Shown here: one piece after another, positions 1 through 64,000 of the stretch | Layout of the letters: every line of letters begins with the position of its first letter | How positions within the stretch are numbered: position 1 is the stretch's first letter | Assembly: GCA_947630505.1 (NCBI GenBank) | Contig: CANRHV010000004.1 | Coordinates: 1-64,000, forward strand | Origin: an uncultured Monoglobus sp. | Lineage (GTDB): Bacteria; Bacillota; Clostridia; Monoglobales; Monoglobaceae | DNA length: 64,000 nt | Direction of reading: 5' to 3' | Notes under the pieces: model-generated | Databases searched by the model: none | What the model saw: the letters and a program-made list of their open reading frames with translations, nothing else | What the model was told of the DNA's origin: nothing | Translations under genes and position numbers: made by a program

Positions 1-584
1 AAAGCAAAAACCTCGTAAAAATAGACATTTAAATCAAATTTATAATAAAATTAGGGGTGTCTGTTTGACACTACCTAAAGTAATGAGGGGGAATTTGTAT
101 GAATTTAAAACAAATTTGCAGGTTGTGCAAAGAAGTACACGGCTTACGCAAGGTCGCGTTCATAGGGAAATATTTGTGATATAATTCCTCGTTGGGACAA
201 AAAATCCCACTTAGACATGATCGGTTCCCACTTGGACATAAAATATTGACGGCTGAAATAACGCGGCTTATAATCAAATTTGGAGAGATTATATGTTAAA
301 GGCGCGGTACGTTGATAAACAAATTTGAAAAAGGGAACACCTCATCCGACTTTTTGCCCGTTCGGGCAAAAACCCACCTTCCCCTCAAGGGGAAGGCAAG
401 AGAGGCTTCCCCTTGAGGGGAAGCTGTCGGCGAAGCCGACTGATGAGGTGTTTAACCTCCCCAAAGGGCGAGGCAAACAAGGTAGCAAAAAAACAAATTA
501 ATTTCTTCCCAATAGATTCGCAGGGCGCCCAAACGGGCGCCATTTTCAAAATCGCAAAAATTTTTATTTTTTATAAAATTTTTC
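1..584. other. Intergenic stretch upstream of T-box, no convincing gene
   Basis: About 580 bases without a supported gene. The first 300 are AT-rich with a short GGTGTC/GACACTACC inverted repeat near 55-76 and two copies of a TCCCACTTxGACAT motif (about 205-219 and 225-239). Bases 339-478 hold palindromic repeats annotated separately. Short open frames at 71-277 (minus) and 413-610 (plus) have no ribosome site or recognisable protein, and the second runs through the repeat. Confidence 0.6.
339..478. repeat. Palindromic intergenic repeat element, MITE-like
   Basis: The outer inverted repeats CACCTCATC (339-347) and GATGAGGTG (442-450) enclose nested hairpins: GCCCGTTCGGGC, CTTCCCCTCAAGGGGAAG, its sister CTTCCCCTTGAGGGGAAG, and TCGGCGAAGCCGA. 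It is followed by CCTCCCCAAAGGGCGAGGC (456-474). A second copy of the right half lies at 57270-57316, and the CTCCCC..GGCGAGGC module recurs near 8.57, 21.2, 21.3 and 33.4 kb. No transposase is present, so this is a non-autonomous dispersed repeat. Confidence 0.75.
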
Positions 585-613
585 TTGCATTAATTAAAAA
601 TTTATGTTAATAT
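585..613 (+). promoter_or_regulatory. Sigma-A promoter for the T-box transcript
   Basis: TTGCAT (585-590), a 17-base spacer, TAATAT (608-613). Transcription would start near 620, just before the T-box stem I. A TATAAT at 622-627 is an alternative -10 but lacks a good -35. Confidence 0.6.
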
Positions 614-628
614 AAGTATACTATAATA

Positions 629-900
629 AATGCGTTTGAGCGGAAACAAGTAGATGCGTGAAAGTCTTGAGAGAGTTGCCGGGAGCTGCGAGGCAATGAC
701 GGAAGCGTTTTCGAATACATTCCGCGAGCAGTGCACCGAAAGGGTTTGAGCCGTCCGAGTAGGCTGCAACGGGAGTTCCCGTCACAGAACATGGGTATTG
801 ATGATACCTTCTGAGGCCGCGGCCGTGAGACAGCGGTGAATTGAGGTGGTACCACGGGTGAAGCTCGTCCTCTGTTTAAAAATAGAGAGCGGGTTTTTTG
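629..900 (+). ncRNA. T-box riboswitch, specifier read as UAC (Tyr)
   Basis: Stem I base pairs GCGGAA (about 640) with TTCCGC (about 712). The 5' side carries the loop-E AGTA and the AGAGAG bulge, and the 3' side reads GAA-TAC-A, so the specifier codon is UAC (tyrosine) followed by the usual A. The antiterminator T-box sequence AGGTGGTACCACGGG is at 845-859. The terminator is CTCGTCCTCT..AGAGAGCGGG followed by TTTTTT (864-899). Uncharged tRNA-Tyr is expected to stabilise the antiterminator and allow transcription of the downstream symporter. The class is certain from motif order; the amino acid is inferred by hand alignment. Confidence 0.88.
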
Positions 901-932
901 TTTGCCCGCAAAAAGAAAGGATGATTCAAAAA

Positions 933-2480
933 ATGGTTTTGAAAATCGGATTGTTGATCGTTTTCTTCGCGGTTATGGTCTCGGTGGGACTGTACTGCAG
1001 AAAGCACTCGACTGACGTAAGCGGATTTGTTCTCGGCGGACGCTCTGTCGGCCCGTGGCTCACCGCTTTCGCGTACGGCACATCGTATTTCTCGGCGGTT
1101 ATTTTCGTCGGATACGCGGGCCAGTTCGGCTGGAAGTACGGTATCGCCTCGTCTTGGATAGGTATAGGAAACGCGGTAATCGGCTCACTGCTCGCGTGGA
1201 TAATCCTCGGACGGCGCACCAGACTTATGACCCAGCACCTGCACAGCGCCACGATGCCCGAGTATTTCGGAAAAAGGTATCAGAGCACGGCTCTCAAGAT
1301 AGCGGCCTCCGTTATCGTGTTCATATTCCTGATCCCTTACACCGCGTCGCTCTATAACGGACTTTCGAGACTTTTCTCGATGGCGTTCCCGAGAATCGAC
1401 TACTCGGTATGCGTTATCGTAATGGCGGTGCTGACAGGCGTTTACGTAATCGCGGGCGGATATATGGCGACCGCGGTCAACGACTTTATACAGGGCGTTA
1501 TCATGCTGTTCGGCATAGTGGCGGTCATCGCCGCGGTGCTTGTTCAGAACGGCGGCTTTGTCGAGGCTCTTAACGGCCTTGCCGCGATCGAGGCGCCCAC
1601 AGGGGTTCCCGGAGCGTTCAACTCGTTCTTCGGCCCCGATCCGCTGGGACTGCTGTTCGTTGTGCTGCTCACCTCGCTGGGCACATGGGGACTGCCTCAG
1701 ATGGTCCAGAAGTTTTACGCCATCAAGAGCGAGAACGACATTCAGAAGGGAACGATAATTTCCACGTTCTTCGCGCTGGTTGTCGCGGGCGGCTGCTACT
1801 TTCTCGGCGGATTCGGCAGACTGTTCACCGACAAGCTCACGTTCCTGCCCGGCGGCGCGATCGAGGGCGGATTTGACGCGATCATTCCCACAATGCTCTC
1901 GGGTCTTCCGGATATTCTGATCGCTGTCGTTATCGTGCTTGTGCTTTCGGCGTCCATGTCAACGCTCTCGTCTCTGGTTCTGGCGTCCAGCTCTACCATG
2001 ACGCTTGACCTTCTCAAGGGCCACGTTATCAAGAACATGGACGAGAAGAAGCAGGTTCTTATCATGAGAATACTTATCGTTGTGTTTATCGCAATATCCG
2101 CGATAATCGCGCTCAACAAGGATAAGCTCAGCGCCATAGCTCAGATGATGGGTATTTCATGGGGCGCTCTGGCGGGCGCGTTCCTCGCTCCGTTCATGTA
2201 CGGCCTATACTGGAAGAGAACCAATAAGATATCGGTTTGGGCAAGCTTTATCTTCGGCGCGGGCATTATGATACTCAATATCCTGACGCCCGGCATATTC
2301 CCCGAGATCCTGAAGTCGCCCATTAACTGCGGCGTTATAGCGATGCTGGCGGGACTGGTTATCGTTCCGGTCGTAAGCCTGCTCACGGGCAAGCCCAAGG
2401 ACCTCAAGGCGGTTGACAATATGTTCGACTGCTACAACAAAGAGGTTGTGGTTCCCGCGAAGGAGTCGCTTGGAAAATAA
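933..2480 (+). CDS. Sodium:solute symporter (SSS family), T-box controlled
   Basis: This 515-residue integral membrane protein of the SSS/SLC5 family (PutP/PanF-like) is predicted to couple sodium entry to uptake of a small solute. About 13 hydrophobic segments span the whole length. The family-like segment GFVLGGRSVGPWLTAFAYG lies near the N terminus, and SASMSTLSSLVLASSS, with its run of small and hydroxyl residues, lies around residues 345-360 where sodium ligands sit in this fold. The frame is open upstream to 846, but that would run through the T-box terminator. The ATG at 933 follows AGAAAGG (913-919) and gives a clean hydrophobic start. The substrate is not readable from sequence; the Tyr specifier suggests tyrosine or a related compound. 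Confidence 0.87.
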   Translation: MVLKIGLLIVFFAVMVSVGLYCRKHSTDVSGFVLGGRSVGPWLTAFAYGTSYFSAVIFVGYAGQFGWKYGIASSWIGIGNAVIGSLLAWIILGRRTRLMTQHLHSATMPEYFGKRYQSTALKIAASVIVFIFLIPYTASLYNGLSRLFSMAFPRIDYSVCVIVMAVLTGVYVIAGGYMATAVNDFIQGVIMLFGIVAVIAAVLVQNGGFVEALNGLAAIEAPTGVPGAFNSFFGPDPLGLLFVVLLTSLGTWGLPQMVQKFYAIKSENDIQKGTIISTFFALVVAGGCYFLGGFGRLFTDKLTFLPGGAIEGGFDAIIPTMLSGLPDILIAVVIVLVLSASMSTLSSLVLASSSTMTLDLLKGHVIKNMDEKKQVLIMRILIVVFIAISAIIALNKDKLSAIAQMMGISWGALAGAFLAPFMYGLYWKRTNKISVWASFIFGAGIMILNILTPGIFPEILKSPINCGVIAMLAGLVIVPVVSLLTGKPKDLKAVDNMFDCYNKEVVVPAKESLGK

Positions 2481-2501
2481 ACATAAAAAACTGTAATAAA
2501 G

Positions 2502-2597
2502 ACAGCCCCGCTTTGTTAAAAGGCGGGGCCTCGTCTCCCGAAGGATAATAAAATGGGATTTTTAATAGCGGGCGGAGGGTATCCGCCCGTTTTGATA
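2502..2597 (+). terminator. Hairpins after the symporter
   Basis: Two GC hairpins follow the symporter stop. GCCCCGC..GCGGGGC at 2503-2528 has no T-run. GCGGGCGGA-gggta-TCCGCCCG with TTTTG at 2570-2597 is the better terminator and resembles the GGGCGGATAATATCCGCCC repeat module seen elsewhere in the window. Confidence 0.55.
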
Positions 2598-2619
2598 TGA
2601 AAAATTAATTTTTGCCGTA

Positions 2620-2648
2620 TTGAATTATTTTTGACTTTATGTTATAAT
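2620..2648 (+). promoter_or_regulatory. Sigma-A promoter for rlmB-ymdB-pgeF
   Basis: TTGAAT (2620-2625), 17 bases, TATAAT (2643-2648). It lies 35 bases before the rlmB start. Confidence 0.7.
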
Positions 2649-2682
2649 CAGCGCATAGAATAACGGATAAGAGGTAATTATT

Positions 2683-3471
2683 ATGCGGAACCGTAACGAG
2701 GGCGCGGACGGAAGCGACAGAACCGATATCATATACGGCAGGAACCCGGTTATCGAGGCATTAAGCGCCGGGCGCGCCATAGACCGAATATACATTCAGG
2801 ACGGGCTGAATCATCCCGTGATAAAAAAGATCAAAAATCTCGCCAAGGAAAAAGGCGTGCGGTATGATTTTGCCGACGCGCGCAGGCTCGACAAAATGTG
2901 CGGAGGCGCCAATCATCAGGGTGTGGCCGCATTGGCGGCGGTTCACGCCTACGCCGAGATCGAGGATATACTGCGCCGCGCCGAGGAACGGGGCGAGCCG
3001 CCCTTTGTGGTTATCTGCGACGGCATCACCGATCCCCACAATTTGGGAAGCATAATCAGGACCGCCAACGCCGCGGGCGCTCACGGCGTGATAATACCAA
3101 AAAACCGCAGCGCGCAGCTGACCGCCACGGTGGCGAAGGTCAGCGCGGGAGCCCTTGAATACACGCTTGTCGCCAAGGCGACCAATCTGACGTCCGCGAT
3201 AGAGAAGCTCAAAAAGCGCGGGCTTTGGATAGCCGGGACCGATCTTTCGGCCGAGCGCAGCTGTTTTGAAAGCGACTTGTCGGGCCCGCTGGGGATCGTC
3301 GTCGGCAGCGAGGGTTCGGGCATGAGCCGAATCGTCCGCGAGAGCTGCGACTTTTTAGTCAAGATACCGATGCTCGGCGAGGCGGAATCGCTTAACGCGT
3401 CGGTCGCCGCGGGAGTTTTGCTTTACGAAACGGTGCGGCAAAGAATCAAGAAACAGGAGAGATTATCATGA
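2683..3471 (+). CDS. rlmB: TrmH/SpoU-family 23S rRNA 2'-O-methyltransferase (RlmB-like)
   Basis: 262 residues, normal for TrmH group 3 enzymes, which use SAM to methylate the 2'-O of 23S rRNA G2251. It has an N-terminal substrate-binding domain opening with IIYGRNPVIEAL, then a SPOUT knot with DGITDPHNLGSIIRTANAAG (motif 1), GSEGSGMSR (motif 2) and IPMLGEAESLNASVAAGVLLYE (motif 3). These are the diagnostic blocks of the family. An AAGAGGT ribosome site precedes the ATG. Its end overlaps ymdB by four bases (ATGA), implying translational coupling. Exact target nucleotide is inferred; small paralogues such as YsgA differ in the motif-3 region. Confidence 0.9.
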   Translation: MRNRNEGADGSDRTDIIYGRNPVIEALSAGRAIDRIYIQDGLNHPVIKKIKNLAKEKGVRYDFADARRLDKMCGGANHQGVAALAAVHAYAEIEDILRRAEERGEPPFVVICDGITDPHNLGSIIRTANAAGAHGVIIPKNRSAQLTATVAKVSAGALEYTLVAKATNLTSAIEKLKKRGLWIAGTDLSAERSCFESDLSGPLGIVVGSEGSGMSRIVRESCDFLVKIPMLGEAESLNASVAAGVLLYETVRQRIKKQERLS

Positions 3472-4250
3472 GAATACTTGCGATAGGCGATATAGTGGGA
3501 AGAAGCGGCAGAGAGTATGTGGAGCGCAACCTGAACAAGATACGCGGCAAGTTTAAAATAGACTTTGTGGTGGCGAACGCCGAGAACGCCGCCGAGACCA
3601 ACGGCATAAATCCCGAGATAGCCGACCGCCTGATAGACAGAGGGGTCGACGTTATCACTATGGGCAACCACACATTCAGCTGCAAAAACGGCGAGATCGC
3701 CGTTGAGGAAAATAGACGCCTTGTGCGGCCCTTGAATTTTCCGCCCGAGATGGAGGGGCGGGGATACGTGGAGATCGACATGGGGTACGCCACGGTCGCG
3801 GTCATAAACTTAGTGGGCAGGGTCAACATGGCGCCCGCCGACTGCCCGTTCCACGCGGTGAACGCGGCGCTCAAAAAAATCGACAGCGATATTATAATCG
3901 TGGATATGCACGCCGAGGCGACCAGCGAGCGCCTTGCGATGGGGCATTTTCTGGACGGCCGCGTCCAGATCGTTTTCGGGACCCACACCCATGTGCAGAC
4001 AGCGGACGAGCAGATATTGCCGAAAGGCACGGGCTTTATCTCGGACCTCGGCATGACCGGCATCAAGAACTCGATAATCGGCACAAAGATAGATATAGTG
4101 CTTGACTACTTTATGAAATCGGGCAAGCGCGTGAAGTTCATGAAAGAGACCGAGGGAGAGGTGCGGCTCAGCGGCTGCGTGTTCGACATCGACAACAGGA
4201 CGAAAAAAGTCACCGCGGTGCATCGGGTGAACATTGAGGGAGAGCAGTGA
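3468..4250 (+). CDS. ymdB: YmdB-family calcineurin-like metallophosphoesterase
   Basis: 260 residues, the standard size of the YmdB/TIGR00282 family, cytosolic cyclic-nucleotide phosphodiesterases that influence biofilm and motility choices in Bacillus. The metal-binding blocks are present in order: GDIVGRSGRE (residues 6-15), ANAENAAETNG, GNHTF, DMHAEATSE and GTHTHVQTAD. It overlaps rlmB by four bases and is followed after one base by pgeF, so the three genes form one operon. The family assignment is firm; the physiological substrate in this organism is unknown. Confidence 0.92.
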   Translation: MRILAIGDIVGRSGREYVERNLNKIRGKFKIDFVVANAENAAETNGINPEIADRLIDRGVDVITMGNHTFSCKNGEIAVEENRRLVRPLNFPPEMEGRGYVEIDMGYATVAVINLVGRVNMAPADCPFHAVNAALKKIDSDIIIVDMHAEATSERLAMGHFLDGRVQIVFGTHTHVQTADEQILPKGTGFISDLGMTGIKNSIIGTKIDIVLDYFMKSGKRVKFMKETEGEVRLSGCVFDIDNRTKKVTAVHRVNIEGEQ

Positions 4251-4251
4251 T

Positions 4252-5052
4252 ATGAACAAGGAATTTTATGAGATAAAAAATGCCGACAGGAGCTGCATCG
4301 CGCTCAAAAAAATGAGCGATTCGGGCTTTATAAACGGTTTCACGCGGCGGAGCGGAGGAGTGAGCCGCGGCAAAATCGAGGGCTTCAACTTCGGCTTCCG
4401 CGTTGGCGACGAGCCCGAAAACGTGCTTGAAAACTACAAGCTGCTGGCCGAGGATATGGGCTTTGACATAAGGCGCGCGGTGTGCGCCCGACAGACCCAT
4501 ACCGACAATATCAGGATAGTCACAAGCGCCGACTGCGGCAAGGGCATTTTTCAGGTGGACAGCGACATTCGCGACACCGACGGGCTGATAACCGCCGAGA
4601 GGGGAGTCGCGCTGATAATTTTCACCGCCGACTGCGTGCCGCTGCTGCTGTGCGACCCGGTGAAAAAAATCGCCGCCGCGTCCCATGCGGGCTGGCGCGG
4701 CACGGCTCAAAATATCGGCGGAAAGACCGTGCGCCTGATGCGCGAAAAATTCGGCTGCGACCCGAGCGACATCATCGCCGCGATAGGGCCGAGCATAGGC
4801 CCGTGCTGTTTTGAGGTCGATCGCGCGACGGCCGAGAATTTTGACGAAAAATATCGGATCCCGAAGCCGAACGACAAATTCCATGTTGACCTGTGGGCGG
4901 CTAACCGAGATATGATAGCCGCCGAGGGCGTCAGGGTCGGGAATATATTTGTGTCGGAGGAATGCACGATATGCAATTCCGACAAGTATTATTCCTACAG
5001 GACCCACAAGGAGCATACCGGGCGTCAGGTGGCGTTTATCGCGATAAAATAA
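4252..5052 (+). CDS. pgeF: Multicopper-oxidase-fold YfiH/PgeF family protein
   Basis: 266 residues of the YfiH/YlmD family, zinc proteins reported as purine nucleoside phosphorylase/adenosine deaminase and as peptidoglycan editing factor (PgeF). Conserved metal ligands are visible in ARQTHTDN, FTADCVPLLL and SHAGWRGTAQNI, plus GPSIGPCCFEV. The frame could begin at a TTG at 4234, but GAGGGAGA at 4236-4243 is placed correctly for the ATG at 4252. It is third in the rlmB-ymdB operon and ends at a strong terminator shared with the facing rsmI gene. Confidence 0.88.
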   Translation: MNKEFYEIKNADRSCIALKKMSDSGFINGFTRRSGGVSRGKIEGFNFGFRVGDEPENVLENYKLLAEDMGFDIRRAVCARQTHTDNIRIVTSADCGKGIFQVDSDIRDTDGLITAERGVALIIFTADCVPLLLCDPVKKIAAASHAGWRGTAQNIGGKTVRLMREKFGCDPSDIIAAIGPSIGPCCFEVDRATAENFDEKYRIPKPNDKFHVDLWAANRDMIAAEGVRVGNIFVSEECTICNSDKYYSYRTHKEHTGRQVAFIAIK

Positions 5053-5058
5053 AATAAG

Positions 5059-5100
5059 CCGCTTTTGTTTATTTCAAAATAAATGAAAGCGGATTTTTTT
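5059..5100. terminator. Bidirectional terminator between pgeF and rsmI
   Basis: CCGCTTT..AAAGCGG with an AT-rich upper stem (5059-5092) followed by TTTTTTT. The rsmI stop codon lies in the T-run, so the hairpin ends both converging transcripts. Confidence 0.85.
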
Positions 5101-5944
5101 ATTTGTTGAGCTCAAGATACATGGCATAGGCTTGGTTTTTCGGTATCCCCAAAGTTTCCGAAACTATTTTGGCTACAGACTTGCCTTTTATGTTCTCGGC
5201 CATGCAGGCTTTTATCAGCGTTTCCGCGTCCGCGGTGTTCGCGGCGGGCTCGGATTTTTGCTCGGCGCCTCGGATGATCAGCACAAACTCGCCCTTGGGC
5301 GGCGTTTCCTCAAAGTGTTTTATCGCCTCGTCAAGGGTCAGGTTCAGATATTCCTCGTGTTTTTTGGTAATTTCCCGGGCTATAACGATCTCGCGTCCGC
5401 CGTCGAAGGCCTCGGCCATGTCCCGCAGGGTGTAGGGCAGCTTGTGGGGCGCCTCGTAGAATATCATGGTCCGTGTCTCATCTTTGAGGCTATTTAGATG
5501 CTCGCGGCGGCTTTTTTTGTTTACCGACAAAAATCCCTCAAACGTGAATCTTCCGGTGGGCAGCCCCGAGGAAACCAGCGCGGTGGCAAAGGCGCAGGCG
5601 CCCGGCAGAGCCTCGACCTCTATGCCGTTTTCGCGGCACAGACGCACGATGTCCTCGCCGGGATCGGATATTCCGGGCATACCCGCGTCGGTCACGACCG
5701 CGATATTTTCGCCGTTTTTGAGCTTGTCCAAAAGATAGCTGCCTTTTTCCTGCTTGTTGTGCTCGTAGTAGCTGGTAAGCGGCTTTTTTATGCCGAACCG
5801 GTTCAAAAGCTTGACGCTGACCCTTGTGTCCTCGGCGGCGATAAGGTCAACGCTTTCAAGGGTCTTTAGCGTTCTTTCGGTTATGTCGCCCAGGTTCCCT
5901 ATAGGAGTGGGGCAGAGATACAGCTTTCCGAATTTGTTTTCCAT
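5099..5944 (-). CDS. rsmI: 16S rRNA (cytidine1402-2'-O)-methyltransferase
   Basis: 281 residues, tetrapyrrole-methylase fold. RsmI methylates the ribose of C1402 in the decoding centre of 16S rRNA using SAM. Signature blocks: LCPTPIGNLGDITERTLK near the N terminus, AAEDTR, SYYEHN, VTDAGMPGISDPG, LPGACAFATALVSSGLP and FEGFL. The open frame extends to 5968, but AAGGAG (complement at 5951-5956) points to the ATG at 5944. Its ribosome site sits inside the last codons of the upstream methyltransferase gene, so the two are coupled. Confidence 0.92.
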   Translation of the reverse strand: MENKFGKLYLCPTPIGNLGDITERTLKTLESVDLIAAEDTRVSVKLLNRFGIKKPLTSYYEHNKQEKGSYLLDKLKNGENIAVVTDAGMPGISDPGEDIVRLCRENGIEVEALPGACAFATALVSSGLPTGRFTFEGFLSVNKKSRREHLNSLKDETRTMIFYEAPHKLPYTLRDMAEAFDGGREIVIAREITKKHEEYLNLTLDEAIKHFEETPPKGEFVLIIRGAEQKSEPAANTADAETLIKACMAENIKGKSVAKIVSETLGIPKNQAYAMYLELNK

Positions 5945-5954
5945 GATGTTCTCC

Positions 5955-6704
5955 TTACTTTCTTTCATATATTATTTTGATCTCGTCGGTGTATTCTCCG
6001 TTTTCTTCATATATATAAAGGGGCGGCTCGCAGATCAGCTTGGGTCTGCCGCCTCTCGCGCCCTCGACCAGGACCATCGACGCCGCTTTTTTGTATGACG
6101 GGTAGACCGCCCGCAGACGCTTGGGCTCGATCTTGTTTTGTTTCATTAATATAAGCAGGTCGGCCAGCCGCTCGGGGCGATGTATTACGCTCAGCTTGCC
6201 GAGGGGCTTCAGCAGCGCGGCGGCCGAGCTTACCACATCCTCAAGGCTGCACATTATCTCGTGCCGCGCTATGGCCGCCGACGGGTTTTTGCTCCGAAGG
6301 CCGCCGCCGCTCTCTTTGTATGGCGGATTGCACACTATATTGTCGAAAACGCCTTTGCCGAATATCTCGGGGGCCCGTTTCAGATCGCCGCAAACCATCT
6401 CGGCTCTGCCTTCAAGGCCGTTCATGCGGATAGAGCGGTCAGCCATTTCCGCCACGTCCTCCTGAATTTCAAGGGCGGTGATGCGCTCCGCCTCGGATTT
6501 GTGGGTCAGCAGCAGCGTTATTATCCCGTTACCGGCGCACATGTCCAGAACGTTGGCGTGTTTTTTGATTGATTTTGCCGCGAAATCCGCCAATATCACC
6601 GCGTCTATCCCGAAACAAAACTGCGTCGGGTTCTGAATTATTTTCAAATCAAGCGGATCTAAGTCGTCGATACGCTCATTTTCTTTGGTTAACCATCTGT
6701 TCAT
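5955..6704 (-). CDS. tRNA1(Val) (adenine37-N6)-methyltransferase-like (YabB/TrmN6 family)
   Basis: 249 residues, class I SAM methyltransferase of the COG4123 family that N6-methylates adenines in RNA. It has the family opening LKENERIDDL-type (here TKENERIDDLDPLDLKIIQN), QFCFGIDAVILADF, motif I VLDMCAGNGIITLLLT and the amino-methylase motif CNPPY followed by ESGGG. A GTG at 6731 would add nine residues; neither start has a strong ribosome site, and the ATG at 6704 matches the usual family N terminus better. In Firmicutes this gene is commonly next to rsmI, as here. Confidence 0.85.
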   Translation of the reverse strand: MNRWLTKENERIDDLDPLDLKIIQNPTQFCFGIDAVILADFAAKSIKKHANVLDMCAGNGIITLLLTHKSEAERITALEIQEDVAEMADRSIRMNGLEGRAEMVCGDLKRAPEIFGKGVFDNIVCNPPYKESGGGLRSKNPSAAIARHEIMCSLEDVVSSAAALLKPLGKLSVIHRPERLADLLILMKQNKIEPKRLRAVYPSYKKAASMVLVEGARGGRPKLICEPPLYIYEENGEYTDEIKIIYERK

Positions 6705-6731
6705 AACGATTTGTTTCCCGATTCTGTTCAC

Positions 6732-7165
6732 ATTTTGTTCATATTTTTAAGTTTTTGTTCATATTTTATTCATCTGATAAAACCTTATAATGTTTTTTTA
6801 ATTTAATTGTGCAAATTTCACAAAACGCCTTGTCAGCTCTTTTGATTAAATGCCCGAAACTAACGTAATCACGGCGTTTTCGGCGGTTTTGTGGTATGTG
6901 ATTTATTATTGTTACATTTGTGTTACATTTTTGTTACAAAGCAAAATATTAGTTTTTTCGCGCTAAATTCCTGATATAATGCCATAAAATAAGTATAACA
7001 GAAAACCGCTTTTAGCACAATAACCAAATTTGCCGACCTGCCGAAAAAATACTGCGGAAACACGAGAAATACGGAGTAAAATAGAGAATATACAAGGGAT
7101 TGTTTTATTTTTTGAAAATATTGGCATTAAATCAATTTTAATAAATTTAAAGCGGTTTCGGACTT
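6732..7165. other. Intergenic AT-rich region with short repeats
   Basis: No gene seen. Next to the minus-strand operon lie three spaced copies of TTGTTCAT/ATTCAT (6726-6772), possibly an operator. A second cluster at about 6911-6940 has TGTTACATTT repeated three times. Both are AT-rich direct repeats of the kind regulators bind, but no regulator can be named. Confidence 0.45.
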
Positions 7166-7194
7166 TTGACGGATTTTGTGAAAGACTATATAAT
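7166..7194 (+). promoter_or_regulatory. Sigma-A promoter for the 3D-domain protein
   Basis: TTGACG (7166-7171), 17 bases, TATAAT (7189-7194); start expected about 55 bases before the ATG. Confidence 0.8.
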
Positions 7195-7256
7195 AGCAAC
7201 TGTAACAAGGACATTTACCGGTTTTTTCCGGATAAAATTTTATTTGAGGTGATTCG

Positions 7257-8294
7257 ATGTTTACACGACTGATAAGAAAATTCAGCTTGTCAGCCCACAA
7301 TTTAATTGCCGCGGCCGTATGCGCGACTCTTGTCGCGGCGGTAGGCAGCGGATTTGCGTACGCGACTCCAAGCAATGTTACCATATATGATTCGGGAAAT
7401 GCGCCCATCACGGTAAAGACGACAGGCGCGACCGTTCAGACGGTTCTCGACAAGCACGGTATCGAGCTAGGCAGCGGCGATAAGACCAATGTTGCGCTTA
7501 ACGAAAAGATTACCGGTGATTCGGTTATCGAGATTTACAGAGCGATGCCCGTTAAGATCACGATCAACGGCGTTTCGTCTCAGTATACCACAACCAAGAA
7601 GCTGGTGGCCGACGTTCTGGCGGAGGTGGGAATAACCGCCTCGGAGGAGCAGGTTACGCCCAGAATGACCGATGTTATCGAGTCGGGAGACGAGATAATA
7701 ATCAATCAGGACAACAGCCAGATCGTTACCGTGACCGAGCCTATCGCTTATCACACTATCGAGCGTGAGAACGCTTCTCTTGCCCCCGGCCAGAAAGTCG
7801 TTGTTCAAAGCGGCGCGGACGGTGAAAGAGAGATCAAATACAGCATTAAGTACAGCGACGGAGCGGAAGTTTCCAGAGAGCGGATCGGCGACATCGTGCT
7901 CGCGGATCCCGTCGACGAGATCGTCGAGTTTTCTCCTCAGGATGAGTTCGAGGTAGGAAAGATCCCCGCGAGCCGTCCCACAAATTATTCGAAAATGGAA
8001 GTGTTCGAGGCGACAGCCTATGACGCGTCTCCCGCGGACAACGGTCCCTGGGCGGGCGTTACATCGACGGGTATGCCTATGGGATACGGCGTTATCGCCG
8101 TTGACCCCAGCGTCATCCCCTACGGAACAAAGATGTATATCGAGTCCTGCGACGGCAAGTATGTTTACGGATACGCCATCGCCGGCGACTGCGGCGGAGC
8201 CATCAAGGGTCACAGAGTAGACCTGTTCTACTGGTCGAGATCTCAGTGCTATGAGTTTGGCAGACGAAACGTCAACGTATACTTCCTCGATTAA
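7257..8294 (+). CDS. YabE-like secreted wall protein: DUF348, G5 and 3D domains
   Basis: 345 residues. An N-terminal signal/anchor (hydrophobic residues about 17-38, ending in ASA-like small residues) is followed by two ubiquitin-like DUF348 modules (about 40-95 and 96-150), a G5 domain (about 150-225) and a C-terminal 3D domain. The 3D domain shows the three conserved aspartates in AVDPSVIPYGT, AGDCGGAIKGHRVDLFY and the start ATAYDASPADNG. The fold is shared with lytic transglycosylases (MltA, resuscitation-promoting Stps/YabE), so cell-wall cleavage is likely. GAGGTG sits eight bases before the ATG. It is monocistronic: own promoter, own terminator. Confidence 0.88.
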   Translation: MFTRLIRKFSLSAHNLIAAAVCATLVAAVGSGFAYATPSNVTIYDSGNAPITVKTTGATVQTVLDKHGIELGSGDKTNVALNEKITGDSVIEIYRAMPVKITINGVSSQYTTTKKLVADVLAEVGITASEEQVTPRMTDVIESGDEIIINQDNSQIVTVTEPIAYHTIERENASLAPGQKVVVQSGADGEREIKYSIKYSDGAEVSRERIGDIVLADPVDEIVEFSPQDEFEVGKIPASRPTNYSKMEVFEATAYDASPADNGPWAGVTSTGMPMGYGVIAVDPSVIPYGTKMYIESCDGKYVYGYAIAGDCGGAIKGHRVDLFYWSRSQCYEFGRRNVNVYFLD

Positions 8295-8309
8295 GCAGCA
8301 CACACAAAA

Positions 8310-8338
8310 ATCGGGCGCTCGGCGCCCGAATTTTTTTG
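8310..8338 (+). terminator. Intrinsic terminator of the 3D-domain gene
   Basis: TCGGGCGC-tc-GGCGCCCGA (8311-8329) followed by ATTTTTTT. Confidence 0.9.
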
Positions 8339-8348
8339 CAAAAAAACC

Positions 8349-8377
8349 TTGACAAATTATTGTAAATGGTTTAAAAT
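8349..8377 (+). promoter_or_regulatory. Sigma-A promoter of ylxM-ffh transcript
   Basis: TTGACA (8349-8354), 17 bases, TAAAAT (8372-8377). The first gene begins 360 bases later, so the leader is long and contains the repeat cluster. Confidence 0.75.
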
Positions 8378-8407
8378 ATATAAACTGTAAAGCAAAACGG
8401 CTTTACT

Positions 8408-8709
8408 AACGTAGGGACTAGGGATTAGGAACTAGCGAATACGCGGAGAAAGTGAGCGCAAAACACAACGTATATCCCCGCGTCTGTAGGGATTAACGTG
8501 AAAAAAGCGTGTGCAAAATACAACGTATGTCCTCGCGTTTGTAGGGGCGGATATTATCCGCCCGTTTGCCTCGCCCCTTGGGGAGAGGTGCATTTTCGCC
8601 GAAGGCGAAAAGATGGAGAGGGGTCAACGTAGGGACTAGGGATTAGGAACTAGCGAATACGCGGAAATAATTTGGCGTAAAATGTTCGCGTATCTCCGTG
8701 TCCGTAGGG
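8408..8709. repeat. Repeat cluster inside the ylxM leader
   Basis: An exact direct repeat of about 40 bases (starts AACGTAGGGACTAGGGATTA) occurs at 8408-8447 and 8626-8665. Between them are two near-identical units of about 35 bases (8457-8491 and 8514-8548, core CAACGTATxTCC..CGCGT), the hairpin GGGCGGATATTATCCGCCC and the GCCTCGCCCCTTGGGGAGAGG module (8568-8588). A third, degenerate unit is at about 8672-8709. The whole block is non-coding and appears to have expanded by duplication. It also fills the >300-base gap before ylxM. Confidence 0.75.
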
Positions 8710-8736
8710 ACGGAACATTGAAACGGGTGTTATACT

Positions 8737-9108
8737 ATGGAAAAAAATGTTAAAATTTCACTTTTGTTTGATTTTTACAGAAATCTGCTGACCGAGCGTC
8801 AGGCGGAGAGCATCGACCTCTATTACAACGAGGATCTGTCCCTGTCCGAGATCGGAGCTCACATGGGCATAACGCGCCAGGGCGTGCGCGATAACATAAT
8901 GCGCGCCGAGAGCGCTCTGCTCGACGCCGAGGATCGTTTGGGTCTGGCGGCGAGGTTTTTAAGCATTCGCGGCGACCTTGAGCGCATAGACGAGATAATC
9001 AAGGAGATCGAGGCGTCGCCCGAAAACAAGGATCTGTCCGACAATATGAAACACAAGATAAACGACATACTTATGATAATACAGGAGATCAACGGTCTGA
9101 ACGAATAG
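8737..9108 (+). CDS. ylxM: YlxM/UPF0122 helix-turn-helix protein
   Basis: 123 residues, matching the YlxM (UPF0122) family found next to ffh in most Firmicutes. The first 65 residues form a sigma-70 region 4-like helix-turn-helix: LLTERQAESIDLYYNEDLSL followed by EIGAHMGITRQGVRDNIMRAE. In streptococci YlxM binds SRP components and modulates their GTPase. The C-terminal half is a predicted coiled helix (DLERIDEIIKEIEAS). It is 13 bases before ffh and shares its transcript. The ribosome site (GGTG) is weak. Confidence 0.9.
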   Translation: MEKNVKISLLFDFYRNLLTERQAESIDLYYNEDLSLSEIGAHMGITRQGVRDNIMRAESALLDAEDRLGLAARFLSIRGDLERIDEIIKEIEASPENKDLSDNMKHKINDILMIIQEINGLNE

Positions 9109-9121
9109 ATGAGGTGTATTT

Positions 9122-10477
9122 ATGGCATTTGAAAGCTTATCCGAAAAGCTGCAGAACACTTTTAAAAAGCTGCGCGGCAAAGGCAAGGTGTCCGAAAAGG
9201 ACTTAAAGGCCGCCATGCGCGAGGTAAAACTGGCGCTGCTTGAGGCGGACGTTAACTTCAAGGTTGTTAGAAACTTTGTTAAGAACGTCTCCGAGCGCGC
9301 TAGCGGAGCCGAGGTAATGGAGTCGCTGACTCCGGCGCAGCAGGTGATAAAAATAGTAAACGAGGAGCTTATAAAGCTCATGGGCGGCGAGGCCGAGAAG
9401 CTGACGATCTCGCCCAAGCCGCCGACCGTTATAATGATGGCCGGCCTTCAGGGTGCCGGCAAGACCACAACGGCCGCAAAATTGGGCGGCATGCTCAAAA
9501 AGCAGGGCAAGCGTCCGCTGCTCTGCGCCTGCGACGTCTATAGACCCGCCGCGGTCAAGCAGCTGCAGGTGGTCGGCGGACAGCTGGAGCTGCCCGTATA
9601 CGCCGAGGAGGGCGTGACAGACGCGGTCGGCATCGCCTGCCGAGGCCTTGAACACGCGAAAAATCACGCGAACGACGTGCTTATCATAGACACCGCGGGA
9701 CGCCTTCATATCGACGAGCAGCTCATGGACGAGCTCAAAGAGATCGAGGCGGAAACCGAGCCGACCGAGATACTTCTGGTGGTCGACGCCATGACCGGAC
9801 AGGACGCGGTCAACGTGGCGGATAAGTTCAACAGCGAGCTTGAGATATCCGGCGTGGTGCTCACCAAGCTGGACGGCGACACCAGAGGTGGCGCGGCGCT
9901 TTCGGTCCGCGCGGTCACCGGAAAGCCGATAAAATTCTGCGGCATGGGCGAAAAACTGACCGATATAGAGCAGTTCCATCCCGACCGCATGGCTTCCAGA
10001 ATACTGGGCATGGGCGATATGCTCAGCCTGATCGAAAAGGCGGAGCAGGCTCTTGACATGAAAAAGGCCGAGGAGCTTGAAAAAAAGCTCAGAACGCAGC
10101 GTTTCACGTTCACCGATTTTCTCGACCAGATGGAGCAGATGAAAAACATGGGCCCGATACAGAACGTGTTGGGCATGATCCCCGGCATCAATTCCAAGGT
10201 TCTCAAAAACGCCCAGGTGGACGAGAAAAAGATGGCGCATATCGAGGCGATAATAAAGTCGATGACTCCGAACGAGAGGGAGCTTAAAGACAAGCTGACG
10301 CCCTCGCGCAAGGAGCGCGTCGCCAAAGGCAGCGGAGTCTCGATCGTGGAGGTCAACTCGCTGCTCAAGCAGTTCGACCAGATGCAGCGCATGATGAAGC
10401 AGCTCTCGGGCGGCAATATGAACAAAAAAATGAAAAAGATGGGCCGCGGAGGTTTCCCGCCCGGAATGTTCATGTAG
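9122..10477 (+). CDS. ffh: Signal recognition particle protein Ffh (SRP54)
   Basis: 451 residues, the usual length. Ffh binds signal peptides of nascent membrane and secreted proteins together with SRP RNA and hands them to FtsY. Domains: N helical bundle (1-90), GTPase G domain with GLQGAGKTTTAAKLG (from about residue 107), DTAGRLHIDEQLMDEL, TKLDGDTRGGAALS, and a Met-rich M domain with FLDQMEQMKNMGPI and a terminal GRGGFPPGMFM. GAGGTG precedes the ATG. The stop TAG is the beginning of TAGGGACTAGG, the core of the dispersed repeat family, so a repeat remnant may define the 3' end. The SRP RNA gene is not in the window. Confidence 0.97.
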   Translation: MAFESLSEKLQNTFKKLRGKGKVSEKDLKAAMREVKLALLEADVNFKVVRNFVKNVSERASGAEVMESLTPAQQVIKIVNEELIKLMGGEAEKLTISPKPPTVIMMAGLQGAGKTTTAAKLGGMLKKQGKRPLLCACDVYRPAAVKQLQVVGGQLELPVYAEEGVTDAVGIACRGLEHAKNHANDVLIIDTAGRLHIDEQLMDELKEIEAETEPTEILLVVDAMTGQDAVNVADKFNSELEISGVVLTKLDGDTRGGAALSVRAVTGKPIKFCGMGEKLTDIEQFHPDRMASRILGMGDMLSLIEKAEQALDMKKAEELEKKLRTQRFTFTDFLDQMEQMKNMGPIQNVLGMIPGINSKVLKNAQVDEKKMAHIEAIIKSMTPNERELKDKLTPSRKERVAKGSGVSIVEVNSLLKQFDQMQRMMKQLSGGNMNKKMKKMGRGGFPPGMFM

Positions 10478-10548
10478 GGACTAGGCTTGATTTAGAAAAA
10501 ATTTTGAAAATTAATTAAATAAATATATATTTTTGGAGGATTTAAAAA

Positions 10549-10794
10549 ATGGCAGTAAAAATTCGTTTAAAAAGAATGGGCGCGAAGAAAAATCCGTTTT
10601 ACCGCGTGGTAGTCGCGGACTCGAGATTTCCCAGAGACGGCAGATTTATCGAGCAGGTGGGAACATACAACCCGATGGTTGAGCCCGCGGCGGTAGAGTT
10701 TGACGCGGAAAAGGTCCAGAAGTGGATCAAGAACGGCGCTCAGCCCACTGACACAGTTAAGAGATTGTTAAAGAAAAAGGGCATTATTGATTAG
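10549..10794 (+). CDS. rpsP: Ribosomal protein bS16
   Basis: 81 residues, complete. Small-subunit protein needed for 30S assembly. The family start [20 protein letters not shown] and the central [18 protein letters not shown] are unmistakable. GGAGGA lies about 10 bases before the ATG. It sits 71 bases after ffh, with khpA 30 bases downstream. Confidence 0.97.
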
Positions 10795-10824
10795 TTAAAG
10801 CTTACGGCAAAAAGGAGAATCAGT

Positions 10825-11052
10825 ATGAAAGAATTGCTGACATTTATAGCCAAATCCATGGTGAGCGAGCCCGACGCGGTGGAGGTCGAGGTCGTCGAGA
10901 AAGAAAACCTGACCGTCCTCAAACTTCATGTCGCCGAGAACGACATGGGCAAGGTCATCGGAAAGCAGGGCAGGATCGCCAAGGCTATAAGAACCGTAAT
11001 CAAAAGTGCCGGCAACCGCGTTAATAAAAAAGTGGTTGTTGACATTATTTAA
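10825..11052 (+). CDS. khpA: KH-domain RNA-binding protein KhpA (YlqC)
   Basis: 75 residues, a single KH domain with the GxxG loop in GKVIGKQGRIAKAIRTV. KhpA forms an RNA-binding dimer with KhpB/EloR and affects cell division and elongation in Firmicutes. The position rpsP-khpA-rimM is conserved across the phylum. AAGGAG precedes the ATG. Confidence 0.94.
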   Translation: MKELLTFIAKSMVSEPDAVEVEVVEKENLTVLKLHVAENDMGKVIGKQGRIAKAIRTVIKSAGNRVNKKVVVDII

Positions 11053-11063
11053 ACACGGCCAGG

Positions 11064-11099
11064 TTCAGATGTCCGCGCGCAGCGGATGTCTGAATTTTT
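11064..11099 (+). terminator. Terminator or attenuator between khpA and rimM
   Basis: TTCAGAtgTCCGC-gcgca-GCGGAtgTCTGAA (11064-11094) followed by TTTTTA. It would end or attenuate transcription inside an otherwise continuous ribosome-maturation operon. Confidence 0.75.
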
Positions 11100-11127
11100 A
11101 TTGATAGGCTTATCTAAGGAGAATGTT

Positions 11128-11628
11128 ATGAATGATATGCTTGAAATAGGCAAGCTTGTGAATACGCACGGAATACGCGGCGAGGTCAAGATACAGCCCT
11201 GGTGCGACGACCCGTACGTGTTTGACGAGCTTGAGTACCTTATAATAGACGGCGAAGAGTACGAGATCGAGCGCAACAGGTACCACAAAACCTGTCAGAT
11301 CGTCAAGCTCGAGGGCGTTGACGACATGAACGCGGCGGAACTTCTCAAAAACAAGATTGTATATATAAACCGCGAGGACATGCCCCTGCCGGAGGGACGG
11401 TATTTTGTGGCGGATATCCTCGGTCTTGAGGTCCGCGAGGAAAACGGACGCGTGCTGGGCGAGGTCGGAGACGTGATAAAAACCGGCAGCAACGATGTGT
11501 ACGTGCTCAAAAACACGTTTAACAAAAAGCAGATCTTGATTCCGGTGCTCGACAACGTTGTGCTCGAGACAAATATCGAGGGCGGATATATTGTCGTCCG
11601 CCTCATGAAAGGCTTGATCGACGAATGA
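11128..11628 (+). CDS. rimM: 16S rRNA processing protein RimM
   Basis: 166 residues. RimM helps mature the 30S head by binding S19. Features: EIGKLVNTHGIRGEVKIQPW at the N terminus, YFVADILGLEV at the start of the PRC barrel, and ILIPVLDNVV near the end. TAAGGAGA (11115-11122) selects the ATG at 11128; the longer frame from 11086 would begin in the terminator hairpin. The stop overlaps the trmD start (ATGA). Confidence 0.94.
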   Translation: MNDMLEIGKLVNTHGIRGEVKIQPWCDDPYVFDELEYLIIDGEEYEIERNRYHKTCQIVKLEGVDDMNAAELLKNKIVYINREDMPLPEGRYFVADILGLEVREENGRVLGEVGDVIKTGSNDVYVLKNTFNKKQILIPVLDNVVLETNIEGGYIVVRLMKGLIDE

Positions 11629-12359
11629 GGTTTGATATACTGACCCTGTTTCCCGAGATGTTCGAGGCGGTGCTGGGCGGCAGCATAATCGGCAGAGCCG
11701 CCTCAAGTGGGCTTATCGAGCTGAATTTTGTGCAGATACGCGATTTTGCGTTTAACAAGCACAGGCGGGTCGACCACTATCCCTACGGCGGCGGCCAGGG
11801 CATGATAATGCAGGCCGAGCCGATATTTTTGGCGTACGAGAGCGTGACCGACGGGCTTGATTATAAGCCGTTCACAGTCTATATGTCGCCTCAGGGAAAA
11901 ACGCTCAGACAGGGCATGGCAAAGCGCATAGCGAAAAAATACGAGCATATTGTGATACTATGCGGCCACTACGAGGGCGTGGATCAGCGGGTGCTCGATG
12001 AGATAATCGACGCCGAAATATCATTGGGAGACTTTGTGCTGACAGGCGGCGAGATCGCGGCTATGGCGCTTGTGGACTGCGTGGCGCGGCTGCTGCCCGG
12101 AGTGCTTAAGTCTGAGGAGGCGTTTTCCGAGGAGTCGCACTACGGAGGGCTGCTCGAGTTCCCGCAGTACACCCGGCCCGAGATCTGGCATGACAAGCGC
12201 GTGCCCGAGATTCTGCTCAGCGGCCACCACAAAAACATCGCGGAGTGGAAGCGCGAACAGGCGATAAGGACCACATTCAAAAAGCGCCGAGGCATGCTGA
12301 GCCGCGCGAACCTGACCGACGCCGAAAAACAACTGGTGGAAAAACTGAAAAAAGAGTGA
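11625..12359 (+). CDS. trmD: tRNA (guanine37-N1)-methyltransferase TrmD
   Basis: 244 residues, complete SPOUT enzyme that makes m1G37 and prevents +1 frameshifting. Motifs: MRFDILTLFPEMFEAVLGGS at the N terminus, DHYPYGGGQGMIMQAEP, VILCGHYEGVDQRVLDE, SLGDFVLTGGEIAAM and ESHYGGLLEFPQYTRP. Translation is coupled to rimM by a four-base overlap. rplS, which normally follows trmD, is absent; a structured small-peptide locus occupies that position. Confidence 0.97.
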   Translation: MRFDILTLFPEMFEAVLGGSIIGRAASSGLIELNFVQIRDFAFNKHRRVDHYPYGGGQGMIMQAEPIFLAYESVTDGLDYKPFTVYMSPQGKTLRQGMAKRIAKKYEHIVILCGHYEGVDQRVLDEIIDAEISLGDFVLTGGEIAAMALVDCVARLLPGVLKSEEAFSEESHYGGLLEFPQYTRPEIWHDKRVPEILLSGHHKNIAEWKREQAIRTTFKKRRGMLSRANLTDAEKQLVEKLKKE

Positions 12360-12405
12360 TAAATATAATGTTCCGAATGCCCATGTTGTGTAACAGATTT
12401 TTAAC

Positions 12406-12434
12406 TTGAAAAAATTGTAAAATGGTGGTATTAT
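12406..12434 (+). promoter_or_regulatory. Promoter of the small-peptide mRNA
   Basis: TTGAAA (12406-12411), 17 bases, TATTAT (12429-12434). Start expected near 12441, giving a leader of about 165 bases. Confidence 0.75.
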
Positions 12435-12440
12435 ATTTGT

Positions 12441-12600
12441 GGCAGTAAAACTGCAAGTGCGGAATATTTCGTGCGGAGAAACACTCCTGCGTAAATAAAA
12501 TATGCCGAAGTAAAAGCAGAGATAAAGACGTAAGGACGGTTGGCCGCTTCATTCCTTTCTAAACACTTACATCGTGTTTAAGACATAAAGAAAGGAGTGA
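12441..12600 (+). promoter_or_regulatory. Structured leader that sequesters the ribosome site
   Basis: The last part of the leader forms a 12-bp stem: 12549-12560 (TCATTCCTTTCT) with 12589-12600 (AGAAAGGAGTGA), one G-U pair, fully enclosing the AAAGGAG ribosome site at 12591-12597. Its loop contains a second stem, AAACAC (12561-12566) with GTGTTT (12574-12579). Earlier bases contain smaller hairpins (GGAGaaacaCTCC). I do not recognise a known riboswitch class. Confidence 0.7.
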
Positions 12601-12607
12601 TGCCGTG

Positions 12608-12691
12608 ATGAAAAAATATTTTTTCAGAGTTTTAGTTGCATTGCTTGTAATAATCGTAATTTTTGCGATTTTTGCGCAGTCTGTGCAATAA
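12608..12691 (+). CDS. 27-residue hydrophobic membrane peptide, candidate type I toxin
   Basis: Short ORF of 27 codons starting MKKYFFR and continuing with an uninterrupted hydrophobic segment (VLVALLVIIVIFAIFA) and a polar tail QSVQ. An in-frame GTG at 12605 could also start it. AAAGGAG at 12591-12597 is well spaced but buried in a stem. It has its own promoter upstream and a bidirectional terminator directly after the stop. A perfect minus-strand promoter faces it. Size, charge pattern (basic start, one membrane helix) and convergent antisense RNA match type I toxins such as the Fst/TxpA class. There is no recognisable sequence homologue; toxicity is inference. Confidence 0.6.
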   Translation: MKKYFFRVLVALLVIIVIFAIFAQSVQ

Positions 12692-12787
12692 AAAACAACC
12701 GATCCTAAGTTTGGACGCCAAGGATCGGTTTGTTAATTAAACTTTCCTGAAGCGACTGACCGTTTTTACGCTCTGCCGTTTCTCTTT
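12690..12787 (-). ncRNA. Candidate antisense RNA facing the small peptide
   Basis: A transcript of about 98 bases is expected from the minus-strand promoter at 12794-12822 to the T-run at 12690-12695. It overlaps the 3' end of the peptide mRNA by about 45 bases including the terminator and touches the stop codon. Its 5' part (complement of about 12747-12775) closely resembles the plus-strand leader at about 12526-12552, so an imperfect inverted repeat flanks the ORF. The RNA itself is inferred from the promoter-terminator pair. Confidence 0.6.
12695..12740. terminator. Bidirectional terminator shared by peptide mRNA and antisense RNA
   Basis: AACCGATCCT..AGGATCGGTT hairpin (about 12697-12730). 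Read on the plus strand it is followed by TTGTTAATT. Read on the minus strand it is followed by GTTTTTTATT, a good T-run. Confidence 0.85.
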
Positions 12788-12793
12788 TATATA

Positions 12794-12822
12794 ATTATAT
12801 ATGATTATTATACTTTTGTCAA
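12794..12822 (-). promoter_or_regulatory. Consensus sigma-A promoter of the antisense RNA
   Basis: On the minus strand TTGACA (12822-12817), exactly 17 bases, TATAAT (12799-12794). Both hexamers are perfect consensus and no gene other than the small-peptide locus lies downstream. Confidence 0.85.
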
Positions 12823-12926
12823 GCATTTTTTGCGGTCAAACGATGTCCGCTTTATTGATGTTAATACGGTTCTTTTGTTTATAAGAACCCCAAAAAATAA
12901 AAATTTAATAAATTTTCACAAAACAG

Positions 12927-12955
12927 TTGTTTTTTGTCTTTTAATGTGGTAAAAT
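12927..12955 (+). promoter_or_regulatory. Promoter for the zinc-ribbon membrane protein
   Basis: TTGTTT (12927-12932), 17 bases, TAAAAT (12950-12955). Confidence 0.55.
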
Positions 12956-13028
12956 TATTACTATATAACTATTATTAATCTGAAAAACAGGTGTTATTTT
13001 TAACGCCGTGAAAGGTGGTCCAGCGATT

Positions 13029-15239
13029 ATGAAATGCGGAAAATGCGGCGCCGATATCCCCGAGGGCGCTAAGATATGCCCCAAATGCGGCGCGCCCGCG
13101 GTGGGCGCGGATGCGGCGGCGAAAAAATCGGGCGACGATTTTGATAAGGAATACTCGAAAATGTTCTCGGGAAGCGCGCCCGAGGAGAATAAATATCAGA
13201 TAGACGAGGAGCTGCGCAAAAAGCGCGAGGCCCGCTATGACGACAGCTTCGCCAACATGACCGACGACGAGAAAATCAAGGCCCTCGAGGCGGCTCGTCT
13301 CGCCAGAAAAGAGAAGCGCGAGCGCAAGCAGCAGAAAAAATCAGAGGGCGGAATATTTTCGTCAATGAAATCGGGAAAATCGGAAAGCGCGGACAAGCGT
13401 AAGCCCCGCGCTGAAAGAAGCGAAACCAAACGCGGCTCGGCCGACGCGAAATCCGCCGGAAGCGAAGGAGCGACCAAAGCGCGCGAAAGCGGAGTGGCGA
13501 AGAGCCGCCGCAAAAAATTCAAACCGTCGCCAAAGGCCGGCCTGATCGCCGGCGGTATTTTGGCGATTCTGGTTATCGCGGTGGTTATCGCGTCGGTGAA
13601 CATGGCGACAAAGGTCACGGTCGAGATGCCCGAGACGCCGACGGTCTACGCCAAGGGCAACACTCTTTATTCGGCGTACGACGGCAAGGAACTCGAGATA
13701 AGCGGCAGCTTTGTTTCAAGCGAGTACGTTGAGCCGACCGAGCCCACGGCCACCCCGTCAAGAAGAAATGATGACGACGAGGACGAGGAAGCCACGCCCA
13801 CGCCCGAGCCGGCGTTTGAGCCTCTGCGCGAGAAGGATATAGTGACATACACGGCCGACGGCATAGGCACATATTTTATAGATAACGCGGACTTTAACAA
13901 CAGCAAAGGCACGCTTAATTACACCCAGAACGGAAAAAGAAAGAGCACGGTCAAGATTGCCGACGACGTGTATGCCAAAGTCCTTGTCTCGGACGACGGA
14001 ACGGGCGTTATGTATCTGGTCGGCGCCGACAAGTTCGGAAACGGCGGAACTCTTTGGTTCTGGTCGTCGATAACAAAGACTGCGTCGGAGCTGGCGCCCG
14101 GAGTCCTGCCCGAGCATTTCGCGTTCGGACAGAACACAAACAGCCTGCTCTATATAAACGAGTATAACAGCGAGTATAACGTTGGCAATCTCCATATGGC
14201 GACGGTCGACAAGGGCGTCGTTACGGGAACAAAAGCCGTTGATTCCGATGTTTATGATGTGTTCGGCACAAATCCGAGCGGCAAAGCCGTTGTATACGCC
14301 AAGAATTACAACACCGAGAATCAGTGCTTTGACTTGTATCTTGAAAAGGCAGACTCGGACGAAAAGGTCATGATAACAGGCGGCTCGAGGTGCGAGCCCA
14401 TATTCTGCGCGGCCTCCGACGGAATGTACGCCGGCGGAACCTACGGCGAGGCCGAGGAATACTATCAGTCGCTCTACTACGTCAGCCTGGCGGGCGGCGA
14501 AAAGGAGAGACTTTCAAACAGCCTGACCGAGCTGGTTTCGATGAGCTCCGACGAGCAGGCGGTCGTTTTCAGAAAGGCTAACGCAGAGGGCACGGCGTTT
14601 GATTATTATTACGCGAATCTCTCGGGCACCGAGGGCCAGATACTGGCGCAGAACATCACCGTGCTTGACGACGAGGACCACAAGAGAGTTGTCCAGTTTG
14701 ACATAAACGACGACTTCACCAAGGCCGCATTTATTCAAGGCTACGACATCGCGAGAGAGTGCGGAGCGCTGTTCTCCGTCGCGATCACAAACGGAGTTGT
14801 GGGCAGCGACACCAAGATCAGTGACACGGCTCATTCCTGCGATATAACACCCGACGGACAGGTCGTCAGATACGCCGACGGTTATGATATCACATGGAAC
14901 CTTGTGAACCTGAACGCGTGGAGCGGCGAAAAGATCACCGCCCTCGCCGATGAGGTCGGCGCGGGAGCGTTCACGTTTGACAAGAACGGAAATTATACCG
15001 TATACGCCAAGAATTACAGCCTTGAGACCAGAACCGGAGACGTGTACTGCGTGAGCAACAAGGGCAAGACCCGCGAGGTCGTTAAGGGAGTAAGCTCATA
15101 CGGCCTCAAGAATAACGGCGACATAGTTTACTATAACAGCAACGGCGGCAATTCCTCGTTTGAACTGTTCCGCACTCGCGACGACGGCAAAAAGGCGAAG
15201 ACGGTCGACACGGATGTGACCGAAGTGGTTGTGTATTAA
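13029..15239 (+). CDS. Zinc-ribbon, single-pass membrane protein with large extracellular domain
   Basis: 736 residues. A zinc ribbon at the N terminus (C3, C6, C18, C21 in MKCGKCGADIP..CPKCGAP) is followed by about 140 residues of highly charged, low-complexity cytoplasmic linker, a membrane helix (about 168-192, GLIAGGILAILVIAVVIASV), a Thr/Pro/acidic spacer, and about 500 residues of beta-rich sequence. The last part has recurring segments (VVYAKNYNTE, TVYAKNYSLE, DVYCVSNKGK) that look like beta-propeller blades. AAAGGTGG at 13012-13019 fits the ATG at 13029 rather than the GTG at 13008. I recognise no named family. Zinc-ribbon plus one helix is a recurrent Firmicute plan for envelope proteins. 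nadD begins 12 bases later, so it may be co-transcribed. Confidence 0.75.
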   Translation: MKCGKCGADIPEGAKICPKCGAPAVGADAAAKKSGDDFDKEYSKMFSGSAPEENKYQIDEELRKKREARYDDSFANMTDDEKIKALEAARLARKEKRERKQQKKSEGGIFSSMKSGKSESADKRKPRAERSETKRGSADAKSAGSEGATKARESGVAKSRRKKFKPSPKAGLIAGGILAILVIAVVIASVNMATKVTVEMPETPTVYAKGNTLYSAYDGKELEISGSFVSSEYVEPTEPTATPSRRNDDDEDEEATPTPEPAFEPLREKDIVTYTADGIGTYFIDNADFNNSKGTLNYTQNGKRKSTVKIADDVYAKVLVSDDGTGVMYLVGADKFGNGGTLWFWSSITKTASELAPGVLPEHFAFGQNTNSLLYINEYNSEYNVGNLHMATVDKGVVTGTKAVDSDVYDVFGTNPSGKAVVYAKNYNTENQCFDLYLEKADSDEKVMITGGSRCEPIFCAASDGMYAGGTYGEAEEYYQSLYYVSLAGGEKERLSNSLTELVSMSSDEQAVVFRKANAEGTAFDYYYANLSGTEGQILAQNITVLDDEDHKRVVQFDINDDFTKAAFIQGYDIARECGALFSVAITNGVVGSDTKISDTAHSCDITPDGQVVRYADGYDITWNLVNLNAWSGEKITALADEVGAGAFTFDKNGNYTVYAKNYSLETRTGDVYCVSNKGKTREVVKGVSSYGLKNNGDIVYYNSNGGNSSFELFRTRDDGKKAKTVDTDVTEVVVY

Positions 15240-15251
15240 TTAAGGCGGTTT

Positions 15252-15878
15252 ATGGAAAAAGGCGTAAATAAAAAAATCGGAATAATGGGCGGAACTTTTG
15301 ATCCGCCCCATTTCGGACATTTTGTGATAGCCCAGGCGGCTTTTGAGCAGCTGGGTCTTGACAAGGTGGTTTTTATTCCCAACGGCAAGATCGTCTATAA
15401 AGACACGCGCGACGAGGCGCGGAGCCGCCACAGATTTAATATGCTCAAAACCGTGATCGAAAGCAATCCGAATTTTGAATTGTCGGACATTGAGATCAGC
15501 CGCGCGGGGACCTGCTACACGGCGGACACACTGACGCAGCTCAAGCGCGGGGAGTATAAGGACGCGGAGCTGTATTTTCTGGTGGGCGCCGACTCGCTTG
15601 ACTATATGGAAAATTGGTACAGACCCGATGTTATTTTCGATCTGTGCACGGTTGCCGCGGCGGAGCGTTCCGGCTTTGACAAAAGCGTTATTGATAAAAA
15701 GATCGGCGAGTTGACCGAAGCCTTCGGCGCGAAGATCGAAAAAATCTCGATCCCGCTTATCGGAGTTTCGTCGACCATGCTGAGACAGAAGCTGGCGGCG
15801 GGGGAGTCGATCAGATATCTCACGCACGACAGCATAATTGAATATATAAAAAGACACGATCTTTACGGAGGTGGATAA
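15252..15878 (+). CDS. nadD: Nicotinate-nucleotide adenylyltransferase
   Basis: 208 residues. NadD converts nicotinate mononucleotide and ATP to deamido-NAD in NAD synthesis. Nucleotidyltransferase motif GGTFDPPHFGHFVIAQAA at the start, GTCYTADTL in the middle, VGADSLDYMENWYRP and the C-terminal ISSTxxR equivalent IGVSSTMLRQKL. It is followed by yqeK after one base, the usual Firmicute pair. Confidence 0.95.
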   Translation: MEKGVNKKIGIMGGTFDPPHFGHFVIAQAAFEQLGLDKVVFIPNGKIVYKDTRDEARSRHRFNMLKTVIESNPNFELSDIEISRAGTCYTADTLTQLKRGEYKDAELYFLVGADSLDYMENWYRPDVIFDLCTVAAAERSGFDKSVIDKKIGELTEAFGAKIEKISIPLIGVSSTMLRQKLAAGESIRYLTHDSIIEYIKRHDLYGGG

Positions 15879-15879
15879 A

Positions 15880-16470
15880 ATGGCGGAAGAACTGAGCGCT
15901 ATCGGTATTGACGACATCAAGGCGGAGCTGAGAAAGATACTCAGCAAAAGGCGTTACGTGCACTCGCTCGGCGTTGCGGGCGAGGCGGAGAAGCTGGCGC
16001 GCAGATACGGCGCCGATCCCGCCAAGGCATATCTGGCGGGACTGGTCCACGACTGCGCCAAAGAATACCCTCCCGAGGAAATGGAAACTATTCTCAAAAC
16101 CGAGTACGGCGTGGCGGTCGATTCTATGTCGAGGATCATGCCGAAGATACTTCACGGGCCTCTGGGCGCCTGCGACGCGCAGCGCAAGTTCGGGATATAC
16201 GACCCCGAGATCCTTGACGCGGTGAAGTACCACACCACCGGAAAGGGCGGTATGCGCCTATTGACCAAGATAATTTACATTGCCGATTATATCGAGCCGA
16301 ACCGCGATTTTGACGGAGTTGAAAAGCTGCGCGAAATGGCGTACGACAATATAGACGAGGCGATCATCCACGGCATCGACGAGACGATAAAGGATCTTAT
16401 ACGGCGCGGTTTGGTTATCCATCCCGACACGATGCACGCCCGCAACGACCTGATTATGAAACGCGAATAA
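15880..16470 (+). CDS. yqeK: HD-domain YqeK family (Ap4A hydrolase)
   Basis: 196 residues. YqeK proteins are HD-superfamily symmetrical diadenosine tetraphosphatases that produce two ADP. Metal ligands are visible as the early H in RRYVHSLGVA, LVHDCAKEYP (HD pair), HGPLGA and YHTTGKGGM, then YIADYIEPNR. GGAGGTGG (15867-15874) fits the ATG at 15880. It lies between nadD and an LCP gene, as in many Clostridia. Confidence 0.92.
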   Translation: MAEELSAIGIDDIKAELRKILSKRRYVHSLGVAGEAEKLARRYGADPAKAYLAGLVHDCAKEYPPEEMETILKTEYGVAVDSMSRIMPKILHGPLGACDAQRKFGIYDPEILDAVKYHTTGKGGMRLLTKIIYIADYIEPNRDFDGVEKLREMAYDNIDEAIIHGIDETIKDLIRRGLVIHPDTMHARNDLIMKRE

Positions 16471-16495
16471 AACGACGCGCCCAAGGAGACGGATT

Positions 16496-17353
16496 ATGAG
16501 AAAAAAATCACCTTTTGTCAGAGTATTGTCGGCGGTTGTGCTGATCGCGTTTATCGTAATCGGTTTTTTTGCCGGACGGACGTTTATCGGAGACAACGCG
16601 CCGTCGCGTCTGACCGAAGTTACCAATATCTTGGTGGCGGGCGTGGACGTGGACGGCTACAGGACCGACCTTATACTCATGGTCCAGGTGAACACTATCG
16701 ACAACAAAGTGAGCATTTTGCAGATCCCCCGCGACACGAGGGTGAGCAACAACAGAAACGACAAAAAAATCAACTCGGCCTATTTTTCGGGCATCGACAC
16801 GCTCAAAAACGAGGTCAGGAGCGTGACCGGACTTTATACCGATTTTTTTGCCACGATAACCTTTGACGCATTCAAGGAGATCGTGGACGCTCTTGGCGGC
16901 GTGACTATAGATGTGCCGATCGACATGAACTACCACGACCCCGTGCAGGGTCTCACGATCGAGCTTAACGCCGGACGGCAGAGGCTCAACGGCGAGAAGG
17001 CGATGATGTTTATGCGTTTCAGAAAAAATGACGACGGCACGGGTTATCCCATGGGCGACATAGACCGCAACAAGGCTCAGGCGGAGTTTTACTCGGCGGT
17101 CATGAAAAAAACCATGAGTCCGATCGGAGTGCTGAAGGCGCCGTTTTTGTACGGCGCGGTGATGGAAAACACCACCACCGACCTCAACAACCGAGAAGTG
17201 CGGCAGCTGATGCTCAGGGTGTTTAAGATAGGCAGAAAGAATATCGGCATATACCAGCTTCCCGGAGATTCGGAATACCGCGGCGGAGTCTCGTATTTTA
17301 TCCGCGACGAGGACGAGACCGAGGAGCTTATAGACGAGAATTTTAAGCATTAA
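16496..17353 (+). CDS. LytR-CpsA-Psr (LCP) family protein
   Basis: 285 residues. LCP proteins are membrane-anchored phosphotransferases that attach teichoic-acid-like or capsular polymers to peptidoglycan. One N-terminal membrane helix (residues about 8-28) precedes the LCP domain: DLILMVQVN, the catalytic-arginine block ILQIPRDTRVSN, GGVTIDVPIDMNYHD and GEKAMMFMRFR..DGDIDRNKAQ-type (here MGDIDRNKAQAEF). GGAG precedes the ATG. It belongs to the nadD-yqeK-LCP-rsfS cluster. Which polymer it ligates is unknown; the CsaB fusion elsewhere in the window hints at a secondary wall polymer. Confidence 0.92.
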   Translation: MRKKSPFVRVLSAVVLIAFIVIGFFAGRTFIGDNAPSRLTEVTNILVAGVDVDGYRTDLILMVQVNTIDNKVSILQIPRDTRVSNNRNDKKINSAYFSGIDTLKNEVRSVTGLYTDFFATITFDAFKEIVDALGGVTIDVPIDMNYHDPVQGLTIELNAGRQRLNGEKAMMFMRFRKNDDGTGYPMGDIDRNKAQAEFYSAVMKKTMSPIGVLKAPFLYGAVMENTTTDLNNREVRQLMLRVFKIGRKNIGIYQLPGDSEYRGGVSYFIRDEDETEELIDENFKH

Positions 17354-17394
17354 AACGCGCGTGCGCGAATACATAAAATTGAAAGGAGAAGGCT

Positions 17395-17751
17395 ATGGCC
17401 AGCAAGAATGAAGTTGTAAACAAAATAGTAAAAATACTCGACAGCAAAAAGGGCCGCGACATCGAGGTTATCGACATATCCGCCCTCACCACCATGACCG
17501 AGTATTTTATAATTGTCACAGGCGGCTCCGACACCCAGGTTAAGGCGCTGTGCGACAATCTGGAGGAGGAACTTGAAAAGGACGGCATAACTCCCACAAA
17601 CAAGGAGGGCTACCGCACCGCTCAGTGGATCCTTCTGGGTTACGACGACGCTGTTGTGCATATTTTCAGAGAGGAAACAAGGGAGTTCTACGGCCTTGAA
17701 AGGATCTGGAAGGACGGCGTGAAAGTTGACATCTCGGATTTAATTTCGTAA
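17395..17751 (+). CDS. rsfS: Ribosomal silencing factor RsfS
   Basis: 118 residues. RsfS binds uL14 and blocks joining of ribosomal subunits in starvation. Diagnostic blocks: [60 protein letters not shown] and [18 protein letters not shown] sits before the ATG. Fourth gene in the nadD cluster, 25 bases before leuS. Confidence 0.95.
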
Positions 17752-17776
17752 ATTTATAAGAAAAGAGGATTTGATT

Positions 17777-20248
17777 TTGAAGTACGATTCTAAAACAATT
17801 GAGGAAAAATGGCAGAAGATCTGGCAGGAGACCGGAGAGTTCGACATCACCGAGGATACCGACAAACCCAAGTATTACGCGCTTGAAATGTTTCCCTATC
17901 CCTCGGGCAATCTGCACATGGGCCATGTGAGAAACTATTCCATCGGCGACGTTGTGGCCAGATACAAAAAAATGCAGGGCTATAACGTGCTGCACCCCAT
18001 GGGCTGGGACAGCTTCGGACTGCCCGCCGAGAACGCGGCTATCAAGCACGGAGCGGACCCCGCGGATTGGACATGGTCTAACATAGACAACATGAGAAAG
18101 CAGCTCAAGCGTCTGGGCTTCAGCTACGATTGGGACCGCGAGGTAGCCACGGCCAAGCCCGACTACTACAAGTTCACCCAGTGGATGTTTGCGCAGCTTT
18201 ACAAGCACGGCCTGGCGTACAAAAAGAAGTCGTATGTGAACTGGTGCCCGTCCTGCGCGACGGTGCTGGCGAATGAGCAGGTCGTAAACGGCAAGTGCGA
18301 GCGCTGCAAGAGCGAGGTGGGCAAAAAAGACCTGGAGCAGTGGTTTTTTAAGATCACCGACTATGCCCAGAGACTGCTTGACGATATAGAAAAGCTGGGC
18401 GGCTGGCCGGATAAAGTAAAGTCCATGCAGACCAACTGGATAGGCCGCAGCGAGGGCGCCGAGGTGGACTTTAAGATAGACGGCAGCGATGAGACGCTGA
18501 CGGTATACACCACAAGGCCCGACACGATATTCGGCGTGAGCTATATGGTTATCGCGCCCGAGCATCCGCTGGTCGAAAAGCTGATAGCGGGAAAAGAGAC
18601 CGAGGCCGAGTGCCGCGCGTTTATAAAAAAAGTGCAGCATCAGAGCGAGATCATGCGCTCCGCCACCGACACCGAGAAAGAGGGCGTGTTTAGCGGAACG
18701 TATCTGATACACCCGTTCACTGGCGACAAGATCCCGCTGTATCTGGCGAACTATGTGCTGCTTGACTACGGCACGGGCATAGTTATGGGCGTTGCCGCTC
18801 ACGACCAGCGCGATTTCGAGTTTGCCAAAAAGTACGATCTGCCCATAAGGATCGTAATTCAGCCCGAGGGTCAGAACATGAAGTCCGAGGATATGACCGA
18901 GGCGTTCGCCGCCGAGGGCATTATGGAAAACTCGGGCGAGTTTAACGGAATGAATAACAAAGACGCCATCAAGGCCATAACCAAATGCCTTGAGGAGCGC
19001 GGGATCGGACGAGGCAAGGTCAACTTCCGCTTGAGGGATTGGCTGATCTCCAGACAGCGTTACTGGGGCGCGCCGATACCGATCGTGTACTGCGACAAGT
19101 GCGGCGAGGTTCTGGTGCCCGACGATCAGCTTCCGGTCATCCTACCTCAAAACGTCAAGTTTACGGGTCAGGGCCAGTCGCCTCTCAGCGAGTGCGAGGA
19201 GTTTGTTCACACCACCTGTCCCAAGTGCGGAGGTCCCGCCAAGCGCGAGACCGACACGATGGACACTTTTGTTTGCTCGTCATGGTACTATCTGAGATAC
19301 TGCGACCCGCACAATACCGAAATGCCCTTTGACAAGGCCAAGACCGACTACTGGATGAATGTAGACCAGTATATCGGCGGCGTTGAGCACGCCATACTGC
19401 ATCTGCTCTACGCCAGATTCTTCACCAAGGCGCTGCACGACTTTGGTTATGTGAGCTGCGACGAGCCCTTTGAGAACCTGCTTACGCAGGGCATGGTGCT
19501 CAAGGACGGAACCAAGATGTCAAAATCTCTGGGCAATGTCGTGAGCCCCGAGGAGATCGTGGATAAGTACGGCGCCGACACCGCGCGTCTGTTTATCATG
19601 TTCGCGGCTCCGCCCGAGCGCGACCTTGACTGGAACGACACCGCGGTCGAGGGCTCATACAGATTTTTGAACCGTGTGTGGAGAGCGGTCGAGGACCTGA
19701 AGGACTGCGTGACCGACGAGAAGCCCGACGCCGAAGGCTTAACGGCCGACGAGAAAAAGCTCCGTCTGGCGGTTCACAGCGCGATCAAAAAGGTGACCGC
19801 CGATTGCGACAGATTCAGCTTCAACACGGCGATCAGCGCCATTATGGAAATGGTCAACGCGTTGTATTACTATAAAGAGCACACGCCCAAGGAGGGCTTA
19901 AACAAGCCCGTTGTTTCCGAGGCTGTCACATCGCTTATCGTTATGCTTTCGCCCTTTGTTCCGCATATCGCGTGCGAGATGTGGGAGATGATCGGCAAGA
20001 CCTCAAATCTGGCGGTCGAGAAATGGCCCGAGTATGACGAGAAGGCTCTTGTCGTCGACGAGATAGAGATCGTGCTTCAGATCAACGGCAAGATCAGAGA
20101 CAAAATAATGATCAGCCCCGACCTGACCCGCGAGGAAATGACTGAGCTGGCCATGAGCAACGACCGTATCAAAGAACTGACCGAGGGCAAGCAGATCATA
20201 AAGTGCATCGCGGTGCCCAAAAAGCTGATAAACGTGGTCGTTAAATAA
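17777..20248 (+). CDS. leuS: Leucyl-tRNA synthetase
   Basis: 823 residues, full-length bacterial LeuRS. It starts with TTG at 17777, spaced correctly from AGAGGA (17764-17769), giving the normal N terminus [17 protein letters not shown] two codons earlier is the alternative. HIGH motif in [16 protein letters not shown] (about residues 40-55), Zn site [18 protein letters not shown]1 editing domain with [14 protein letters not shown] and [21 protein letters not shown] motif in [18 protein letters not shown] (about 576-593), anticodon-binding and C-terminal domains. No T-box precedes it, unlike many Firmicute leuS genes. Confidence 0.96.
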
Positions 20249-20265
20249 ATAATGTGAGGAGAACA

Positions 20266-20294
20266 AGCGCCGGCGCCTTTTGCCGGCGTTTGCG
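20266..20294 (+). terminator. Hairpin between leuS and the deacetylase
   Basis: CGCCGGC-gcctttt-GCCGGCG followed by TTTGCG. It has a short T-run and may only partly terminate leuS transcription. Confidence 0.5.
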
Positions 20295-20304
20295 TAAAGG
20301 GTTT

Positions 20305-21111
20305 ATGAACAGATTCAGGAAAAGAAAAAAAAGAAGGCGGCGCAAAATTATAGTCATCCTGATCGTTGCCGCGCTGCTGGCAGCTTTTCTGATACCGTAT
20401 TGTCTGGAGCCGGGCATACCGGTTTTGATGTATCACTGTATCGCCGAGGAGCCGCGTACGGGGGACGAGAATCTATATTGCCGCCCGGCGCAGCTTGAGG
20501 AGCAGTTTGACTATTTAAAGCAAAACGGCTACACCACGCTGTTCGCCGATGAATACGAAAAGGCTTATGGCGCGCATAAGCCCGTGATCTTAACGTTTGA
20601 CGACGGATATGAGGATTGCTACACCGAGCTTTACCCGCTGCTTAAAAAATACGACTTCAAAGCCACGATCTTTATGGTGGGAGAATATATCGACAAAGCG
20701 GGATATCTTTCGTCGAAGCAGATAAGGGAGATGGCGCAGAGCGGATATGTGAGCGTGCAGAGCCACACCGCTCACCACGTTGATCTTGCGTCGATGAGCG
20801 GCGACGAGCTTGACAGCGAGTTCAGGGAATCCTGCGCGAACTTAGCAAAGGCGACGGGGAAAAACGTCACCGCTATCTCTTATCCCGGCGGATATTTTAA
20901 CGACGAGGTGCTTAGCCAAACAAAGAGATATTTTACATACGGCTATGCCATTGACACGAATAAATATTCAAAAAGCAACCACTATGAGATATCAAGGGGC
21001 GGAGTTTTCCGCAACACCACCCTTGAGGCCTATAAGCGCGCGATCGAGACCTATTCCCAAAGCCGCATAGTTCGCGATTGGCTGAAGCTGTATTACAAGA
21101 TATTTGATTAA
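20305..21111 (+). CDS. Membrane-anchored polysaccharide deacetylase (NodB domain)
   Basis: 268 residues. A very basic N terminus (RFRKRKKRRRRK) and one membrane helix (about 14-34) are followed by a carbohydrate esterase family 4 domain: PVLMYHCIAEEP, the catalytic TFDDGYEDCY (metal-binding DD pair), the histidine motif SHTAHHVDLASM and ISYPGGYF. It would remove N-acetyl groups from peptidoglycan or a wall polymer outside the membrane. AAAGGG sits just before the ATG at 20305. A longer GTG start at 20254 lies in the hairpin and is unlikely. Confidence 0.9.
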   Translation: MNRFRKRKKRRRRKIIVILIVAALLAAFLIPYCLEPGIPVLMYHCIAEEPRTGDENLYCRPAQLEEQFDYLKQNGYTTLFADEYEKAYGAHKPVILTFDDGYEDCYTELYPLLKKYDFKATIFMVGEYIDKAGYLSSKQIREMAQSGYVSVQSHTAHHVDLASMSGDELDSEFRESCANLAKATGKNVTAISYPGGYFNDEVLSQTKRYFTYGYAIDTNKYSKSNHYEISRGGVFRNTTLEAYKRAIETYSQSRIVRDWLKLYYKIFD

Positions 21112-21185
21112 ATTAAAAAACGGGCGGATAATATCCGCCCCTACAGGTGCCTGAAATATATCGGATTGCCTCGAACGCAGAGTCA

Positions 21186-21293
21186 AGCTCGCCCCTTGGG
21201 GAGAGCTGTCAACGTAGGGACTAGGAAATAGGGACTAGAGACTAGGAATATCTCACGGTTTATATTAGGCTCTCCCCAAGGGGCGAGGCAAAC
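21186..21293. repeat. Inverted pair of CGCCCCTTGGGGAG repeats around an AACGTAGGGACTAGG unit
   Basis: Two copies of the CTCGCCCCTTGGGGAGAG module face each other across about 60 bases. The interior includes AACGTAGGGACTAGGAAATA with further GACTAG repeats (21211-21246). Both modules recur near 8.4-8.7 kb and 33.4 kb in the same relative arrangement. Confidence 0.75.
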
Positions 21294-21380
21294 AGATTTA
21301 AAACGCTTAAAAGCGCCTCCGCCGAGAGGCGGAAGCGCTTTTGATACAGGCCGTTTGAGGGGCACATATTTGTTTGGTAA

Positions 21381-21510
21381 TTGTTTTGTAAAGGAGAAAG
21401 TGTATAATAATACATTTGTCGGCTCTGTTTAGCGGTATACAGAACCTCTCTAAAAAAACCCCAAACGGCCAAAACAAAAGGCGCTCACCAATAAAGGTGA
21501 GCGCCTTTGC
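21381..21510 (+). ncRNA. Possible small RNA between inverted repeats
   Basis: A promoter TTGTTT (21381-21386), 16 bases, TATAAT (21403-21408) would start a transcript near 21415 that reaches the hairpin AAAGGCGCTCACC..GGTGAGCGCCTTT (21478-21509), about 95 bases. It is framed by GGCCGTTTGAGGGG (21349-21362) and CCCCAAACGGCC (21459-21470). No ORF is present. The hairpin has its better T-run on the minus strand, where it ends the coat operon, so a plus-strand RNA is tentative. Confidence 0.35.
21478..21510 (-). terminator. Terminator of the coat-protein operon
   Basis: Minus strand: AAAGGCGCTCACC-tttatt-GGTGAGCGCCTTTT then GTTTTGG. A 13-bp stem downstream of the 21630-22112 genes. Confidence 0.75.
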
Positions 21511-21629
21511 TCATGAAATTATTATACAACCTTTAAAACGATTTGTCAACCTAATTCAATCGAATATTTAACAAATATTTTGTGCCCGTGACATTTTTAT
21601 TAGTCAAATTTCCGATTTTGTCGCTCTTG

Positions 21630-21905
21630 CTAAGCGCTCATACGCTCGAATTTTTGCTTCACGCCCTCGATCTTCGACTGCTCGGCCTGCTCGGAGGGGT
21701 ACCAGCCCTTTTCGGCCATTCTTTTGTAGATAGTGTCCTGAGTCGCCAGCGAGCTGTTGAGCGCGGTGCAGAACGCTTTGTGCACGTCCTCGGTCGACGA
21801 CTCGATCGTTCCGTGCATAAACAGGTCGCACACGCCCTTTTCAAGCTGCAAAATGTTTTCCATCAGGTCTTTGTCGCTCATGTTGTTTTGTGTAGATTCG
21901 CTCAT
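21630..21905 (-). CDS. Small CotF-type spore coat protein
   Basis: 91 residues, related to the coat protein F / ferritin-like helical family of Clostridia. Recognisable parts: SDKDLMENILQLEKGVCDLF, then STEDVHKAFCTALNSSL and the terminal EKGWYPSEQAEQSKIEGVKQ (in CotF proteins GWY-P follows a similar helix). AAAAGGAGTG (minus strand) selects the ATG at 21905 over a GTG at 21914. It is the second gene of a two-gene unit with 21936-22112. It supports a spore-forming host; the exact coat layer is unknown. Confidence 0.8.
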   Translation of the reverse strand: MSESTQNNMSDKDLMENILQLEKGVCDLFMHGTIESSTEDVHKAFCTALNSSLATQDTIYKRMAEKGWYPSEQAEQSKIEGVKQKFERMSA

Positions 21906-21935
21906 AAAATTCACTCCTTTTTAAAATTTGTCTCA

Positions 21936-22112
21936 TCAGCCCAGAAGTCCGTAAAAGTTTTGAAAAGTCTCTCTGTGTTGGTCCACCAGTTTGTTTACGT
22001 AGCTTTTAAGCTCGGGGTCGCTGATCTGTCCCGCGAGCGCGCGGCAGTTTGTCTCGAAAAATTTTTCGTGGCCGAGCGCGTCCTCAACGTAAAGCAGTTC
22101 TTTTGTCGTCAT
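21936..22112 (-). CDS. 58-residue coat-associated helical protein
   Basis: Small helical protein beginning TTKELLYVEDALGHEKFFET. This resembles the partner gene often found before CotF-type genes in Clostridia. GGAGGTG precedes the ATG at 22112; the longer frame to 22205 lacks a ribosome site. Thirty bases separate it from the coat gene. Function in the spore coat is inferred from the neighbour. Confidence 0.72.
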   Translation of the reverse strand: MTTKELLYVEDALGHEKFFETNCRALAGQISDPELKSYVNKLVDQHRETFQNFYGLLG

Positions 22113-22206
22113 ATTATCACCTCCGAATACAGTTTTTCCCAAACGATAAAAAATATCCCGCAAATTTAAAAATAGTTTACGTTTATGTGACAAATCAATT
22201 AACATC

Positions 22207-22235
22207 TTTACAAATTTAATCTTATAATATATAAT
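22207..22235 (+). promoter_or_regulatory. Sigma-A promoter for nrdR
   Basis: TTTACA (22207-22212), 17 bases, TATAAT (22230-22235). Confidence 0.7.
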
Positions 22236-22283
22236 GTTTGTGTTAAAATACGGTTAGTAAATACCGACAGGGAGAGGATATAT

Positions 22284-22742
22284 ATGCGTTGTATGTATTG
22301 CGGCTCGCGTGACAGCAAGGTCGTGGATTCGCGTTCGACCGACGACGGCACAGCCATAAGACGCAGGCGCGAGTGCTTAAACTGCGGCAAGCGTTTCACC
22401 ACATACGAGAAGGTGGAAAGCGTTCCGATAATCGTTGTGAAAAAAGACAAATCAAGACAGAGCTTTGACAGAGACAAGTTGGAGCGGGGAATACTGAGCG
22501 CGTGCGCCAGCCGACCCGTGCCGATGCAGACCGTTGACGCCATGGTGAGCGAGATCGAGAGCAGGCTCCACAACTCGCTTCAGCGCGAGGTGTCGAGCGA
22601 AAAGATAGGCGAGATGGTTATGGAAATGCTGCGCGATATCGACGAGGTGGCGTATGTGCGCTTCGCGTCGGTTTACAAACAGTTTAAAGACATAGAAACG
22701 TTCCAGGAGGAGCTGAAAAAACTGACAGAAAAGCGCGGATAA
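22284..22742 (+). CDS. nrdR: Transcriptional repressor NrdR
   Basis: 152 residues, the standard length. NrdR represses ribonucleotide reductase genes when dATP and ATP fill its ATP-cone. Zinc ribbon with C3, C6 and C31, C34 ([18 protein letters not shown] then [12 protein letters not shown]), followed by the ATP-cone ([29 protein letters not shown]). AGGGAGAGG precedes the ATG. No nrd gene is in the window. Confidence 0.96.
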
Positions 22743-22775
22743 AAAGGATTTTTTCAAAAAATTCCTTTAAAACCC

Positions 22776-22804
22776 TTGACAAATCAGGGGTTTTGTGGTA
22801 ACAT
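22776..22804 (+). promoter_or_regulatory. Promoter of the rimP-nusA-infB operon
   Basis: TTGACA (22776-22781), 17 bases, TAACAT (22799-22804). An AT-only palindrome (22743-22769) separates it from nrdR. Confidence 0.75.
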
Positions 22805-22829
22805 AAATATGTTGTATGTAGAATATAGG

Positions 22830-22859
22830 CTAAAGAGTGAGGGAGACCTCACTCTTTAG
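22830..22859 (+). promoter_or_regulatory. Leader hairpin upstream of rimP
   Basis: CTAAAGAGTGAGG-gaga-CCTCACTCTTTAG, a perfect 13-bp stem 18 bases before the rimP start and without a T-run. A similar AAGAGTGAGG hairpin is often found ahead of rimP in Firmicutes; it may stabilise the mRNA or mediate feedback. Confidence 0.7.
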
Positions 22860-22877
22860 TATTGAAAGGTTGGTATT

Positions 22878-23342
22878 ATGCAGCTGAGCAAAACCGAAAA
22901 AATTGTATATGACCTGGCGCTAAAGCCCGCCGCGGACAGCGGTCTTGAGGTCTATGATGTGGAGTTCGCCAAGGAGGGAGGCGCCCGCTTTTTGAGAATA
23001 TTTCTGGATAAGCCGGGCGGGATAAGCATCGACGAGTGCGAGGATTATTCGCGGATGATCGGCGAGATCCTCGATAAGCGTGACCCGATACCGCAGAATT
23101 ATTATCTTGAGGTGTCGTCTCCGGGCATTGAGCGGCGGCTGCGCCACAGAGAGCATTTTGAAAAGGCGGTCGGCGAGATAATCGACATTCATTTGTACAA
23201 GGCGTTAAACGGGAGCAAGCTGCTCACCGGAATGCTGGTTTCGATAGATGATGAAAATAATTTAACCGTTGACATAGGCGGTGAGAACATAACGATACCG
23301 AGAGCGGACGCGGCGAGAGCCAATATTCACTTTGATTTTTAG
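22878..23342 (+). CDS. rimP: Ribosome maturation factor RimP
   Basis: 154 residues. RimP acts in 30S assembly. Family blocks: LEVYDVEFAKEGGARFLRIF, DKPGGISIDECEDYSRMIGE and YYLEVSSPGIERRLR, with a C-terminal SH3-like domain. GAAAGG precedes the ATG. First gene of the nusA operon. Confidence 0.96.
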   Translation: MQLSKTEKIVYDLALKPAADSGLEVYDVEFAKEGGARFLRIFLDKPGGISIDECEDYSRMIGEILDKRDPIPQNYYLEVSSPGIERRLRHREHFEKAVGEIIDIHLYKALNGSKLLTGMLVSIDDENNLTVDIGGENITIPRADAARANIHFDF

Positions 23343-23393
23343 GCGTCTTTGCCGCCCGCGCAAAACTAAATAAAGAGAGGATGTTTCAGAAAA

Positions 23394-24506
23394 ATGAGTT
23401 CAGAGCTTTTTAACTTATTGGATGAGATCGAGGAGGAAAAAGGCATAAGCAAGGACATTGTGCTTGACGCTCTGTCCAGCGCGCTGATTTCCGCCTACAA
23501 AAAGAATTTCGGAGCGGTCTCGGATATAAACGTGAAGTATTCCGAGGACGGCGACATAAAGATCTACGCGAGAAAGACGGTTGTGGAGGAAGTTGAGGAC
23601 AGAGAGACAGAGATCTCGGTGTTCGACGCCCGCGACATAAAGCCCGAGTATGAGGTGGGCGATATTGTGGAGTTCGAGGTAACTCCCTCGTCGTTCGGCA
23701 GGATCGCGGCGCAGACCGCGCGGCAGGTCGTTTTCCAGAGAATACGCGAGGCCGAGAGAGAAAAAATGGTCGACGAGTACAGCGGACGCGAAAACAACAT
23801 CGCCAACGCGATCGTCAGAAAGATCGACCGCAGAAACGTTATGCTGGATATCGACGGCACCGAGTCGGTGCTGATGACAAACGAGCAGGTAAAGCACGAC
23901 AACTACAAGGTAGGCGAGCGCTACAAGGTATTCGTCGTGGAGATAGCCGACAGCGTGAAGGGCGCTCATCTGGTCGTTTCGCGCTCGCATCCCGGACTGG
24001 TAAGATGTCTTTTTGAGCTCGAGGTCCCGGAGATAGCCCAGGGCATTATCGAGTTCAAGGGAATCTCCCGCGAGGCGGGCTCCAGGTCAAAGATCGCGGT
24101 GGCGTCCACGGTCAATAACGTCGACCCGGTGGGCACCTGCATAGGTCCCAAGGGCATGAGAGTTCAGAACGTTATCGACGAGCTGCGCGGCGAGAAAATA
24201 GACATAATCAGATACAGTGACGATCCCGCGGTGTTTGTTTCAAACGCGCTGAGCCCGGCCGAGGTCGTTTCGATAAGCGTTTTGCCCGATGAGAAGATGT
24301 GCAAGGTAGTGGTTCCCGAGAGCCAGCTCTCGCTCGCCATCGGCCGCGAGGGTCAGAACGTTCGTCTGGCGGCGCGTCTCACCGGCTGGAAGATAGATCT
24401 CAGCTCCCTGCCCGACGATCAGATCGGCGAGGAGGGCGAAAATAACAGCTCGTCCGAGGAGGACATGGAAAGCGAGGTCGCCGAGATACTCGGCAGAGAT
24501 CAATAA
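23394..24506 (+). CDS. nusA: Transcription termination/antitermination factor NusA
   Basis: 370 residues, the usual Firmicute length without the C-terminal acidic repeats of enterobacteria. An N-terminal RNA-polymerase-binding domain (starts ELFNLLDEIEEEKGISKDIV), an S1 domain (about 135-200) and two KH domains with VDPVGTCIGPKGMRVQNVI and LAIGREGQNVRLAARLTGWK. GAGAGGATG precedes the ATG. The stop overlaps the ylxR start (TAATG). Confidence 0.96.
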   Translation: MSSELFNLLDEIEEEKGISKDIVLDALSSALISAYKKNFGAVSDINVKYSEDGDIKIYARKTVVEEVEDRETEISVFDARDIKPEYEVGDIVEFEVTPSSFGRIAAQTARQVVFQRIREAEREKMVDEYSGRENNIANAIVRKIDRRNVMLDIDGTESVLMTNEQVKHDNYKVGERYKVFVVEIADSVKGAHLVVSRSHPGLVRCLFELEVPEIAQGIIEFKGISREAGSRSKIAVASTVNNVDPVGTCIGPKGMRVQNVIDELRGEKIDIIRYSDDPAVFVSNALSPAEVVSISVLPDEKMCKVVVPESQLSLAIGREGQNVRLAARLTGWKIDLSSLPDDQIGEEGENNSSSEEDMESEVAEILGRDQ

Positions 24507-24754
24507 TGCCGATCAGAATGTGCGCGGCGTGCAGAGGCCGATTTGAAAAGCGGGAGCTTATCCGCATTGTGGAAACCTCGGACGGCGGCATCCGCGTGGA
24601 CAAAGCGCAGAAGGCGCAGCGCCGCGGGCTGTATATATGCGGCGGCTGCCTGCCCGACGCCCAAAGAAAAAAAGTCCTTGAGCGGAATTTTCGGCGTAAG
24701 ATCGAGCCCGAGGTATACGAAAGACTGAGAGCGGAGGCGGCCGACAATGGATAA
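24506..24754 (+). CDS. ylxR: YlxR (DUF448) RNA-binding/nucleoid protein
   Basis: 82 residues. Begins PIRMCAACRGRFEKRELIRI and carries GRGLYICGGCLPDAQRKK, the DUF448 signature. Overlaps nusA by one base and ylxQ by eight. YlxR is reported as a transcription-affecting protein and RnpM-type RNase P modulator in Firmicutes. Confidence 0.94.
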   Translation: MPIRMCAACRGRFEKRELIRIVETSDGGIRVDKAQKAQRRGLYICGGCLPDAQRKKVLERNFRRKIEPEVYERLRAEAADNG

Positions 24755-25103
24755 TAACGAGGCGCGCGAACTTAAAAATCTGCTGGGTTTCGTGGGGCTC
24801 TGCGTGAGAGCCGGAAAACTGGCGGCCGGAGACGGAAGGACCGCCGAGGCCGTGAGAAGAAACAAGGCGCATTTGGTATTGATGAGCGACGACGCCTCGG
24901 AAAATACCGTTAAAAAATACAGGAATATGTGCGAGAGCAGGGGGATCCCGATTATCACTCTTTGCGGGCGCGGCAGATTCGGGGCCGCGATTGGCAGAGA
25001 ATACGCGGTAACGGCCGCGGTGACCGATAAAGGGTTCGCGGATCGCATAACAGAGTTAGCAGAAAGGGTTGATGTAAATAATGGAAAAAATACGAGCTTA
25101 TGA
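24747..25103 (+). CDS. ylxQ: L7Ae-family protein YlxQ
   Basis: 118 residues. A kink-turn RNA-binding L7Ae/L30e/S12e fold: [40 protein letters not shown]. The position between ylxR and infB is conserved. It overlaps the infB start by 23 bases. Confidence 0.92.
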
Positions 25104-27348
25104 GTTATCCAAGATCTTCGGTTTTCCGAGCAAGGATATCGTGAAAATACTGCACGATTACGGCGTTTCGACCAAGAATCACATGAGCGCCTTAAACGAG
25201 TATGAGCTGGACGTGATTTTTGAGTATCTCACCCAGAAAAATATGGCGAAGAACTTCTCGGTTATAGAGAAGAAGGTTAAGAAAGAACAGCCTCTGCGCA
25301 AAAAGCAGGATAAAGGCGAGACTCAGGAGGTCGAGCGCGACTTCGCGCCCATGACCGAGATCGAGATCGGCAGAAAAACCAGAACGGTTGACACCAGAGT
25401 CAACAACGTCGATCTTGACCGCATAGACGACGAGAAGATAGAGGAGCTCATACCCGAAAACGTCAAGCAGGGCGACAAGAAGCAGAAGATAAACCAGAAA
25501 AAGAAACAGCAGCAGCGCCAGCAGCACAGCACAAAGCAGAGGCGAAAGCCCGAAAACGTTTTCAAAAAAATCGAAAAGAAAAAGAAAAAAGAAGAGCCGA
25601 TCCATGTTCTCATACCCAACGAGATCACCGCGGGCGAGCTTGCGAGCAGAATGAAAAAATCTCCCGCCGAGATCATCAAAAAGCTGATGCTTTTGGGAAT
25701 CATGGCGACAGTCAATGAGACGATCGACTTTGACACCGCCTCGCTCATAGTTGAGGAAATGGGCGGAACCTACGAAAAAGAAATAATTCTCACCGAAGAG
25801 GAAAAACTATTTGATGACTTCGAGGATTCACCCGAGCAGCTGAAGCCGCGCTCTCCGGTCGTTGTGGTTATGGGCCACGTCGACCACGGAAAGACGTCGC
25901 TGCTCGACGCCATAAGGCACACCAACGTGACCGAGGGCGAGTTCGGCGGAATCACGCAGCATATCGGCGCTCATCGCGTTCGCGTGGGCGACAAGAAGAT
26001 AACCTTCCTCGACACGCCGGGACACGAGGCCTTCACCGCGATGCGCGCGAGAGGCGCGCTGGTGACCGATATAGCCATATTGGTCGTGGCTGCCGACGAC
26101 GGAATCATGCCTCAGACGGTCGAGGCGATAAACCACGCGAAAGCCGCGAATGTCTCGATAATCGTGGCGATAAACAAAATAGATAAAGAAGGCGCCAACC
26201 CCGAGCGCGTGAAGCAGGAGCTTATGGAGCACAACCTGGTTCCCGAGGAATGGGGCGGCGACACGATCTGCGTCGAGATTTCGGCAAAGAAAAAGCAGAA
26301 CATCAAGCAGCTGCTTGAGATGGTGCTGCTGGTGGCCGAGATGAAGGAGCTTAAAGCAAACCCGGACAGAAAGGCCAAGGGCACGGTAATAGAATCGCAG
26401 CTCGACAAGGGCCGCGGCTCGGTGGCGACCGTTCTGGTACAGAACGGAACTTTGCGTGTGGGCGATCTGGTGGTCGCCGGAACCGCTATGGGCAGAGTGC
26501 GCGCCATGAACAACGACAAGGGCAAGTCGGTCAAAAAGGCAGGCCCCTCGATACCGGTCGAGATACTGGGCCTTTCCGAGGTCCCCGAGGGCGGCGACGA
26601 GTTCTATGTCGTAAACGACGAGAGACGCGCCCGTGCGGTCGTTGAGAACCGAAAGTTCAAGGAGAAACAGGAGCGTCTGACGGCGAACACCGCTATCTCG
26701 CTCGACAACCTGTTTGAGCATATCGAGGCGGGCAAGATGAAGGAGCTCAACATAATCGTCAAGGCCGATGTTCAGGGCAGCGTGGAGGCGGTCAAGCAGT
26801 CGCTTGAGAGAATATCAAACGACGAGGTGCGCGTCTCGGTTATCCACGGCGCTGTTGGCGCCATAACCGAGTCCGACGTTATGCTCGCCAGCGCGTCAAA
26901 CGCGATAATTGTCGGCTTCAATGTCCGTCCCACGGCGGGCGCCAGCGCCGCGGCCGAGGATTCGGATGTCGATCTGCGCATGTACCGCGTTATCTACGAC
27001 GCGATAGAGGATATAGAAAAGGCCATGAAAGGTATGCTTGAGCCAACGTTCCGCGAGGAGATCACCGGACACGTGGAGATCAGGACCACCTTCAAGGTCT
27101 CGGGCGTGGGCACGATCGGCGGCGCCTACGTCACCGACGGAAAGATCAGACGCGACAGCCTTGTGCGCGTGGTGCGCGACGGAATCGTTATCCACGAGGG
27201 CGAGCTCGCGTCGCTCAAGAGATTCAAGGACGACGTCCGCGAGGTAAACGCCGGTTACGAGTGCGGTCTCAGCATCAGCAATTATAACGACATCAAGGAC
27301 GGAGACGTTATTGAGGCGTATATTATGGCGCAGGTGGAACCCGAGTAA
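25081..27348 (+). CDS. infB: Translation initiation factor IF-2
   Basis: 755 residues. GTPase that brings fMet-tRNA to the 30S subunit and promotes subunit joining. IF2_N domain at residues 1-52 ([20 protein letters not shown]), a Lys/Gln-rich linker (about 60-175), a second IF2_N region, and the G domain from about residue 258 with [25 protein letters not shown] and [17 protein letters not shown]. Beta-barrel domains II and IV and the [14 protein letters not shown] region follow. It starts inside the end of ylxQ; AAAGGGTTG precedes the ATG. Confidence 0.97.
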
Positions 27349-27367
27349 ATTAACCGGAGGAAAATAT

Positions 27368-27706
27368 ATGGCAAATTACAGCAGAACCGACAGGGTCTCC
27401 GAGGAGATAAAAAGAGAGCTTTCGGCGATAATACGCGAGCTCAAAGACCCGAGGATACCGCAGATGATATCGGTGGTATCGGTGCGGGTGACTAAAGACT
27501 TAAAGTACGCGAAAGCGGGCATCAGCGTTATGGGCGATGAAAAAGTCAAAAAAGACGCGTTCGCGGCGCTCAAAAGCGCGGGGGGCTATATCAGAAAAGA
27601 GATCAGCCGCCGCGTCAATCTGCGGCAGACTCCCGAGTTCACCTTTGTGGAGGATGACAGCATAGAGTACGGCGCTCATATCAGCCGCCTTCTGCGGGAC
27701 CTGTAA
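27368..27706 (+). CDS. rbfA: Ribosome-binding factor A
   Basis: 112 residues, single KH-like fold. RbfA helps mature the 5' end of 16S rRNA. Blocks: RTDRVSEEIKRELSAIIREL, DPRIPQMISVVSVRVTKDL, PEFTFVEDDSIEYGAHISRL. CGGAGGA sits seven bases before the ATG at 27368; the longer frame from 27311 lies inside infB. Confidence 0.96.
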   Translation: MANYSRTDRVSEEIKRELSAIIRELKDPRIPQMISVVSVRVTKDLKYAKAGISVMGDEKVKKDAFAALKSAGGYIRKEISRRVNLRQTPEFTFVEDDSIEYGAHISRLLRDL

Positions 27707-27727
27707 ACCGATTTGAGAGGTAGTTAA

Positions 27728-28684
27728 ATGTTTAAACAGCTTATACCGATTTTAGAAAATTCATCCAAGGTGGGTATGTTCGTGCATACCCACCCGGACG
27801 GCGACGCGATGGGCAGCGCGTACGCGCTCAGTCTCGCGCTCAACCGCATGGGCAAGCGGACTCGGGTTTTTCTGCCCGAGCTGCCCGACGCTCAGGCGAG
27901 CGCGCTGGTTGTCAGAGGCGATGACACTTCGCTTGAGATCGAGGACTGCGACCTTTTGGTGGCGCTTGACTGCGCCGATTCCCAAAGGCTTGATGTTTTT
28001 AAGGACGCGTTTTTGAGCCACCCCAACACTGCCGCGATAGATCACCATATCACGCATAAGATATTCGCCAGCAGCTGCACGGTGTTCACCGCGATATCCT
28101 CGACCTGCGAGCTGATATATATGCTGCTTCGGGAGATGGGAACGGAGATAACCCGCGACATCGCGACGAATATCTATATCGGCCTTGTGACCGACACGGG
28201 GAATTTCAAATACACCAATGTGACGGGCAATACCTTGAGGACGGCCGCCGCGCTGATAGATGTGGGAATAGACTTCGCGCGAATGTCGCGGGAGCTGTTC
28301 ACGACCAAGTCGATCGGATATTACAATCTGATGCGCACCGCGCTTGAGAAGCTAAAAATCATCTGCGGGGGCAGAGCCGCGGTGGTTTATATTTCGGACG
28401 AGGATCTCTCGCGCGCGGGCATAACCGAGTCGGAGACCAACGGGATCGTGACTATCCCGGGCAGCGTTGAGGGCATCGAAGTCGGAGTGTACATAAGGCG
28501 GCGCAAGGGCGGAGAATACAAAATCAGCCTGCGCTCGAATGAATATGTTGACGTGGCGGAGCTTGCGGCCGTGTTCGGCGGCGGCGGACATCATCACGCC
28601 AGCGGCTACAGCGTGTTTGACAAGAGCGTTGACGAGATCGTGCAAGAGCTTTCAAAGGAACTTGATAAAAGATGGCGCAGCTGA
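27728..28684 (+). CDS. nrnA: DHH phosphoesterase, NrnA-type oligoribonuclease/pAp phosphatase
   Basis: 318 residues. NrnA degrades short RNA fragments and 3'-phosphoadenosine 5'-phosphate. Metal ligands: HTHPDGDAMGSAYAL, ALDCADSQRL, AIDHHITHK and GLVTDTGNFKYTNVTG, followed by the DHHA1 motif FGGGGHHHASG near the C terminus. GAGAGG precedes the ATG. The end overlaps truB by 13 bases, a conserved arrangement. Confidence 0.94.
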   Translation: MFKQLIPILENSSKVGMFVHTHPDGDAMGSAYALSLALNRMGKRTRVFLPELPDAQASALVVRGDDTSLEIEDCDLLVALDCADSQRLDVFKDAFLSHPNTAAIDHHITHKIFASSCTVFTAISSTCELIYMLLREMGTEITRDIATNIYIGLVTDTGNFKYTNVTGNTLRTAAALIDVGIDFARMSRELFTTKSIGYYNLMRTALEKLKIICGGRAAVVYISDEDLSRAGITESETNGIVTIPGSVEGIEVGVYIRRRKGGEYKISLRSNEYVDVAELAAVFGGGGHHHASGYSVFDKSVDEIVQELSKELDKRWRS

Positions 28685-29571
28685 GCGGAATAATAAACGT
28701 GTATAAGCCGCCCGGCATGACTTCCCACGATGTGGTGAACCGTCTCAGGCGGCTGCTTTGCACGAGAAAAATCGGCCACACGGGCACCCTTGACCCTGAC
28801 GCCGAGGGCGTGCTCCCGATGTGCGTGGGGCGCGCAACCAAAGCCGCCGATATGCTGACCGCCTCCGATAAGGAATATATCGCGCGCGTCACTCTGGGCA
28901 GCGCCACCGACACGCAGGATTCCTCGGGTCGGCCGACAAAGACCGCCGACATGAGCGGGTTTGAGCTGACCGAGGACGATATAAAAACTGCGGCGCGAAA
29001 ATTTATCGGCGATATAAGCCAGGTGCCGCCCATGTATTCGGCGATAAAAGTGGGTGGAAAAAAGCTCTACGAGCTGGCAAGGCAAGGCGTTGAGGTCGAA
29101 AGAAAACCCCGGACGGTTCGGATATTCGAAATTGAAATTATAAACTGCGAGCCTAAAGACGGAGTTCGCGAGTTTTCCATGCGGGTATCGTGTTCAAAGG
29201 GCACATATATCAGAACGCTCTGCGAGGATATCGGCGATGTTCTTGGGTGTTTCGCCCATATGTCGGGTCTTAAGCGTACAAGAAGCGGCAGATTTGCGGT
29301 CGCCGAAAGCTGTACTTTGGACGAGATCGCCGAAATGACAGAGCGCGGCGACATGTCGTTTTTAACGCCGACCGACGCGGTCTTTGAGGAATACAAAGCG
29401 GTCGTTCTCGGCGCCAAGGCCGCCGCTATGGTCAGAAACGGCGTCAAAGTTCACGCGCCCGATATCACCGAGGAGGGCGGAATTTACAGAATATACGATG
29501 AAAACAATAATTTCCTCACGCTCTCAAAGCGCGAAAATAACAGATTTACGATTTTAAAAACGTTTTACTAA
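28672..29571 (+). CDS. truB: tRNA pseudouridine(55) synthase TruB
   Basis: 299 residues. Makes pseudouridine 55 in the T-arm of tRNAs. NVYKPPGMTSHDVVNRLRR at the start, catalytic-aspartate motif GHTGTLDPDAEGVLPMCVG, YIARVTLGSATDTQDSSG, QVPPMYSAIKVGGKKLYELA, and C-terminal PUA domain. Translationally overlaps nrnA. Confidence 0.96.
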   Translation: MAQLSGIINVYKPPGMTSHDVVNRLRRLLCTRKIGHTGTLDPDAEGVLPMCVGRATKAADMLTASDKEYIARVTLGSATDTQDSSGRPTKTADMSGFELTEDDIKTAARKFIGDISQVPPMYSAIKVGGKKLYELARQGVEVERKPRTVRIFEIEIINCEPKDGVREFSMRVSCSKGTYIRTLCEDIGDVLGCFAHMSGLKRTRSGRFAVAESCTLDEIAEMTERGDMSFLTPTDAVFEEYKAVVLGAKAAAMVRNGVKVHAPDITEEGGIYRIYDENNNFLTLSKRENNRFTILKTFY

Positions 29572-29583
29572 AGGAGTTTATAT

Positions 29584-30531
29584 ATGGAATATTACGCTCA
29601 GGACGAGTGGTTTAACCGACATGACCTTGACAATTTAAGACTTAAAAACACCGCGGTCGCTCTCGGGGTGTTTGACGCCATGCACCTGGGGCACCTTGAG
29701 ATAGTCGACACGGTCGTGAAATACGCCCGAGAGAATAATCTCAAGTCCGCGGTGTATATGTTTCGCAACATACCAAAAAGCGTGATAACCAATACCGACA
29801 TAAAAAACGTGAACCTTTTTAAAAAGCGGCTCAGGATACTATACGATCGTGGCGTCGATATCGTGATCGCCGAGCGGTTCACGCAGGAGTACATGAAAAT
29901 ACCCTACACCGAGTTTGTGGAAAAATATCTTGTGGAAAAGTTCGACGCCAAGTTTGTGTGCGCGGGCTTTAATTACCACTACGGCTTCCGCGGCAAGGGC
30001 AACACCGAGAACCTTAAAGAGCTGTGCGGAAAGCACGGCATAAAGGTCCGCATAGCCGAGTGCAAAAGCCTCGACTGCCCGGTGTCAAGCACTTTGATAC
30101 GCCAGCTGATAGCCTCGGGCGAGATGGAGGAGGCGGCCGTGTATTTGGGCAGGTATTTTTCGGTCACCCGCCGAGTGGAGCGCGGAGCGGGCCTCGGGCA
30201 CCGCATAGGCTTCCCGACCGCCAACATAAGGCTGCCAGACTTCCACGTGGTACCCAAGTTTGGCGTGTACATAACCCGCGCCAAGGTCGGCGGCATGTGG
30301 CACCGAGCGATAACAAACGTGGGCGGCAAGCCCACGGTCGGCACCGACGAGCCCAGCATAGAAACGTATATCTTTGACCACGAGGGCGATCTGTACGGCA
30401 AGGAGATAGAGATCGAGTTCCGCAAATTTCTGCGTCCGATCGTCAAGTTCAGCGGCGTCAAGGAGCTTGAGGCTCAGCTTGAGCGCGACAAAAAAGCCGC
30501 GCTTGAATATTTCGAGAAAGAAGAGATTTGA
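29584..30531 (+). CDS. ribF: Bifunctional riboflavin kinase/FAD synthetase
   Basis: 315 residues. Converts riboflavin to FMN and FMN to FAD. N-terminal nucleotidyltransferase: ALGVFDAMHLGHLEIVDTV and PVSSTLIRQLIASGEMEEA; C-terminal kinase: GLGHRIGFPTANIRL, FGVYITRA, NVGGKPTVG. The GxFDxxHxGH signature reads GVFDAMHLGH. Follows truB by 12 bases, ending the classical cluster. RibU, the matching riboflavin importer subunit, is at 33720. Confidence 0.95.
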   Translation: MEYYAQDEWFNRHDLDNLRLKNTAVALGVFDAMHLGHLEIVDTVVKYARENNLKSAVYMFRNIPKSVITNTDIKNVNLFKKRLRILYDRGVDIVIAERFTQEYMKIPYTEFVEKYLVEKFDAKFVCAGFNYHYGFRGKGNTENLKELCGKHGIKVRIAECKSLDCPVSSTLIRQLIASGEMEEAAVYLGRYFSVTRRVERGAGLGHRIGFPTANIRLPDFHVVPKFGVYITRAKVGGMWHRAITNVGGKPTVGTDEPSIETYIFDHEGDLYGKEIEIEFRKFLRPIVKFSGVKELEAQLERDKKAALEYFEKEEI

Positions 30532-30533
30532 AT

Positions 30534-31919
30534 TTGAACAAAACCAATACAAAAAGCTATGAAATGGACATGTGCAGCGGCCCCATACTCAAAAAGATGC
30601 TGCTGTATTCCGCGCCCCTTATGGCAAGCGGCGTGCTTCAGCTTATGTTCAATGCGATGGATATCGTGGTGGTGGGCAAATTCGCGGGAGACAATTCTCT
30701 GGCGGCGGTGGGCTCCAACACCTCGATTATCGGCCTGATAACCAATTTGTTTATCGGTCTGTCGGTGGCGACCAATGTTATGATAGCCAGATTTTTCGGC
30801 TCCAAGGACGTCAAGGCGCTGACAAGAACGGTGCATACCTCGATGCTGCTCAGCCTGCTGAGCGGTATTTTACTTACGGTGATAGGCGTTGGCGGAGCCA
30901 AGTGGATACTTGAGCTTATGCAGACTCCCGCCGAGGTGCTGCCTCTGGCGGTGCTCTATCTCAGGATATATTTTCTTGGCATGACCGCCACGATGATATA
31001 TAACTTCGGCAGCGCCATACTGCGCGGCATAGGCGACACGCGTCGGCCTCTTTATTTTCTTATAACAGCGGGCGTTATAAACGTGGCGCTGAATCTGGTC
31101 TTTGTTATCATATTCAAGATGGACGTGGCGGGCGTCGCTCTGGCGACCGTTATCTCTCAGTGCGTTTCGGCGTATATGGTGACCCGCTGTCTGATGCGCG
31201 AAAAGGGCGCGATCCGCCTTCACCTCAAAGCTCTCAGGATAGACAAGGATAAGCTTTTGACGATATTCAGGATCGGTCTGCCCGCGGGGTTCCAGGGCAT
31301 AATGTTCTCGATCTCAAATGTTATTATCCAGTCGTCGGTCAACTCGTTCGGCCCGATAATAATGGCGGGAAACGCCGCGGCGCAGAACCTTGAGTCGTTC
31401 GTGTATATAGCGATGAACGCGTTCCATCAGGCTGCCGTCACGTTCACCAGCCAGAACTTCGGCGCCATGAAATGGAAAAGGATAAACAAAACCGTGGTGT
31501 ACGCCCAGGTCTGCGTGACCGTGGTGGGACTGTTGCTCGGCAATCTTGTCTGCCTGTTCGGAAAGCCGCTTGTCGGAATATACACCTCGAATCCCGAGGT
31601 CGTCAGCGCGGGTCTCGACCGCCTGAATATCATAGCCAGGACCCAGGCCACCGCCGGAATGATGGACGTCATGGTGGGCGCGCTGCGCGGAGTGGGCTAC
31701 TCGCTGATGCCTATGATCGTGTCGCTTATCGGCGTGTGCGGCATCAGGATAATGTGGATATTTACTGTGTTCCGAATGGAGCAATTTCACACGATACAGA
31801 ATCTGTACATATCATATCCCCTGTCATGGTTCGCGACATTCCTGGTTCACCTGGGCTGCTTCTTGGTCATAAGAACCAGACTCGAAAAACGAATGAAGAC
31901 CCACGGTCCGGGCATGTAA
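30534..31919 (+). CDS. MATE-family efflux transporter
   Basis: 461 residues, about 12 membrane helices. MATE exporters use sodium or proton gradients to expel drugs or metabolites. Family features: FNAMDIVVVGKFAGDNSLAAVGSN-like segment split over helices 1-2, GPIIMAGNAAAQNLESFVY, and the twin-domain repeat. It starts at TTG 30534, two codons after a TTG at 30528 that overlaps the ribF stop; AAGAAGAG fits the former. ATG at 30564 is a third option. Substrate cannot be read. Ends at a strong terminator. Confidence 0.88.
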   Translation: MNKTNTKSYEMDMCSGPILKKMLLYSAPLMASGVLQLMFNAMDIVVVGKFAGDNSLAAVGSNTSIIGLITNLFIGLSVATNVMIARFFGSKDVKALTRTVHTSMLLSLLSGILLTVIGVGGAKWILELMQTPAEVLPLAVLYLRIYFLGMTATMIYNFGSAILRGIGDTRRPLYFLITAGVINVALNLVFVIIFKMDVAGVALATVISQCVSAYMVTRCLMREKGAIRLHLKALRIDKDKLLTIFRIGLPAGFQGIMFSISNVIIQSSVNSFGPIIMAGNAAAQNLESFVYIAMNAFHQAAVTFTSQNFGAMKWKRINKTVVYAQVCVTVVGLLLGNLVCLFGKPLVGIYTSNPEVVSAGLDRLNIIARTQATAGMMDVMVGALRGVGYSLMPMIVSLIGVCGIRIMWIFTVFRMEQFHTIQNLYISYPLSWFATFLVHLGCFLVIRTRLEKRMKTHGPGM

Positions 31920-31928
31920 AAAATTTTT

Positions 31929-31977
31929 GCAAAATAAATCGGCGGCACGCTTCACGCGTAGCCGCCGTTTATTTTGC
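31929..31977. terminator. Bidirectional terminator after the MATE gene
   Basis: GCAAAATAAAtCGGCGGC (31929-31946) pairs with GCCGCCGTTTATTTTGC (31961-31977). The A/T flanks serve as T-runs for both converging genes. Confidence 0.9.
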
Positions 31978-31996
31978 GCCGTATTATATATCCGTA

Positions 31997-33247
31997 TCAA
32001 CACACAAGGTCGGCGAATCCCGTTTGATCGAAAATCGTCTGCACTGTTTCGTTTTGCCCCGTAACGGTCATATTGCCGTTTCCGACCTGCTTGATCATGA
32101 TGAGCAGAACGCGCAGTCCGGCGGACGAGATATATTCAAGCCCCGACGCGTTGAGCGTGATTTTTTCGGGCTTATCTTCCGCCGCGGCTTTTTCGTAAAC
32201 CGAGAGAAACTCCGGCGCGGTTATGGAATCAAGCCTGCCACGCAGCGTGATTTTCATTTTGCCGTCGCGCGATTTCGCGTTCACGCCGAAGCTTTTGTTC
32301 TCAAAGCCCGCTTCCGATTCTTTGTAATCCTCATCGAGAGTCATTTTCCACACGCAAAACGGCTTTATAGCTTCGGTGAGAGCCGCTTTTGTTTTCTCGG
32401 GGAAATTTTTCGTGGTGTTAAGCTCGGGCATATATTTAACAACGGGTATGCGCTCAACCTTAAAGCCCGCCGAATTTAAAAAGTCCGTCAGTTTTTCGAC
32501 CCCGTTTTGATAGTCAAAGGCGCTGACATTCATAATATTTTTTCCCATGTCAATGTCCGATTTGTTCGAAAACGCTTTTAATGAGCTCATCATAGTTTTC
32601 AAGGCATCCGCGCCGATAATCGCCTTCATCGTCGAAAGCGTCAGAGAGCTTGATTCGGGGTCGTAAGTCAGCCAGCAGCCGCCGAATTCCTTTAACACGT
32701 TTCTTATGTTCGAGCAAAGCTCGGTGATTTCGGAATCGTTTAAGTACATAATAAGTCCTTCGGTAGTGACGCAGATCTCACCCTCGGCGGAATCGAGGGT
32801 GCTTCTGAGTGACGTATAATTTGTAGCGTCGACGCTGCGGTATTCCTTGTTTTTTATTCCGCGCTCCTTGAGCGTATCGTCTATTATGGGAGCGAGCTCG
32901 TCAATTACCGCCGGAAGATCGCAGCCTATATAATGAGTGTCCTTAAACATTTCATTGAGAGCGCGCGGAGTATAGCCGCAGGGAATGTCAAGAACAGTGT
33001 TTTTCTCCGAGGCCTTTATAAGATTGTTCATGGTCCGGTAGCGCGTTTCGATCACAGCCTTGTTGGCCGTGTCGAACACCGCTTTTTGGTCGTCGCCGCT
33101 CTCCATTACGGAACCGACGTCTATGCCGAGCTTTTCCGTAAGCAGACGCGCGTCGCTGTCGCCCGCAAGGCAGATGTTCAAAACAGTCGCCTTCGCCGTG
33201 TTGAATACCGGATTTGTCCTTTCTCTCAAATTCTGCTTTTCGTCCAT
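31997..33247 (-). CDS. LCM-like O-methyltransferase fused to a STAS domain
   Basis: 416 residues. The first 310 resemble leucine carboxyl methyltransferase/PPM2-type SAM enzymes: VIETRYRTMNNLIKASE, motif I NTVLDIPCGYTPRALNEM, YIGCDLPAVIDELAP, ICVTTEGLIMYLNDSEITEL and WLTYDPESSS. Residues about 316-416 form a STAS domain with DGKMKITLRGRLDSITAPEF and LNASGLEYISSAGLRVLLI; the SS before AGLR is where SpoIIAA-type antagonists are phosphorylated. AGGAGGAG precedes the ATG at 33247. Monocistronic between repeats. I do not know an established family with this pairing; methyl acceptor and STAS partner are unknown. Confidence 0.75.
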   Translation of the reverse strand: MDEKQNLRERTNPVFNTAKATVLNICLAGDSDARLLTEKLGIDVGSVMESGDDQKAVFDTANKAVIETRYRTMNNLIKASEKNTVLDIPCGYTPRALNEMFKDTHYIGCDLPAVIDELAPIIDDTLKERGIKNKEYRSVDATNYTSLRSTLDSAEGEICVTTEGLIMYLNDSEITELCSNIRNVLKEFGGCWLTYDPESSSLTLSTMKAIIGADALKTMMSSLKAFSNKSDIDMGKNIMNVSAFDYQNGVEKLTDFLNSAGFKVERIPVVKYMPELNTTKNFPEKTKAALTEAIKPFCVWKMTLDEDYKESEAGFENKSFGVNAKSRDGKMKITLRGRLDSITAPEFLSVYEKAAAEDKPEKITLNASGLEYISSAGLRVLLIMIKQVGNGNMTVTGQNETVQTIFDQTGFADLVC

Positions 33248-33382
33248 AATAAACTCCTCCTGATATTTTTCGAGACTTAATTTATATAAATATAAGTTTA
33301 ACATTTTCTTATATTAAATTCAACACCTTGTCATAAAAGTCATTTTTAATGACGTAAACGGCATGAGCGAACATGGCCATCT

Positions 33383-33480
33383 GCCTCGCCCCTTGGGGAG
33401 AGGGAAACGTAGGTACTAGATATTAGTAACTAGGGACTAGGCATCCCTCTCAGTCTGCTTCGCAGACTTGTGATGGATGA
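33383..33480. repeat. Intergenic repeat, CGCCCCTTGGGGAG plus GTAGGTACTAG units
   Basis: GCCTCGCCCCTTGGGGAGAG (33383-33402) is followed by AAACGTAGGTACTAG with further TAACTAGGGACTAGG repeats (33404-33441), then hairpin CAGTCTGCTTCGCAGACTTG (about 33451-33470). It is a diverged copy of the 8.4-8.7 kb and 21.2 kb elements. Confidence 0.7.
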
Positions 33481-33494
33481 ACATAGTCCCCACG

Positions 33495-33523
33495 TTGACA
33501 AAACATTGTTTTCGGTGTAATAT
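33495..33523 (+). promoter_or_regulatory. Promoter for the DUF896 gene
   Basis: TTGACA (33495-33500), 17 bases, TAATAT (33518-33523); 23 bases before the ATG. Confidence 0.7.
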
Positions 33524-33546
33524 AATAAAATCGAGGAGATGATTTT

Positions 33547-33717
33547 ATGACACAGGAGAAGATCAAGCGCATTAACGAGCTTGCGAAAAAGGCGAAAAGC
33601 CCCGGCGGGCTCACCGAGGCGGAGACAAAAGAAAGAGCCGCGCTGAGAAGCGAATACCTGGCGGACGTCCGCAGGAATCTAAAGGCGCAGCTCGATAATA
33701 TCGAGATCGTGGACTGA
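33547..33717 (+). CDS. DUF896 (YnzC-like) small protein
   Basis: 56 residues. Begins TQEKIKRINELAKKAKSPGG and contains GLTEAETKERAALRSEYLAD, the DUF896 pattern (two helices forming a hairpin). YnzC in Bacillus is an SOS-region small protein of unknown role. GAGGAGATG precedes the ATG. It converges with ribU, with three bases between the two stops and no terminator visible between them. Confidence 0.85.
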   Translation: MTQEKIKRINELAKKAKSPGGLTEAETKERAALRSEYLADVRRNLKAQLDNIEIVD

Positions 33718-33719
33718 GG

Positions 33720-34313
33720 CTATTTTTTGAGTATCGGTCGCAGCCGCTTGTATAGAAGGAAAGTGAGCAGCGAGATCACGAGACCCTTTAAAAAATTAAA
33801 AGGCACAATAGAGAGGGCGATAAGCTTAAACTCGCTGTCAAATATCGGCGAGATATCGGTGCCCATTTTGATTATGGCGTCAAGCGGGAAGCCCATCGCG
33901 TTGATGTAAAACGGGAACACTATGAAATAGTTGGAAAACAGGCTGACTACGCCGAAGCACAGAGTTCCGACGAGCATTCCCAAAAGCGCGGTGCGGCGCG
34001 TTTTGTTGCGCTTGTATATTATTCCGGCAGGCAGCGTCAGGCAGCAGCCCAGGATGAAATTCGAGAGCTCGCCGACTCCGGCGGTGGACGTCATAAAGAG
34101 GTGGAGCAGGTTTTTGATAAGCTCTACCAAAACGCCCGCGATCGGGCCGAACGCGAAGGCGCAAATCAGCGCGGGAAGCTCGGAAAAGTCGAATTTAACA
34201 AAGCTCGGCACGATGGGCAGCGGAAAGTCCAGCATCATAAGCACAAACGAAACCGCTCCGCATACCGCCACCGAGGCGATCATTCTTGTGGTGATTGTTT
34301 TATTTGAGTTCAT
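33720..34313 (-). CDS. ribU: ECF transporter S component, riboflavin type (RibU)
   Basis: 197 residues, about six membrane helices. S components bind a vitamin and dock on a shared EcfA/A'/T module. The family hallmarks are present: KFDFSELPALICAFAFGPIAG, VELIKNLLHLF and GELSNFILG, which place it with RibU. AAGGAG precedes the ATG at 34313. No FMN riboswitch fits in the 60 bases upstream. The energising EcfAAT genes are not in the window. Confidence 0.88.
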   Translation of the reverse strand: MNSNKTITTRMIASVAVCGAVSFVLMMLDFPLPIVPSFVKFDFSELPALICAFAFGPIAGVLVELIKNLLHLFMTSTAGVGELSNFILGCCLTLPAGIIYKRNKTRRTALLGMLVGTLCFGVVSLFSNYFIVFPFYINAMGFPLDAIIKMGTDISPIFDSEFKLIALSIVPFNFLKGLVISLLTFLLYKRLRPILKK

Positions 34314-34343
34314 AGCGCGTACTCCTTAATATTTTTGTTTAAA

Positions 34344-34372
34344 ACCGCCCGCAGTGTTTTAGCGGGCGGTTT
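34344..34372 (-). terminator. Terminator of the VanW gene
   Basis: Minus strand: AACCGCCCGC-taaaacact-GCGGGCGGTT followed by TTAAAC. It lies between the VanW gene and ribU. Confidence 0.7.
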
Positions 34373-34376
34373 GTGA

Positions 34377-36101
34377 TTATTCGGTTTGCTCGTCTGAGAC
34401 GTCGGATTCCGATCCGTCGGCTGCTTCCGTTTCCGCGTCGGCCGCGGCATAGGTTTCGGCCGAGCCGGCGTCCGCCGCCGTCTGCAGAGCCTCGGTCGGA
34501 GGAGGAAGCGGCGGATTGGCGCTGTCGAACACTTCCTGAGTTGTGTTGCCCTCGTCGTCGGTCACGGTTTTTGTCGCCACAATGTTATTGCCATCGTTCA
34601 CAACGTCTATTTTTTCATCGGGGAGCGATACTCTCGAGCCTACTATGCTTACCGAAAGCGTGCCGCCGCCCGCCGACACGAATATCCTTATGGGATATTC
34701 GGTGCTGTTTTCGAATATAAACTCGGGACCGCCCCACGATACGGTCGCGTCCATGCCCTTTGGTACGTATGTCACGTCCTTTGAATGGGAAGTGCGCTCG
34801 ATAACGTCAAGTCCCGCTCTGTTTACTGCGCAGTATATCGTGGATGAAACCTGGCATATTCCGCCGCCGTAATCGGTCTCGCTGACGGTTTCGCCGCCCT
34901 TTACAACGTAAACCGGAGCGGGCAGATATCCTCGGCCGGGCGTTCTCTCGCCAACGACCTTGTTGAAGTCGAACCTCTCGCCCGGAAGCAGCTCAAGTCC
35001 GCTTATCGTGTTCGAGCTTAATGAGATATTGTTTGACCTCGAGGCGCTGCTGCCGCCGTATGATGTGGTGTAGGTTCCAAGCGTGTCCTCGTACATTATG
35101 CTCTGCAGAAACGCGGTGTCCGCCGCGGGCTGAACCAGCTGGACCGGAACGCTGTACTCGATCTCGGATTGGTTGACCGCCTTCTCGATCTCGGCCTTGC
35201 TCACAACTATCTGCGGCTTTGAGGGCACAACATATACCTTGTTGTTCTCGTCTTTAGCGTATGACGCGTTCACCGCCGGAGATGTGATGTAATTATAGAA
35301 CGCGTCCAAATCGAGCGGCTCCGCGTCCGTTATCAGCGGCTCGAATGTAACGTCGCCGAAATTAAACGTGCATATCTGATCAAGAACGCTGCTTACAGCC
35401 GCGTTCATGTCGACTTTAACGCCCTGCTGGGGTTTCGCGATAATGATGTTGTCACCGTCGCCCAATCTGTAGGTATAGCCCAGAGGATCCTTTTCGTATG
35501 GCGAGCACAAATCGCTTATGGCGCCCGTCAGGGCCTGCTCGTCGTACGAAACCGCGGGAGTCAGCTCGGTCTTTGAGAAAAGATCGACTGTGAAATTTTT
35601 GAGCTTGCTGATAAATCCGGGCTCCTCGCGTCCCGCGTTATACGCATCGCTTGCCATCTTCTCGGGTTCAAACACCATCGAAAGATTGTTGATGTTTATC
35701 GTCGAGCTTGAGTCCATACAATGGAAGTTGATGGTTTTGTCGGCGATTTTGTCCTGACTGTATGCGGAGCTTAGCGCTTCCGCCGCGTCCGTCTGGGTCA
35801 TGCCGCCGACTTCAACATTGTCGATATAAGTGTGCGGCATTATCTTGTCGTACGCGTTCACATACGCGCCGTAGCCTATGGCGGCGACCGCTATGATCCC
35901 CGCCGCGCACCCCGCTATTATGGCCGGCATATGTGATTTTTTACTCTTTTTGCCCGATCTTGTTTTTTTGGGAGCCTTTTTTTCGATTTTAGCGGCGGAT
36001 TGCGCGGCCCTTTCCGCGCGGCTCCGCGTATCGCCGCTTTTTATTTCCTCTTTGATATCATCTCCGATATCTTTTGAAACAGTGTTTTCACTGTCTGACA
36101 T
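34377..36101 (-). CDS. VanW-domain wall protein with PG_binding_4 modules
   Basis: 574 residues, YoaR-like. Order: charged cytoplasmic N terminus, membrane helix (about 59-80, IIAGCAAGIIAVAAIGYGAY), peptidoglycan-binding (PG_binding_4) repeats (about 105-345), a VanW domain (about 395-520: PGERFDFNKVVGERTPGRGY, ETDYGGGICQVSSTIYCAV, AVNRAGLDVIERTSHSKDV), and an acidic Ala/Glu-rich tail. The G-GGICQVSSTLY-type motif is diagnostic; VanW proteins bind wall material and some are linked to glycopeptide loci. Start ATG after GGGTGAGAG. Confidence 0.9.
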   Translation of the reverse strand: MSDSENTVSKDIGDDIKEEIKSGDTRSRAERAAQSAAKIEKKAPKKTRSGKKSKKSHMPAIIAGCAAGIIAVAAIGYGAYVNAYDKIMPHTYIDNVEVGGMTQTDAAEALSSAYSQDKIADKTINFHCMDSSSTININNLSMVFEPEKMASDAYNAGREEPGFISKLKNFTVDLFSKTELTPAVSYDEQALTGAISDLCSPYEKDPLGYTYRLGDGDNIIIAKPQQGVKVDMNAAVSSVLDQICTFNFGDVTFEPLITDAEPLDLDAFYNYITSPAVNASYAKDENNKVYVVPSKPQIVVSKAEIEKAVNQSEIEYSVPVQLVQPAADTAFLQSIMYEDTLGTYTTSYGGSSASRSNNISLSSNTISGLELLPGERFDFNKVVGERTPGRGYLPAPVYVVKGGETVSETDYGGGICQVSSTIYCAVNRAGLDVIERTSHSKDVTYVPKGMDATVSWGGPEFIFENSTEYPIRIFVSAGGGTLSVSIVGSRVSLPDEKIDVVNDGNNIVATKTVTDDEGNTTQEVFDSANPPLPPPTEALQTAADAGSAETYAAADAETEAADGSESDVSDEQTE

Positions 36102-36245
36102 TTACTCTCACCCCGCCTATAAAATCATTCAATTTATATTCTCTCACAAAATTCGACAAAAATCAATCTTTATTTCGAATTTAAATAAATTGTTATAAAA
36201 ATTTAATATTAGACAAATTTTTATATTTGTTCGCAGTGCGCTCAA

Positions 36246-37430
36246 TTATCGGCCGCTTAAAAGGCTTATCACAAACTGAGCCGCGGTCCTGCCCGAAAAA
36301 CCGTTGTACTGTACCTGCCACGTCAGCGCCCGCGCTCTGATCTCGTCGGTCATCTCGATATTGTGCCGCGCCAGCATGTCGCGCACGATCAGCAAATACT
36401 CCTTTTGAGTGGGGGTCAGGAAGCTCAGATTGATCCCGAACCGCTCCGAGAGGGATTTGCGCTCGCTGATGGCTTCGCTTCTGTGTATCTCGTCTCCGCC
36501 CTCGCGGTCCGACCAGGTCTCTTTTATCAGTCTGCGCCTGTTGGACGTGGCATATATCAGGATGTTTTTGCCCCTCGCCTCGGTCTGGCCGTCCAGAGCT
36601 ACTTTAAGCTCCTTGTATCCCGGGTCGTCGGGCTCGAAAGATAAATCGTCTATAAAAACAATATATTTCAGCATATCATTGTTTATGCTGTCAAGAACCC
36701 GTCCCAGACGGCTCAGATCGGATTTTTTCAGTTCGACCAGCCTGAGGCCCCTGTCCTTGAACATATTGAGGCAGGCCTTAACGCAGGATGACTTGCCGGT
36801 GCCGCTGCTGCCCGTGAGCAGCACGTCATTGGCGGGCAGACCGTCCACAAAGCTCTCGGTGTTTTCGATAAGAACTTTTTTCTGATGCTCGAGCCCCACA
36901 AGATCATCAAAGGTGATCGGGTCGGCGTTCAGTATGCCGCGGAGCCTGCCGTTTTCCCATTTGAGCGCGGCGTATGCCGAGGTTCTGCCGGTGCCGAATA
37001 TCTCGGCGTGGGCCAGCATGGCGCCCATAAGCGCCTCCTTTGACGAGGCGTTCATCATTCCGAGCAGCGAGTGGGCGTATCCGCCGGGGCCCGCCGCGAT
37101 CGGCGGCGTGTTTATAGACGAGAACGGGACCAAGCCCCTCTCGCGGCACAAGGCGTCCCAATCGGGGGTCAGCAGTTCCTCGAAAACCGCCGCGGTGTCT
37201 CGCCTCAGAAAGGCGCGGACGGTCTCGGGATCGGGCAGATCGTCGCTCTCAAGCATGGCGCGCAGCGCGTATTCCTTGACGATCGAGCCTTCCGTCAGGC
37301 GCTCGCCCGAAAATTTTATCAGGCGCCGAACCGCCTTGTAATACGCGTCCTCGTCTCCCCGTTTTTTGAATTTAAGGAGCGCGCGTATCGTTTTGTCTTT
37401 GTTTAATTCGCTGAAAATAAATAAGTTCAT
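36246..37430 (-). CDS. DUF815 AAA-type ATPase
   Basis: 394 residues. An N-terminal helical region of about 170 residues precedes an AAA+ core with Walker A LLTGSSGTGKSSCVKACLN, Walker B YIVFIDDLSFEPDD, sensor-1 ILIYATSNRRRLIKETW and arginine-finger region. This is the DUF815/COG2607 family of predicted ATPases of unknown role, typical of Clostridia. AGAGGAAAG precedes the ATG. It is 15 bases after the GT4-CsaB gene and probably in its transcript. Confidence 0.9.
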   Translation of the reverse strand: MNLFIFSELNKDKTIRALLKFKKRGDEDAYYKAVRRLIKFSGERLTEGSIVKEYALRAMLESDDLPDPETVRAFLRRDTAAVFEELLTPDWDALCRERGLVPFSSINTPPIAAGPGGYAHSLLGMMNASSKEALMGAMLAHAEIFGTGRTSAYAALKWENGRLRGILNADPITFDDLVGLEHQKKVLIENTESFVDGLPANDVLLTGSSGTGKSSCVKACLNMFKDRGLRLVELKKSDLSRLGRVLDSINNDMLKYIVFIDDLSFEPDDPGYKELKVALDGQTEARGKNILIYATSNRRRLIKETWSDREGGDEIHRSEAISERKSLSERFGINLSFLTPTQKEYLLIVRDMLARHNIEMTDEIRARALTWQVQYNGFSGRTAAQFVISLLSGR

Positions 37431-37445
37431 ATATCTTTCCTCTTT

Positions 37446-39728
37446 TTAATTTGAAATTATCTCGATCGCCTTTTCGGCGTTCAGTTTGGCGAGCTTAGCC
37501 AGCTCGGCGGTCGATTTTTTCAGCTCCGCGCTGATCGAATCGCGGCTGAGCATAACTCTGTCGATCATGCGGTCAAGCTCCGCGGAATTCAGGTTTTCCA
37601 CCGCAAGCTCGTCGCTTCGGCCGATATATCCGATGATCGCGCTGACCTTCGGGTCATAGATAAGGCCGATTATCGGGGTCGCCACCGAGGCGGCGTATAT
37701 AAGCATATGGAGCCTCATTCCGATAACGAGCCGCGAGCGCTTCGCTATCCCAAGTATTTCGGCGGGAGTCAGGTTTTCGGGAGCCGCCAATCCGCAGGGT
37801 CCCGAAAGCTTCGCCGCTCTTTTGCTTATTTCGGTGTCCTTTGGGCACTGCATGGGAACGAAAAGAGTTCTGAGCCCGTATTTTTTATAAATATATTTCG
37901 CCGATTCCGCGATCTCGCTCTCGAAGTTCTCGCCGAGCGTTTTCCACGGCCTGATAGAAACGCAGACGAAATCCTCGCCCGGGCTTATGCCGCATTTTGA
38001 AAGTATCTCGTCGGCCGCCTCGTCGGAGCAGGGGCTCAGCGTGAACGCGGGGTCGGCCGTGACCCGTATGTTCGGGTTGTCGACGCCGATTTTTTTTAGC
38101 TCGTCCAATGATGATTTTTCCCTTAGAGTTATAAGGTCGGCCTTGCCGAGAGCGTGGCGTATCTTCGGGTAGTTGCGGCGGTTCAGTATCGGGCCTATGC
38201 CGTTGGCGTAGAGCATGACGCGTGTGCCTAGCCTAGCCGCGGTTTCGATTATAAACAGGTAGTACGCCAGAGATTTGTCGCTGGTGATGTCCTGGATAAG
38301 GCTTCCGCCGCCGCTGATCAAGAGCTTGGTTTTTTTCAGATTGCGCCTTAGCGCGGCGACGTTAAAGCGATGTTCCGAGTCGACCCCGAACAGCGCCGAG
38401 GTCTCCTTCGGGTTGTTTGAGAGAACCAAAATTTTTATGTCGGGCCTGAGTTCTCTCAGGTTGCTTATTATCGCCTTTAATATTGAGTCGTCGCCGCTGT
38501 TGTCAAAACCGTAATAGCCCGAGATCATAACGTCGTATTCGCGGTTTTTTTGCGGAGGCGGCGGATACTCGGCCGCGCAGTCAAAGTCGCTGACAGACAC
38601 GTCGTTTATACCCTCGTTTTTTATCACGCTTATATACATTTTCATGGCGTCGTCCGCCATTGTCTCTATCGAGTAGTATTTTTCGACCACCTCTTTGGCG
38701 TAGGAGCCCAGAGCTTCACGCTCGGCCGCGCTCATTTTCATCAGCTCGGTTATGTCGCGCAGCAGCTTCTCCTCGGTGGTGCCGCCGCAGCCGCGGCAGC
38801 AGAAATTTGTGTCGATCGAGATTTTGAGTTTATCCTGCGAAAAGATGCCGATATAGCCCTCGTTTCCCGCGATTATCGACGGTTTTTCCGCCGCCATCGC
38901 CTCAAGAGCCGCGCGGCTCACGCCCACGAAGATCTCGCCGCTCGCCACCAGCTTGTTTATGTCGGTGCGGCTGCCGGTGTATTTGATCAATGATTTTTTC
39001 AGACGGTCGTTTACCGCGTCGGCCTCGTCGCGCACGGCTTTGAAGTCTCCGCCGCCGCCCACGATCAGTATCTCGAGATCATTGATCTCGCGGTCAAGCT
39101 TTTCGGCGATAGCGATAAGCTTGTGCGCTGCCAGGCTCCGATCCGCGTCCATGCGGCTGACATAAACGATGCGCCGCTTTTCGGGTCTTAGGCCGAACTC
39201 CCGAGCCATATCCGAATAATCGGTGTTTTTTGAAAATTTCGCCGTGTCGATGCCGTTTATGGTGACCCTGATGTTTTCGGGCTTTATGCCGTAGTTGTCG
39301 ATCAGATATTTTTTTATATCGTCGCTCACCGCCAGAGAGCGGTCGCCCCATTTGCTTATATATTTATAAGGAAATCTCAGACTGAAAACCCAGTGCGCCG
39401 TTGTGACAAACCTGAAATTGACCGATCTTCTGATCATGTTCAGTATAAAGCAGGGGATCCTGGCGTGGCCGTGTACCACGTCGAAACTCTCCCGCTTGAT
39501 CAGTTTTTTCAGAATATTGTATGAGGTCATAACGTCGGAGGGATTTTTTTCCGACATGGGCACATAGATATGATTGACGCCCGCCTCGCGGAGCTCGCTT
39601 TCATACGCGCCGCCGGCCGATGCAACCCAGACATCGACGCCCCGCCTTTTGAGAGCCTTTGAAAGCTCAACGATATGGGTCTCGGCGCCGCCGATATCCA
39701 GCTTCATTGTCGCCATCAGAACCTTCAT
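37446..39728 (-). CDS. csaB: GT4 glycosyltransferase fused to polysaccharide pyruvyltransferase CsaB
   Basis: 760 residues. Residues 1-370 are a GT-B glycosyltransferase of family GT4 (MATMKLDIGGAETHIVELS, VVHGHARIPCF, VTINGIDTAKFS, VYVSRMDADRSL, GVSRAALEAMAAEKPSIIAG). Residues about 400-760 are a CsaB pyruvyl transferase (ISGYYGFDNSGDDSILKAI, LLISGGGSLIQDITS, YANGIGPI, VRVTADPAF-like and VIGMRLHMLIYA). CsaB adds ketal-pyruvate to secondary wall polymer so that SLH-domain proteins can dock; here the sugar transfer and pyruvylation are on one chain. AAAGG-rich ribosome site before the ATG. Confidence 0.88.
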   Translation of the reverse strand: MKVLMATMKLDIGGAETHIVELSKALKRRGVDVWVASAGGAYESELREAGVNHIYVPMSEKNPSDVMTSYNILKKLIKRESFDVVHGHARIPCFILNMIRRSVNFRFVTTAHWVFSLRFPYKYISKWGDRSLAVSDDIKKYLIDNYGIKPENIRVTINGIDTAKFSKNTDYSDMAREFGLRPEKRRIVYVSRMDADRSLAAHKLIAIAEKLDREINDLEILIVGGGGDFKAVRDEADAVNDRLKKSLIKYTGSRTDINKLVASGEIFVGVSRAALEAMAAEKPSIIAGNEGYIGIFSQDKLKISIDTNFCCRGCGGTTEEKLLRDITELMKMSAAEREALGSYAKEVVEKYYSIETMADDAMKMYISVIKNEGINDVSVSDFDCAAEYPPPPQKNREYDVMISGYYGFDNSGDDSILKAIISNLRELRPDIKILVLSNNPKETSALFGVDSEHRFNVAALRRNLKKTKLLISGGGSLIQDITSDKSLAYYLFIIETAARLGTRVMLYANGIGPILNRRNYPKIRHALGKADLITLREKSSLDELKKIGVDNPNIRVTADPAFTLSPCSDEAADEILSKCGISPGEDFVCVSIRPWKTLGENFESEIAESAKYIYKKYGLRTLFVPMQCPKDTEISKRAAKLSGPCGLAAPENLTPAEILGIAKRSRLVIGMRLHMLIYAASVATPIIGLIYDPKVSAIIGYIGRSDELAVENLNSAELDRMIDRVMLSRDSISAELKKSTAELAKLAKLNAEKAIEIISN

Positions 39729-39838
39729 ATGAAATACCTTTTCCTTTCTTTTTCACACAATTTATTTAATTTTAAATCAGTTTTTGTAAAATTGCAAGAC
39801 CTATGTGAATTTTTTTGTAAAAAAATCAGACTTAATTA

Positions 39839-39867
39839 TTGCAAATATAAAATTAATATGTTATAAT
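39839..39867 (+). promoter_or_regulatory. Promoter for the DHHW/PMT genes
   Basis: TTGCAA (39839-39844), 17 bases, TATAAT (39862-39867). Confidence 0.75.
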
Positions 39868-39962
39868 AATTCCGTTTGTTACAAAAAGGACATTTGTCAG
39901 AAAAATTTTTCAAGAACCGGTAATATTATGTGTGAAAGTAAAAGTTTTAAGAGGGTGAATGG

Positions 39963-41519
39963 ATGTTAAGCAAAACAATAAAAACGCTGTGCGCCGCAGC
40001 GGTCTTTATTATATGCGCGGCGGTCGGATTTTCGGCTTTCGCGGATGAATCGGTTACGGTTCGGCTCGACGGGGGCAAAATTGATTTTGACACCGCGCCG
40101 CAGCTTGTGAACGACCGCACGTTTGTGCCTATGAGAGCCATATTCGAGGCGTACGGCGCGGTGATATATTGGAACGACAGCGAAAAGTCCGTCACGTCAA
40201 AGTATAACGGCGTTGAGATATATTTAAAGATCGGCGATGAGGAAATGCTGGTAAACGGCGAGAGCGTAAGTCTTGACGCGGCGCCGTTTATCGCGGACGA
40301 CAGAACGCTCGTGCCGGTGCGCGCCATATCCGAGGCGTTCGGCAGCCGCGTTGAGTGGGACGAGGATGAGAGAGTTGTTTCGATCATTTCGCCCGTTGAG
40401 GAAAACAGTGTGCTGAATGACGTTGTTATCAATAATGATTACAGATACACGGGCTATGACGGAGAGTATAACGGGGTTTCGATTTTCGACAACTACGGCA
40501 CCGACTTTTTCGGAATGGAGCTTCTGGCCATCACCCCGTGGCGCGGAGAGCAGTACGCGGAGATAGTGAACGGAATGGCCGAGGATCTGCCCGATGTGCG
40601 GGTGTTCTGCGGAGTGCCTCCCACGGCCGCGGAATTTTACGCCACCGATACATACAAGACGAATTACAAGTCGTCGATAGCTCATATATACAACAAACTG
40701 AGCGACAGGGTCACGCCTCTGAATCTGGAGGGCGCGATGAACACCAATCTGGGCAATTATCTGTATTTCAGGACCGACCATCACTGGACCCACTTCGGCG
40801 CGTACTGCGCTTACCTTGAGTTTTGTGACAAGGCGGGAGCGCCTTTTCCGAGCCTTGACGATTTTGAGGTCACGGTCAAGGATGAGTATCTGGGCTCTTG
40901 GAGCAAGGCCACCGAGGGCACGCGCGGACACAATCTGCTCGGCCTGAAGCCCGACGAGATGATATTGTATGAGCCTATCGTCAATTATTCGGGCATGTCG
41001 TATCATGATATGGCGTTTGAAAAACCGATCAAGGAAATGGTGCTGCTCAACGAAAATTTTGACGATTACAACGTGTTCCTTGAGGGCGATTATCCGCTTG
41101 AGCATTTTCATACCGACACGGACAACGGAAAGTCGATATGCGTGATCAAAGAGTCTTACGGAAACGCGTTCTCAACATGGCTGGTGAACAGCTATGAGGA
41201 TATATACGTTGTTGACTACCGTCAGTTTAACGGCCACGGCGACACGGACGACATGTTCACGGTCAAGGATTTTTATAATCTGCATCCGTTTGACGATTTG
41301 CTGATCTTAAGCTATCCTTACACGATCCTGGCCGATGATCTGCGTCAGATGCTGGGCGAGATGTGGCGGGAGGGATACGAAAATCCCGAGCGGGTAACCG
41401 AGTATGTTCCGGATAAGATATACGGTGCAGAAAACGAGTCCGAACCCGAGAGCGAATCAGAGGATGAGCCCTTGCCCACCTTGGTTCCGGAGCCTCAGTC
41501 GGACGGCCTGATATTTTAA
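39963..41519 (+). CDS. Exported DHHW-family protein with copper-amine-oxidase-like stalk
   Basis: 518 residues. Signal peptide (1-27), then two copper amine oxidase N-terminal-like motifs (about 32-140: FVPMRAIFEAYGAVIYW and LVPVRAISEAFGSRVEW), a stalk domain common on Clostridial surface proteins. Residues about 155-475 are a DHHW/AlgX-like SGNH domain with YFRTDHHWTHFGAYCAY, KESYGNAF (catalytic-serine-like region), and a Pro/Glu-rich tail. DHHW proteins act with MBOAT acyltransferases in O-acetylation of surface glycans, but no MBOAT is nearby. GAGGGTG precedes the ATG. Confidence 0.82.
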   Translation: MLSKTIKTLCAAAVFIICAAVGFSAFADESVTVRLDGGKIDFDTAPQLVNDRTFVPMRAIFEAYGAVIYWNDSEKSVTSKYNGVEIYLKIGDEEMLVNGESVSLDAAPFIADDRTLVPVRAISEAFGSRVEWDEDERVVSIISPVEENSVLNDVVINNDYRYTGYDGEYNGVSIFDNYGTDFFGMELLAITPWRGEQYAEIVNGMAEDLPDVRVFCGVPPTAAEFYATDTYKTNYKSSIAHIYNKLSDRVTPLNLEGAMNTNLGNYLYFRTDHHWTHFGAYCAYLEFCDKAGAPFPSLDDFEVTVKDEYLGSWSKATEGTRGHNLLGLKPDEMILYEPIVNYSGMSYHDMAFEKPIKEMVLLNENFDDYNVFLEGDYPLEHFHTDTDNGKSICVIKESYGNAFSTWLVNSYEDIYVVDYRQFNGHGDTDDMFTVKDFYNLHPFDDLLILSYPYTILADDLRQMLGEMWREGYENPERVTEYVPDKIYGAENESEPESESEDEPLPTLVPEPQSDGLIF

Positions 41520-41594
41520 AAGTTTATATAAATTTTAAATCGCCGCGCGTTGGCGCGGAGCCTATAATTATTTCAGTAAAAGGAGTAGAGTACA

Positions 41595-44500
41595 TTGTAT
41601 TTGGCGTATTTGATAGCGGTATTGTTTATCTTGCTTTTTGCCGCTGTGCAGAAATTTGTTAATCCGAACCGGCTTGCTCCGGCGCTTCCGGAACTCGAGC
41701 CGGAACCCGAGCACAAAAGCGGAAAAAAGAAAAAAGGGAAAAAAGTTGAAAAAGCAGAAAACAACGCGGAAGAAACCCGCAAGATCCCTAAGTTTTCACT
41801 CAAGAAAAACGAGATCCCGACTCGCTTTTTCGTGATCGCGGCGCTTGCCGCATTGGCGGTCAGAATGTTTATGGGATACTTTTTAAAGGGCTATGACACC
41901 GATATGTCGTGCTGGATCGCGTGGGGAAGCAAGCTCATTTCCGAGGGTCCGGGTCATTTCTACGCGCCCGACTATTTCTGTGATTATCCTCCCGGATATA
42001 TCACGATCCTGGGATTTTTCGCGTGGTTAAATCAGACCTTCGGCCTTTCCGACAAGGCGACGCAGCTCTGCTTCAAGATGCCCGGAATACTTGCCGATCT
42101 CGGTTTGATGATAGCCGTTTTCAAAATCGGATCAAAGGAGCTTGGCAAAAAGCAGGCTCTCATACTCGGCATATTTTTGATGCTCAATCCTCTGCTTCTT
42201 GTCAATTCCTCGGCGTGGGGGCAGATCGAGTCGCTTTTGTCTCTGTTCCTTGTGCTTTCTATGTATAATCTTTACAAAAAGAACTGGTACCTGTCGGGCA
42301 TATTGTATGTTTTGGCGGTTCTGATAAAACCCCAGGCGTTGATGGTGGGCCCCGTGTTCCTGTTCGCGTTTGTGGCAAGCCGCGACTGGAAGATGATCCT
42401 AAAAATGATAGGTATAGGAATTATTCTCGCGTTTTTGTTTATTGTGCCGTTTAATTACGATGCGTGGGCTTCGGGCGCGGGCTTCGGAGCGGCGTTTAAT
42501 CCTATGTGGATAATCAAAAAATACGGAAGCACATTGGCTTCATATCCGTATTTCACGATCAACGCGTTTAATATTTATTCGCTGTTTAAACTCAATTGGG
42601 TATCTCTCGAGATGGGAGGAACAGCGCAGACGCTGCTTAATATTCTCAATTATCTGATGATAATTGTCGCGGTCGGCGGCGCTTTTGTCCTGTATATCAA
42701 AATAAAGAGCGAAAGCGGAAAGATTTTTATTCCCTCGTTCTTTATAATCGCGTTCCTTTTCACGTTCGGACTCAAAATGCACGAGCGTTATTTGATAACG
42801 CCGATAATATTCTTATTATTCGAGTATATGCTCTCGAAGAATAAGAGGACGCTTTGGGTTTTCACGGTGTTCAGCTCGGTGAACTTCATAAACGTGTTCT
42901 GTATTTTGCGCTATAAGCTTATGTTTAACACGACCGGTCCGCACTATTCGGCTTTGTCTCTGGCGTCGCTGATCGAGGTTGTAACCTTTATTGTGTCGAT
43001 GCTCATCTTTTTGCAGGATTATATTTTAAATCCGGTCGAAGGCGCGGACGGCAAAGAGCTTCCTCTCGACAGATTGAGCGCGAAGATCAAGACGACGTAT
43101 CTCAGCGCCGTATCAAAAGTATACGCAAAGACAAGCGGACTTTTGCGCATTGATCCCAAAACGCCTCAAAAGACCGAAAAGATAGTCAGAGCCGATATGC
43201 TCATAATGGCTGTGATCGTGGTGATATACAGCGTTGTGGCTTATATAAACCTCGGCGGATTTAACAACCCTCAGACGTTTTATAAGCCGTCAGCGGTAAA
43301 CGAGCAGGTGACTATTGATTTCGGCTCGACACAGACCGTCGATACGGTCACGTATTACGACGGCATAGGCGATGTGTCCAAAGACCCGGGATTAAAGCTC
43401 TCGGCTTCGACCGACGGCAAAAACTGGACTGATATAAACGTGACGACCAAACTTCTTTCCGTGTTTAAATGGGAGGTCGTGAAGCTGTCAAGCCCCACCC
43501 AGGCGAGGTATATACGCGGAGTCGCGGAATCGACGGATTACCGTTTGTTCGAGGTGGCTTTCTGGAGACCCGACGGCACGAAGATCGACGTGCAGAACGT
43601 CACGGGACCCGGCGACTGTGCCAATATAGCGGACGAGCCCGATACCGCGCAGTACAGGACCTCGTTTAAAAACAGCACATACTTTGATGAGATCTATCAT
43701 CCGCGCACCGCGTATGAGCATTTGCACATGATGCCTTATTACGAGACGACGCATCCGCCCCTCGGCAAGCTCATTATGTCGATTGGAATCGCGATATTCG
43801 GCATGTGCCCCTTCGGTTGGAGATGTATGGGAACGCTGTTCGGCGTTATCATGCTGCCGCTGATGTATGTTCTGCTCAAAAAGCTGTTTGAGCGCACAAG
43901 ATACTCGGTGCTCGGCACCTTGATCTTCGCCTTTGATTTTATGCACTTCTCACTGACCCGCATGGGAACTATAGACTCGTATCCGGTGACGTTTATAATC
44001 GCCATGTATCTGTTTATGTTCCTGTTCGGCAAAAGGGCGCTTGATTACGCCAAGAACTCGCCCGAAAAGCTGAGAAACGGAAAGACATATCTGCGCCTTC
44101 TGGGAACGTTGGCTCTTTCCGGACTTATGTTCGGTTTCGGCGCCGCGTCAAAGTGGATATGTATTTACGCGGGCGGCGGTCTGGCGGTCGAGCTGCTGCT
44201 GATATTTATCGGCACATATATGGCGCTGCCCAAAAAGAAAAAGAAGCTCTTCTGGGGATTTTTGATAAAGACATGTCTGGCGTGTCTGGTGTTGTTTGTG
44301 GCGATCCCCGGCGCGATCTACGTGCTTTCGTATCTGCCGATTTCAATGGTCGAGGGCTATCCGGACGTATGGCACACAATGCTCAGGAACCAAAGCTATA
44401 TGTTTAACTATCATAAGGACCTTGACGCCACACATCCGTACTCGTCAAAGTGGTATCAGTGGGCGATCGACTACAGGCCTCTCTGGGGATATTCCGCGCC

Positions 44501-44933
44501 GGTCGAGACTGTCGGAAACGATAATATCGGCTGCATTTCAATATTCGGCAATCCGCTCATATTCTGGTCGAGCATCGCGGCGTTTGTGTACACTTCGGTT
44601 GTCGGAATTATCAAGAAAGACAAAAAAGTCCTGTTCCTGGTTGTGGCTCTCGCGGCGCAGTTCCTGCCCTGGGTGCTGGTAACAAGATGCGTGTTTATCT
44701 ATCACTTCTTCGCCAGCACGCCGTTCCTTATCATAATGATCGTGTACACTCTGCGCGATCTTGAGGAGCGCTTCGACTGGTTCAAGCATATTTCAAACGC
44801 CTATGTCGCTCTGTGCGGAGCGCTGTTTGTGGCGTTCTATCCGGTGCTGTCGGGTATGACCATAACAAAGAACTATTCAAACATCTGGCTCAGATGGCTA
44901 AGCAGCTGGGTATTCCATAACAGAGGAAACTAA
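41595..44933 (+). CDS. Giant double GT-C glycosyltransferase, PMT (GT39) type with discoidin domain
   Basis: 1112 residues. TTG start after AGGAGT at 41581. An N-terminal charged Lys/Glu segment is followed by a GT-C membrane module (about 80-470; DTDMSCWIAWGSKLISEGP, FCDYPPGYITILGF, motifs of mannosyltransferases), then an extracellular F5/8 type C (discoidin)-like domain (about 565-665; FGSTQTVDTVTYYDG, TQARYIRGV), then a PMT/GT39 module (about 688-1112; YFDEIYHPRTAYEHL, TTHPPLGKLIMSIG, FDFMHFSLTRMGTIDSYPV). PMT enzymes transfer mannose from polyprenyl phosphate to Ser/Thr of secreted proteins. Two GT-C modules plus a sugar-binding loop on one chain are unusual. Located directly after the DHHW gene. 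Confidence 0.88.
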   Translation: MYLAYLIAVLFILLFAAVQKFVNPNRLAPALPELEPEPEHKSGKKKKGKKVEKAENNAEETRKIPKFSLKKNEIPTRFFVIAALAALAVRMFMGYFLKGYDTDMSCWIAWGSKLISEGPGHFYAPDYFCDYPPGYITILGFFAWLNQTFGLSDKATQLCFKMPGILADLGLMIAVFKIGSKELGKKQALILGIFLMLNPLLLVNSSAWGQIESLLSLFLVLSMYNLYKKNWYLSGILYVLAVLIKPQALMVGPVFLFAFVASRDWKMILKMIGIGIILAFLFIVPFNYDAWASGAGFGAAFNPMWIIKKYGSTLASYPYFTINAFNIYSLFKLNWVSLEMGGTAQTLLNILNYLMIIVAVGGAFVLYIKIKSESGKIFIPSFFIIAFLFTFGLKMHERYLITPIIFLLFEYMLSKNKRTLWVFTVFSSVNFINVFCILRYKLMFNTTGPHYSALSLASLIEVVTFIVSMLIFLQDYILNPVEGADGKELPLDRLSAKIKTTYLSAVSKVYAKTSGLLRIDPKTPQKTEKIVRADMLIMAVIVVIYSVVAYINLGGFNNPQTFYKPSAVNEQVTIDFGSTQTVDTVTYYDGIGDVSKDPGLKLSASTDGKNWTDINVTTKLLSVFKWEVVKLSSPTQARYIRGVAESTDYRLFEVAFWRPDGTKIDVQNVTGPGDCANIADEPDTAQYRTSFKNSTYFDEIYHPRTAYEHLHMMPYYETTHPPLGKLIMSIGIAIFGMCPFGWRCMGTLFGVIMLPLMYVLLKKLFERTRYSVLGTLIFAFDFMHFSLTRMGTIDSYPVTFIIAMYLFMFLFGKRALDYAKNSPEKLRNGKTYLRLLGTLALSGLMFGFGAASKWICIYAGGGLAVELLLIFIGTYMALPKKKKKLFWGFLIKTCLACLVLFVAIPGAIYVLSYLPISMVEGYPDVWHTMLRNQSYMFNYHKDLDATHPYSSKWYQWAIDYRPLWGYSAPVETVGNDNIGCISIFGNPLIFWSSIAAFVYTSVVGIIKKDKKVLFLVVALAAQFLPWVLVTRCVFIYHFFASTPFLIIMIVYTLRDLEERFDWFKHISNAYVALCGALFVAFYPVLSGMTITKNYSNIWLRWLSSWVFHNRGN

Positions 44934-44949
44934 AAAGCGGGGATAAATT

Positions 44950-45792
44950 ATGAGAGAAATAAACGCGAAAACCATTACGGACACAGTGGAGCGAATGTGT
45001 ATCGACGCCAACTGCTGCTTGAACGACGATATCAAGTCGGCGCTTGAGCGCGGTCTTGACGCCGAGACAAACGCCGCCGCGAAAGACACGCTGCAAAACA
45101 TACTCAAAAACGCGGACATCGCGGCGGCCGAGGAGCTGCCGATCTGTCAGGACACGGGCATGGCGGTATTCTTTATAAAAGTCGGTCAGGATGTCCATAT
45201 CACCGGCGGACTTTTAAGTGACGCGGTGAACGAGGGCGTGCGCCGCGGCTACGAGAGCGGTTATCTGCGCAAGTCGGTCGTGGCAGACCCGATAAGGCGC
45301 GGCAACACCGGCGACAACACGCCGGCTATAATCCATACCGAGCTCGTCGCGGGCGACAGCATCGAGATAACTATCGCGCCCAAGGGCTTCGGCAGCGAGA
45401 ACATGAGCGCGATAAAAATGCTCAAGCCCTCCGAGGGCCTGAGCGGCGTGATAGATTTTGTTGTAGACACCGTAAGGAACGCGGGAAGCAACCCGTGCCC
45501 GCCCATAGTGGTCGGCGTGGGAATAGGCGGCTCGTTTGAAAAGGCGGCGCTTATGGCGAAACAGGCGCTGCTTAGGAGCGTTGACTCGAATAACCCCGAC
45601 CCGTACTACGCGGAGCTTGAAAGCACTCTGCTCAAAAAAATAAACGAGACGGGCATCGGCCCTCAGGGCTACGGCGGAGCGACGACCGCTTTGGGCGTCA
45701 ATGTCGAGACCTTCCCCACCCACATAGCCGGAATGCCCTGCGCGGTAAACATAAGCTGCCACGTGACGCGGCACCTGACAAAAATAATTTGA
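44950..45792 (+). CDS. Fumarate hydratase/tartrate dehydratase-type Fe-S alpha subunit
   Basis: 280 residues, full-length alpha subunit of class I hydro-lyases. Cysteine ligands for the 4Fe-4S cluster: EELPICQDTGMAVFF, GSNPCPPIVVGVGIGG and the C-terminal ISCHVTRHLTKII. It normally pairs with a beta subunit (about 180 residues) directly downstream, but the next gene here is the aro leader. Either the beta subunit is elsewhere, or the protein is inactive alone. The start at 44950 has only a GGG(A)-type site. Confidence 0.9.
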   Translation: MREINAKTITDTVERMCIDANCCLNDDIKSALERGLDAETNAAAKDTLQNILKNADIAAAEELPICQDTGMAVFFIKVGQDVHITGGLLSDAVNEGVRRGYESGYLRKSVVADPIRRGNTGDNTPAIIHTELVAGDSIEITIAPKGFGSENMSAIKMLKPSEGLSGVIDFVVDTVRNAGSNPCPPIVVGVGIGGSFEKAALMAKQALLRSVDSNNPDPYYAELESTLLKKINETGIGPQGYGGATTALGVNVETFPTHIAGMPCAVNISCHVTRHLTKII

Positions 45793-45811
45793 TATTTTTT
45801 CAAAAAACACT

Positions 45812-45840
45812 TGCAATTTGCTTGAATATATTGTATAATA
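45812..45840 (+). promoter_or_regulatory. Promoter of the aromatic operon
   Basis: TTGCAA (45812-45817), 17 bases, TATAAT (45835-45840). Transcription from about 45847 would include the leader ORF and attenuator. Confidence 0.85.
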
Positions 45841-45878
45841 TCAGGCAGTGTTTTAAATTAATGCACAAGGAGTTAAAA

Positions 45879-46004
45879 ATGAGTAATCTGCCGCAGGGAA
45901 AACTTGACAACACAGCAGAATATTTCTACTTTAGCCACAGCTTTTACTTTAGCTTTGGCTATTTTCCGTGCCGCAATTCAGGTAAAGCCCGTTTATGCTC
46001 CTAA
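45879..46004 (+). CDS. 41-residue Phe/Tyr-rich leader peptide
   Basis: ATG after AAGGAG (45867-45872), 41 codons. Residues 15-29 read YFYFSHSFYFSFGYF: six Phe and four Tyr in 15 codons, and none elsewhere. The peptide has no recognisable domain. It is followed by hairpins and a terminator before aroF, so translation speed on the aromatic stretch would report charged tRNA-Phe and tRNA-Tyr. Chance is very unlikely given position, promoter, ribosome site and terminator. Leader-peptide attenuation is typical of Proteobacteria and Actinobacteria and uncommon in Firmicutes. Confidence 0.85.
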   Translation: MSNLPQGKLDNTAEYFYFSHSFYFSFGYFPCRNSGKARLCS

Positions 46005-46068
46005 TATAAAAGCATAAAACTTTGAAAATTATTCAAGGATGGGCTTTGCGCTCGTCCTTTTTATTTTT
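45940..46068 (+). promoter_or_regulatory. Aromatic operon attenuator (mutually exclusive hairpins)
   Basis: Region 1 GCTTTTAC (45940-45947, inside the Phe/Tyr codons) can pair with region 2 GTAAAGC.. (45982-45990). Region 2 GTAAAGCCC can instead pair with GGGCTTTGC (46041-46049), nine pairs, which would break the terminator. A local hairpin GTTTATGC/GCATAAAAC (45991-45998, 46012-46020) sits between. A ribosome paused on Phe/Tyr codons would free region 2 and allow read-through. Stem choices were made by eye. Confidence 0.75.
46035..46068 (+). terminator. Intrinsic terminator of the aro leader
   Basis: AAGGATGGGC (46035-46044) pairs with GCTCGTCCTT (46050-46059) around a short loop and is followed by TTTTTATTTTT, a strong T-run. 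It is the terminator member of the attenuator. Confidence 0.88.
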
Positions 46069-46095
46069 ACAAACACATATTCAGGAGGAAATAAA

Positions 46096-47115
46096 ATGGT
46101 AGTAATCTTAAAACCGAAAACAAGCGAGGATGACGTAACAAAAATCATATCATACATCGAGGACATGGGCCTCGACGTTATGATAAACAAGGGCGTTGAC
46201 TGCACCGTGCTGGGTCTCTTGGGAGACACCAGCCGCATCGACCCCGACACGCTGATGCTCAACGTGCACGTTGACCGCGTTATGCGCATAGCGGAGCCGT
46301 TCAAAAAGGCCAGCCGCAAGTTCCATCCCGAGCCGACCGAGATAAAGGTCGGGAACGCGGTGATAGGAAAAGAGGGCACGTTCACGGTCATGGCGGGTCC
46401 GTGCAGCGTCGAGACCGAGGAGCAGATCATACACGTCGCCGAAAGCGTCAAAAAAAGCGGAGCGGCTCTGCTGAGAGGCGGAGCGTTTAAGCCCAGGACC
46501 TCGCCCTACTCGTTCCAGGGACTCGAGCTCGAGGGTCTGCGCCTGCTCAAAGAGGCGAGAGACAAAACAGGTCTGCCCATCGTGACCGAGATCATGTCTC
46601 CGAAAATGGTCGAGGTTTTCGAGAAGGACGTTGACGTGATACAGGTGGGTGCAAGAAACATGCAGAACTTTGATTTGCTCAAAGAGCTGGGCAAGACATC
46701 AAAGCCCATTCTATTAAAGCGCGGTCTCTCGGCCACGATCGAGGAATGGCTTATGTCCGCCGAGTACATTTTGGCCGAGGGCAATCCCAACGTTATTCTG
46801 TGCGAGCGCGGCATAAGAACCTTTGAGACATACACAAGAAACACTCTTGACCTGAGCGCGATCCCCGCGGTGAAGCGTCTCAGCCACCTTCCCGTGATCG
46901 TCGACCCGTCGCATTCGGCGGGCATGAGCTGGATGGTGGAGCCTTTGTCGCTGGCTGCGATGGCGGTCGGAGCCGACGGACTTATCATAGAAGTTCACAA
47001 CAACCCCGCCAAAGCGTGGTGCGACGGCGCACAGTCTCTGAACGAGACGCAGTTCGACAATCTTATGAAAAAAATGCGCGCCATAGGCAAGCATGTTGAA
47101 AAAGAAATCGTGTGA
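46096..47115 (+). CDS. aroF: 3-deoxy-7-phosphoheptulonate (DAHP) synthase
   Basis: 339 residues. First step of the shikimate pathway: PEP plus erythrose 4-phosphate to DAHP. An N-terminal ferredoxin-like/ACT-like domain (1-80; VVILKPKTSEDDVTKIISYI) precedes the catalytic barrel with FTVMAGPCSVETEEQI, LLRGGAFKPRTSPYSFQG, ILLKRGLSATIEEWL, CERGIRTFETYTRNTLD and PVIVDPSHSAG. The N-terminal domain marks the class often inhibited by Tyr/Phe. GGAGG precedes the ATG at 46096; the longer frame from 46039 would start in the terminator. Confidence 0.96.
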   Translation: MVVILKPKTSEDDVTKIISYIEDMGLDVMINKGVDCTVLGLLGDTSRIDPDTLMLNVHVDRVMRIAEPFKKASRKFHPEPTEIKVGNAVIGKEGTFTVMAGPCSVETEEQIIHVAESVKKSGAALLRGGAFKPRTSPYSFQGLELEGLRLLKEARDKTGLPIVTEIMSPKMVEVFEKDVDVIQVGARNMQNFDLLKELGKTSKPILLKRGLSATIEEWLMSAEYILAEGNPNVILCERGIRTFETYTRNTLDLSAIPAVKRLSHLPVIVDPSHSAGMSWMVEPLSLAAMAVGADGLIIEVHNNPAKAWCDGAQSLNETQFDNLMKKMRAIGKHVEKEIV

Positions 47116-47129
47116 CACGGGTGATAAAA

Positions 47130-47990
47130 ATGGAAAGTGATTTTAAAGTCGCGGTTATCGGCCTGGGTCTGATCGGCGGCTCGCTGGCGTACGCGCTGAG
47201 GGGATTCAGGCGCGCCCTGATCGCGGGCTGCGACATAAACCCCAAGACCCGCGCCGCGGCGCTTAAAAACAAGGCGGTGAGCGAGGTATTTGACAACGCC
47301 GGCGACGCGATCGAGGGGGCCGATCTGGTGGTGTTCTGCACCTATCCCGACAGCATCGGGAACCTGATCGACTTAAATCGCGGCAGGTTCAAAAAAGGCG
47401 CCGTGGTTTCGGAAGTGTGCGGAGTAAAGAGCGGGGTCTCAAAGCGTATCCGCGCGGCCCTGCCCGAGGGCGTCGATTACGTCGGAGGTCACCCGATGGC
47501 CGGAAAAGAGGTCGACGGCTTTGAGAACGCCTCATCCGAGCTGTTCTGGATGAGCGGATTTATAATAACGCCCGACAAAAAATCAAAAAAAAGCAGCATA
47601 GCGCTTTTGCGGGAGATGGCGAAATATATAGGCGCAACCCGCATAGCGACAGCCGATCCCGACGAGCACGACCGCGTGATCGCCTATACAAGCGACCTTA
47701 TGCACGTGGCGGCGTCGGCACTCTGCCTCGACTATCCGCCCGAGATGAACCGCGCTTACACTGCGGGCGCGTTCCGCGACTGCACCAGGGTGGCGCGGAT
47801 AAACGGCGAATTGTGGAGCTCGCTGTTTATTTCAAACAAGAAAAACGTGGTGAGCGAGATCGACCGTCTGATAGGCAGCCTCGAAAAAATACGCGGACTT
47901 GTGGACACAGCTGACCGCGATAATCTCGAAAAGCTGCTCAACACGGTCTGCGAAAACAAGATCACCATGCAGGAAAAGGAGCCTGAATAA
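47130..47990 (+). CDS. tyrA: Prephenate dehydrogenase
   Basis: 286 residues. Oxidatively decarboxylates prephenate to 4-hydroxyphenylpyruvate for Tyr. Rossmann NAD site VIGLGLIGGSLAYALRG, then VSEVCGVKSGVSKRI, GHPMAGKEVDGFENA and a C-terminal helical domain (DEHDRVIAYTSDLMHVAASAL, GAFRDCTRVARIN). No ACT domain, so no direct Tyr-binding regulatory tail. ATG at 47130 after a weak GGGTG. Confidence 0.94.
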   Translation: MESDFKVAVIGLGLIGGSLAYALRGFRRALIAGCDINPKTRAAALKNKAVSEVFDNAGDAIEGADLVVFCTYPDSIGNLIDLNRGRFKKGAVVSEVCGVKSGVSKRIRAALPEGVDYVGGHPMAGKEVDGFENASSELFWMSGFIITPDKKSKKSSIALLREMAKYIGATRIATADPDEHDRVIAYTSDLMHVAASALCLDYPPEMNRAYTAGAFRDCTRVARINGELWSSLFISNKKNVVSEIDRLIGSLEKIRGLVDTADRDNLEKLLNTVCENKITMQEKEPE

Positions 47991-47991
47991 T

Positions 47992-49047
47992 ATGGAAAAA
48001 CTGAGAGTAAACATTCCCAAAAGAGAGTATGATATAATTATCGACAAAGACATATTAAAGAACACCGCGGACTATATCAGAGAGGTTTTCGGAGGCGGAA
48101 AGATCGCCGTTGTGACAGACTCCAACGTGGGCCCGCTGTACGGCGGCACCGTGATAAACAGCCTTAAAAGCGGCGGCTTTGAAACCGAGCTTATCACGAT
48201 CCCGGCCGGGGAGAAGAGCAAAAGCGAAAAATATTTGTTTGAGCTTTATGACAGGATGCTCTCGTTCGGCTTGACGCGCTCCGACCTGATAATAGCTCTG
48301 GGCGGCGGCGTTGTGGGCGACCTGACAGGCTACGCGGCGGCGAGCCTGCTGCGCGGAGTGCCTTATGTTCAGATCCCGACCACTCTGCTTGCGCAGGTGG
48401 ATTCCAGCGTGGGCGGCAAGGTGGCTATAGATCTGCCGAGAGGCAAAAATCTTGTGGGCGCGTTCAACCAGCCCAAAATGGTCATAATCGACACCGAGTG
48501 CTTAAAGACGCTTTCGCCCCGAGTTTTAAGCGACGGAATGGCCGAGGTCATCAAATACGGCGCCATAAAAGACAAAGATTTGTTTGAGCTTTTGGAAAAT
48601 ATAAAAAACACAAAAGAATTGTTTGCAAAAATAGATAAAATAGTATATAATTGTTGTGATATAAAAAGACAGGTGGTAGAGGAGGACGAGTTCGACAAGG
48701 GCGGACGCATGATACTCAATTTCGGCCACACCTTCGGCCACGCCATCGAGAAGCAGTACAACTATGTGACCTACACTCACGGTGAGGCTGTGGGCGTGGG
48801 AATGCGGATGGCGTGCGAGTACGGCGAGCGTCTGGGGCTGACCCCCGCGGGCACCGCCGAGAGAATGATAAAAATCCTTGAAAACTACAGCCTGCCGACA
48901 CATATTGAGATAAGCAAGCGGCAGCTCGGCGACGCGGCCGCCGTCGATAAAAAGGGCGAGGGCGCCTATATCAATCTGATATTGCTGAGCGGCATAGGCG
49001 ACGTGCTTATAAAAAAATTCAAGAAAGACGAGTTTTTGAACATTTAA
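47992..49047 (+). CDS. aroB: 3-dehydroquinate synthase
   Basis: 351 residues. Cyclises DAHP to 3-dehydroquinate with NAD and a metal. Motifs: VTDSNVGPLYGG, TIPAGEKSKSEKYLFELY, ALGGGVVGDLTGYAAA, QIPTTLLAQVDSSVGGK, metal-binding ILNFGHTFGHAIE and HGEAVGVGMRMA. AAAGGAG precedes the ATG at 47992; one base separates it from tyrA. Confidence 0.97.
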   Translation: MEKLRVNIPKREYDIIIDKDILKNTADYIREVFGGGKIAVVTDSNVGPLYGGTVINSLKSGGFETELITIPAGEKSKSEKYLFELYDRMLSFGLTRSDLIIALGGGVVGDLTGYAAASLLRGVPYVQIPTTLLAQVDSSVGGKVAIDLPRGKNLVGAFNQPKMVIIDTECLKTLSPRVLSDGMAEVIKYGAIKDKDLFELLENIKNTKELFAKIDKIVYNCCDIKRQVVEEDEFDKGGRMILNFGHTFGHAIEKQYNYVTYTHGEAVGVGMRMACEYGERLGLTPAGTAERMIKILENYSLPTHIEISKRQLGDAAAVDKKGEGAYINLILLSGIGDVLIKKFKKDEFLNI

Positions 49048-49077
49048 TATATATATTTAACTTTTTTGGAGGATGTT

Positions 49078-50346
49078 ATGGAAGATATTAAAGTAATACG
49101 TCCGAGCATGCTTCGGGGCACCGTGTCGGTGCCGCCGTCCAAAAGCGTGGCTCATCGGGCGATTATTGCTGCGGCTCTGAGCGGCGATGACTGCGTGATC
49201 GAAAATGTGGTTATGTCGGATGACATAACCGCCACCGTGGGCTGTATGCGCGCTTTGGGCGCAAAGTGCCGCGTCAACACCAAGAGCATGACGGTGAGCA
49301 TTTCGGGCAAAAAGACATATAAAGTAAAAAACATGATAACTCTCGACTGCTTTGAGAGCGGCTCGACGCTGCGGTTCCTTATGCCGCTGGCGCTGGGCAG
49401 AGGCGTGCCGGTCAAGTTTATCGGCCGCGGACGGCTGATGAAGCGGCCCCAGACGCCTTACTTCAATATTTTCCGCGAGAAGGGGATCAAGCTCAAGACG
49501 GGCGACGATTATATAATCCTGGACGGAAAGCTCGAGAGCGGAAGCTACGGCCTGGCGGGCAACGTCAGCTCACAGTTCATAACCGGCCTGCTGTTCGCGC
49601 TGCCGCTGCTTGAGGGCGACAGCGAGATTGTCGTATCGGGCGAGTGCGAGAGCAAGGGTTATATCGACCTGACTATTGACATTCTCAAAAAATTCGGTAT
49701 CGAGGTCGAAAATTATAAATACAAGCTGTTCCGCGTAAAAGGCGGACAGAAATACAAAGGCTGCGGCGAGCTCAAGGTCGAGGCCGACTATTCGCAGGCC
49801 GCGTTTTTCCTGGTGGCGGACGCCATCGGCTGCAACGTGGAGTGCATGAATTTAAACCCCGACAGCCTACAGGGCGACCGCGCCATAATCGATATAATAA
49901 AGAGCGCGGGCGGCAGGATCGTCAAAGGCCCAAACGGCGGGCTTATGGCGAAAAAGACGGCGGTCATGCACGGCATCACGATAGACGCCCGCGACATACC
50001 CGATCTGGTGCCTATCTCCGCGGTGCTTTGCTCGTTCCTCGTCGGCGAGAGCCGGATCATAAACGCGGGACGGCTGCGGCTCAAGGAGAGCGACAGACTC
50101 AAGGCGGTATCCACCGAGCTTTCGCGGCTGGGCGTTGATATCCGCGAGACCGCGGACGGCCTTATCATAAACGGCCGCGACCTGCTCGAGAGCAACGTCT
50201 GCTCGTCCTGGAACGACCACCGCATAGCGATGGCGATCGCCATAGCCGCGTGCCGCTCGGAGGGCGAAGTAAGCATAACCGGCGCGGAGCAGGCGGTCAG
50301 AAAATCGTATCCCGACTTCTTTAAGGTATACGACAGACTGGTTTGA
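49078..50346 (+). CDS. aroA: EPSP synthase
   Basis: 422 residues. Joins shikimate 3-phosphate and PEP to EPSP. Motifs: PPSKSVAHRAIIAAALS, NVVMSDDITATVGCM, CFESGSTLRFLMPL, GRLMKRPQTPYF, SSQFITGLLFALPLL, ADYSQAAFFLVADAIG, RLKESDRLKAVS and WNDHRIAMAIAIAA. GGAGGATG precedes the ATG at 49078. Confidence 0.97.
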   Translation: MEDIKVIRPSMLRGTVSVPPSKSVAHRAIIAAALSGDDCVIENVVMSDDITATVGCMRALGAKCRVNTKSMTVSISGKKTYKVKNMITLDCFESGSTLRFLMPLALGRGVPVKFIGRGRLMKRPQTPYFNIFREKGIKLKTGDDYIILDGKLESGSYGLAGNVSSQFITGLLFALPLLEGDSEIVVSGECESKGYIDLTIDILKKFGIEVENYKYKLFRVKGGQKYKGCGELKVEADYSQAAFFLVADAIGCNVECMNLNPDSLQGDRAIIDIIKSAGGRIVKGPNGGLMAKKTAVMHGITIDARDIPDLVPISAVLCSFLVGESRIINAGRLRLKESDRLKAVSTELSRLGVDIRETADGLIINGRDLLESNVCSSWNDHRIAMAIAIAACRSEGEVSITGAEQAVRKSYPDFFKVYDRLV

Positions 50347-50377
50347 TTTAGTATAAAAAACATATTCGGAGGACGGT

Positions 50378-51451
50378 ATGAACATATTCGGAAGAAATAT
50401 AAGGCTCAGCATTTTCGGCGAGTCCCACGGGCTCGGCATAGGCGTTGTGATAGACGGCCTGCCGGGCGGGATAAAGCTGGACCTCAGTAGGATAGAGGCC
50501 GAGATGGAGCGGCGCTCTCCGGGGCGGAGCGGCATTTCGACCTCCCGCCGAGAGGCCGACAAGGTGGAGATCATGTCGGGCTTTGTGAACGGCATGACGA
50601 CAGGCACGCCGATTGCCGGAGTTATCAGAAACACCAACACGATCTCAAAGCACTATGAGAAAGACCTGATGCGCCCCGGCCACGCGGATTACACCGCCTA
50701 TGTGAAGTACGGCGAGAACCGCGACTACCGCGGCGGCGGCCACTTTTCGGCCAGGATAACAGCGCCGTTGGTGTTTGCCGGAGCCGTGGCCAAGCAGGTG
50801 CTTGAGGCCGAGGGTGTGCGCGTGGGCGCGCATATTCTGCGAATCGCCGACGTGTGGGATGAGCCTTTTGATCTCGCGAACGTTTCGGCCGCAGAACTGG
50901 CGGAAGTCTCAAAAAAGGATTTTCCCGTTATTGACGACAAAAAGGGAGAGCAAATGCGCGAGCGCATACTGGCCGCGAAAAATGACATGAACTCGGTGGG
51001 CGGCATCGTTGAGTGCGCGGCGGTGGGTATGCCCGCGGGAAAGGGCGAGCCGTTTTTCGGCTCGGTCGAGAGCCGTCTGTCGGCCATGCTGTATTCGGTT
51101 CCGGCGGTAAAGGCGGTTATGTTCGGCGCGGGAGCGGAATTCGCAGGAATGACAGGAAAAGAGGCTAACGACGAGTTTTACGTTGAAAACGGAGTCGTTA
51201 AAACCTACACCAACAACAACGGCGGCATAAACGGCGGCATAACCAACGGAATGCCGATCGTGTTCCGAACTGTTCTCAAGCCTACCCCATCGATCGCTCA
51301 AAAGCAGCGGACGGTCAATATCGAGAAGATGGAGAACGCCGAGATAGAAATACACGGCAGACATGACCCGTGCGTTGTTCACCGCGGCGCCGTGGTGATC
51401 GAGAACGCGGCGGCGGCCGCGCTGTTGGATTTGCTATATGACAGATTTTAG
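50378..51451 (+). CDS. aroC: Chorismate synthase
   Basis: 357 residues. Makes chorismate from EPSP with reduced FMN. Motifs: FGESHGLGIGVVIDGLPGGI, RRSPGRSGISTSRREADKVE, RPGHADYTAYVKYG and YRGGGHFSARITAPLVFAGA. GGAGG sits before the ATG. The C terminus has RHDPCVVHRGAVVIENAAAA, as in full-length enzymes. Confidence 0.97.
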   Translation: MNIFGRNIRLSIFGESHGLGIGVVIDGLPGGIKLDLSRIEAEMERRSPGRSGISTSRREADKVEIMSGFVNGMTTGTPIAGVIRNTNTISKHYEKDLMRPGHADYTAYVKYGENRDYRGGGHFSARITAPLVFAGAVAKQVLEAEGVRVGAHILRIADVWDEPFDLANVSAAELAEVSKKDFPVIDDKKGEQMRERILAAKNDMNSVGGIVECAAVGMPAGKGEPFFGSVESRLSAMLYSVPAVKAVMFGAGAEFAGMTGKEANDEFYVENGVVKTYTNNNGGINGGITNGMPIVFRTVLKPTPSIAQKQRTVNIEKMENAEIEIHGRHDPCVVHRGAVVIENAAAAALLDLLYDRF

Positions 51452-51462
51452 GATGTGAAAAA

Positions 51463-52641
51463 ATGGACAAAGAGCAAATAAATAATAAAGAAATTGAATA
51501 CGACACAAAGCTGGACGAGCTCCGCGCGGAGATCGACAGGATCGACTCCGAGCTTCTGCCGCTGTTTCTGCGGCGCATGGAGCTGAGCAGCGGCGTCGCG
51601 GACTACAAGCGGGGCGTGGGCAAGGCTGTTCTTGACTCGGAGCGCGAGAAGCAGGTGCTGATGAGCAAGATGGACCTCGTAGAGGGCAAGCGCCAAAAGA
51701 ACGAGGTATACGAGTTCTACGCGGCGATAATGTCGATCAGCCGCGAGCGACAGACCAGAGAGCTTGTGGGCTGCAACCGCACCATGGTCGAGGATCTGCT
51801 CGACCCCAAGTCCCCGATCGATGATCCCAAGATCGTATTCTACGGCGCCGGCGGTTCATATACCGAGCAGGCGGCGATAAAATATTTCGGCGCGGACTCA
51901 AAGCGCCGCAGCGTGCCGACATTCGACGGCGCGTTTTCGGAGCTTGAGAGCGGAAACGCCGACTATGCGGTGCTGCCCATCGAGAATTCGTACACCGGCA
52001 CGATAGCCGACGTGATCGACCTTCTCGCCAAATACGGATATTTCATCACGGGCGAGGTCGACGTGCCGATACGACACTGTCTGCTGGGCGTTCACGGGGC
52101 GGAGCTTTCGGATATCAGGACCGTGTATTCCCACGAGCAGGGCATAATGCAGAGCCGCGAGTTTTTAAAGACATTGGGCGAAGTTGAGCTCAAGGAGTAT
52201 TACAGCACGTCGCAGAGCGCGCAAAAGGTGGCGACGGACGGCGACAAGAGCAAGGCCGCCATCGCGGGACGTCAGAACGCCGAGCTGTACGGGCTCAAGG
52301 TTCTGGCTGAGGACATAAACAACAGCGCCAAAAACACCACGCGGTTTATAATCGTTTCGAAGAATCTTGAGATCGACGAGAGCTGCGACAAGATCAGCGC
52401 CGCGTTCACCCTGCCCCACCAGAGCGGCGAGCTTCACAGAATACTGGCGTGCTTCGCACGGGGTGACCTGAATCTGGTAAAGCTGGAGTCGCGCCCGCTG
52501 TATGACAGGAATTTCGAGTACATGTTTTTTGTGGATTACTGCGGGAATCTGCTTGACGGGCACGTGCGCCGCGTCACCAACAACGTTATCGAGGGCACGG
52601 GCGAGTTCAAGCTGCTCGGGAACTACAAGCTGAAAGAATAA
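51463..52641 (+). CDS. pheA: Bifunctional chorismate mutase/prephenate dehydratase
   Basis: 392 residues. AroQ-type chorismate mutase at about 15-100 (LRAEIDRIDSELLPLFLRRM), prephenate dehydratase about 125-300 (YGAGGSYTEQAAIKYF, YAVLPIENSYTGTIADVIDL, NNSAKNTTRFIIV), and ACT domain at the end (HQSGELHRILACFARGDLNL, SRPLYDRNFEYMFFVDY) that normally binds Phe. Twelve bases after aroC. Confidence 0.95.
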   Translation: MDKEQINNKEIEYDTKLDELRAEIDRIDSELLPLFLRRMELSSGVADYKRGVGKAVLDSEREKQVLMSKMDLVEGKRQKNEVYEFYAAIMSISRERQTRELVGCNRTMVEDLLDPKSPIDDPKIVFYGAGGSYTEQAAIKYFGADSKRRSVPTFDGAFSELESGNADYAVLPIENSYTGTIADVIDLLAKYGYFITGEVDVPIRHCLLGVHGAELSDIRTVYSHEQGIMQSREFLKTLGEVELKEYYSTSQSAQKVATDGDKSKAAIAGRQNAELYGLKVLAEDINNSAKNTTRFIIVSKNLEIDESCDKISAAFTLPHQSGELHRILACFARGDLNLVKLESRPLYDRNFEYMFFVDYCGNLLDGHVRRVTNNVIEGTGEFKLLGNYKLKE

Positions 52642-52653
52642 GAGGTATTATAT

Positions 52654-53157
52654 ATGAACGTTTTGCTTATCGGAATGCCGGGCTGCGGCAAGTCGGCCTT
52701 CGGCAAGGCCGCGGCGGACAGCCTGAACCTTGAGTTCACAGACACCGACGCGGAGATAGAGCGCCGCGAGGGCCCGATACCCGATATCTTCGCCGAGCGC
52801 GGCGAGGAGGAGTTCCGAAAGATAGAGACCGATGTGCTGTGCGATTGCCTACGCGGCGACGATCGGATAATTTCGACCGGCGGCGGCATAGTCACCCGCG
52901 GCGAGAACATTAAAATAATGAAGGAATCGGGCGCGGCCGTTATATTTATCGACCGTCCGCTTGAGCTTATCGCGGGCGATATTGACACATCGGGCAGACC
53001 GCTGCTCAAGGATAACGCGGAACGGCTCAAAACGCTGTATAAAGAGCGGTACGACAAATACAGAGAGGCGGCGACCGCCCTTGTCATAAACGACGGAACC
53101 TTCGCCTCCGCCCTCGGCGAAGTCCTGCGCCTAATCAGAAACACCGTCAAACAGTAA
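52654..53157 (+). CDS. aroK: Shikimate kinase
   Basis: 167 residues. Phosphorylates shikimate. P-loop LLIGMPGCGKSAFGKAAA, shikimate-binding FTDTDAEIERR, ISTGGGIVTRG and IDRPLELI. GAGGT before the ATG, 12 bases from pheA. Confidence 0.95.
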   Translation: MNVLLIGMPGCGKSAFGKAAADSLNLEFTDTDAEIERREGPIPDIFAERGEEEFRKIETDVLCDCLRGDDRIISTGGGIVTRGENIKIMKESGAAVIFIDRPLELIAGDIDTSGRPLLKDNAERLKTLYKERYDKYREAATALVINDGTFASALGEVLRLIRNTVKQ

Positions 53158-53160
53158 TTA

Positions 53161-53204
53161 TTGAGTTAACAGAAATTTTATGTTATAAAATTTTATGTTA
53201 TAAT
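53161..53204 (+). promoter_or_regulatory. Internal promoter region with tandem AATTTTATGTTATAA repeats
   Basis: TTGAGT (53161-53166), 17 bases, TATAAA (53184-53189). The 15-base unit AATTTTATGTTATAA occurs twice back to back, creating a second TATAAT at 53199-53204. It may drive the small ORF, aroQ and aroE separately. Confidence 0.5.
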
Positions 53205-53237
53205 AATAGTACAGATATTAATCGGGAGATGATTTGT

Positions 53238-53405
53238 ATGAGCGAATCGGAGAGAATTATCGCCAACGTTAATGCCACCATGACTATGGAAGGCATGCCG
53301 CTGACAGACGCGGACAAATCCAGAATAAGAGACTGTTTTGACGGCATAAAGAGTTTTGATGAAACCGTTAAAGAGTTAGTAGACTATTACAAAAAACCGA
53401 TATGA
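53238..53405 (+). CDS. Small VbhA-like (antitoxin-type) protein
   Basis: 55 residues, ATG after GGGAGATG. Sequence SERIIANVNATMTMEGMPLT then EETVKEL-like DETVKELVDYYKKPI resembles the VbhA antitoxin pattern (an inhibitory helix containing an S/T-x-x-x-EG-like block, here TMTMEGM, followed by two helices). In that family the EG glutamate occupies the Fic active site. No Fic toxin gene lies nearby; the gene is wedged between aroK and aroQ. Family assignment is by eye and tentative. Confidence 0.6.
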   Translation: MSESERIIANVNATMTMEGMPLTDADKSRIRDCFDGIKSFDETVKELVDYYKKPI

Positions 53406-53432
53406 AAGATCAATATTACAAGGAGAAATATT

Positions 53433-53873
53433 ATGAAGATCATGGTAATAAACGGGCCGAATATCAATATGCTGGGAATTCGCGAGCCCGACGTGTACGG
53501 CAACACCGGCTACCGGCAGCTTGAAAAAATGATCGAGGACCACGCGGCGGAGCGCGGCTGCGAGGCGGTCGTGCTGCAGAGCAACGGCGAGGGCGAGATC
53601 ATCGACTTTATCCATCACGCCCTTGCGAATTTCGACGGCATAGTGATAAATCCCGGCGCCTACACCCACTACAGCTACGCGATACTGGACGCGCTCAAGG
53701 CGGTAAACCTGCCCGCGGTGGAGGTCCACATCAGCAATATCCACAAGCGCGAGGAATTTCGGCATAAGTCGGTGACCGCGGCGGGCTGCGTCGGCCAGAT
53801 CTGCGGTCTCGGTCTTCGTGGCTATCTGCTGGCGATCGACTATCTTCTCGGCGAGGTGAAAACCGATGAGTGA
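53433..53873 (+). CDS. aroQ: Type II 3-dehydroquinate dehydratase
   Basis: 146 residues. Dehydrates 3-dehydroquinate. Motifs: VINGPNINMLGIREPDVYG, the active-site QSNGEGEIIDFIHHA, NPGAYTHYSYAILDAL and VHISNIHKREEFRHKS. AAGGAG before the ATG. Overlaps aroE by eight bases. Confidence 0.96.
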   Translation: MKIMVINGPNINMLGIREPDVYGNTGYRQLEKMIEDHAAERGCEAVVLQSNGEGEIIDFIHHALANFDGIVINPGAYTHYSYAILDALKAVNLPAVEVHISNIHKREEFRHKSVTAAGCVGQICGLGLRGYLLAIDYLLGEVKTDE

Positions 53874-54738
53874 TAAAATAAAGCTTAACGTTATCGGCGA
53901 CCCCATCGAGCACAGCAAGTCGCCGATAGTTCACGGCCTGGTGTTTGACGCTCTGGGCCTTGAGTGCGACTACACCCGAGTGCTCGTGAAAAAGGGCGGC
54001 CTTTCGGAATATATAAAATCCGCGATCGAGAGCGGCGTCAGAGGCTTCAATCTCACCATGCCGCACAAGGCCGACATAATCCCGTATCTCAAGGAGATCG
54101 ACGGCGACGCCGAGCTGTTCGGCGCGGTCAACACGGTCAAGATAAAAGACGGCGAGCTATACGGCTACAACACCGACGCCCGCGGCTTTGTGCTGTCGCT
54201 CGAGCAAAACGGCGTCGACGCCGCGGGCAAAAGCATTGTCATTCTCGGCGCGGGCGGAGTTGTGTCAACTCTGGCGCTCAAGCTGACCGACATGGGCGCG
54301 GCCGGGATCGCTGTCATGAACCGCACGGTCCAAAAGGCCGAGGCGGTCTGCGAAAAGATACGCGGCTACCAAAAGGACGGCAGGGCGCGGAGCGGCTGCG
54401 TGCTTATTTCGGGCGGCGCCGACGAGGCGGCAAAATATCTGCCCGACTGCGACATTTTGATAAACGCCACCCCTCTCGGCATGAGCGGCGTCGGCGCGGA
54501 CTACGGGGACCTGTCTTTCACGGACGGCCTTAACCCCTCCGCGGCGGTGTGCGACCTTATATACAGCCCGCCCAAAACAAAGTTTTTGTCATATGCCGAG
54601 GCGCGCGGGCATAAAATAATAAACGGCCGCGGAATGCTCATCGGCCAGGCGATACTGGCGGACGAGATATACCTCGAAAAACAACTGGACATCGGCGGAT
54701 TGTACGCGAAGCTCACCGGCGGCGATTATATAATTTAG
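53866..54738 (+). CDS. aroE: Shikimate dehydrogenase
   Basis: 290 residues. Reduces 3-dehydroshikimate with NADPH. Motifs: GDPIEHSKSPIVHGLVFDAL, GFNLTMPHKADIIPYL, FGAVNTVKI, YGYNTDARGFV, VILGAGGVVSTLALKL and the closing GMLIGQA. Last gene of the aro operon; AGCGAG-rich site in the end of aroQ. Confidence 0.95.
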   Translation: MSDKIKLNVIGDPIEHSKSPIVHGLVFDALGLECDYTRVLVKKGGLSEYIKSAIESGVRGFNLTMPHKADIIPYLKEIDGDAELFGAVNTVKIKDGELYGYNTDARGFVLSLEQNGVDAAGKSIVILGAGGVVSTLALKLTDMGAAGIAVMNRTVQKAEAVCEKIRGYQKDGRARSGCVLISGGADEAAKYLPDCDILINATPLGMSGVGADYGDLSFTDGLNPSAAVCDLIYSPPKTKFLSYAEARGHKIINGRGMLIGQAILADEIYLEKQLDIGGLYAKLTGGDYII

Positions 54739-54794
54739 ATAAAAATTTTATTAAAAACATACCGAATCGGTCGTAATAATAAAATAACATGTTG

Positions 54795-54824
54795 TTTACA
54801 AAATATTCATATTTTGTTTATAAA
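54795..54824 (+). promoter_or_regulatory. Promoter for the GT2 synthase
   Basis: TTTACA (54795-54800), 18 bases, TATAAA (54819-54824). A CCCAAAACG-gcg-CGTTTTGGG hairpin (54927-54947) lies directly before the ribosome site AAGGAG. Confidence 0.5.
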
Positions 54825-54960
54825 TTTTTAATAATTTGGGTCTATAACAGTATTTAGAAAAAATTACCGACCGGTTTGACATTCGGCGGTACCGAAAAAT
54901 TATTGGGCTTTGACGGAAAGGAACTCCCAAAACGGCGCGTTTTGGGAAAAAGGAGATTTT

Positions 54961-56211
54961 ATGGAAGCGATTATTGTATTTAACGCGGTGATTTCGATTT
55001 TGTTCACCATGTGTTACGCCTACCAGTTCTTTTATCTGTTTGTCGGTCTTTTCAAGGGCGAGCAGAAATTCAAGGCAAAGACGCAGCACAAGTTCGCGGC
55101 GGTCATATCCGCCAGAAACGAAAGAGACGTTATAGGCAACTTGATTTCCAGCATAAAAAACCAGAACTATCCGAAAGATAAGCTCGACGTGTTCGTTATC
55201 GCGGACAACTGCACCGACGACACCGCCGAGGTCGCGAGACAGGCGGGCGCTATTGTGTACGAGCGCTTCAACAAGGCTCAGGTCGGCAAGGGCTACGCTC
55301 TCGACTGGCTGTTTGATATAATCAAGAAGGAACACGCCGACGCCGGCTACGAGGGCTACATGATCTTCGACGCCGACAACGTGCTTGACAAAAACTACGT
55401 CAAAGAGATGAACAAGGTGTTCGACAACGGCTACGACTGCCTGACGAGCTACAGAAACTCCAAAAACTTTGACGACAACTGGATCTCCGCGGGATACTCG
55501 ATCTGGTTCCTGCGCGAGGCCAGATACCTGAACAATTCCAGAATGCAGCTGGGAACAAGCTGCGCGGTATCCGGAACCGGATTTCTGGTAAGCTCAAAGA
55601 TAATCGAGCAGAACGGCGGATGGATACACCACCTGCTCACCGAGGATATCGAGTTCACCTGCGACTCGGTCACAAAGGGCATCAAGATTGGATACGCCGC
55701 AAAAGCCATGCTCTACGACGAGCAGCCCACCACCTTCAAGCAGTCGTACACCCAGAGACTGCGCTGGGCCAAAGGCTTTTATCAGGTGTTCGCCCACTAC
55801 GGCGGAAGGCTCTTGCGCGGCATATTTAGGGGCAGCTTCTCCTGCTTCGACCTTTTGATGACGGTAATGCCCGCCATGCTGATGACGCTGCTGAGCGTTA
55901 TCATAAACGCGGCGGCCATACCCGTGGCTGTGGCGGCCAATGCACCCGAGACCGGCGCGCTGATACACGCGCTTGTCCAGACCCTTGTGAACTTCTACGG
56001 ACTGTTCTTTATTTTGGGAGCCATGACAATGATAACCGAGTGGAAAAACGTAAACTGCGTTTGGTACAAAAAGATATTGTATCTTTTCCTGTTCCCGATA
56101 TTCCAGTTTACATACGTTCCCATCGCGATAGCGGCGCTGTTTAAGAAGGTAGAGTGGAAGCCCATCAAGCACAGCGTGGTAAAGACCTTGGAGGAAGTAA
56201 ACAAAGCGTAA
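54961..56211 (+). CDS. Processive GT2 family glycosyltransferase
   Basis: 416 residues. N-terminal membrane helix, GT-A catalytic domain with VISARNERDVIGNLI, VIADNCTDDTAEVAR, MIFDADNVLDKNY, LLTEDIEFTC and the QRLRWAKGFY product motif, then three or four C-terminal helices. The D, D, D, QxxRW pattern is that of processive beta-glycan synthases such as BcsA or hyaluronan synthase. The product polymer is unknown. AAAGGAG precedes the ATG at 54961; a longer frame from 54910 lies in the leader hairpin. A terminator follows. Confidence 0.88.
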   Translation: MEAIIVFNAVISILFTMCYAYQFFYLFVGLFKGEQKFKAKTQHKFAAVISARNERDVIGNLISSIKNQNYPKDKLDVFVIADNCTDDTAEVARQAGAIVYERFNKAQVGKGYALDWLFDIIKKEHADAGYEGYMIFDADNVLDKNYVKEMNKVFDNGYDCLTSYRNSKNFDDNWISAGYSIWFLREARYLNNSRMQLGTSCAVSGTGFLVSSKIIEQNGGWIHHLLTEDIEFTCDSVTKGIKIGYAAKAMLYDEQPTTFKQSYTQRLRWAKGFYQVFAHYGGRLLRGIFRGSFSCFDLLMTVMPAMLMTLLSVIINAAAIPVAVAANAPETGALIHALVQTLVNFYGLFFILGAMTMITEWKNVNCVWYKKILYLFLFPIFQFTYVPIAIAALFKKVEWKPIKHSVVKTLEEVNKA

Positions 56212-56213
56212 TA

Positions 56214-56238
56214 AAGAGCGGCCCTGCCGCTCTTTTTG
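56214..56238 (+). terminator. Terminator of the GT2 gene
   Basis: AGAGCGG-ccctg-CCGCTCT followed by TTTTGG. Confidence 0.88.
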
Positions 56239-56277
56239 GTTTGTAGAAAAATAATTATTGGCTTGCATTTATAAAAA

Positions 56278-56676
56278 TTATTTGTTAACGCTCAGTTGTT
56301 CCATAAGCGCCTTTTGAAGAACATTTGAAAAGTTAACATTTTCGCGTATAGCCATATCATTCAGCCATTCCGGTATGGTAAGCGTTTTCTTGATCGAGCG
56401 GCTTTTGTAGAATTTTTCATACTCGATCGTGTCACAGTCCACCAGAGAAACAAATTCATTTTTCGAAAGCGCCAAGCCGATGGGATCGGAAACCTTGGGA
56501 GCGGTCTCGCCGCGCTGTTCCATATGATATAATACCAGACAAAGCGCGTCCTCGGCGTTCTCAAACGCGTCACGCATATTTTCGCCCTGTGTCATGCAAT
56601 TCGGAATATCCGGGAACCGCACCGAATACTGCTCTCCCTCTTTTTCAAAAATAGCCGGATATACATATTTAGCCAT
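56278..56676 (-). CDS. hicB: HicB antitoxin
   Basis: 132 residues. N-terminal HicB fold (YPAIFEKEGEQYSVRFPDIP, NCMTQGENMRDAFENAEDAL) followed by a C-terminal DNA-binding region (TIPEWLNDMAIRENVNFSNVLQKAL, ribbon-helix-helix-like). It neutralises HicA and represses the operon. AAGGAGG (minus strand) selects the ATG at 56676 over one at 56697. Confidence 0.92.
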   Translation of the reverse strand: MAKYVYPAIFEKEGEQYSVRFPDIPNCMTQGENMRDAFENAEDALCLVLYHMEQRGETAPKVSDPIGLALSKNEFVSLVDCDTIEYEKFYKSRSIKKTLTIPEWLNDMAIRENVNFSNVLQKALMEQLSVNK

Positions 56677-56706
56677 AAAATAACCTCCTTGAAACATATT
56701 AGAAAA

Positions 56707-56892
56707 CTATTCAATTCCCGCTTGTTTCATAATCGCTTTATAAGTTCCGGGAGCGACATCCTGTGAATTGTGTCTGCCTACCGGAAAATAATTTCCCGTT
56801 ATTGGGCTGTACCATATTTCGTGTCGCTTGCCGTCAACCTCAAATCTGCAGCCGTTCTTTTTGAGCAGTTTTTTCAACTCACTGTATTTCAT
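56707..56892 (-). CDS. hicA: HicA mRNA-interferase toxin
   Basis: 61 residues, double-stranded-RNA-binding-like fold. KYSELKKLLKKNGCRFEVDG and the catalytic-histidine motif GRHNSQDVAPGTYKAIM (His 40 region) are typical. Toxin precedes antitoxin, as is usual for hicAB. 30 bases to hicB. Confidence 0.92.
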   Translation of the reverse strand: MKYSELKKLLKKNGCRFEVDGKRHEIWYSPITGNYFPVGRHNSQDVAPGTYKAIMKQAGIE

Positions 56893-56916
56893 ATCTTTCC
56901 CCTACTTTCAATATAT

Positions 56917-56945
56917 ATTATAACACGTATTGACACGTGTGTCAA
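56917..56945 (-). promoter_or_regulatory. hicAB promoter with palindromic operator
   Basis: Minus strand TTGACA (56945-56940), 17 bases, TATAAT (56922-56917). A perfect 16-base palindrome TTGACACACGTGTCAA (56930-56945) covers the -35, a likely HicB operator. Confidence 0.85.
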
Positions 56946-57147
56946 GTGCATTAATTAATCTGTTTTAATTCATGAAATATTATTATATATCCGTTATTTA
57001 ATTTGATGATATATTGTCTTAAAAATTTTTCGGCGGGTTTTGGCGGTTTTTGCGCCGTGCTATATATTATTATACAATTGTTTCATATTGTAAAGATAAA
57101 TGGTGATTTTTCACAAAAAATAATTGATATTTTTGTACAAACTATTG

Positions 57148-57176
57148 TTGAAAAACGTATAAAAATTTAGTATAAT
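57148..57176 (+). promoter_or_regulatory. Promoter of the giant surface protein
   Basis: TTGAAA (57148-57153), 17 bases, TATAAT (57171-57176). The leader of about 190 bases contains a hairpin (57213-57247) and a repeat copy. Confidence 0.7.
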
Positions 57177-57269
57177 ATACTATAATCAATATTCTGGGCA
57201 TTTTGCGCCCGTTTTCACCCCTCCCGAAAACCAATCGGGGGGGTGAAACGCATGTTTAGGGCAAAATCA

Positions 57270-57316
57270 GGCTTCCCCTTGAGGGGAAACTGGCGCCGAA
57301 GGCGACTGATGAGGTG
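57270..57316. repeat. Second copy of the CTTCCCCTTGAGGGGAA repeat
   Basis: GGCTTCCCCTTGAGGGGAAA followed by GGCGCCGAAGGCGACTGATGAGGTGG. Same module order as the right half of 339-450, with a few changes. Confidence 0.75.
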
Positions 57317-57371
57317 GCCCCCAATTACAATGTTTATTAAAATCACCAAATATATAAAGGAGCGATGACTT

Positions 57372-60300
57372 ATGTTGAAAAAGTTAAACCGTGGCTTAGC
57401 GTTAATGCTGGCTGTTGTTATGGTGCTTGGCACATTGCCGGGCATCGCGGTTTTCGCTGAGGAACCCGCCTCCGACGGACTGACGTCCGACGCCAATCCG
57501 GTCGTAGGGGCGGACGACCCCGGCCGCCCGCAAGGCGCCCCCTCGGGGGAGACTGCCGTAGGGGACGGCGCCCTCGACGTCCCGCAGGACGCCGCGGACT
57601 TTGACGATGAATCCGGCGCGGAGTCCGCAATAGGAAACGGCACGCCCGGAACAGCGCGAATCATGAGCGCGGCTGCGCCGATCGCAAATCCCGTACCGCA
57701 GGCTGACACGTCTGTCGTTTTCACAGGCTCAAACGGAGGAGATATTACCGGTTCTTATTCCGGAAATTTTCATGACCTGTTTGAAACGACCCTTGACGAA
57801 ACCGGCGAGGGAGTTGTTATCGTGCGCTACAGATATGCCGCGGGAACCTCTCCCACAAAGATAAAGATCCCGTCATATTTTCAGGACGCTGAAGGCAAAA
57901 AATACTACGTTACCAAAATAGGCGACGGAGCTTTTTCGGCTTGCGCTCTTGAGGAGATCCGGTTTGACGGCAGCGGCGAGGACGCGCCAAAAATCAAAGA
58001 GTTTGGCTCCAATGCCTTTGCGTCAAACTCGAACAATTTGACTGAGATAACAATTCCGGATTCGGTAACAAAAATGGGTTTCGGCTGCTTCGCGTCAAAC
58101 GGCGGCGAAACAACCGGTCTTACAACAGTTAAACTGCCCTCTAATCTTGAGGCGATCCCAGAGAACTGTTTTCACACCTGTTCGATGCTCAGATATATTA
58201 CCATTCCGGAGAGCGTCACATCGATCGGCGCGAGAGCGTTTTATGACTGCGATAACCTGACATATATAAAGCTTCCCGCAGGTCTTAGGGAAGTCGGAAC
58301 TCAGGCTTTCAGTAATATTAATGAAAAAACCACAAATAGACAAAATAAATTCTTCCTTGACTGTTCCGCTGTTGATCCCGCGGTCATAAAGGGAATGACC
58401 GCTGTTTTTGACGGATATGTAAACTGGGGCACAGACCGCGACTATTATAAAAACGACTCTCCTTTTGTGATAGATCCCGATACCGGCTTGATCTACGGTC
58501 TTAAGTCAAACATCTCATACTCTCCGGGCTCGTCAAATCCCGCCGACGGAACTCTTGACGAGAATACTTCGGAGTCGGAATATAAGAACGACCCCAACGA
58601 TTACAGATATTATTTGTATAAGAGCACACACGCGGACTCCGGAGGCAGTTCGGCTACCTCCGCGCCGGCAGATCCCGGAGCGACTTTAAATCCGGAAGAA
58701 TTCAATATCTCTATTGATTTTAAGGATGTTAGTAGTTTTGATAGTAATGGAACAACAGATTATTCATACAATGGATTTACATATACAGGAGCTTCGCAAA
58801 GTATATCTGTAACATACAATAACAAAAGTTATACAAAAGCTTTGAAGTTTGACAGCAAAGCAAAAATTATATTTACGCCCGCAAAATCAGGAATATGCAC
58901 AATGTTAATGACCGGTAATGACACCTCATCGGATACTTACAAAATATCTGTAAATGGAAAAGATTACGAGGTTAATTACAGCAAAACAAATATTACAAAA
59001 ATTCAATTTCCGGTTGAAGCCGGCACAAAATATGAGATCAAACAAGGTTCAAAACAGACGCATTTGTTTTACATAGAAGTAAAACAGGGATATGAATTTG
59101 ATGCGACCGTGGAGCGCACGAATAATGGCGGAAATAACATCACCGGTGATATAACGGCTGATTTGATTTTCACGGTGCCGAAGAACTCAACTTCAAGCGG
59201 AAACGCTTTTTCAAATGATAAGATAAACACCGTTACATATAACGGACATACTATCACTCATAGTTTGAAATTCTCTAATGCTTCATCATTCAAATTTGCT
59301 CCTGAAAAAGACGGCAAATTAACTTTGGTCTTCGCTGCTGATTTTTCGTGTTATTGTGCTAAGACAGGTACAGAGCTTACTAAGCAGCAGACTATAGGTT
59401 TATATGAAGATGGCGTTGAGGAGGTAAAGCAGTCAAAGCCGCTGCCTCAAATTCCGGAAGACATTACAGGAAAGGGCAATGCTGCAGTTATAGAATTTGA
59501 TTTTGAAGCAGGAAAAAATTATACGATAAAAAATATAACGGAAGATACTCCTAACGAGCAAGAACTTTGTTATGCACTTGCTCAATATAACGATCCCGTT
59601 ATCGAGCCTGACGACACGCCGTCTCCTACCGAAACTTCCGAGCCGGAGGAGGCTACTCCGGAGCCGGAGACTTATGATTACATAAAATTGGTTGGAAAAA
59701 CAACGATAGGCGCCGCAGGCTCGATCGATCTGACCATACCCGCAAGCGTTCCCGACACGCGCCCCAAGCATGAAGGCGAAAGAATAACCATAAAGGGCTT
59801 AGCGCCCGGAGCTTTCGGCTGCAAGCCTTTTAATAACACTCTCGGCAAAATAGATTTGAGAAATCTTAAAAATATGGGCGAAATACCGGACGGCGCGTTC
59901 TGGAAATGCGACCAGCTCGCAGATGTTAAGCTGCCGAACTGCGGGATCAACCGAATAGGCGTATACGCTTTTCGTCAGAACACCAGCCTCAATAGCATCA
60001 CGCTCCCGGCGTCGCTTGGCACGGTTGACTACTGGGCTTTCCGTCAGTGCACATCTCTCGCCACGGTGACGTTTACGCCTAAGACAGACGACGGAGTTGA
60101 CTACTCGCAGACGGATCAGCCCGATCAGCAGCTTATCATTGATTCGGGCGCTTTCTCGCGATGCAACAAAGTTGAAGAACGCAAACAGAATATATTTCTT
60201 ACCGGTGTTCACAAGGGCAATGTTTACGGAGTTATAACTCAAGGCGACACGGTAACGGACGAGCGCAAAACGCCCTCTGATCCTTTCGGAGCGTATGACG

Positions 60301-63300
60301 CGTATACTCATTACAAAGATAATGTAACAGAGGACCCTTACACCGTTAAGGACACAACCGAAAAGTGGAAGTTTAACCGCGTTACGGGCGATGTTGTGGC
60401 GTATTTGGGCGAAATGTCCGAACTTAGTGATGGTGGCACTTTGACGCTTACAATTCCGGATAGTTTGAAATATTATACCGATTATCCCGATAAAACAAAA
60501 GAATCAGAAGCTATTACTATCACAGGCATTGGTCAGCCCGGTGAGAATAAGGTGCTGCTTGAGGATTCTAATGGTTTTAATGAGGATCAGGAAGAAAACG
60601 AAAATGGCGGCAAGTATAACGGTATTGACAAGCTTGTTATTCCGAGCACGGTCGAAAACATCTGGGGTTCGGCTTTCTACAACACAAGAGTCGGAGCTAT
60701 TGAATATGAAGGCGGCATTGAAAGTTCAAACCTCAAAATGATAGACTACCGCGCGTTCGGCTGCAACAAGGTGTCTTTTGAATTTACCGAAGAAATAAAA
60801 TTCCCGAAAACCCTTGAATCGATCGGTCAGGCGGCATTCAGCGGACGAAAATTTTCGAAACAGCCTACATACAGCATAAAAAACAACAGCGGTTCGGGAG
60901 GCACAACAAACGTTTCCTCTATAACGATCCCGGGAAATGTTACATATGTTGACTCAACGGCGTTCCGAAACGCAACCGGAATAAGCGCGGTTGTGATCGA
61001 AGAATATCTGTATAACGAAAGCGACAGCAGATACGATTCCAAAAATCAGATGTATCTCCATGCCCCGTCAACCGTCTCGGACAACGCGCCTTTCGGACTG
61101 ACTGCTACCGATGAAATTAAAACGGCCGGCTATTCCGATCCTCCGGCGTATTATATGGACGACGCTCTGCCCAGATATTCGGATTACATTCTTGACCCGA
61201 CCACTCCCGAAAGACCGTCGCACACCGTCAAGGCAAAGCCAGACACAAACGACGGAACCGAGAATAAGGCGATCATCAATCTGGGTGTTATTATGCCCGA
61301 TAAGGACGCGCCGATCAATTCTGTGGAATATGAGCCGAATGCGAGGGATGATCACGCGGAAGACATAAACACCGACTGGTGGGCGCCTCAGGCGGAACTC
61401 GATGAGCTCGGTTCGCAGTCTGCGGTTACAGTAGCTTATAAAGTTGATTTAAAAGATATCCACGGAAACGGCACCGTAACGTTTAAAGTAGGTTATACGC
61501 CGTTAGGCAGCGACTCCAAAACAGATTACGGCAATGTCAAGGTCGATGTTTTCCACAAGCATCTTTATGACGCGAATGTGGGCCTATATGCGAGCTATAA
61601 TATTGATAACGAGGGTCTTAAGACATACCTTCCCATTGCGGACGATACCCATCCCGAGAACAACACGGATTACAGCGGTCCCGAGGCGACCGGCACTCCG
61701 GGAGAAAATGAGGCGTTTGTCGAGGGCTACAAAGTTCCGATCGACGGTGTTGACGAAAAACAGTTCTATCTGAAAACAGGCGACGACTCGCAGGCGGCGT
61801 TTGCGGGCTGGCTTGTTGTGCCGTGGGTAGACGGTGAGAAAGCCGATCCTCCGTCGGGCGCGGGAATAATATTTAATCACCGACCCATTGAATCGAGCGA
61901 GTTAGGCGGCGATAGCTATACATTTATAGATTACAGAGAAATTAAAACGACCTCTCTCGAAATGGGAGAAACAGACCGCACGCTCTACGCCATCTGGGCA
62001 GAAGACAAAAATAAGGACGGTATTCCGGATTATGATGCGGGTGTGCTGCATTATCATATGAACGGCGGCACGTGGAAGTATAACGACCAAACGTATACTG
62101 ATCCTCAGACTTATGACGAGACTATACAAAATCCGAGTGATGAGTATCCTCTGACAGACCCGGACGGCGCGGACAACAAGCCGCAGCGCTCCGAGGTAAA
62201 CGGCGAAAAAGTCGCGTTTGTGGGCTGGAGCGAAAAGGAGTATAAGGGATATATTGATAAGGACGGCAAATATGTGAAAGACGAGAACGAGAATGAGGAA
62301 GATCTCGGCCTTGAAGATGGAAAATATGTTCCGATCAGCGCGACCATTGATGTGACGAAGCCGGATCAGAGCGAATATGACGTGTACGCGGTTTGGGGAA
62401 TCGACGAGCAGCCTGATACAGGAGGCGAACCCGGCGACGGCGTGCCCGACTGCGAGCAGGTTGTGTATGACGGAAACAAGCCGAGCGACGCTCCCGCTGA
62501 CGAGAACGTCAAATATATTCCGACCGACCCCAAGGGCTACCGCGTTGACCCCGGGGGCTCGATACGGGAAGAAGCGATCGTTTTGCCCTCAGATCCGGAT
62601 CGCAGACTGCCCGAGCTCAAGGGATACAAGTTTGTGGGCTGGAGCCGGAGATCCAACGCTACACCAAGCGATACCGGAGAGATACTGACCCCGGCTCAGC
62701 TCAGTTCACCTTACACAGAAAGCGGTGAGCTTGACCCCAAAAAAGAGAACGTGTCATATTTCATTAAGCCTTACGGTCTCACGACCCTCTACGCGGTATG
62801 GGAGAAGGAGACATTCGGCGTTGTTTACCACGCGAATATGAGCGCCGACCTGCTGCAGGATTGGACACACAGCACTGATCTGCCGCTGAACGGGGATAAC
62901 GTTTCGTATAACGACACGACGTCATACGCGCCGGGAGATGATGTGACGCTCTCGAACGTATACTTTGAGACAAAAGCAGACGAGGGTTATCTCAAGTACG
63001 GCTGGTCTTTGCATAATTCGCTTTCGCCCATTACAAAGTATTCGGAAGAAACCAATGTCAAAAACTTGGGCGCGGCTAAGCAGGACAATGTCCCGATGGC
63101 TCTTTCGCCCAACAGCACGGTCATGAATGTTTATCAGGTATACGCGCAGGATATTTATAACGCGACAACGCCCGGCGGAAACATCGGCGGCGAGCCCGAC
63201 GAGGATGATGTTCCCGACTACAAGCAGGTAATCTATCACCCCAACGCCGGAAACGATAATGTTGAGAATGTGCCGGCGGATCAGACCGTTTATACAAAAG

Positions 63301-64000
63301 GCGGCGAAGGCGGCGACAATGTTCCGATATATATCGGAGACGGAAAAAACGCCATGATAGGAAGCGGCGCGTCAAGTCCCGAGCAAAAAGCGATGATCCC
63401 TCAGAGAGAGGGTTACAAGTTCCTGGGCTGGAAGCTTAACAATGATCATATGGACGCGGACGGAGAACAGACGCTCTATTATCCTTATGCGACAACCCCT
63501 CCGACCGGAATAGACTATAAAACATCATTTACAAAGAACGACACGGTCGACATTCTCTACGCGGTATGGGAAGGTCAGTTCGGCGTTGTTTACGAAGGCA
63601 ACGGCAGCGATAAGGGCGCCGCGCCGGAAGAGAAGAATACATATACTAAAAACTCCACATTCGCTACAAAAAAAGTAAAATCGACAAAGGAAGGCGATCC
63701 CGACGCCACATATATGGCGAGAACGGGACATAAGTTCCTGGGCTGGAGCAGGAGTCAGCATCCCGCGATCACTACCGAAGCGGAATTAAGCGGAGTTACA
63801 GATTTGATAACCGCAGGCAGTGAGACCACTCTCAACGAACCGGCGGACAGCGGCGTTGTTATACTCTACGCTGTATGGGCGGTCGATACAAACGAGGACG
63901 GCACCGAGGATTATAAGCAGATAATCTACCTCCCCGGCGAGGCCGGCGATAGCGCGGAAAGCATGCCCGAGGCGCAGACGATAGATCCGGATGATAATAA
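57372..64000 (+). CDS. Giant BspA-like/InlB-repeat surface protein, truncated by the window edge
   Basis: At least 2209 residues, still open at 64000; sampled codons across the span stay in one frame. Signal peptide (1-34, ends IAVFAEE). Residues about 40-85 are a Gly/Ala/Asp-rich linker whose DNA resembles intergenic repeats. LRR_5 (BspA-type) repeats occupy about 180-320, 780-945 and 1050-1240 (LTEITIPDSVTKMGFGCFA, TIPESVTSIGARAFYDCDNL). Residues about 455-686 hold two Ig-like modules of unknown family, richer in A+T. From about 1540 onward, InlB B/Listeria-Bacteroides repeats recur with F(V/L)GWS..LYAVW. Such proteins are surface adhesins; no anchor is visible because the C terminus is missing. 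AAAGGAG before the ATG. Confidence 0.88.
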   Translation, partial: MLKKLNRGLALMLAVVMVLGTLPGIAVFAEEPASDGLTSDANPVVGADDPGRPQGAPSGETAVGDGALDVPQDAADFDDESGAESAIGNGTPGTARIMSAAAPIANPVPQADTSVVFTGSNGGDITGSYSGNFHDLFETTLDETGEGVVIVRYRYAAGTSPTKIKIPSYFQDAEGKKYYVTKIGDGAFSACALEEIRFDGSGEDAPKIKEFGSNAFASNSNNLTEITIPDSVTKMGFGCFASNGGETTGLTTVKLPSNLEAIPENCFHTCSMLRYITIPESVTSIGARAFYDCDNLTYIKLPAGLREVGTQAFSNINEKTTNRQNKFFLDCSAVDPAVIKGMTAVFDGYVNWGTDRDYYKNDSPFVIDPDTGLIYGLKSNISYSPGSSNPADGTLDENTSESEYKNDPNDYRYYLYKSTHADSGGSSATSAPADPGATLNPEEFNISIDFKDVSSFDSNGTTDYSYNGFTYTGASQSISVTYNNKSYTKALKFDSKAKIIFTPAKSGICTMLMTGNDTSSDTYKISVNGKDYEVNYSKTNITKIQFPVEAGTKYEIKQGSKQTHLFYIEVKQGYEFDATVERTNNGGNNITGDITADLIFTVPKNSTSSGNAFSNDKINTVTYNGHTITHSLKFSNASSFKFAPEKDGKLTLVFAADFSCYCAKTGTELTKQQTIGLYEDGVEEVKQSKPLPQIPEDITGKGNAAVIEFDFEAGKNYTIKNITEDTPNEQELCYALAQYNDPVIEPDDTPSPTETSEPEEATPEPETYDYIKLVGKTTIGAAGSIDLTIPASVPDTRPKHEGERITIKGLAPGAFGCKPFNNTLGKIDLRNLKNMGEIPDGAFWKCDQLADVKLPNCGINRIGVYAFRQNTSLNSITLPASLGTVDYWAFRQCTSLATVTFTPKTDDGVDYSQTDQPDQQLIIDSGAFSRCNKVEERKQNIFLTGVHKGNVYGVITQGDTVTDERKTPSDPFGAYDAYTHYKDNVTEDPYTVKDTTEKWKFNRVTGDVVAYLGEMSELSDGGTLTLTIPDSLKYYTDYPDKTKESEAITITGIGQPGENKVLLEDSNGFNEDQEENENGGKYNGIDKLVIPSTVENIWGSAFYNTRVGAIEYEGGIESSNLKMIDYRAFGCNKVSFEFTEEIKFPKTLESIGQAAFSGRKFSKQPTYSIKNNSGSGGTTNVSSITIPGNVTYVDSTAFRNATGISAVVIEEYLYNESDSRYDSKNQMYLHAPSTVSDNAPFGLTATDEIKTAGYSDPPAYYMDDALPRYSDYILDPTTPERPSHTVKAKPDTNDGTENKAIINLGVIMPDKDAPINSVEYEPNARDDHAEDINTDWWAPQAELDELGSQSAVTVAYKVDLKDIHGNGTVTFKVGYTPLGSDSKTDYGNVKVDVFHKHLYDANVGLYASYNIDNEGLKTYLPIADDTHPENNTDYSGPEATGTPGENEAFVEGYKVPIDGVDEKQFYLKTGDDSQAAFAGWLVVPWVDGEKADPPSGAGIIFNHRPIESSELGGDSYTFIDYREIKTTSLEMGETDRTLYAIWAEDKNKDGIPDYDAGVLHYHMNGGTWKYNDQTYTDPQTYDETIQNPSDEYPLTDPDGADNKPQRSEVNGEKVAFVGWSEKEYKGYIDKDGKYVKDENENEEDLGLEDGKYVPISATIDVTKPDQSEYDVYAVWGIDEQPDTGGEPGDGVPDCEQVVYDGNKPSDAPADENVKYIPTDPKGYRVDPGGSIREEAIVLPSDPDRRLPELKGYKFVGWSRRSNATPSDTGEILTPAQLSSPYTESGELDPKKENVSYFIKPYGLTTLYAVWEKETFGVVYHANMSADLLQDWTHSTDLPLNGDNVSYNDTTSYAPGDDVTLSNVYFETKADEGYLKYGWSLHNSLSPITKYSEETNVKNLGAAKQDNVPMALSPNSTVMNVYQVYAQDIYNATTPGGNIGGEPDEDDVPDYKQVIYHPNAGNDNVENVPADQTVYTKGGEGGDNVPIYIGDGKNAMIGSGASSPEQKAMIPQREGYKFLGWKLNNDHMDADGEQTLYYPYATTPPTGIDYKTSFTKNDTVDILYAVWEGQFGVVYEGNGSDKGAAPEEKNTYTKNSTFATKKVKSTKEGDPDATYMARTGHKFLGWSRSQHPAITTEAELSGVTDLITAGSETTLNEPADSGVVILYAVWAVDTNEDGTEDYKQIIYLPGEAGDSAESMPEAQTIDPDDN

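What the first reader, a model, noticed from the sequence alone, without database searches (positions are those of the whole stretch)
12406..12822. Candidate type I toxin-antitoxin locus replacing rplS
A 27-residue peptide (basic start, one membrane helix) has its own sigma-A promoter. Its ribosome site is locked in a 12-bp stem, and a bidirectional terminator follows directly after the stop. A perfect-consensus promoter on the opposite strand (TTGACA, 17 bases, TATAAT) fires toward it and would give an RNA of about 98 bases ending in the same terminator. Convergent toxin and antisense transcripts sharing a terminator are the plan of Fst/TxpA-type systems. I recognise no homologue, so it may be a new family.
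Basis: partly seen in the sequence, partly recalled or inferred. Interest (0 to 1): 0.85.

Follow-up and report, generated by a model that had tools for sequence, protein, structure and literature searches.

The report
Multi-copy peptide toxin with antisense RNA
This stretch is one of at least 18 related copies, in one gut bacterium's genome, of a small gene pair that most likely makes a membrane-damaging peptide together with an RNA that keeps it switched off; the peptide family appears new, and its RNA layout follows an inverted-repeat rule that I could also find in a well-studied Bacillus pair and in many other bacteria.

Summary
In detail: a 27-aa hydrophobic ORF (12608-12691) with its own promoter, a locked ribosome site, and a perfect-consensus promoter firing back at it. 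The locus is not single. Ten full copies (75-84% identical) plus about eight members of related subtypes sit in this genome, and 58 copies in twelve genomes of the genus. Evolution fits toxin and antitoxin: the peptide is under purifying selection (dN/dS 0.39); the minus promoter is a perfect 12/12 in 52 of 54 copies, against about 8/12 for the toxin; nine copies keep only the minus RNA, while no intact toxin lacks it. It is not an Fst system: no direct repeats, no PxxxG motif. Instead toxin leader and antitoxin RNA carry the same sequence (inverted repeats in DNA), matched within each element across 15 subtypes (permutation p<1e-4). The same holds for 24 Hol_Tox loci and for the proven bsrG/SR4 pair, where that repeat is predicted to fold the toxin mRNA's two ends together. 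Most likely a new toxin family on a BsrG/SR4-like RNA chassis. 'Replacing rplS' is wrong; the 'bidirectional' terminator has a U-tract only on the minus strand. Expression and toxicity are untested.

The parts
12389..12405 (+). Conserved TGTAA[CT] box and T-rich stretch directly upstream of the toxin -35; shared with other subtypes, possible regulator site
12406..12434 (+). Toxin promoter TTGAAA-17-TATTAT (10/12)
12441..12607 (+). Toxin mRNA leader (start inferred from the promoter)
12476..12551 (+). Leader copy of the mirror motif: GAGAAAC (12476-12482), GCAGAG, and the 23-nt block 12529-12551; same sense as the 5' part of the minus RNA
12546..12603 (+). SD-locking hairpin; arms 12546-12560 and 12589-12603
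12608..12691 (+). Toxin ORF, 27 aa, one membrane helix; dN/dS 0.39 in 47 relatives
12694..12734 (-). Central hairpin; antitoxin terminator with U-tract on the minus strand, weak on the plus strand
12690..12787 (-). Predicted antitoxin RNA of about 98 nt (5' end 12787)
12746..12782 (-). 5' hairpin of the antitoxin RNA with wobble and one double-sided change; contains the antitoxin copy of the mirror motif (12748-12770)
12794..12822 (-). Antitoxin promoter TTGACA-17-TATAAT; perfect in 52 of 54 copies

Best explanation
A chromosomal type I toxin-antitoxin module. The plus strand encodes a 27-aa membrane peptide from a weaker promoter, with the ribosome site locked in a hairpin. The minus strand makes an excess of a 98-nt RNA from a perfect promoter. 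That RNA pairs with the toxin mRNA over at least the central hairpin, and over its whole length if the toxin mRNA reads through that hairpin, so that the mRNA is destroyed (probably by RNase III) instead of being translated. The toxin leader carries the same sequence as the 5' hairpin of the antitoxin RNA; in a toxin mRNA that reads through the element the leader would pair with its own 3' end, a second lock like those of hok, aapA and (predicted here) bsrG mRNA. Shown from sequence: layout, promoter asymmetry, SD locking, coding selection, one-sided loss, matched mirror motif. Inferred: transcription, toxicity, RNase III, read-through, and the function of the mirror motif. The confidence given is for the TA identity; the end-to-end lock I put at about 0.45.
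For: 47 distinct ORFs without frame breaks, dN/dS 0.39. Minus promoter 12/12 in 52 of 54 copies, plus promoter mean 8.3. SD locked in 74 leaders, median unpaired probability 0.01 versus 0.46 shuffled. Of 58 minus-RNA copies in the genus 49 keep an ORF; nine are orphans; the only two toxin copies without minus RNA are broken or truncated. An orphan minus RNA is identical at 103/103 positions in three species while 42 of 679 flanking positions vary, Fisher p=0.004. G-U wobbles in the hairpin of the minus RNA would be A-C mismatches on the plus strand, so it is the minus strand that folds. Mirror motif matched within each of 15 element types, in 24 Hol_Tox loci and in bsrG/SR4. Plus-strand terminators at the far right end in 12 of 13 copies of types III and IV imply toxin transcripts across the whole unit there.
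Against: No transcript, no toxicity and no repression has been measured. In the window's own class there is neither a plus-strand U-tract at the central hairpin nor a terminator at the right end, so the 3' end of the toxin mRNA is unknown. If the toxin mRNA stops at the central hairpin, the two RNAs overlap only there and the end-to-end lock cannot form. The orphans represent about four events, not nine. Within class I the small variations of the two mirror copies are not visibly coupled.
Confidence: 0.85

Rival explanations
1. The locus is a small regulatory or signalling membrane peptide (not a toxin) controlled by an antisense RNA.
For: Toxicity is not shown; small membrane peptides with other roles exist (general knowledge). 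The peptide is conserved.
Against: Many variable copies per genome, an antitoxin promoter that is always stronger, one-sided loss and the absence of a fixed neighbour fit a toxin better.
Confidence: 0.08
2. It is a dispersed small repeat (MITE-like); promoters, hairpins and ORF serve only the repeat's own spread.
For: About 440 bp, no transposase, at least ten copies per genome, presence/absence at orthologous sites and opposite orientation behind trmD.
Against: No terminal inverted repeats or target duplications seen; the unit ends at the outer edges of its promoters; the ORF is under selection; orphan minus RNAs are conserved; other subtypes keep the plan with unrelated sequence.
Confidence: 0.04
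3. TA module, but the mirror motif acts differently: the antitoxin hairpin's 5' arm pairs with the toxin leader (arm exchange), blocking a ribosome standby site as IstR-1 does for tisB, or both RNAs bind one common protein.
For: The lowest-energy contact between minus 5' part and toxin mRNA lies at the shared hairpin in most copies. The SD is permanently locked, so a standby site would be needed (tisB precedent PMC4147584).
Against: That contact is no stronger than with shuffled RNA (mean z -0.5). Identity extends to flank and internal-loop bases that arm exchange would not use. Motifs differ between types but match within types, unlike a common protein site.
Confidence: 0.35
4. The match between the two mirror copies is kept by DNA-level homogenisation of inverted repeats (template switching), without function.
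For: Inverted repeats about 200 bp apart can correct each other (general knowledge).
Against: Within class I the two copies keep stable differences over tens of loci (TTGG in the leader, TTTGG or TCAG in the antitoxin), and the hairpin 5' arm differs between copies in several types.
Confidence: 0.08

Closest known systems
bsrG/SR4 (TxpA/BsrG family, Bacillus subtilis prophage SPbeta)
   Same: Convergent RNAs overlapping at the 3' side, locked SD, central hairpin that ends the antitoxin RNA, same-sense mirror motif in toxin leader and antitoxin; the central hairpin loops even share GTTTGGAC-R-CC (PMC4147584).
   Different: Toxin unrelated by Pfam (no PF16935 match); antitoxin about 98 nt instead of 180 (SR4 length from general knowledge); no separate toxin terminator found in this class; chromosomal multi-copy, not prophage.
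Hol_Tox loci (PF16935) of Clostridia and Bacilli
   Same: Same mirror-motif rule in 24 loci tested, convergent strong promoter downstream.
   Different: Peptide family differs; usually one to three copies per genome.
Fst/par (pAD1 RNA I/RNA II)
   Same: Convergent promoters, hairpin terminator between, SD locked by an upstream stem (PMC7472228).
   Different: Fst has direct repeats that make the RNAs complementary and a PxxxG motif; here inverted repeats and no PxxxG.
CD2517.1-RCd8, CD2907.1-RCd9 and relatives (Clostridioides difficile)
   Same: Convergent, 3'-overlapping type I pairs in Clostridia, many per genome (PMC6563280).
   Different: Toxins of 34-59 aa with a lysine-rich tail, mostly in prophages, described with SigB promoters; none of these here.
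Ibs/Sib of Escherichia coli
   Same: Several dispersed intergenic copies of a tiny hydrophobic toxin with an antisense RNA (general knowledge).
   Different: Sib RNA covers the toxin gene; here the overlap is on the 3' side only.

Membership tests
Type I toxin-antitoxin (general) | Small hydrophobic peptide encoded by a conserved ORF | tested here: met
   27 aa, dN/dS 0.39, 47 distinct ORFs
Type I toxin-antitoxin (general) | RNA antitoxin encoded on the opposite strand, able to pair with the toxin mRNA | tested here: met
   Promoter, structure and terminator conserved; predicted duplex gain -47 kcal/mol or more; by prediction only
Type I toxin-antitoxin (general) | Toxicity of the peptide and neutralisation by the RNA | not testable with these tools
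   Needs expression assays
Fst/par | Convergent promoters with a hairpin terminator between them | tested here: met
Fst/par | Terminator active in both directions | tested here: inconclusive
   U-tract on the minus strand only
Fst/par | Direct repeats DRa/DRb giving complementarity between toxin leader and antitoxin | tested here: not met
   Complementary match no better within than between elements (6.6 vs 6.4, p=0.22); an fst locus scores on it
Fst/par | PxxxG motif and charged C-terminal tail in the toxin | tested here: not met
   No PxxxG and no charged tail in 47 sequences, which end mostly in VQ
TxpA/BsrG (Hol_Tox, PF16935) | Toxin matches PF16935 | tested here: not met
   L116 from another genus does match, as a positive control
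TxpA/BsrG (Hol_Tox, PF16935) | Convergent RNAs overlapping on the 3' side, locked SD, antitoxin terminator behind the toxin stop codon | tested here: met
   compared with bsrG
TxpA/BsrG (Hol_Tox, PF16935) | Same-sense mirror motif in toxin leader and antitoxin (feature found here, not a published criterion) | tested here: met
Rfam families | Match above the gathering score | tested here: not met

The most novel reading that the evidence does not exclude
Convergent type I toxin-antitoxin pairs of Firmicutes, including BsrG/SR4 and Hol_Tox loci as well as several peptide families not yet named, share one undescribed design rule: the 5' part of the antitoxin RNA is a same-sense copy of the toxin mRNA's leader. 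The antitoxin's target in the mRNA is then the very segment that the leader uses to lock the mRNA end to end, and the two co-evolve as lock and key.
Probability: 0.45. Interest if true: 0.75.

Novelty: new member of a known kind. Interest (0 to 1): 0.58.

Why it matters
It adds a family of very small toxins, with several subtypes, that no library searched here names and that gene callers tend to miss, expanded to ten or more copies per genome in a gut genus for which I found no report of type I systems. The orphan antitoxins are natural cases of antitoxin retention after toxin loss. The mirror-motif rule gives a sequence signature that separates BsrG-like from Fst-like pairs, could find unknown pairs without toxin homology, and makes the question of how these toxin mRNAs stay silent before the antitoxin acts directly testable.

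Tried and rejected
Rfam at gathering and loose thresholds: only chance matches at the locus. Pfam and NCBIfam: no family for the peptides of these classes. Fst-type direct repeats: not found. Replacement of rplS: rejected. Prophage or plasmid origin: no match in phages, plasmids or viral contigs. An immobile locus fixed beside trmD: rejected by presence/absence among relatives. A plus-strand terminator at the right end of class I: 1 of 45 copies, not in the window. A palindromic operator GTAAC-N6-GTTAC at the toxin promoter: only in a minority of copies.

Full report
WHAT IS THERE. Both predicted RNAs fold better than dinucleotide shuffles (z -5.2 and -4.2). Rfam has no family for it. Two points of the finding do not hold. 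The central hairpin has a clear U-tract only for the minus RNA. And rplS is not replaced: it sits on another contig, and most relatives have nothing between trmD and the next gene.

IT IS A REPEATED MODULE. A search of the window's own genome returned nine further full copies of the 440-bp unit at 75-84% identity, one truncated copy, and hits that share only the toxin promoter region. Those last ones turned out to be related modules with other peptides (L012-L015). With the genome holds about 18 modules. In the genus, a covariance model of the minus RNA (R1, built from 41 copies) finds 58 strong hits over the twelve genomes, two strong hits in a sister genus and one weaker hit in another member of that sister genus. 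An exact 20-mer of the minus RNA occurs in 52 stretches of the genome collection, all from Monoglobus or unnamed Clostridia assemblies of one series of samples (isolate names 'Lapin'). No match was found in viral contigs, phages or plasmids.

WHY TOXIN AND ANTITOXIN. Five signs agree. (1) The ORF is under coding selection: 47 distinct ORFs without frame breaks, dN/dS 0.39; that set was chosen for intact ORFs, but 49 of the 58 hits chosen by the minus RNA also keep one. (2) The promoters differ as expected: the minus promoter is a perfect 12/12 in 52 of 54 copies, the plus promoter averages 8.3. (3) The SD is locked: median unpaired probability 0.01 in 74 leaders, 0.46 after shuffling the upstream part. 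(4) Loss is one-sided: nine copies keep the minus RNA without a toxin, while the only two toxin copies without the minus RNA are broken or truncated. (5) Orphans are kept: in one orthologous trio the minus RNA is identical at 103 of 103 positions while 42 of 679 flanking positions vary (Fisher p=0.004). The nine orphans represent about four events, so sign 4 is suggestive rather than strong.

GAIN AND LOSS. Behind trmD the window's species has this element; two relatives have a different subtype in the opposite orientation; six have none, and a seventh has a different gene there. No terminal inverted repeats or target duplications were seen; the ends of the unit are the outer edges of the two promoters. 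How copies spread is open.

THE MIRROR MOTIF. The leader of the toxin mRNA and the 5' part of the minus RNA carry the same sequence in the same sense, that is, inverted repeats in the DNA (12529-12551 and 12748-12770, plus smaller blocks). This is the opposite of Fst, where direct repeats make the two RNAs complementary (PMC7472228). I tested it over 15 element types with different peptides and motifs: each leader matches its own antitoxin RNA (mean 13.7) better than those of others (7.5), permutation p<1e-4; the complementary match shows nothing (6.6 against 6.4, p=0.22). The same test gave the same answer on nine Hol_Tox loci from other Clostridia (14.7 against 8.3) and on 15 from the phylum (10.3 against 8.1), both p<1e-4. 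Of two controls with known biology, bsrG/SR4 has the mirror motif (13.0, shuffle maximum 9.0), and an fst locus does not: it scores 10.0 for its direct repeats and 6.5-7.0 for the same-sense match. In that AT-rich fst locus the shuffle maximum was 13.5, so the fst score alone is weak; the repeats are however plain to the eye and published. The bsrG mRNA is predicted to fold end to end through this very motif. Some element types share ancestry, so the permutation p-values overstate independence.

WHAT THE MOTIF PROBABLY DOES. A motif that differs between element types but is matched within each type points to base pairing rather than to a shared protein. The complement of the minus RNA's copy lies in the toxin mRNA's 3' end, if that mRNA crosses the central hairpin. 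Then the leader can pair with the 3' end, as is known for hok and aapA mRNAs (PMC6733600). In element types III and IV, 12 of 13 copies have a plus-strand terminator at the far right end, its loop holding the antitoxin's -35 box, which suggests that toxin transcripts cross the whole unit there (3 of 279 shuffled ends pass the same test). In the window's own class no such terminator exists and the central hairpin lacks a plus-strand U-tract, so the end of its toxin mRNA is unknown. Matches at internal-loop and flank bases favour end-to-end pairing over simple pairing of hairpin arms, but I do not put this above one half. The antitoxin's duplex with the toxin mRNA is strong in either case (gain of 47 or 104 kcal/mol), and RNase III decay or tighter SD locking is the usual outcome in related systems (PMC4147584).

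PLACE AMONG KNOWN SYSTEMS. It works like bsrG/SR4: convergent RNAs, locked SD, antitoxin terminator in the centre, mirror motif. By the toxin it is not a member of that family (no PF16935 match). It fails two defining features of Fst. It is best called a new toxin family of the type I kind, on a chassis shared with TxpA/BsrG systems. I found no paper that describes type I systems in Monoglobus or the mirror rule, within an open-access library that lacks much of the field, including the main bsrG structure paper.

LIMITS. Everything is from sequence. Copy counts in draft assemblies are lower bounds. The invariance of the minus motif in alignment A1 is partly by selection, since many of its loci were fetched by an exact 20-mer; the ten copies of the window's genome, found by BLAST of the whole region, show it without that bias. 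The Hol_Tox loci were kept only where a downstream minus promoter of at least 10/12 was found.

Noticed in passing
L117 and L212 (G008:C1, about 2362200-2363400): Tandem array of about five convergent elements encoding MEYVYIIIFMIVFITLIESIKK or near relatives in a single-contig genome of the genus; same mirror-motif plan, no Pfam match.
   Followed up: partly
L013, L015, L223, L237 and other type III/IV elements, right ends: A plus-strand terminator and the antitoxin -35 box occupy the same bases (loop TTTTGTCAA), with compensatory stem changes between subtypes.
   Followed up: partly
window 12389-12405 and homologues: Invariant TGTAA[CT] box 12 bases upstream of the toxin -35, shared between subtypes; in a minority it extends to the palindrome GTAAC-N6-GTTAC. 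Possible site of a common regulator.
   Followed up: partly
window 12710-12719 and L299 (bsrG central hairpin): The central hairpin loops of the window element and of bsrG/SR4 share GTTTGGAC-R-CC; could be a recognition loop or coincidence.
   Followed up: no
L054, L057, L069, L076, L083, L089, L090, L102: Class I elements whose leader is interrupted after ...GGACGG by an unrelated insert of about 150 bases (GCTAACATAGCGAATAG...GATAAGCGGCGC), keeping toxin and antitoxin.
   Followed up: no
L080, L085, L094, upstream of the orphan antitoxin: Highly conserved 100-nt stretch (GAGGTGGAGGATTACGTCCGGTCC...GGGACGCCTGCCAAACAG) in three species, RNA-like, not identified.
   Followed up: no
window 626-875: T-box leader, above its Rfam gathering score.
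   Followed up: no

Follow-up and report, generated by a model that had tools for sequence, protein, structure and literature searches.

A leader peptide dense in phenylalanine and tyrosine codons as a probable ribosome-mediated attenuator of the aroF operon in Monoglobus and other Clostridia

Introduction

The pheA and trp attenuators of enterobacteria combine a run of codons for the end product, a pause-type hairpin and a mutually exclusive pair formed by an antiterminator and an intrinsic terminator. In Escherichia coli, the pairing between segments 1 and 2 of the trp and pheA leaders is broken by a stalled ribosome, while in TnaC it is the nascent peptide that stalls the ribosome in response to tryptophan. 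Discussions of amino acid operons in the Firmicutes usually centre on T-boxes, TRAP and repressors, with T-box leaders, which sense tRNA charging and attenuate transcription, being common in these organisms. Leader attenuators in Firmicutes have been described for his in bacilli (PMC2965389), for hisZ in Clostridium difficile (in work cited in PMC4833913) and for ilv in Staphylococcus aureus (PMC5794164) and Listeria (PMC5864092). These also act by ribosome-mediated attenuation, with amino acids and operons other than those of the leader described here. Upstream of aroF itself, the uORFC-13-1 motif of Acholeplasma comprises a uORF with Phe codon(s) and a terminator, for which attenuation has been proposed (PMC8632094). 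Compared by description, that motif is reported only from Acholeplasma and environmental sequences and holds at least one Phe codon, whereas the present leader carries a dense Phe/Tyr run.

The leader considered here belongs to an uncultured Monoglobus sp. (assembly GCA_947630505.1) and lies in a 64,000-nucleotide stretch of contig CANRHV010000004.1, hereafter the window. It shares with the enterobacterial pheA and trp leaders an ORF rich in product codons, a hairpin within the codon run and an antiterminator/terminator pair. Unlike these, it would sense two amino acids and control a common pathway together with both of its branches, and its antiterminator strand is part of the 3' end of the ORF. 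There the strand is downstream of the Phe/Tyr hairpin and distinct from it, a position in which it can be masked directly by a terminating ribosome. Unlike T-box leaders, it would sense by translation and not by tRNA binding, and the Rfam T-box model (RF00230) has no match at the leader. No match to the leader was found in Rfam, Pfam or NCBIfam, and no Phe/Tyr leaders in Clostridia were found in the open-access literature. As far as this search extends, the leader is a new and widespread case of probable ribosome-mediated attenuation.

The Leader Locus and the aroF Operon

The features of the locus are collected in Table 1. A promoter, a ribosome binding site (RBS), a 41-codon ORF containing a 15-codon stretch with 10 Phe/Tyr codons, and a terminator had been placed before aroF in a first-pass annotation, and all have been confirmed at their positions. 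The promoter and the terminator stem are the sole predicted sites of their kind on the + strand of 45700-46150; the promoter scan by itself performs near chance (2 found vs 1.4 expected), and a sequence resembling the promoter can be recognized by eye in several relatives. Upstream, a fumarase gene on the same strand as aroF ends at 45792. Within the leader peptide the sensing run spans residues 15-29, with six Phe and four Tyr, and contains the P0 hairpin (AGCCACAGCU/AGCUUUGGCU in the window), which is probably a pause hairpin. The need to keep this hairpin can account for the conservation of Ser and Gly codons (AGC/GGC) in the peptide motif.

Table 1. Features of the leader and the operon (window coordinates)
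Feature	Position	Strand	Description
Promoter	45811-45839	+	Sigma-A-type; -35 TTGCAA 45811-45816, 17-nt spacer, -10 TATAAT 45834-45839
Leader RBS	45867-45872	+	AAGGAG; present in most aligned relatives
Leader ORF	45879-46004	+	41 codons; ATG 45879, TAA 46002-46004; peptide MSNLPQGKLDNTAEYFYFSHSFYFSFGYFPCRNSGKARLCS
Sensing run	45921-45965	+	YFYFSHSFYFSFGYF; 10 Phe/Tyr codons in 15
Hairpin P0	45933-45960	+	Within Phe/Tyr run; arms 45933-45942 / 45951-45960
Antiterminator 5' strand	45982-45991	+	GUAAAGCCCG; last coding part of leader ORF
Hairpin P2	45992-46018	+	UUUAUGC/GCAUAAA; inside antiterminator, loop holds stop codon
Hairpin P3	46020-46038	+	CUUUGAA/UUCAAGG; inside antiterminator, overlaps 5' end of terminator
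Intrinsic terminator	46035-46067	+	10-bp stem 46035-46059 and U tract
Antiterminator 3' strand	46040-46049	+	UGGGCUUUGC; part of terminator 5' arm and loop
aroF	46096-47115	+	DAHP synthase with ferredoxin-like N-terminal domain (PF00793, PF18152); first operon gene
tyrA, aroB, aroA, aroC, pheA, aroK, aroQ, aroE	47130-54738	+	Confirmed by Pfam

The aroF gene has an RBS of its own (AGGAGG, from 46083) and opens an operon of nine genes that encode all steps to chorismate as well as both branch enzymes, the tyrA product and the chorismate mutase-prephenate dehydratase specified by pheA. A 275-base gap before aroQ (53158-53432) holds neither a terminator-like site nor a + strand promoter-like site. 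The earlier claim that the leader controls the entire pathway thus stands for Phe and Tyr, whose chorismate steps, tyrA and pheA are all included, and does not extend to Trp, which is a separate branch. Judging from sequence, the Trp branch is probably under TRAP and the Phe/Tyr branches under the leader peptide, two different kinds of RNA switch.

As to other regulatory elements, TRAP (PF02081) is encoded in the genome, with TRAP/trpE loci at L187 (G000:C50:1381-2200) and L191 (G000:C24:14744-14938), and trpE is preceded by CAGATTAGACGAGATTAGGTATTTGAGATTAGACGAGACGAG, in which TRAP-like NAG triplets are mostly spaced by two bases. The Rfam model finds only two T-boxes in the genome: one at 626-875 of the window, immediately upstream of a gene for a sodium/solute symporter-like protein (846-2480), and one before thrS, with both target names having been read from translations.

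Folding and Mutual Exclusion

The fold of 45840-46068 is more stable than that of dinucleotide shuffles (z = -3.6). The two antiterminator strands of Table 1 can pair with each other. This joins the end of the ORF to the terminator's 5' arm, so that antiterminator and terminator, which share 46040-46044, are mutually exclusive. Constrained folding of 45976-46067 gave -25.2 kcal/mol for the antiterminator and -20.9 kcal/mol for the terminator, both being equilibrium and not cotranscriptional predictions. This overlap and these energies bear out the mutually exclusive hairpins that had been noticed in the first reading. When the bases occupied by a ribosome at the stop codon are blocked in the fold, the terminator alone remains; when the A site of the ribosome is set on the last Phe codon, the antiterminator stays intact. 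According to these folds the operon would be read in the absence of translation, in contrast to E. coli trp.

The following sequence of events is proposed. RNA polymerase would start at about 45846, as the promoter suggests, and a ribosome would then load on the leader ORF, the Phe/Tyr-run hairpin probably holding the polymerase until the ribosome arrives. With ample Phe and Tyr, the ribosome would reach the stop codon at 46002 and cover much of the antiterminator 5' strand and the adjacent P2 arm; with the strand covered, the terminator stem would form and transcription would end before aroF. With Phe or Tyr in short supply, the ribosome would stall within the sensing run with its leading edge short of 45982, leaving the 5' strand free to pair with the 3' strand, in which case no terminator would form and the operon would be read. 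On sequence and modelling grounds, the leader is very probably a ribosome-mediated attenuator of the aroF-tyrA-aroB-aroA-aroC-pheA-aroK-aroQ-aroE operon, with charged Phe-tRNA and Tyr-tRNA as the signals sensed.

Conservation in the Genus and the Order

The leader is present in all 12 same-genus genomes searched, that of the window included, and all of them keep the peptide, which is 98-100% identical on contigs of sister uncultured Monoglobus. Antiterminator and terminator are likewise kept in all 12 aligned genomes. In the 12-row alignment, the antiterminator set together with the run hairpin is paired in 94.7% of cells, against 25.7-51.4% in a control with columns slid by one to three, and the terminator pairs in 100% of cells. 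Covariation within the genus is modest, both sides having changed in three antiterminator-set pairs and in two terminator pairs.

With a profile HMM of the peptide, matches were obtained in 34 of 51 genomes of the order (E up to 0.1) and in 39 of 391 genomes of the class (E up to 0.001). From the peptide searches, several low-scoring matches (L017-L031) proved to be noise or pieces of other genes and were set aside. At the order loci examined, the leader stands before aroF, tyrA (L038, L039, L049) or a chorismate mutase/pheA gene (L046, L047, L051), and the peptide core YFFYFSxSFYFSYGYF is well conserved within the order at the amino acid level.

Distribution in the Class

Relatives of aroF occur in 180 of 246 class genomes. 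A survey sample of 100 upstream regions, one of which was too short (n = 99), was drawn from the better-matching part of these relatives as ranked by similarity; the sample leans toward enzymes like that of the window, and the fraction with a leader is not a census. A short ORF with an RBS and at least 6 Phe/Tyr in 15 residues was present in 60 of the 99 regions, against a mean of 1.5 and a maximum of 5 in dinucleotide shuffles; with a stricter cut-off of at least 8 Phe/Tyr, 41 regions remained against 0.1 in shuffles. Two regions above the threshold (L160 and L178) were unlike leaders and were removed by hand, which leaves a Phe/Tyr leader in 58/99 regions and in 28 of 38 families. By these criteria 41 regions are without a leader, eight of which look operon-internal, and two that fall below the threshold (L103 and L112) look like true leaders. 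A hairpin followed by a T run comes after 102 of 103 leaders, a few of these being weak. Across the class, the Phe/Tyr density of the peptide core is kept and its sequence is not (for example, YYYYYFFF and YFYFYFYFF).

Such a leader had been regarded as unusual for Firmicutes. In this class it is instead common, with the leader in 58 of the 99 sampled regions; of 39 regions with a doubtful leader or none, scanned in full with Rfam, 2 contain a T-box. A reasonable case can be made that Phe/Tyr attenuation is the commonest control of aroF in the class as sampled, that it is old there and unrecorded in Rfam, Pfam and NCBIfam, and that it has an architecture of its own, in which one ORF holds the sensing run, the run hairpin and the antiterminator strand, and the terminating ribosome would shut the operon directly. 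In most clostridial families sampled, a leader peptide that would be read by the ribosome stands before the gene for the enzyme that opens the shikimate pathway. A phylum-wide peptide search, a method insensitive for peptides this short, added two genomes outside the class, and a plasmid search for the leader gave no match. The Phe/Tyr leaders outside the class stand before aroF in two genomes of the same phylum (L188 in G450 and L189 in G434).

Covariation, Codon Choice and Geometry

The leaders are too divergent to be aligned across the class, and the pairing rule was therefore tested instead, by matching the end of each ORF with the arm of its own terminator. Among 78 non-redundant loci, duplexes with the own partner have a mean of -13.2 kcal/mol. 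When partners were permuted between loci 10,000 times, the mean was -9.2 kcal/mol (sd 0.28, minimum -10.4). In just 10 of the 78 loci does the ORF end pair best with its own terminator, which is accounted for by a shared UAAUGAG/CUCAUUA theme that makes mismatched partners partly complementary. Covariation across relatives, which had been proposed as a check, thus supports the pairing both within the genus and in this class-wide permutation test. The earlier proposal of ribosome-mediated attenuation by Phe/Tyr codons has in this way gained strong comparative support, covariation included, and we infer the direction of the response.

Codon choice provides further evidence. Synonymous codon permutation weakens the pairing of the ORF end to -11.4 kcal/mol (real pairing stronger in 59/78 loci; p about 2e-9), and the Phe/Tyr-run hairpin has -9.8 against -7.0 in synonymous permutations (stronger in 65/78; p about 7e-11). 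These results indicate that one short ORF is under a triple constraint, as it has to provide aromatic codons, a hairpin within them and the antiterminator strand. This strand starts a median of 25 nt past the final Phe/Tyr codon of the run, and its end precedes the stop codon by a median of 5 nt; in 58 of 67 loci that end falls between -20 and +12 relative to the stop. Such a geometry suits stalling that frees the strand and termination that covers it.

As a Phe/Tyr ORF whose end is complementary to a terminator arm, the leader offers a computational handle for mapping Phe/Tyr regulons, tyrA and pheA units included. It also makes it easy to test how close the coupling between transcription and translation is in these bacteria.

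Alternative Explanations

Direct masking of the antiterminator strand by a ribosome at the stop codon, as the folds suggest, is the simpler and probable reading and is ranked first. A variant of the same attenuation, closer to the enterobacterial leaders, has upstream RNA of the ORF sequester the antiterminator strand until a stalled ribosome opens the pairing; it was first suggested for this locus in the form of a stalled ribosome that would cover region 1 and so release the antiterminator. On transcripts cut before the terminator, the probability of upstream pairing of the strand has a class-wide mean of 0.65 against 0.51 in synonymous shuffles (p about 6e-7), exceeding the shuffles in 52 of 65 loci with a large excess in L094, L124, L135, L143 and L082. 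In the window itself, however, upstream pairing is 0.31 and below the 0.48 of its own shuffles, with L034 behaving likewise; there is no overlap between the stable Phe/Tyr-run hairpin and the antiterminator strand, and masking at the stop codon alone suffices in the fold. Upstream sequestration is accordingly kept as a secondary possibility, a tentative reading that may describe an addition to direct masking, since both may act together.

Arrest of the ribosome by the nascent peptide, triggered by free Phe or Tyr in the manner of TnaC, would account for the good conservation of the peptide core within the order. It is nonetheless highly improbable, considering that Phe/Tyr density is all that is conserved class-wide, that the AGC/GGC codons are explicable by the hairpin, and that an excess of Phe or Tyr would turn on their own synthesis, which is the wrong sign. 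Slightly less probable still is that the ORF encodes a functional small protein or arose by chance, with the terminator belonging to the upstream fumarase gene. The protein-level conservation in the order and the position of the terminator between two same-strand genes would fit this, but a promoter-like site separates fumarase gene and ORF, class-wide covariation links the 3' end of the ORF to the terminator, and such an ORF stands before about 60 of 99 aroF genes against 1.5 in shuffles. Control of the aro operon by a T-box riboswitch or TRAP is the least probable reading, as the two T-boxes and the TRAP of this genome are set against the lack of a T-box match at the leader and a TRAP-like triplet array seen before trpE.

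Leaders Before Other Genes

Ribosome-mediated attenuation of the kind preferred here may extend beyond aroF. A Phe/Tyr leader precedes tyrA, and not aroF, at L038, L039 and L049, and a chorismate mutase/pheA gene at L046, L047, L051, L067, L068, L070 and L079. The latter leaders have a distinct motif ending in FAMKKLLVR and the terminator arm CCUCACUUGUAAC. At L071, a Phe/Tyr leader stands before another type of DAHP synthase (MNMNFLRKLPIPQ). These targets other than aroF, namely tyrA, pheA/chorismate mutase and the other DAHP synthase, are all relevant to Phe and Tyr.
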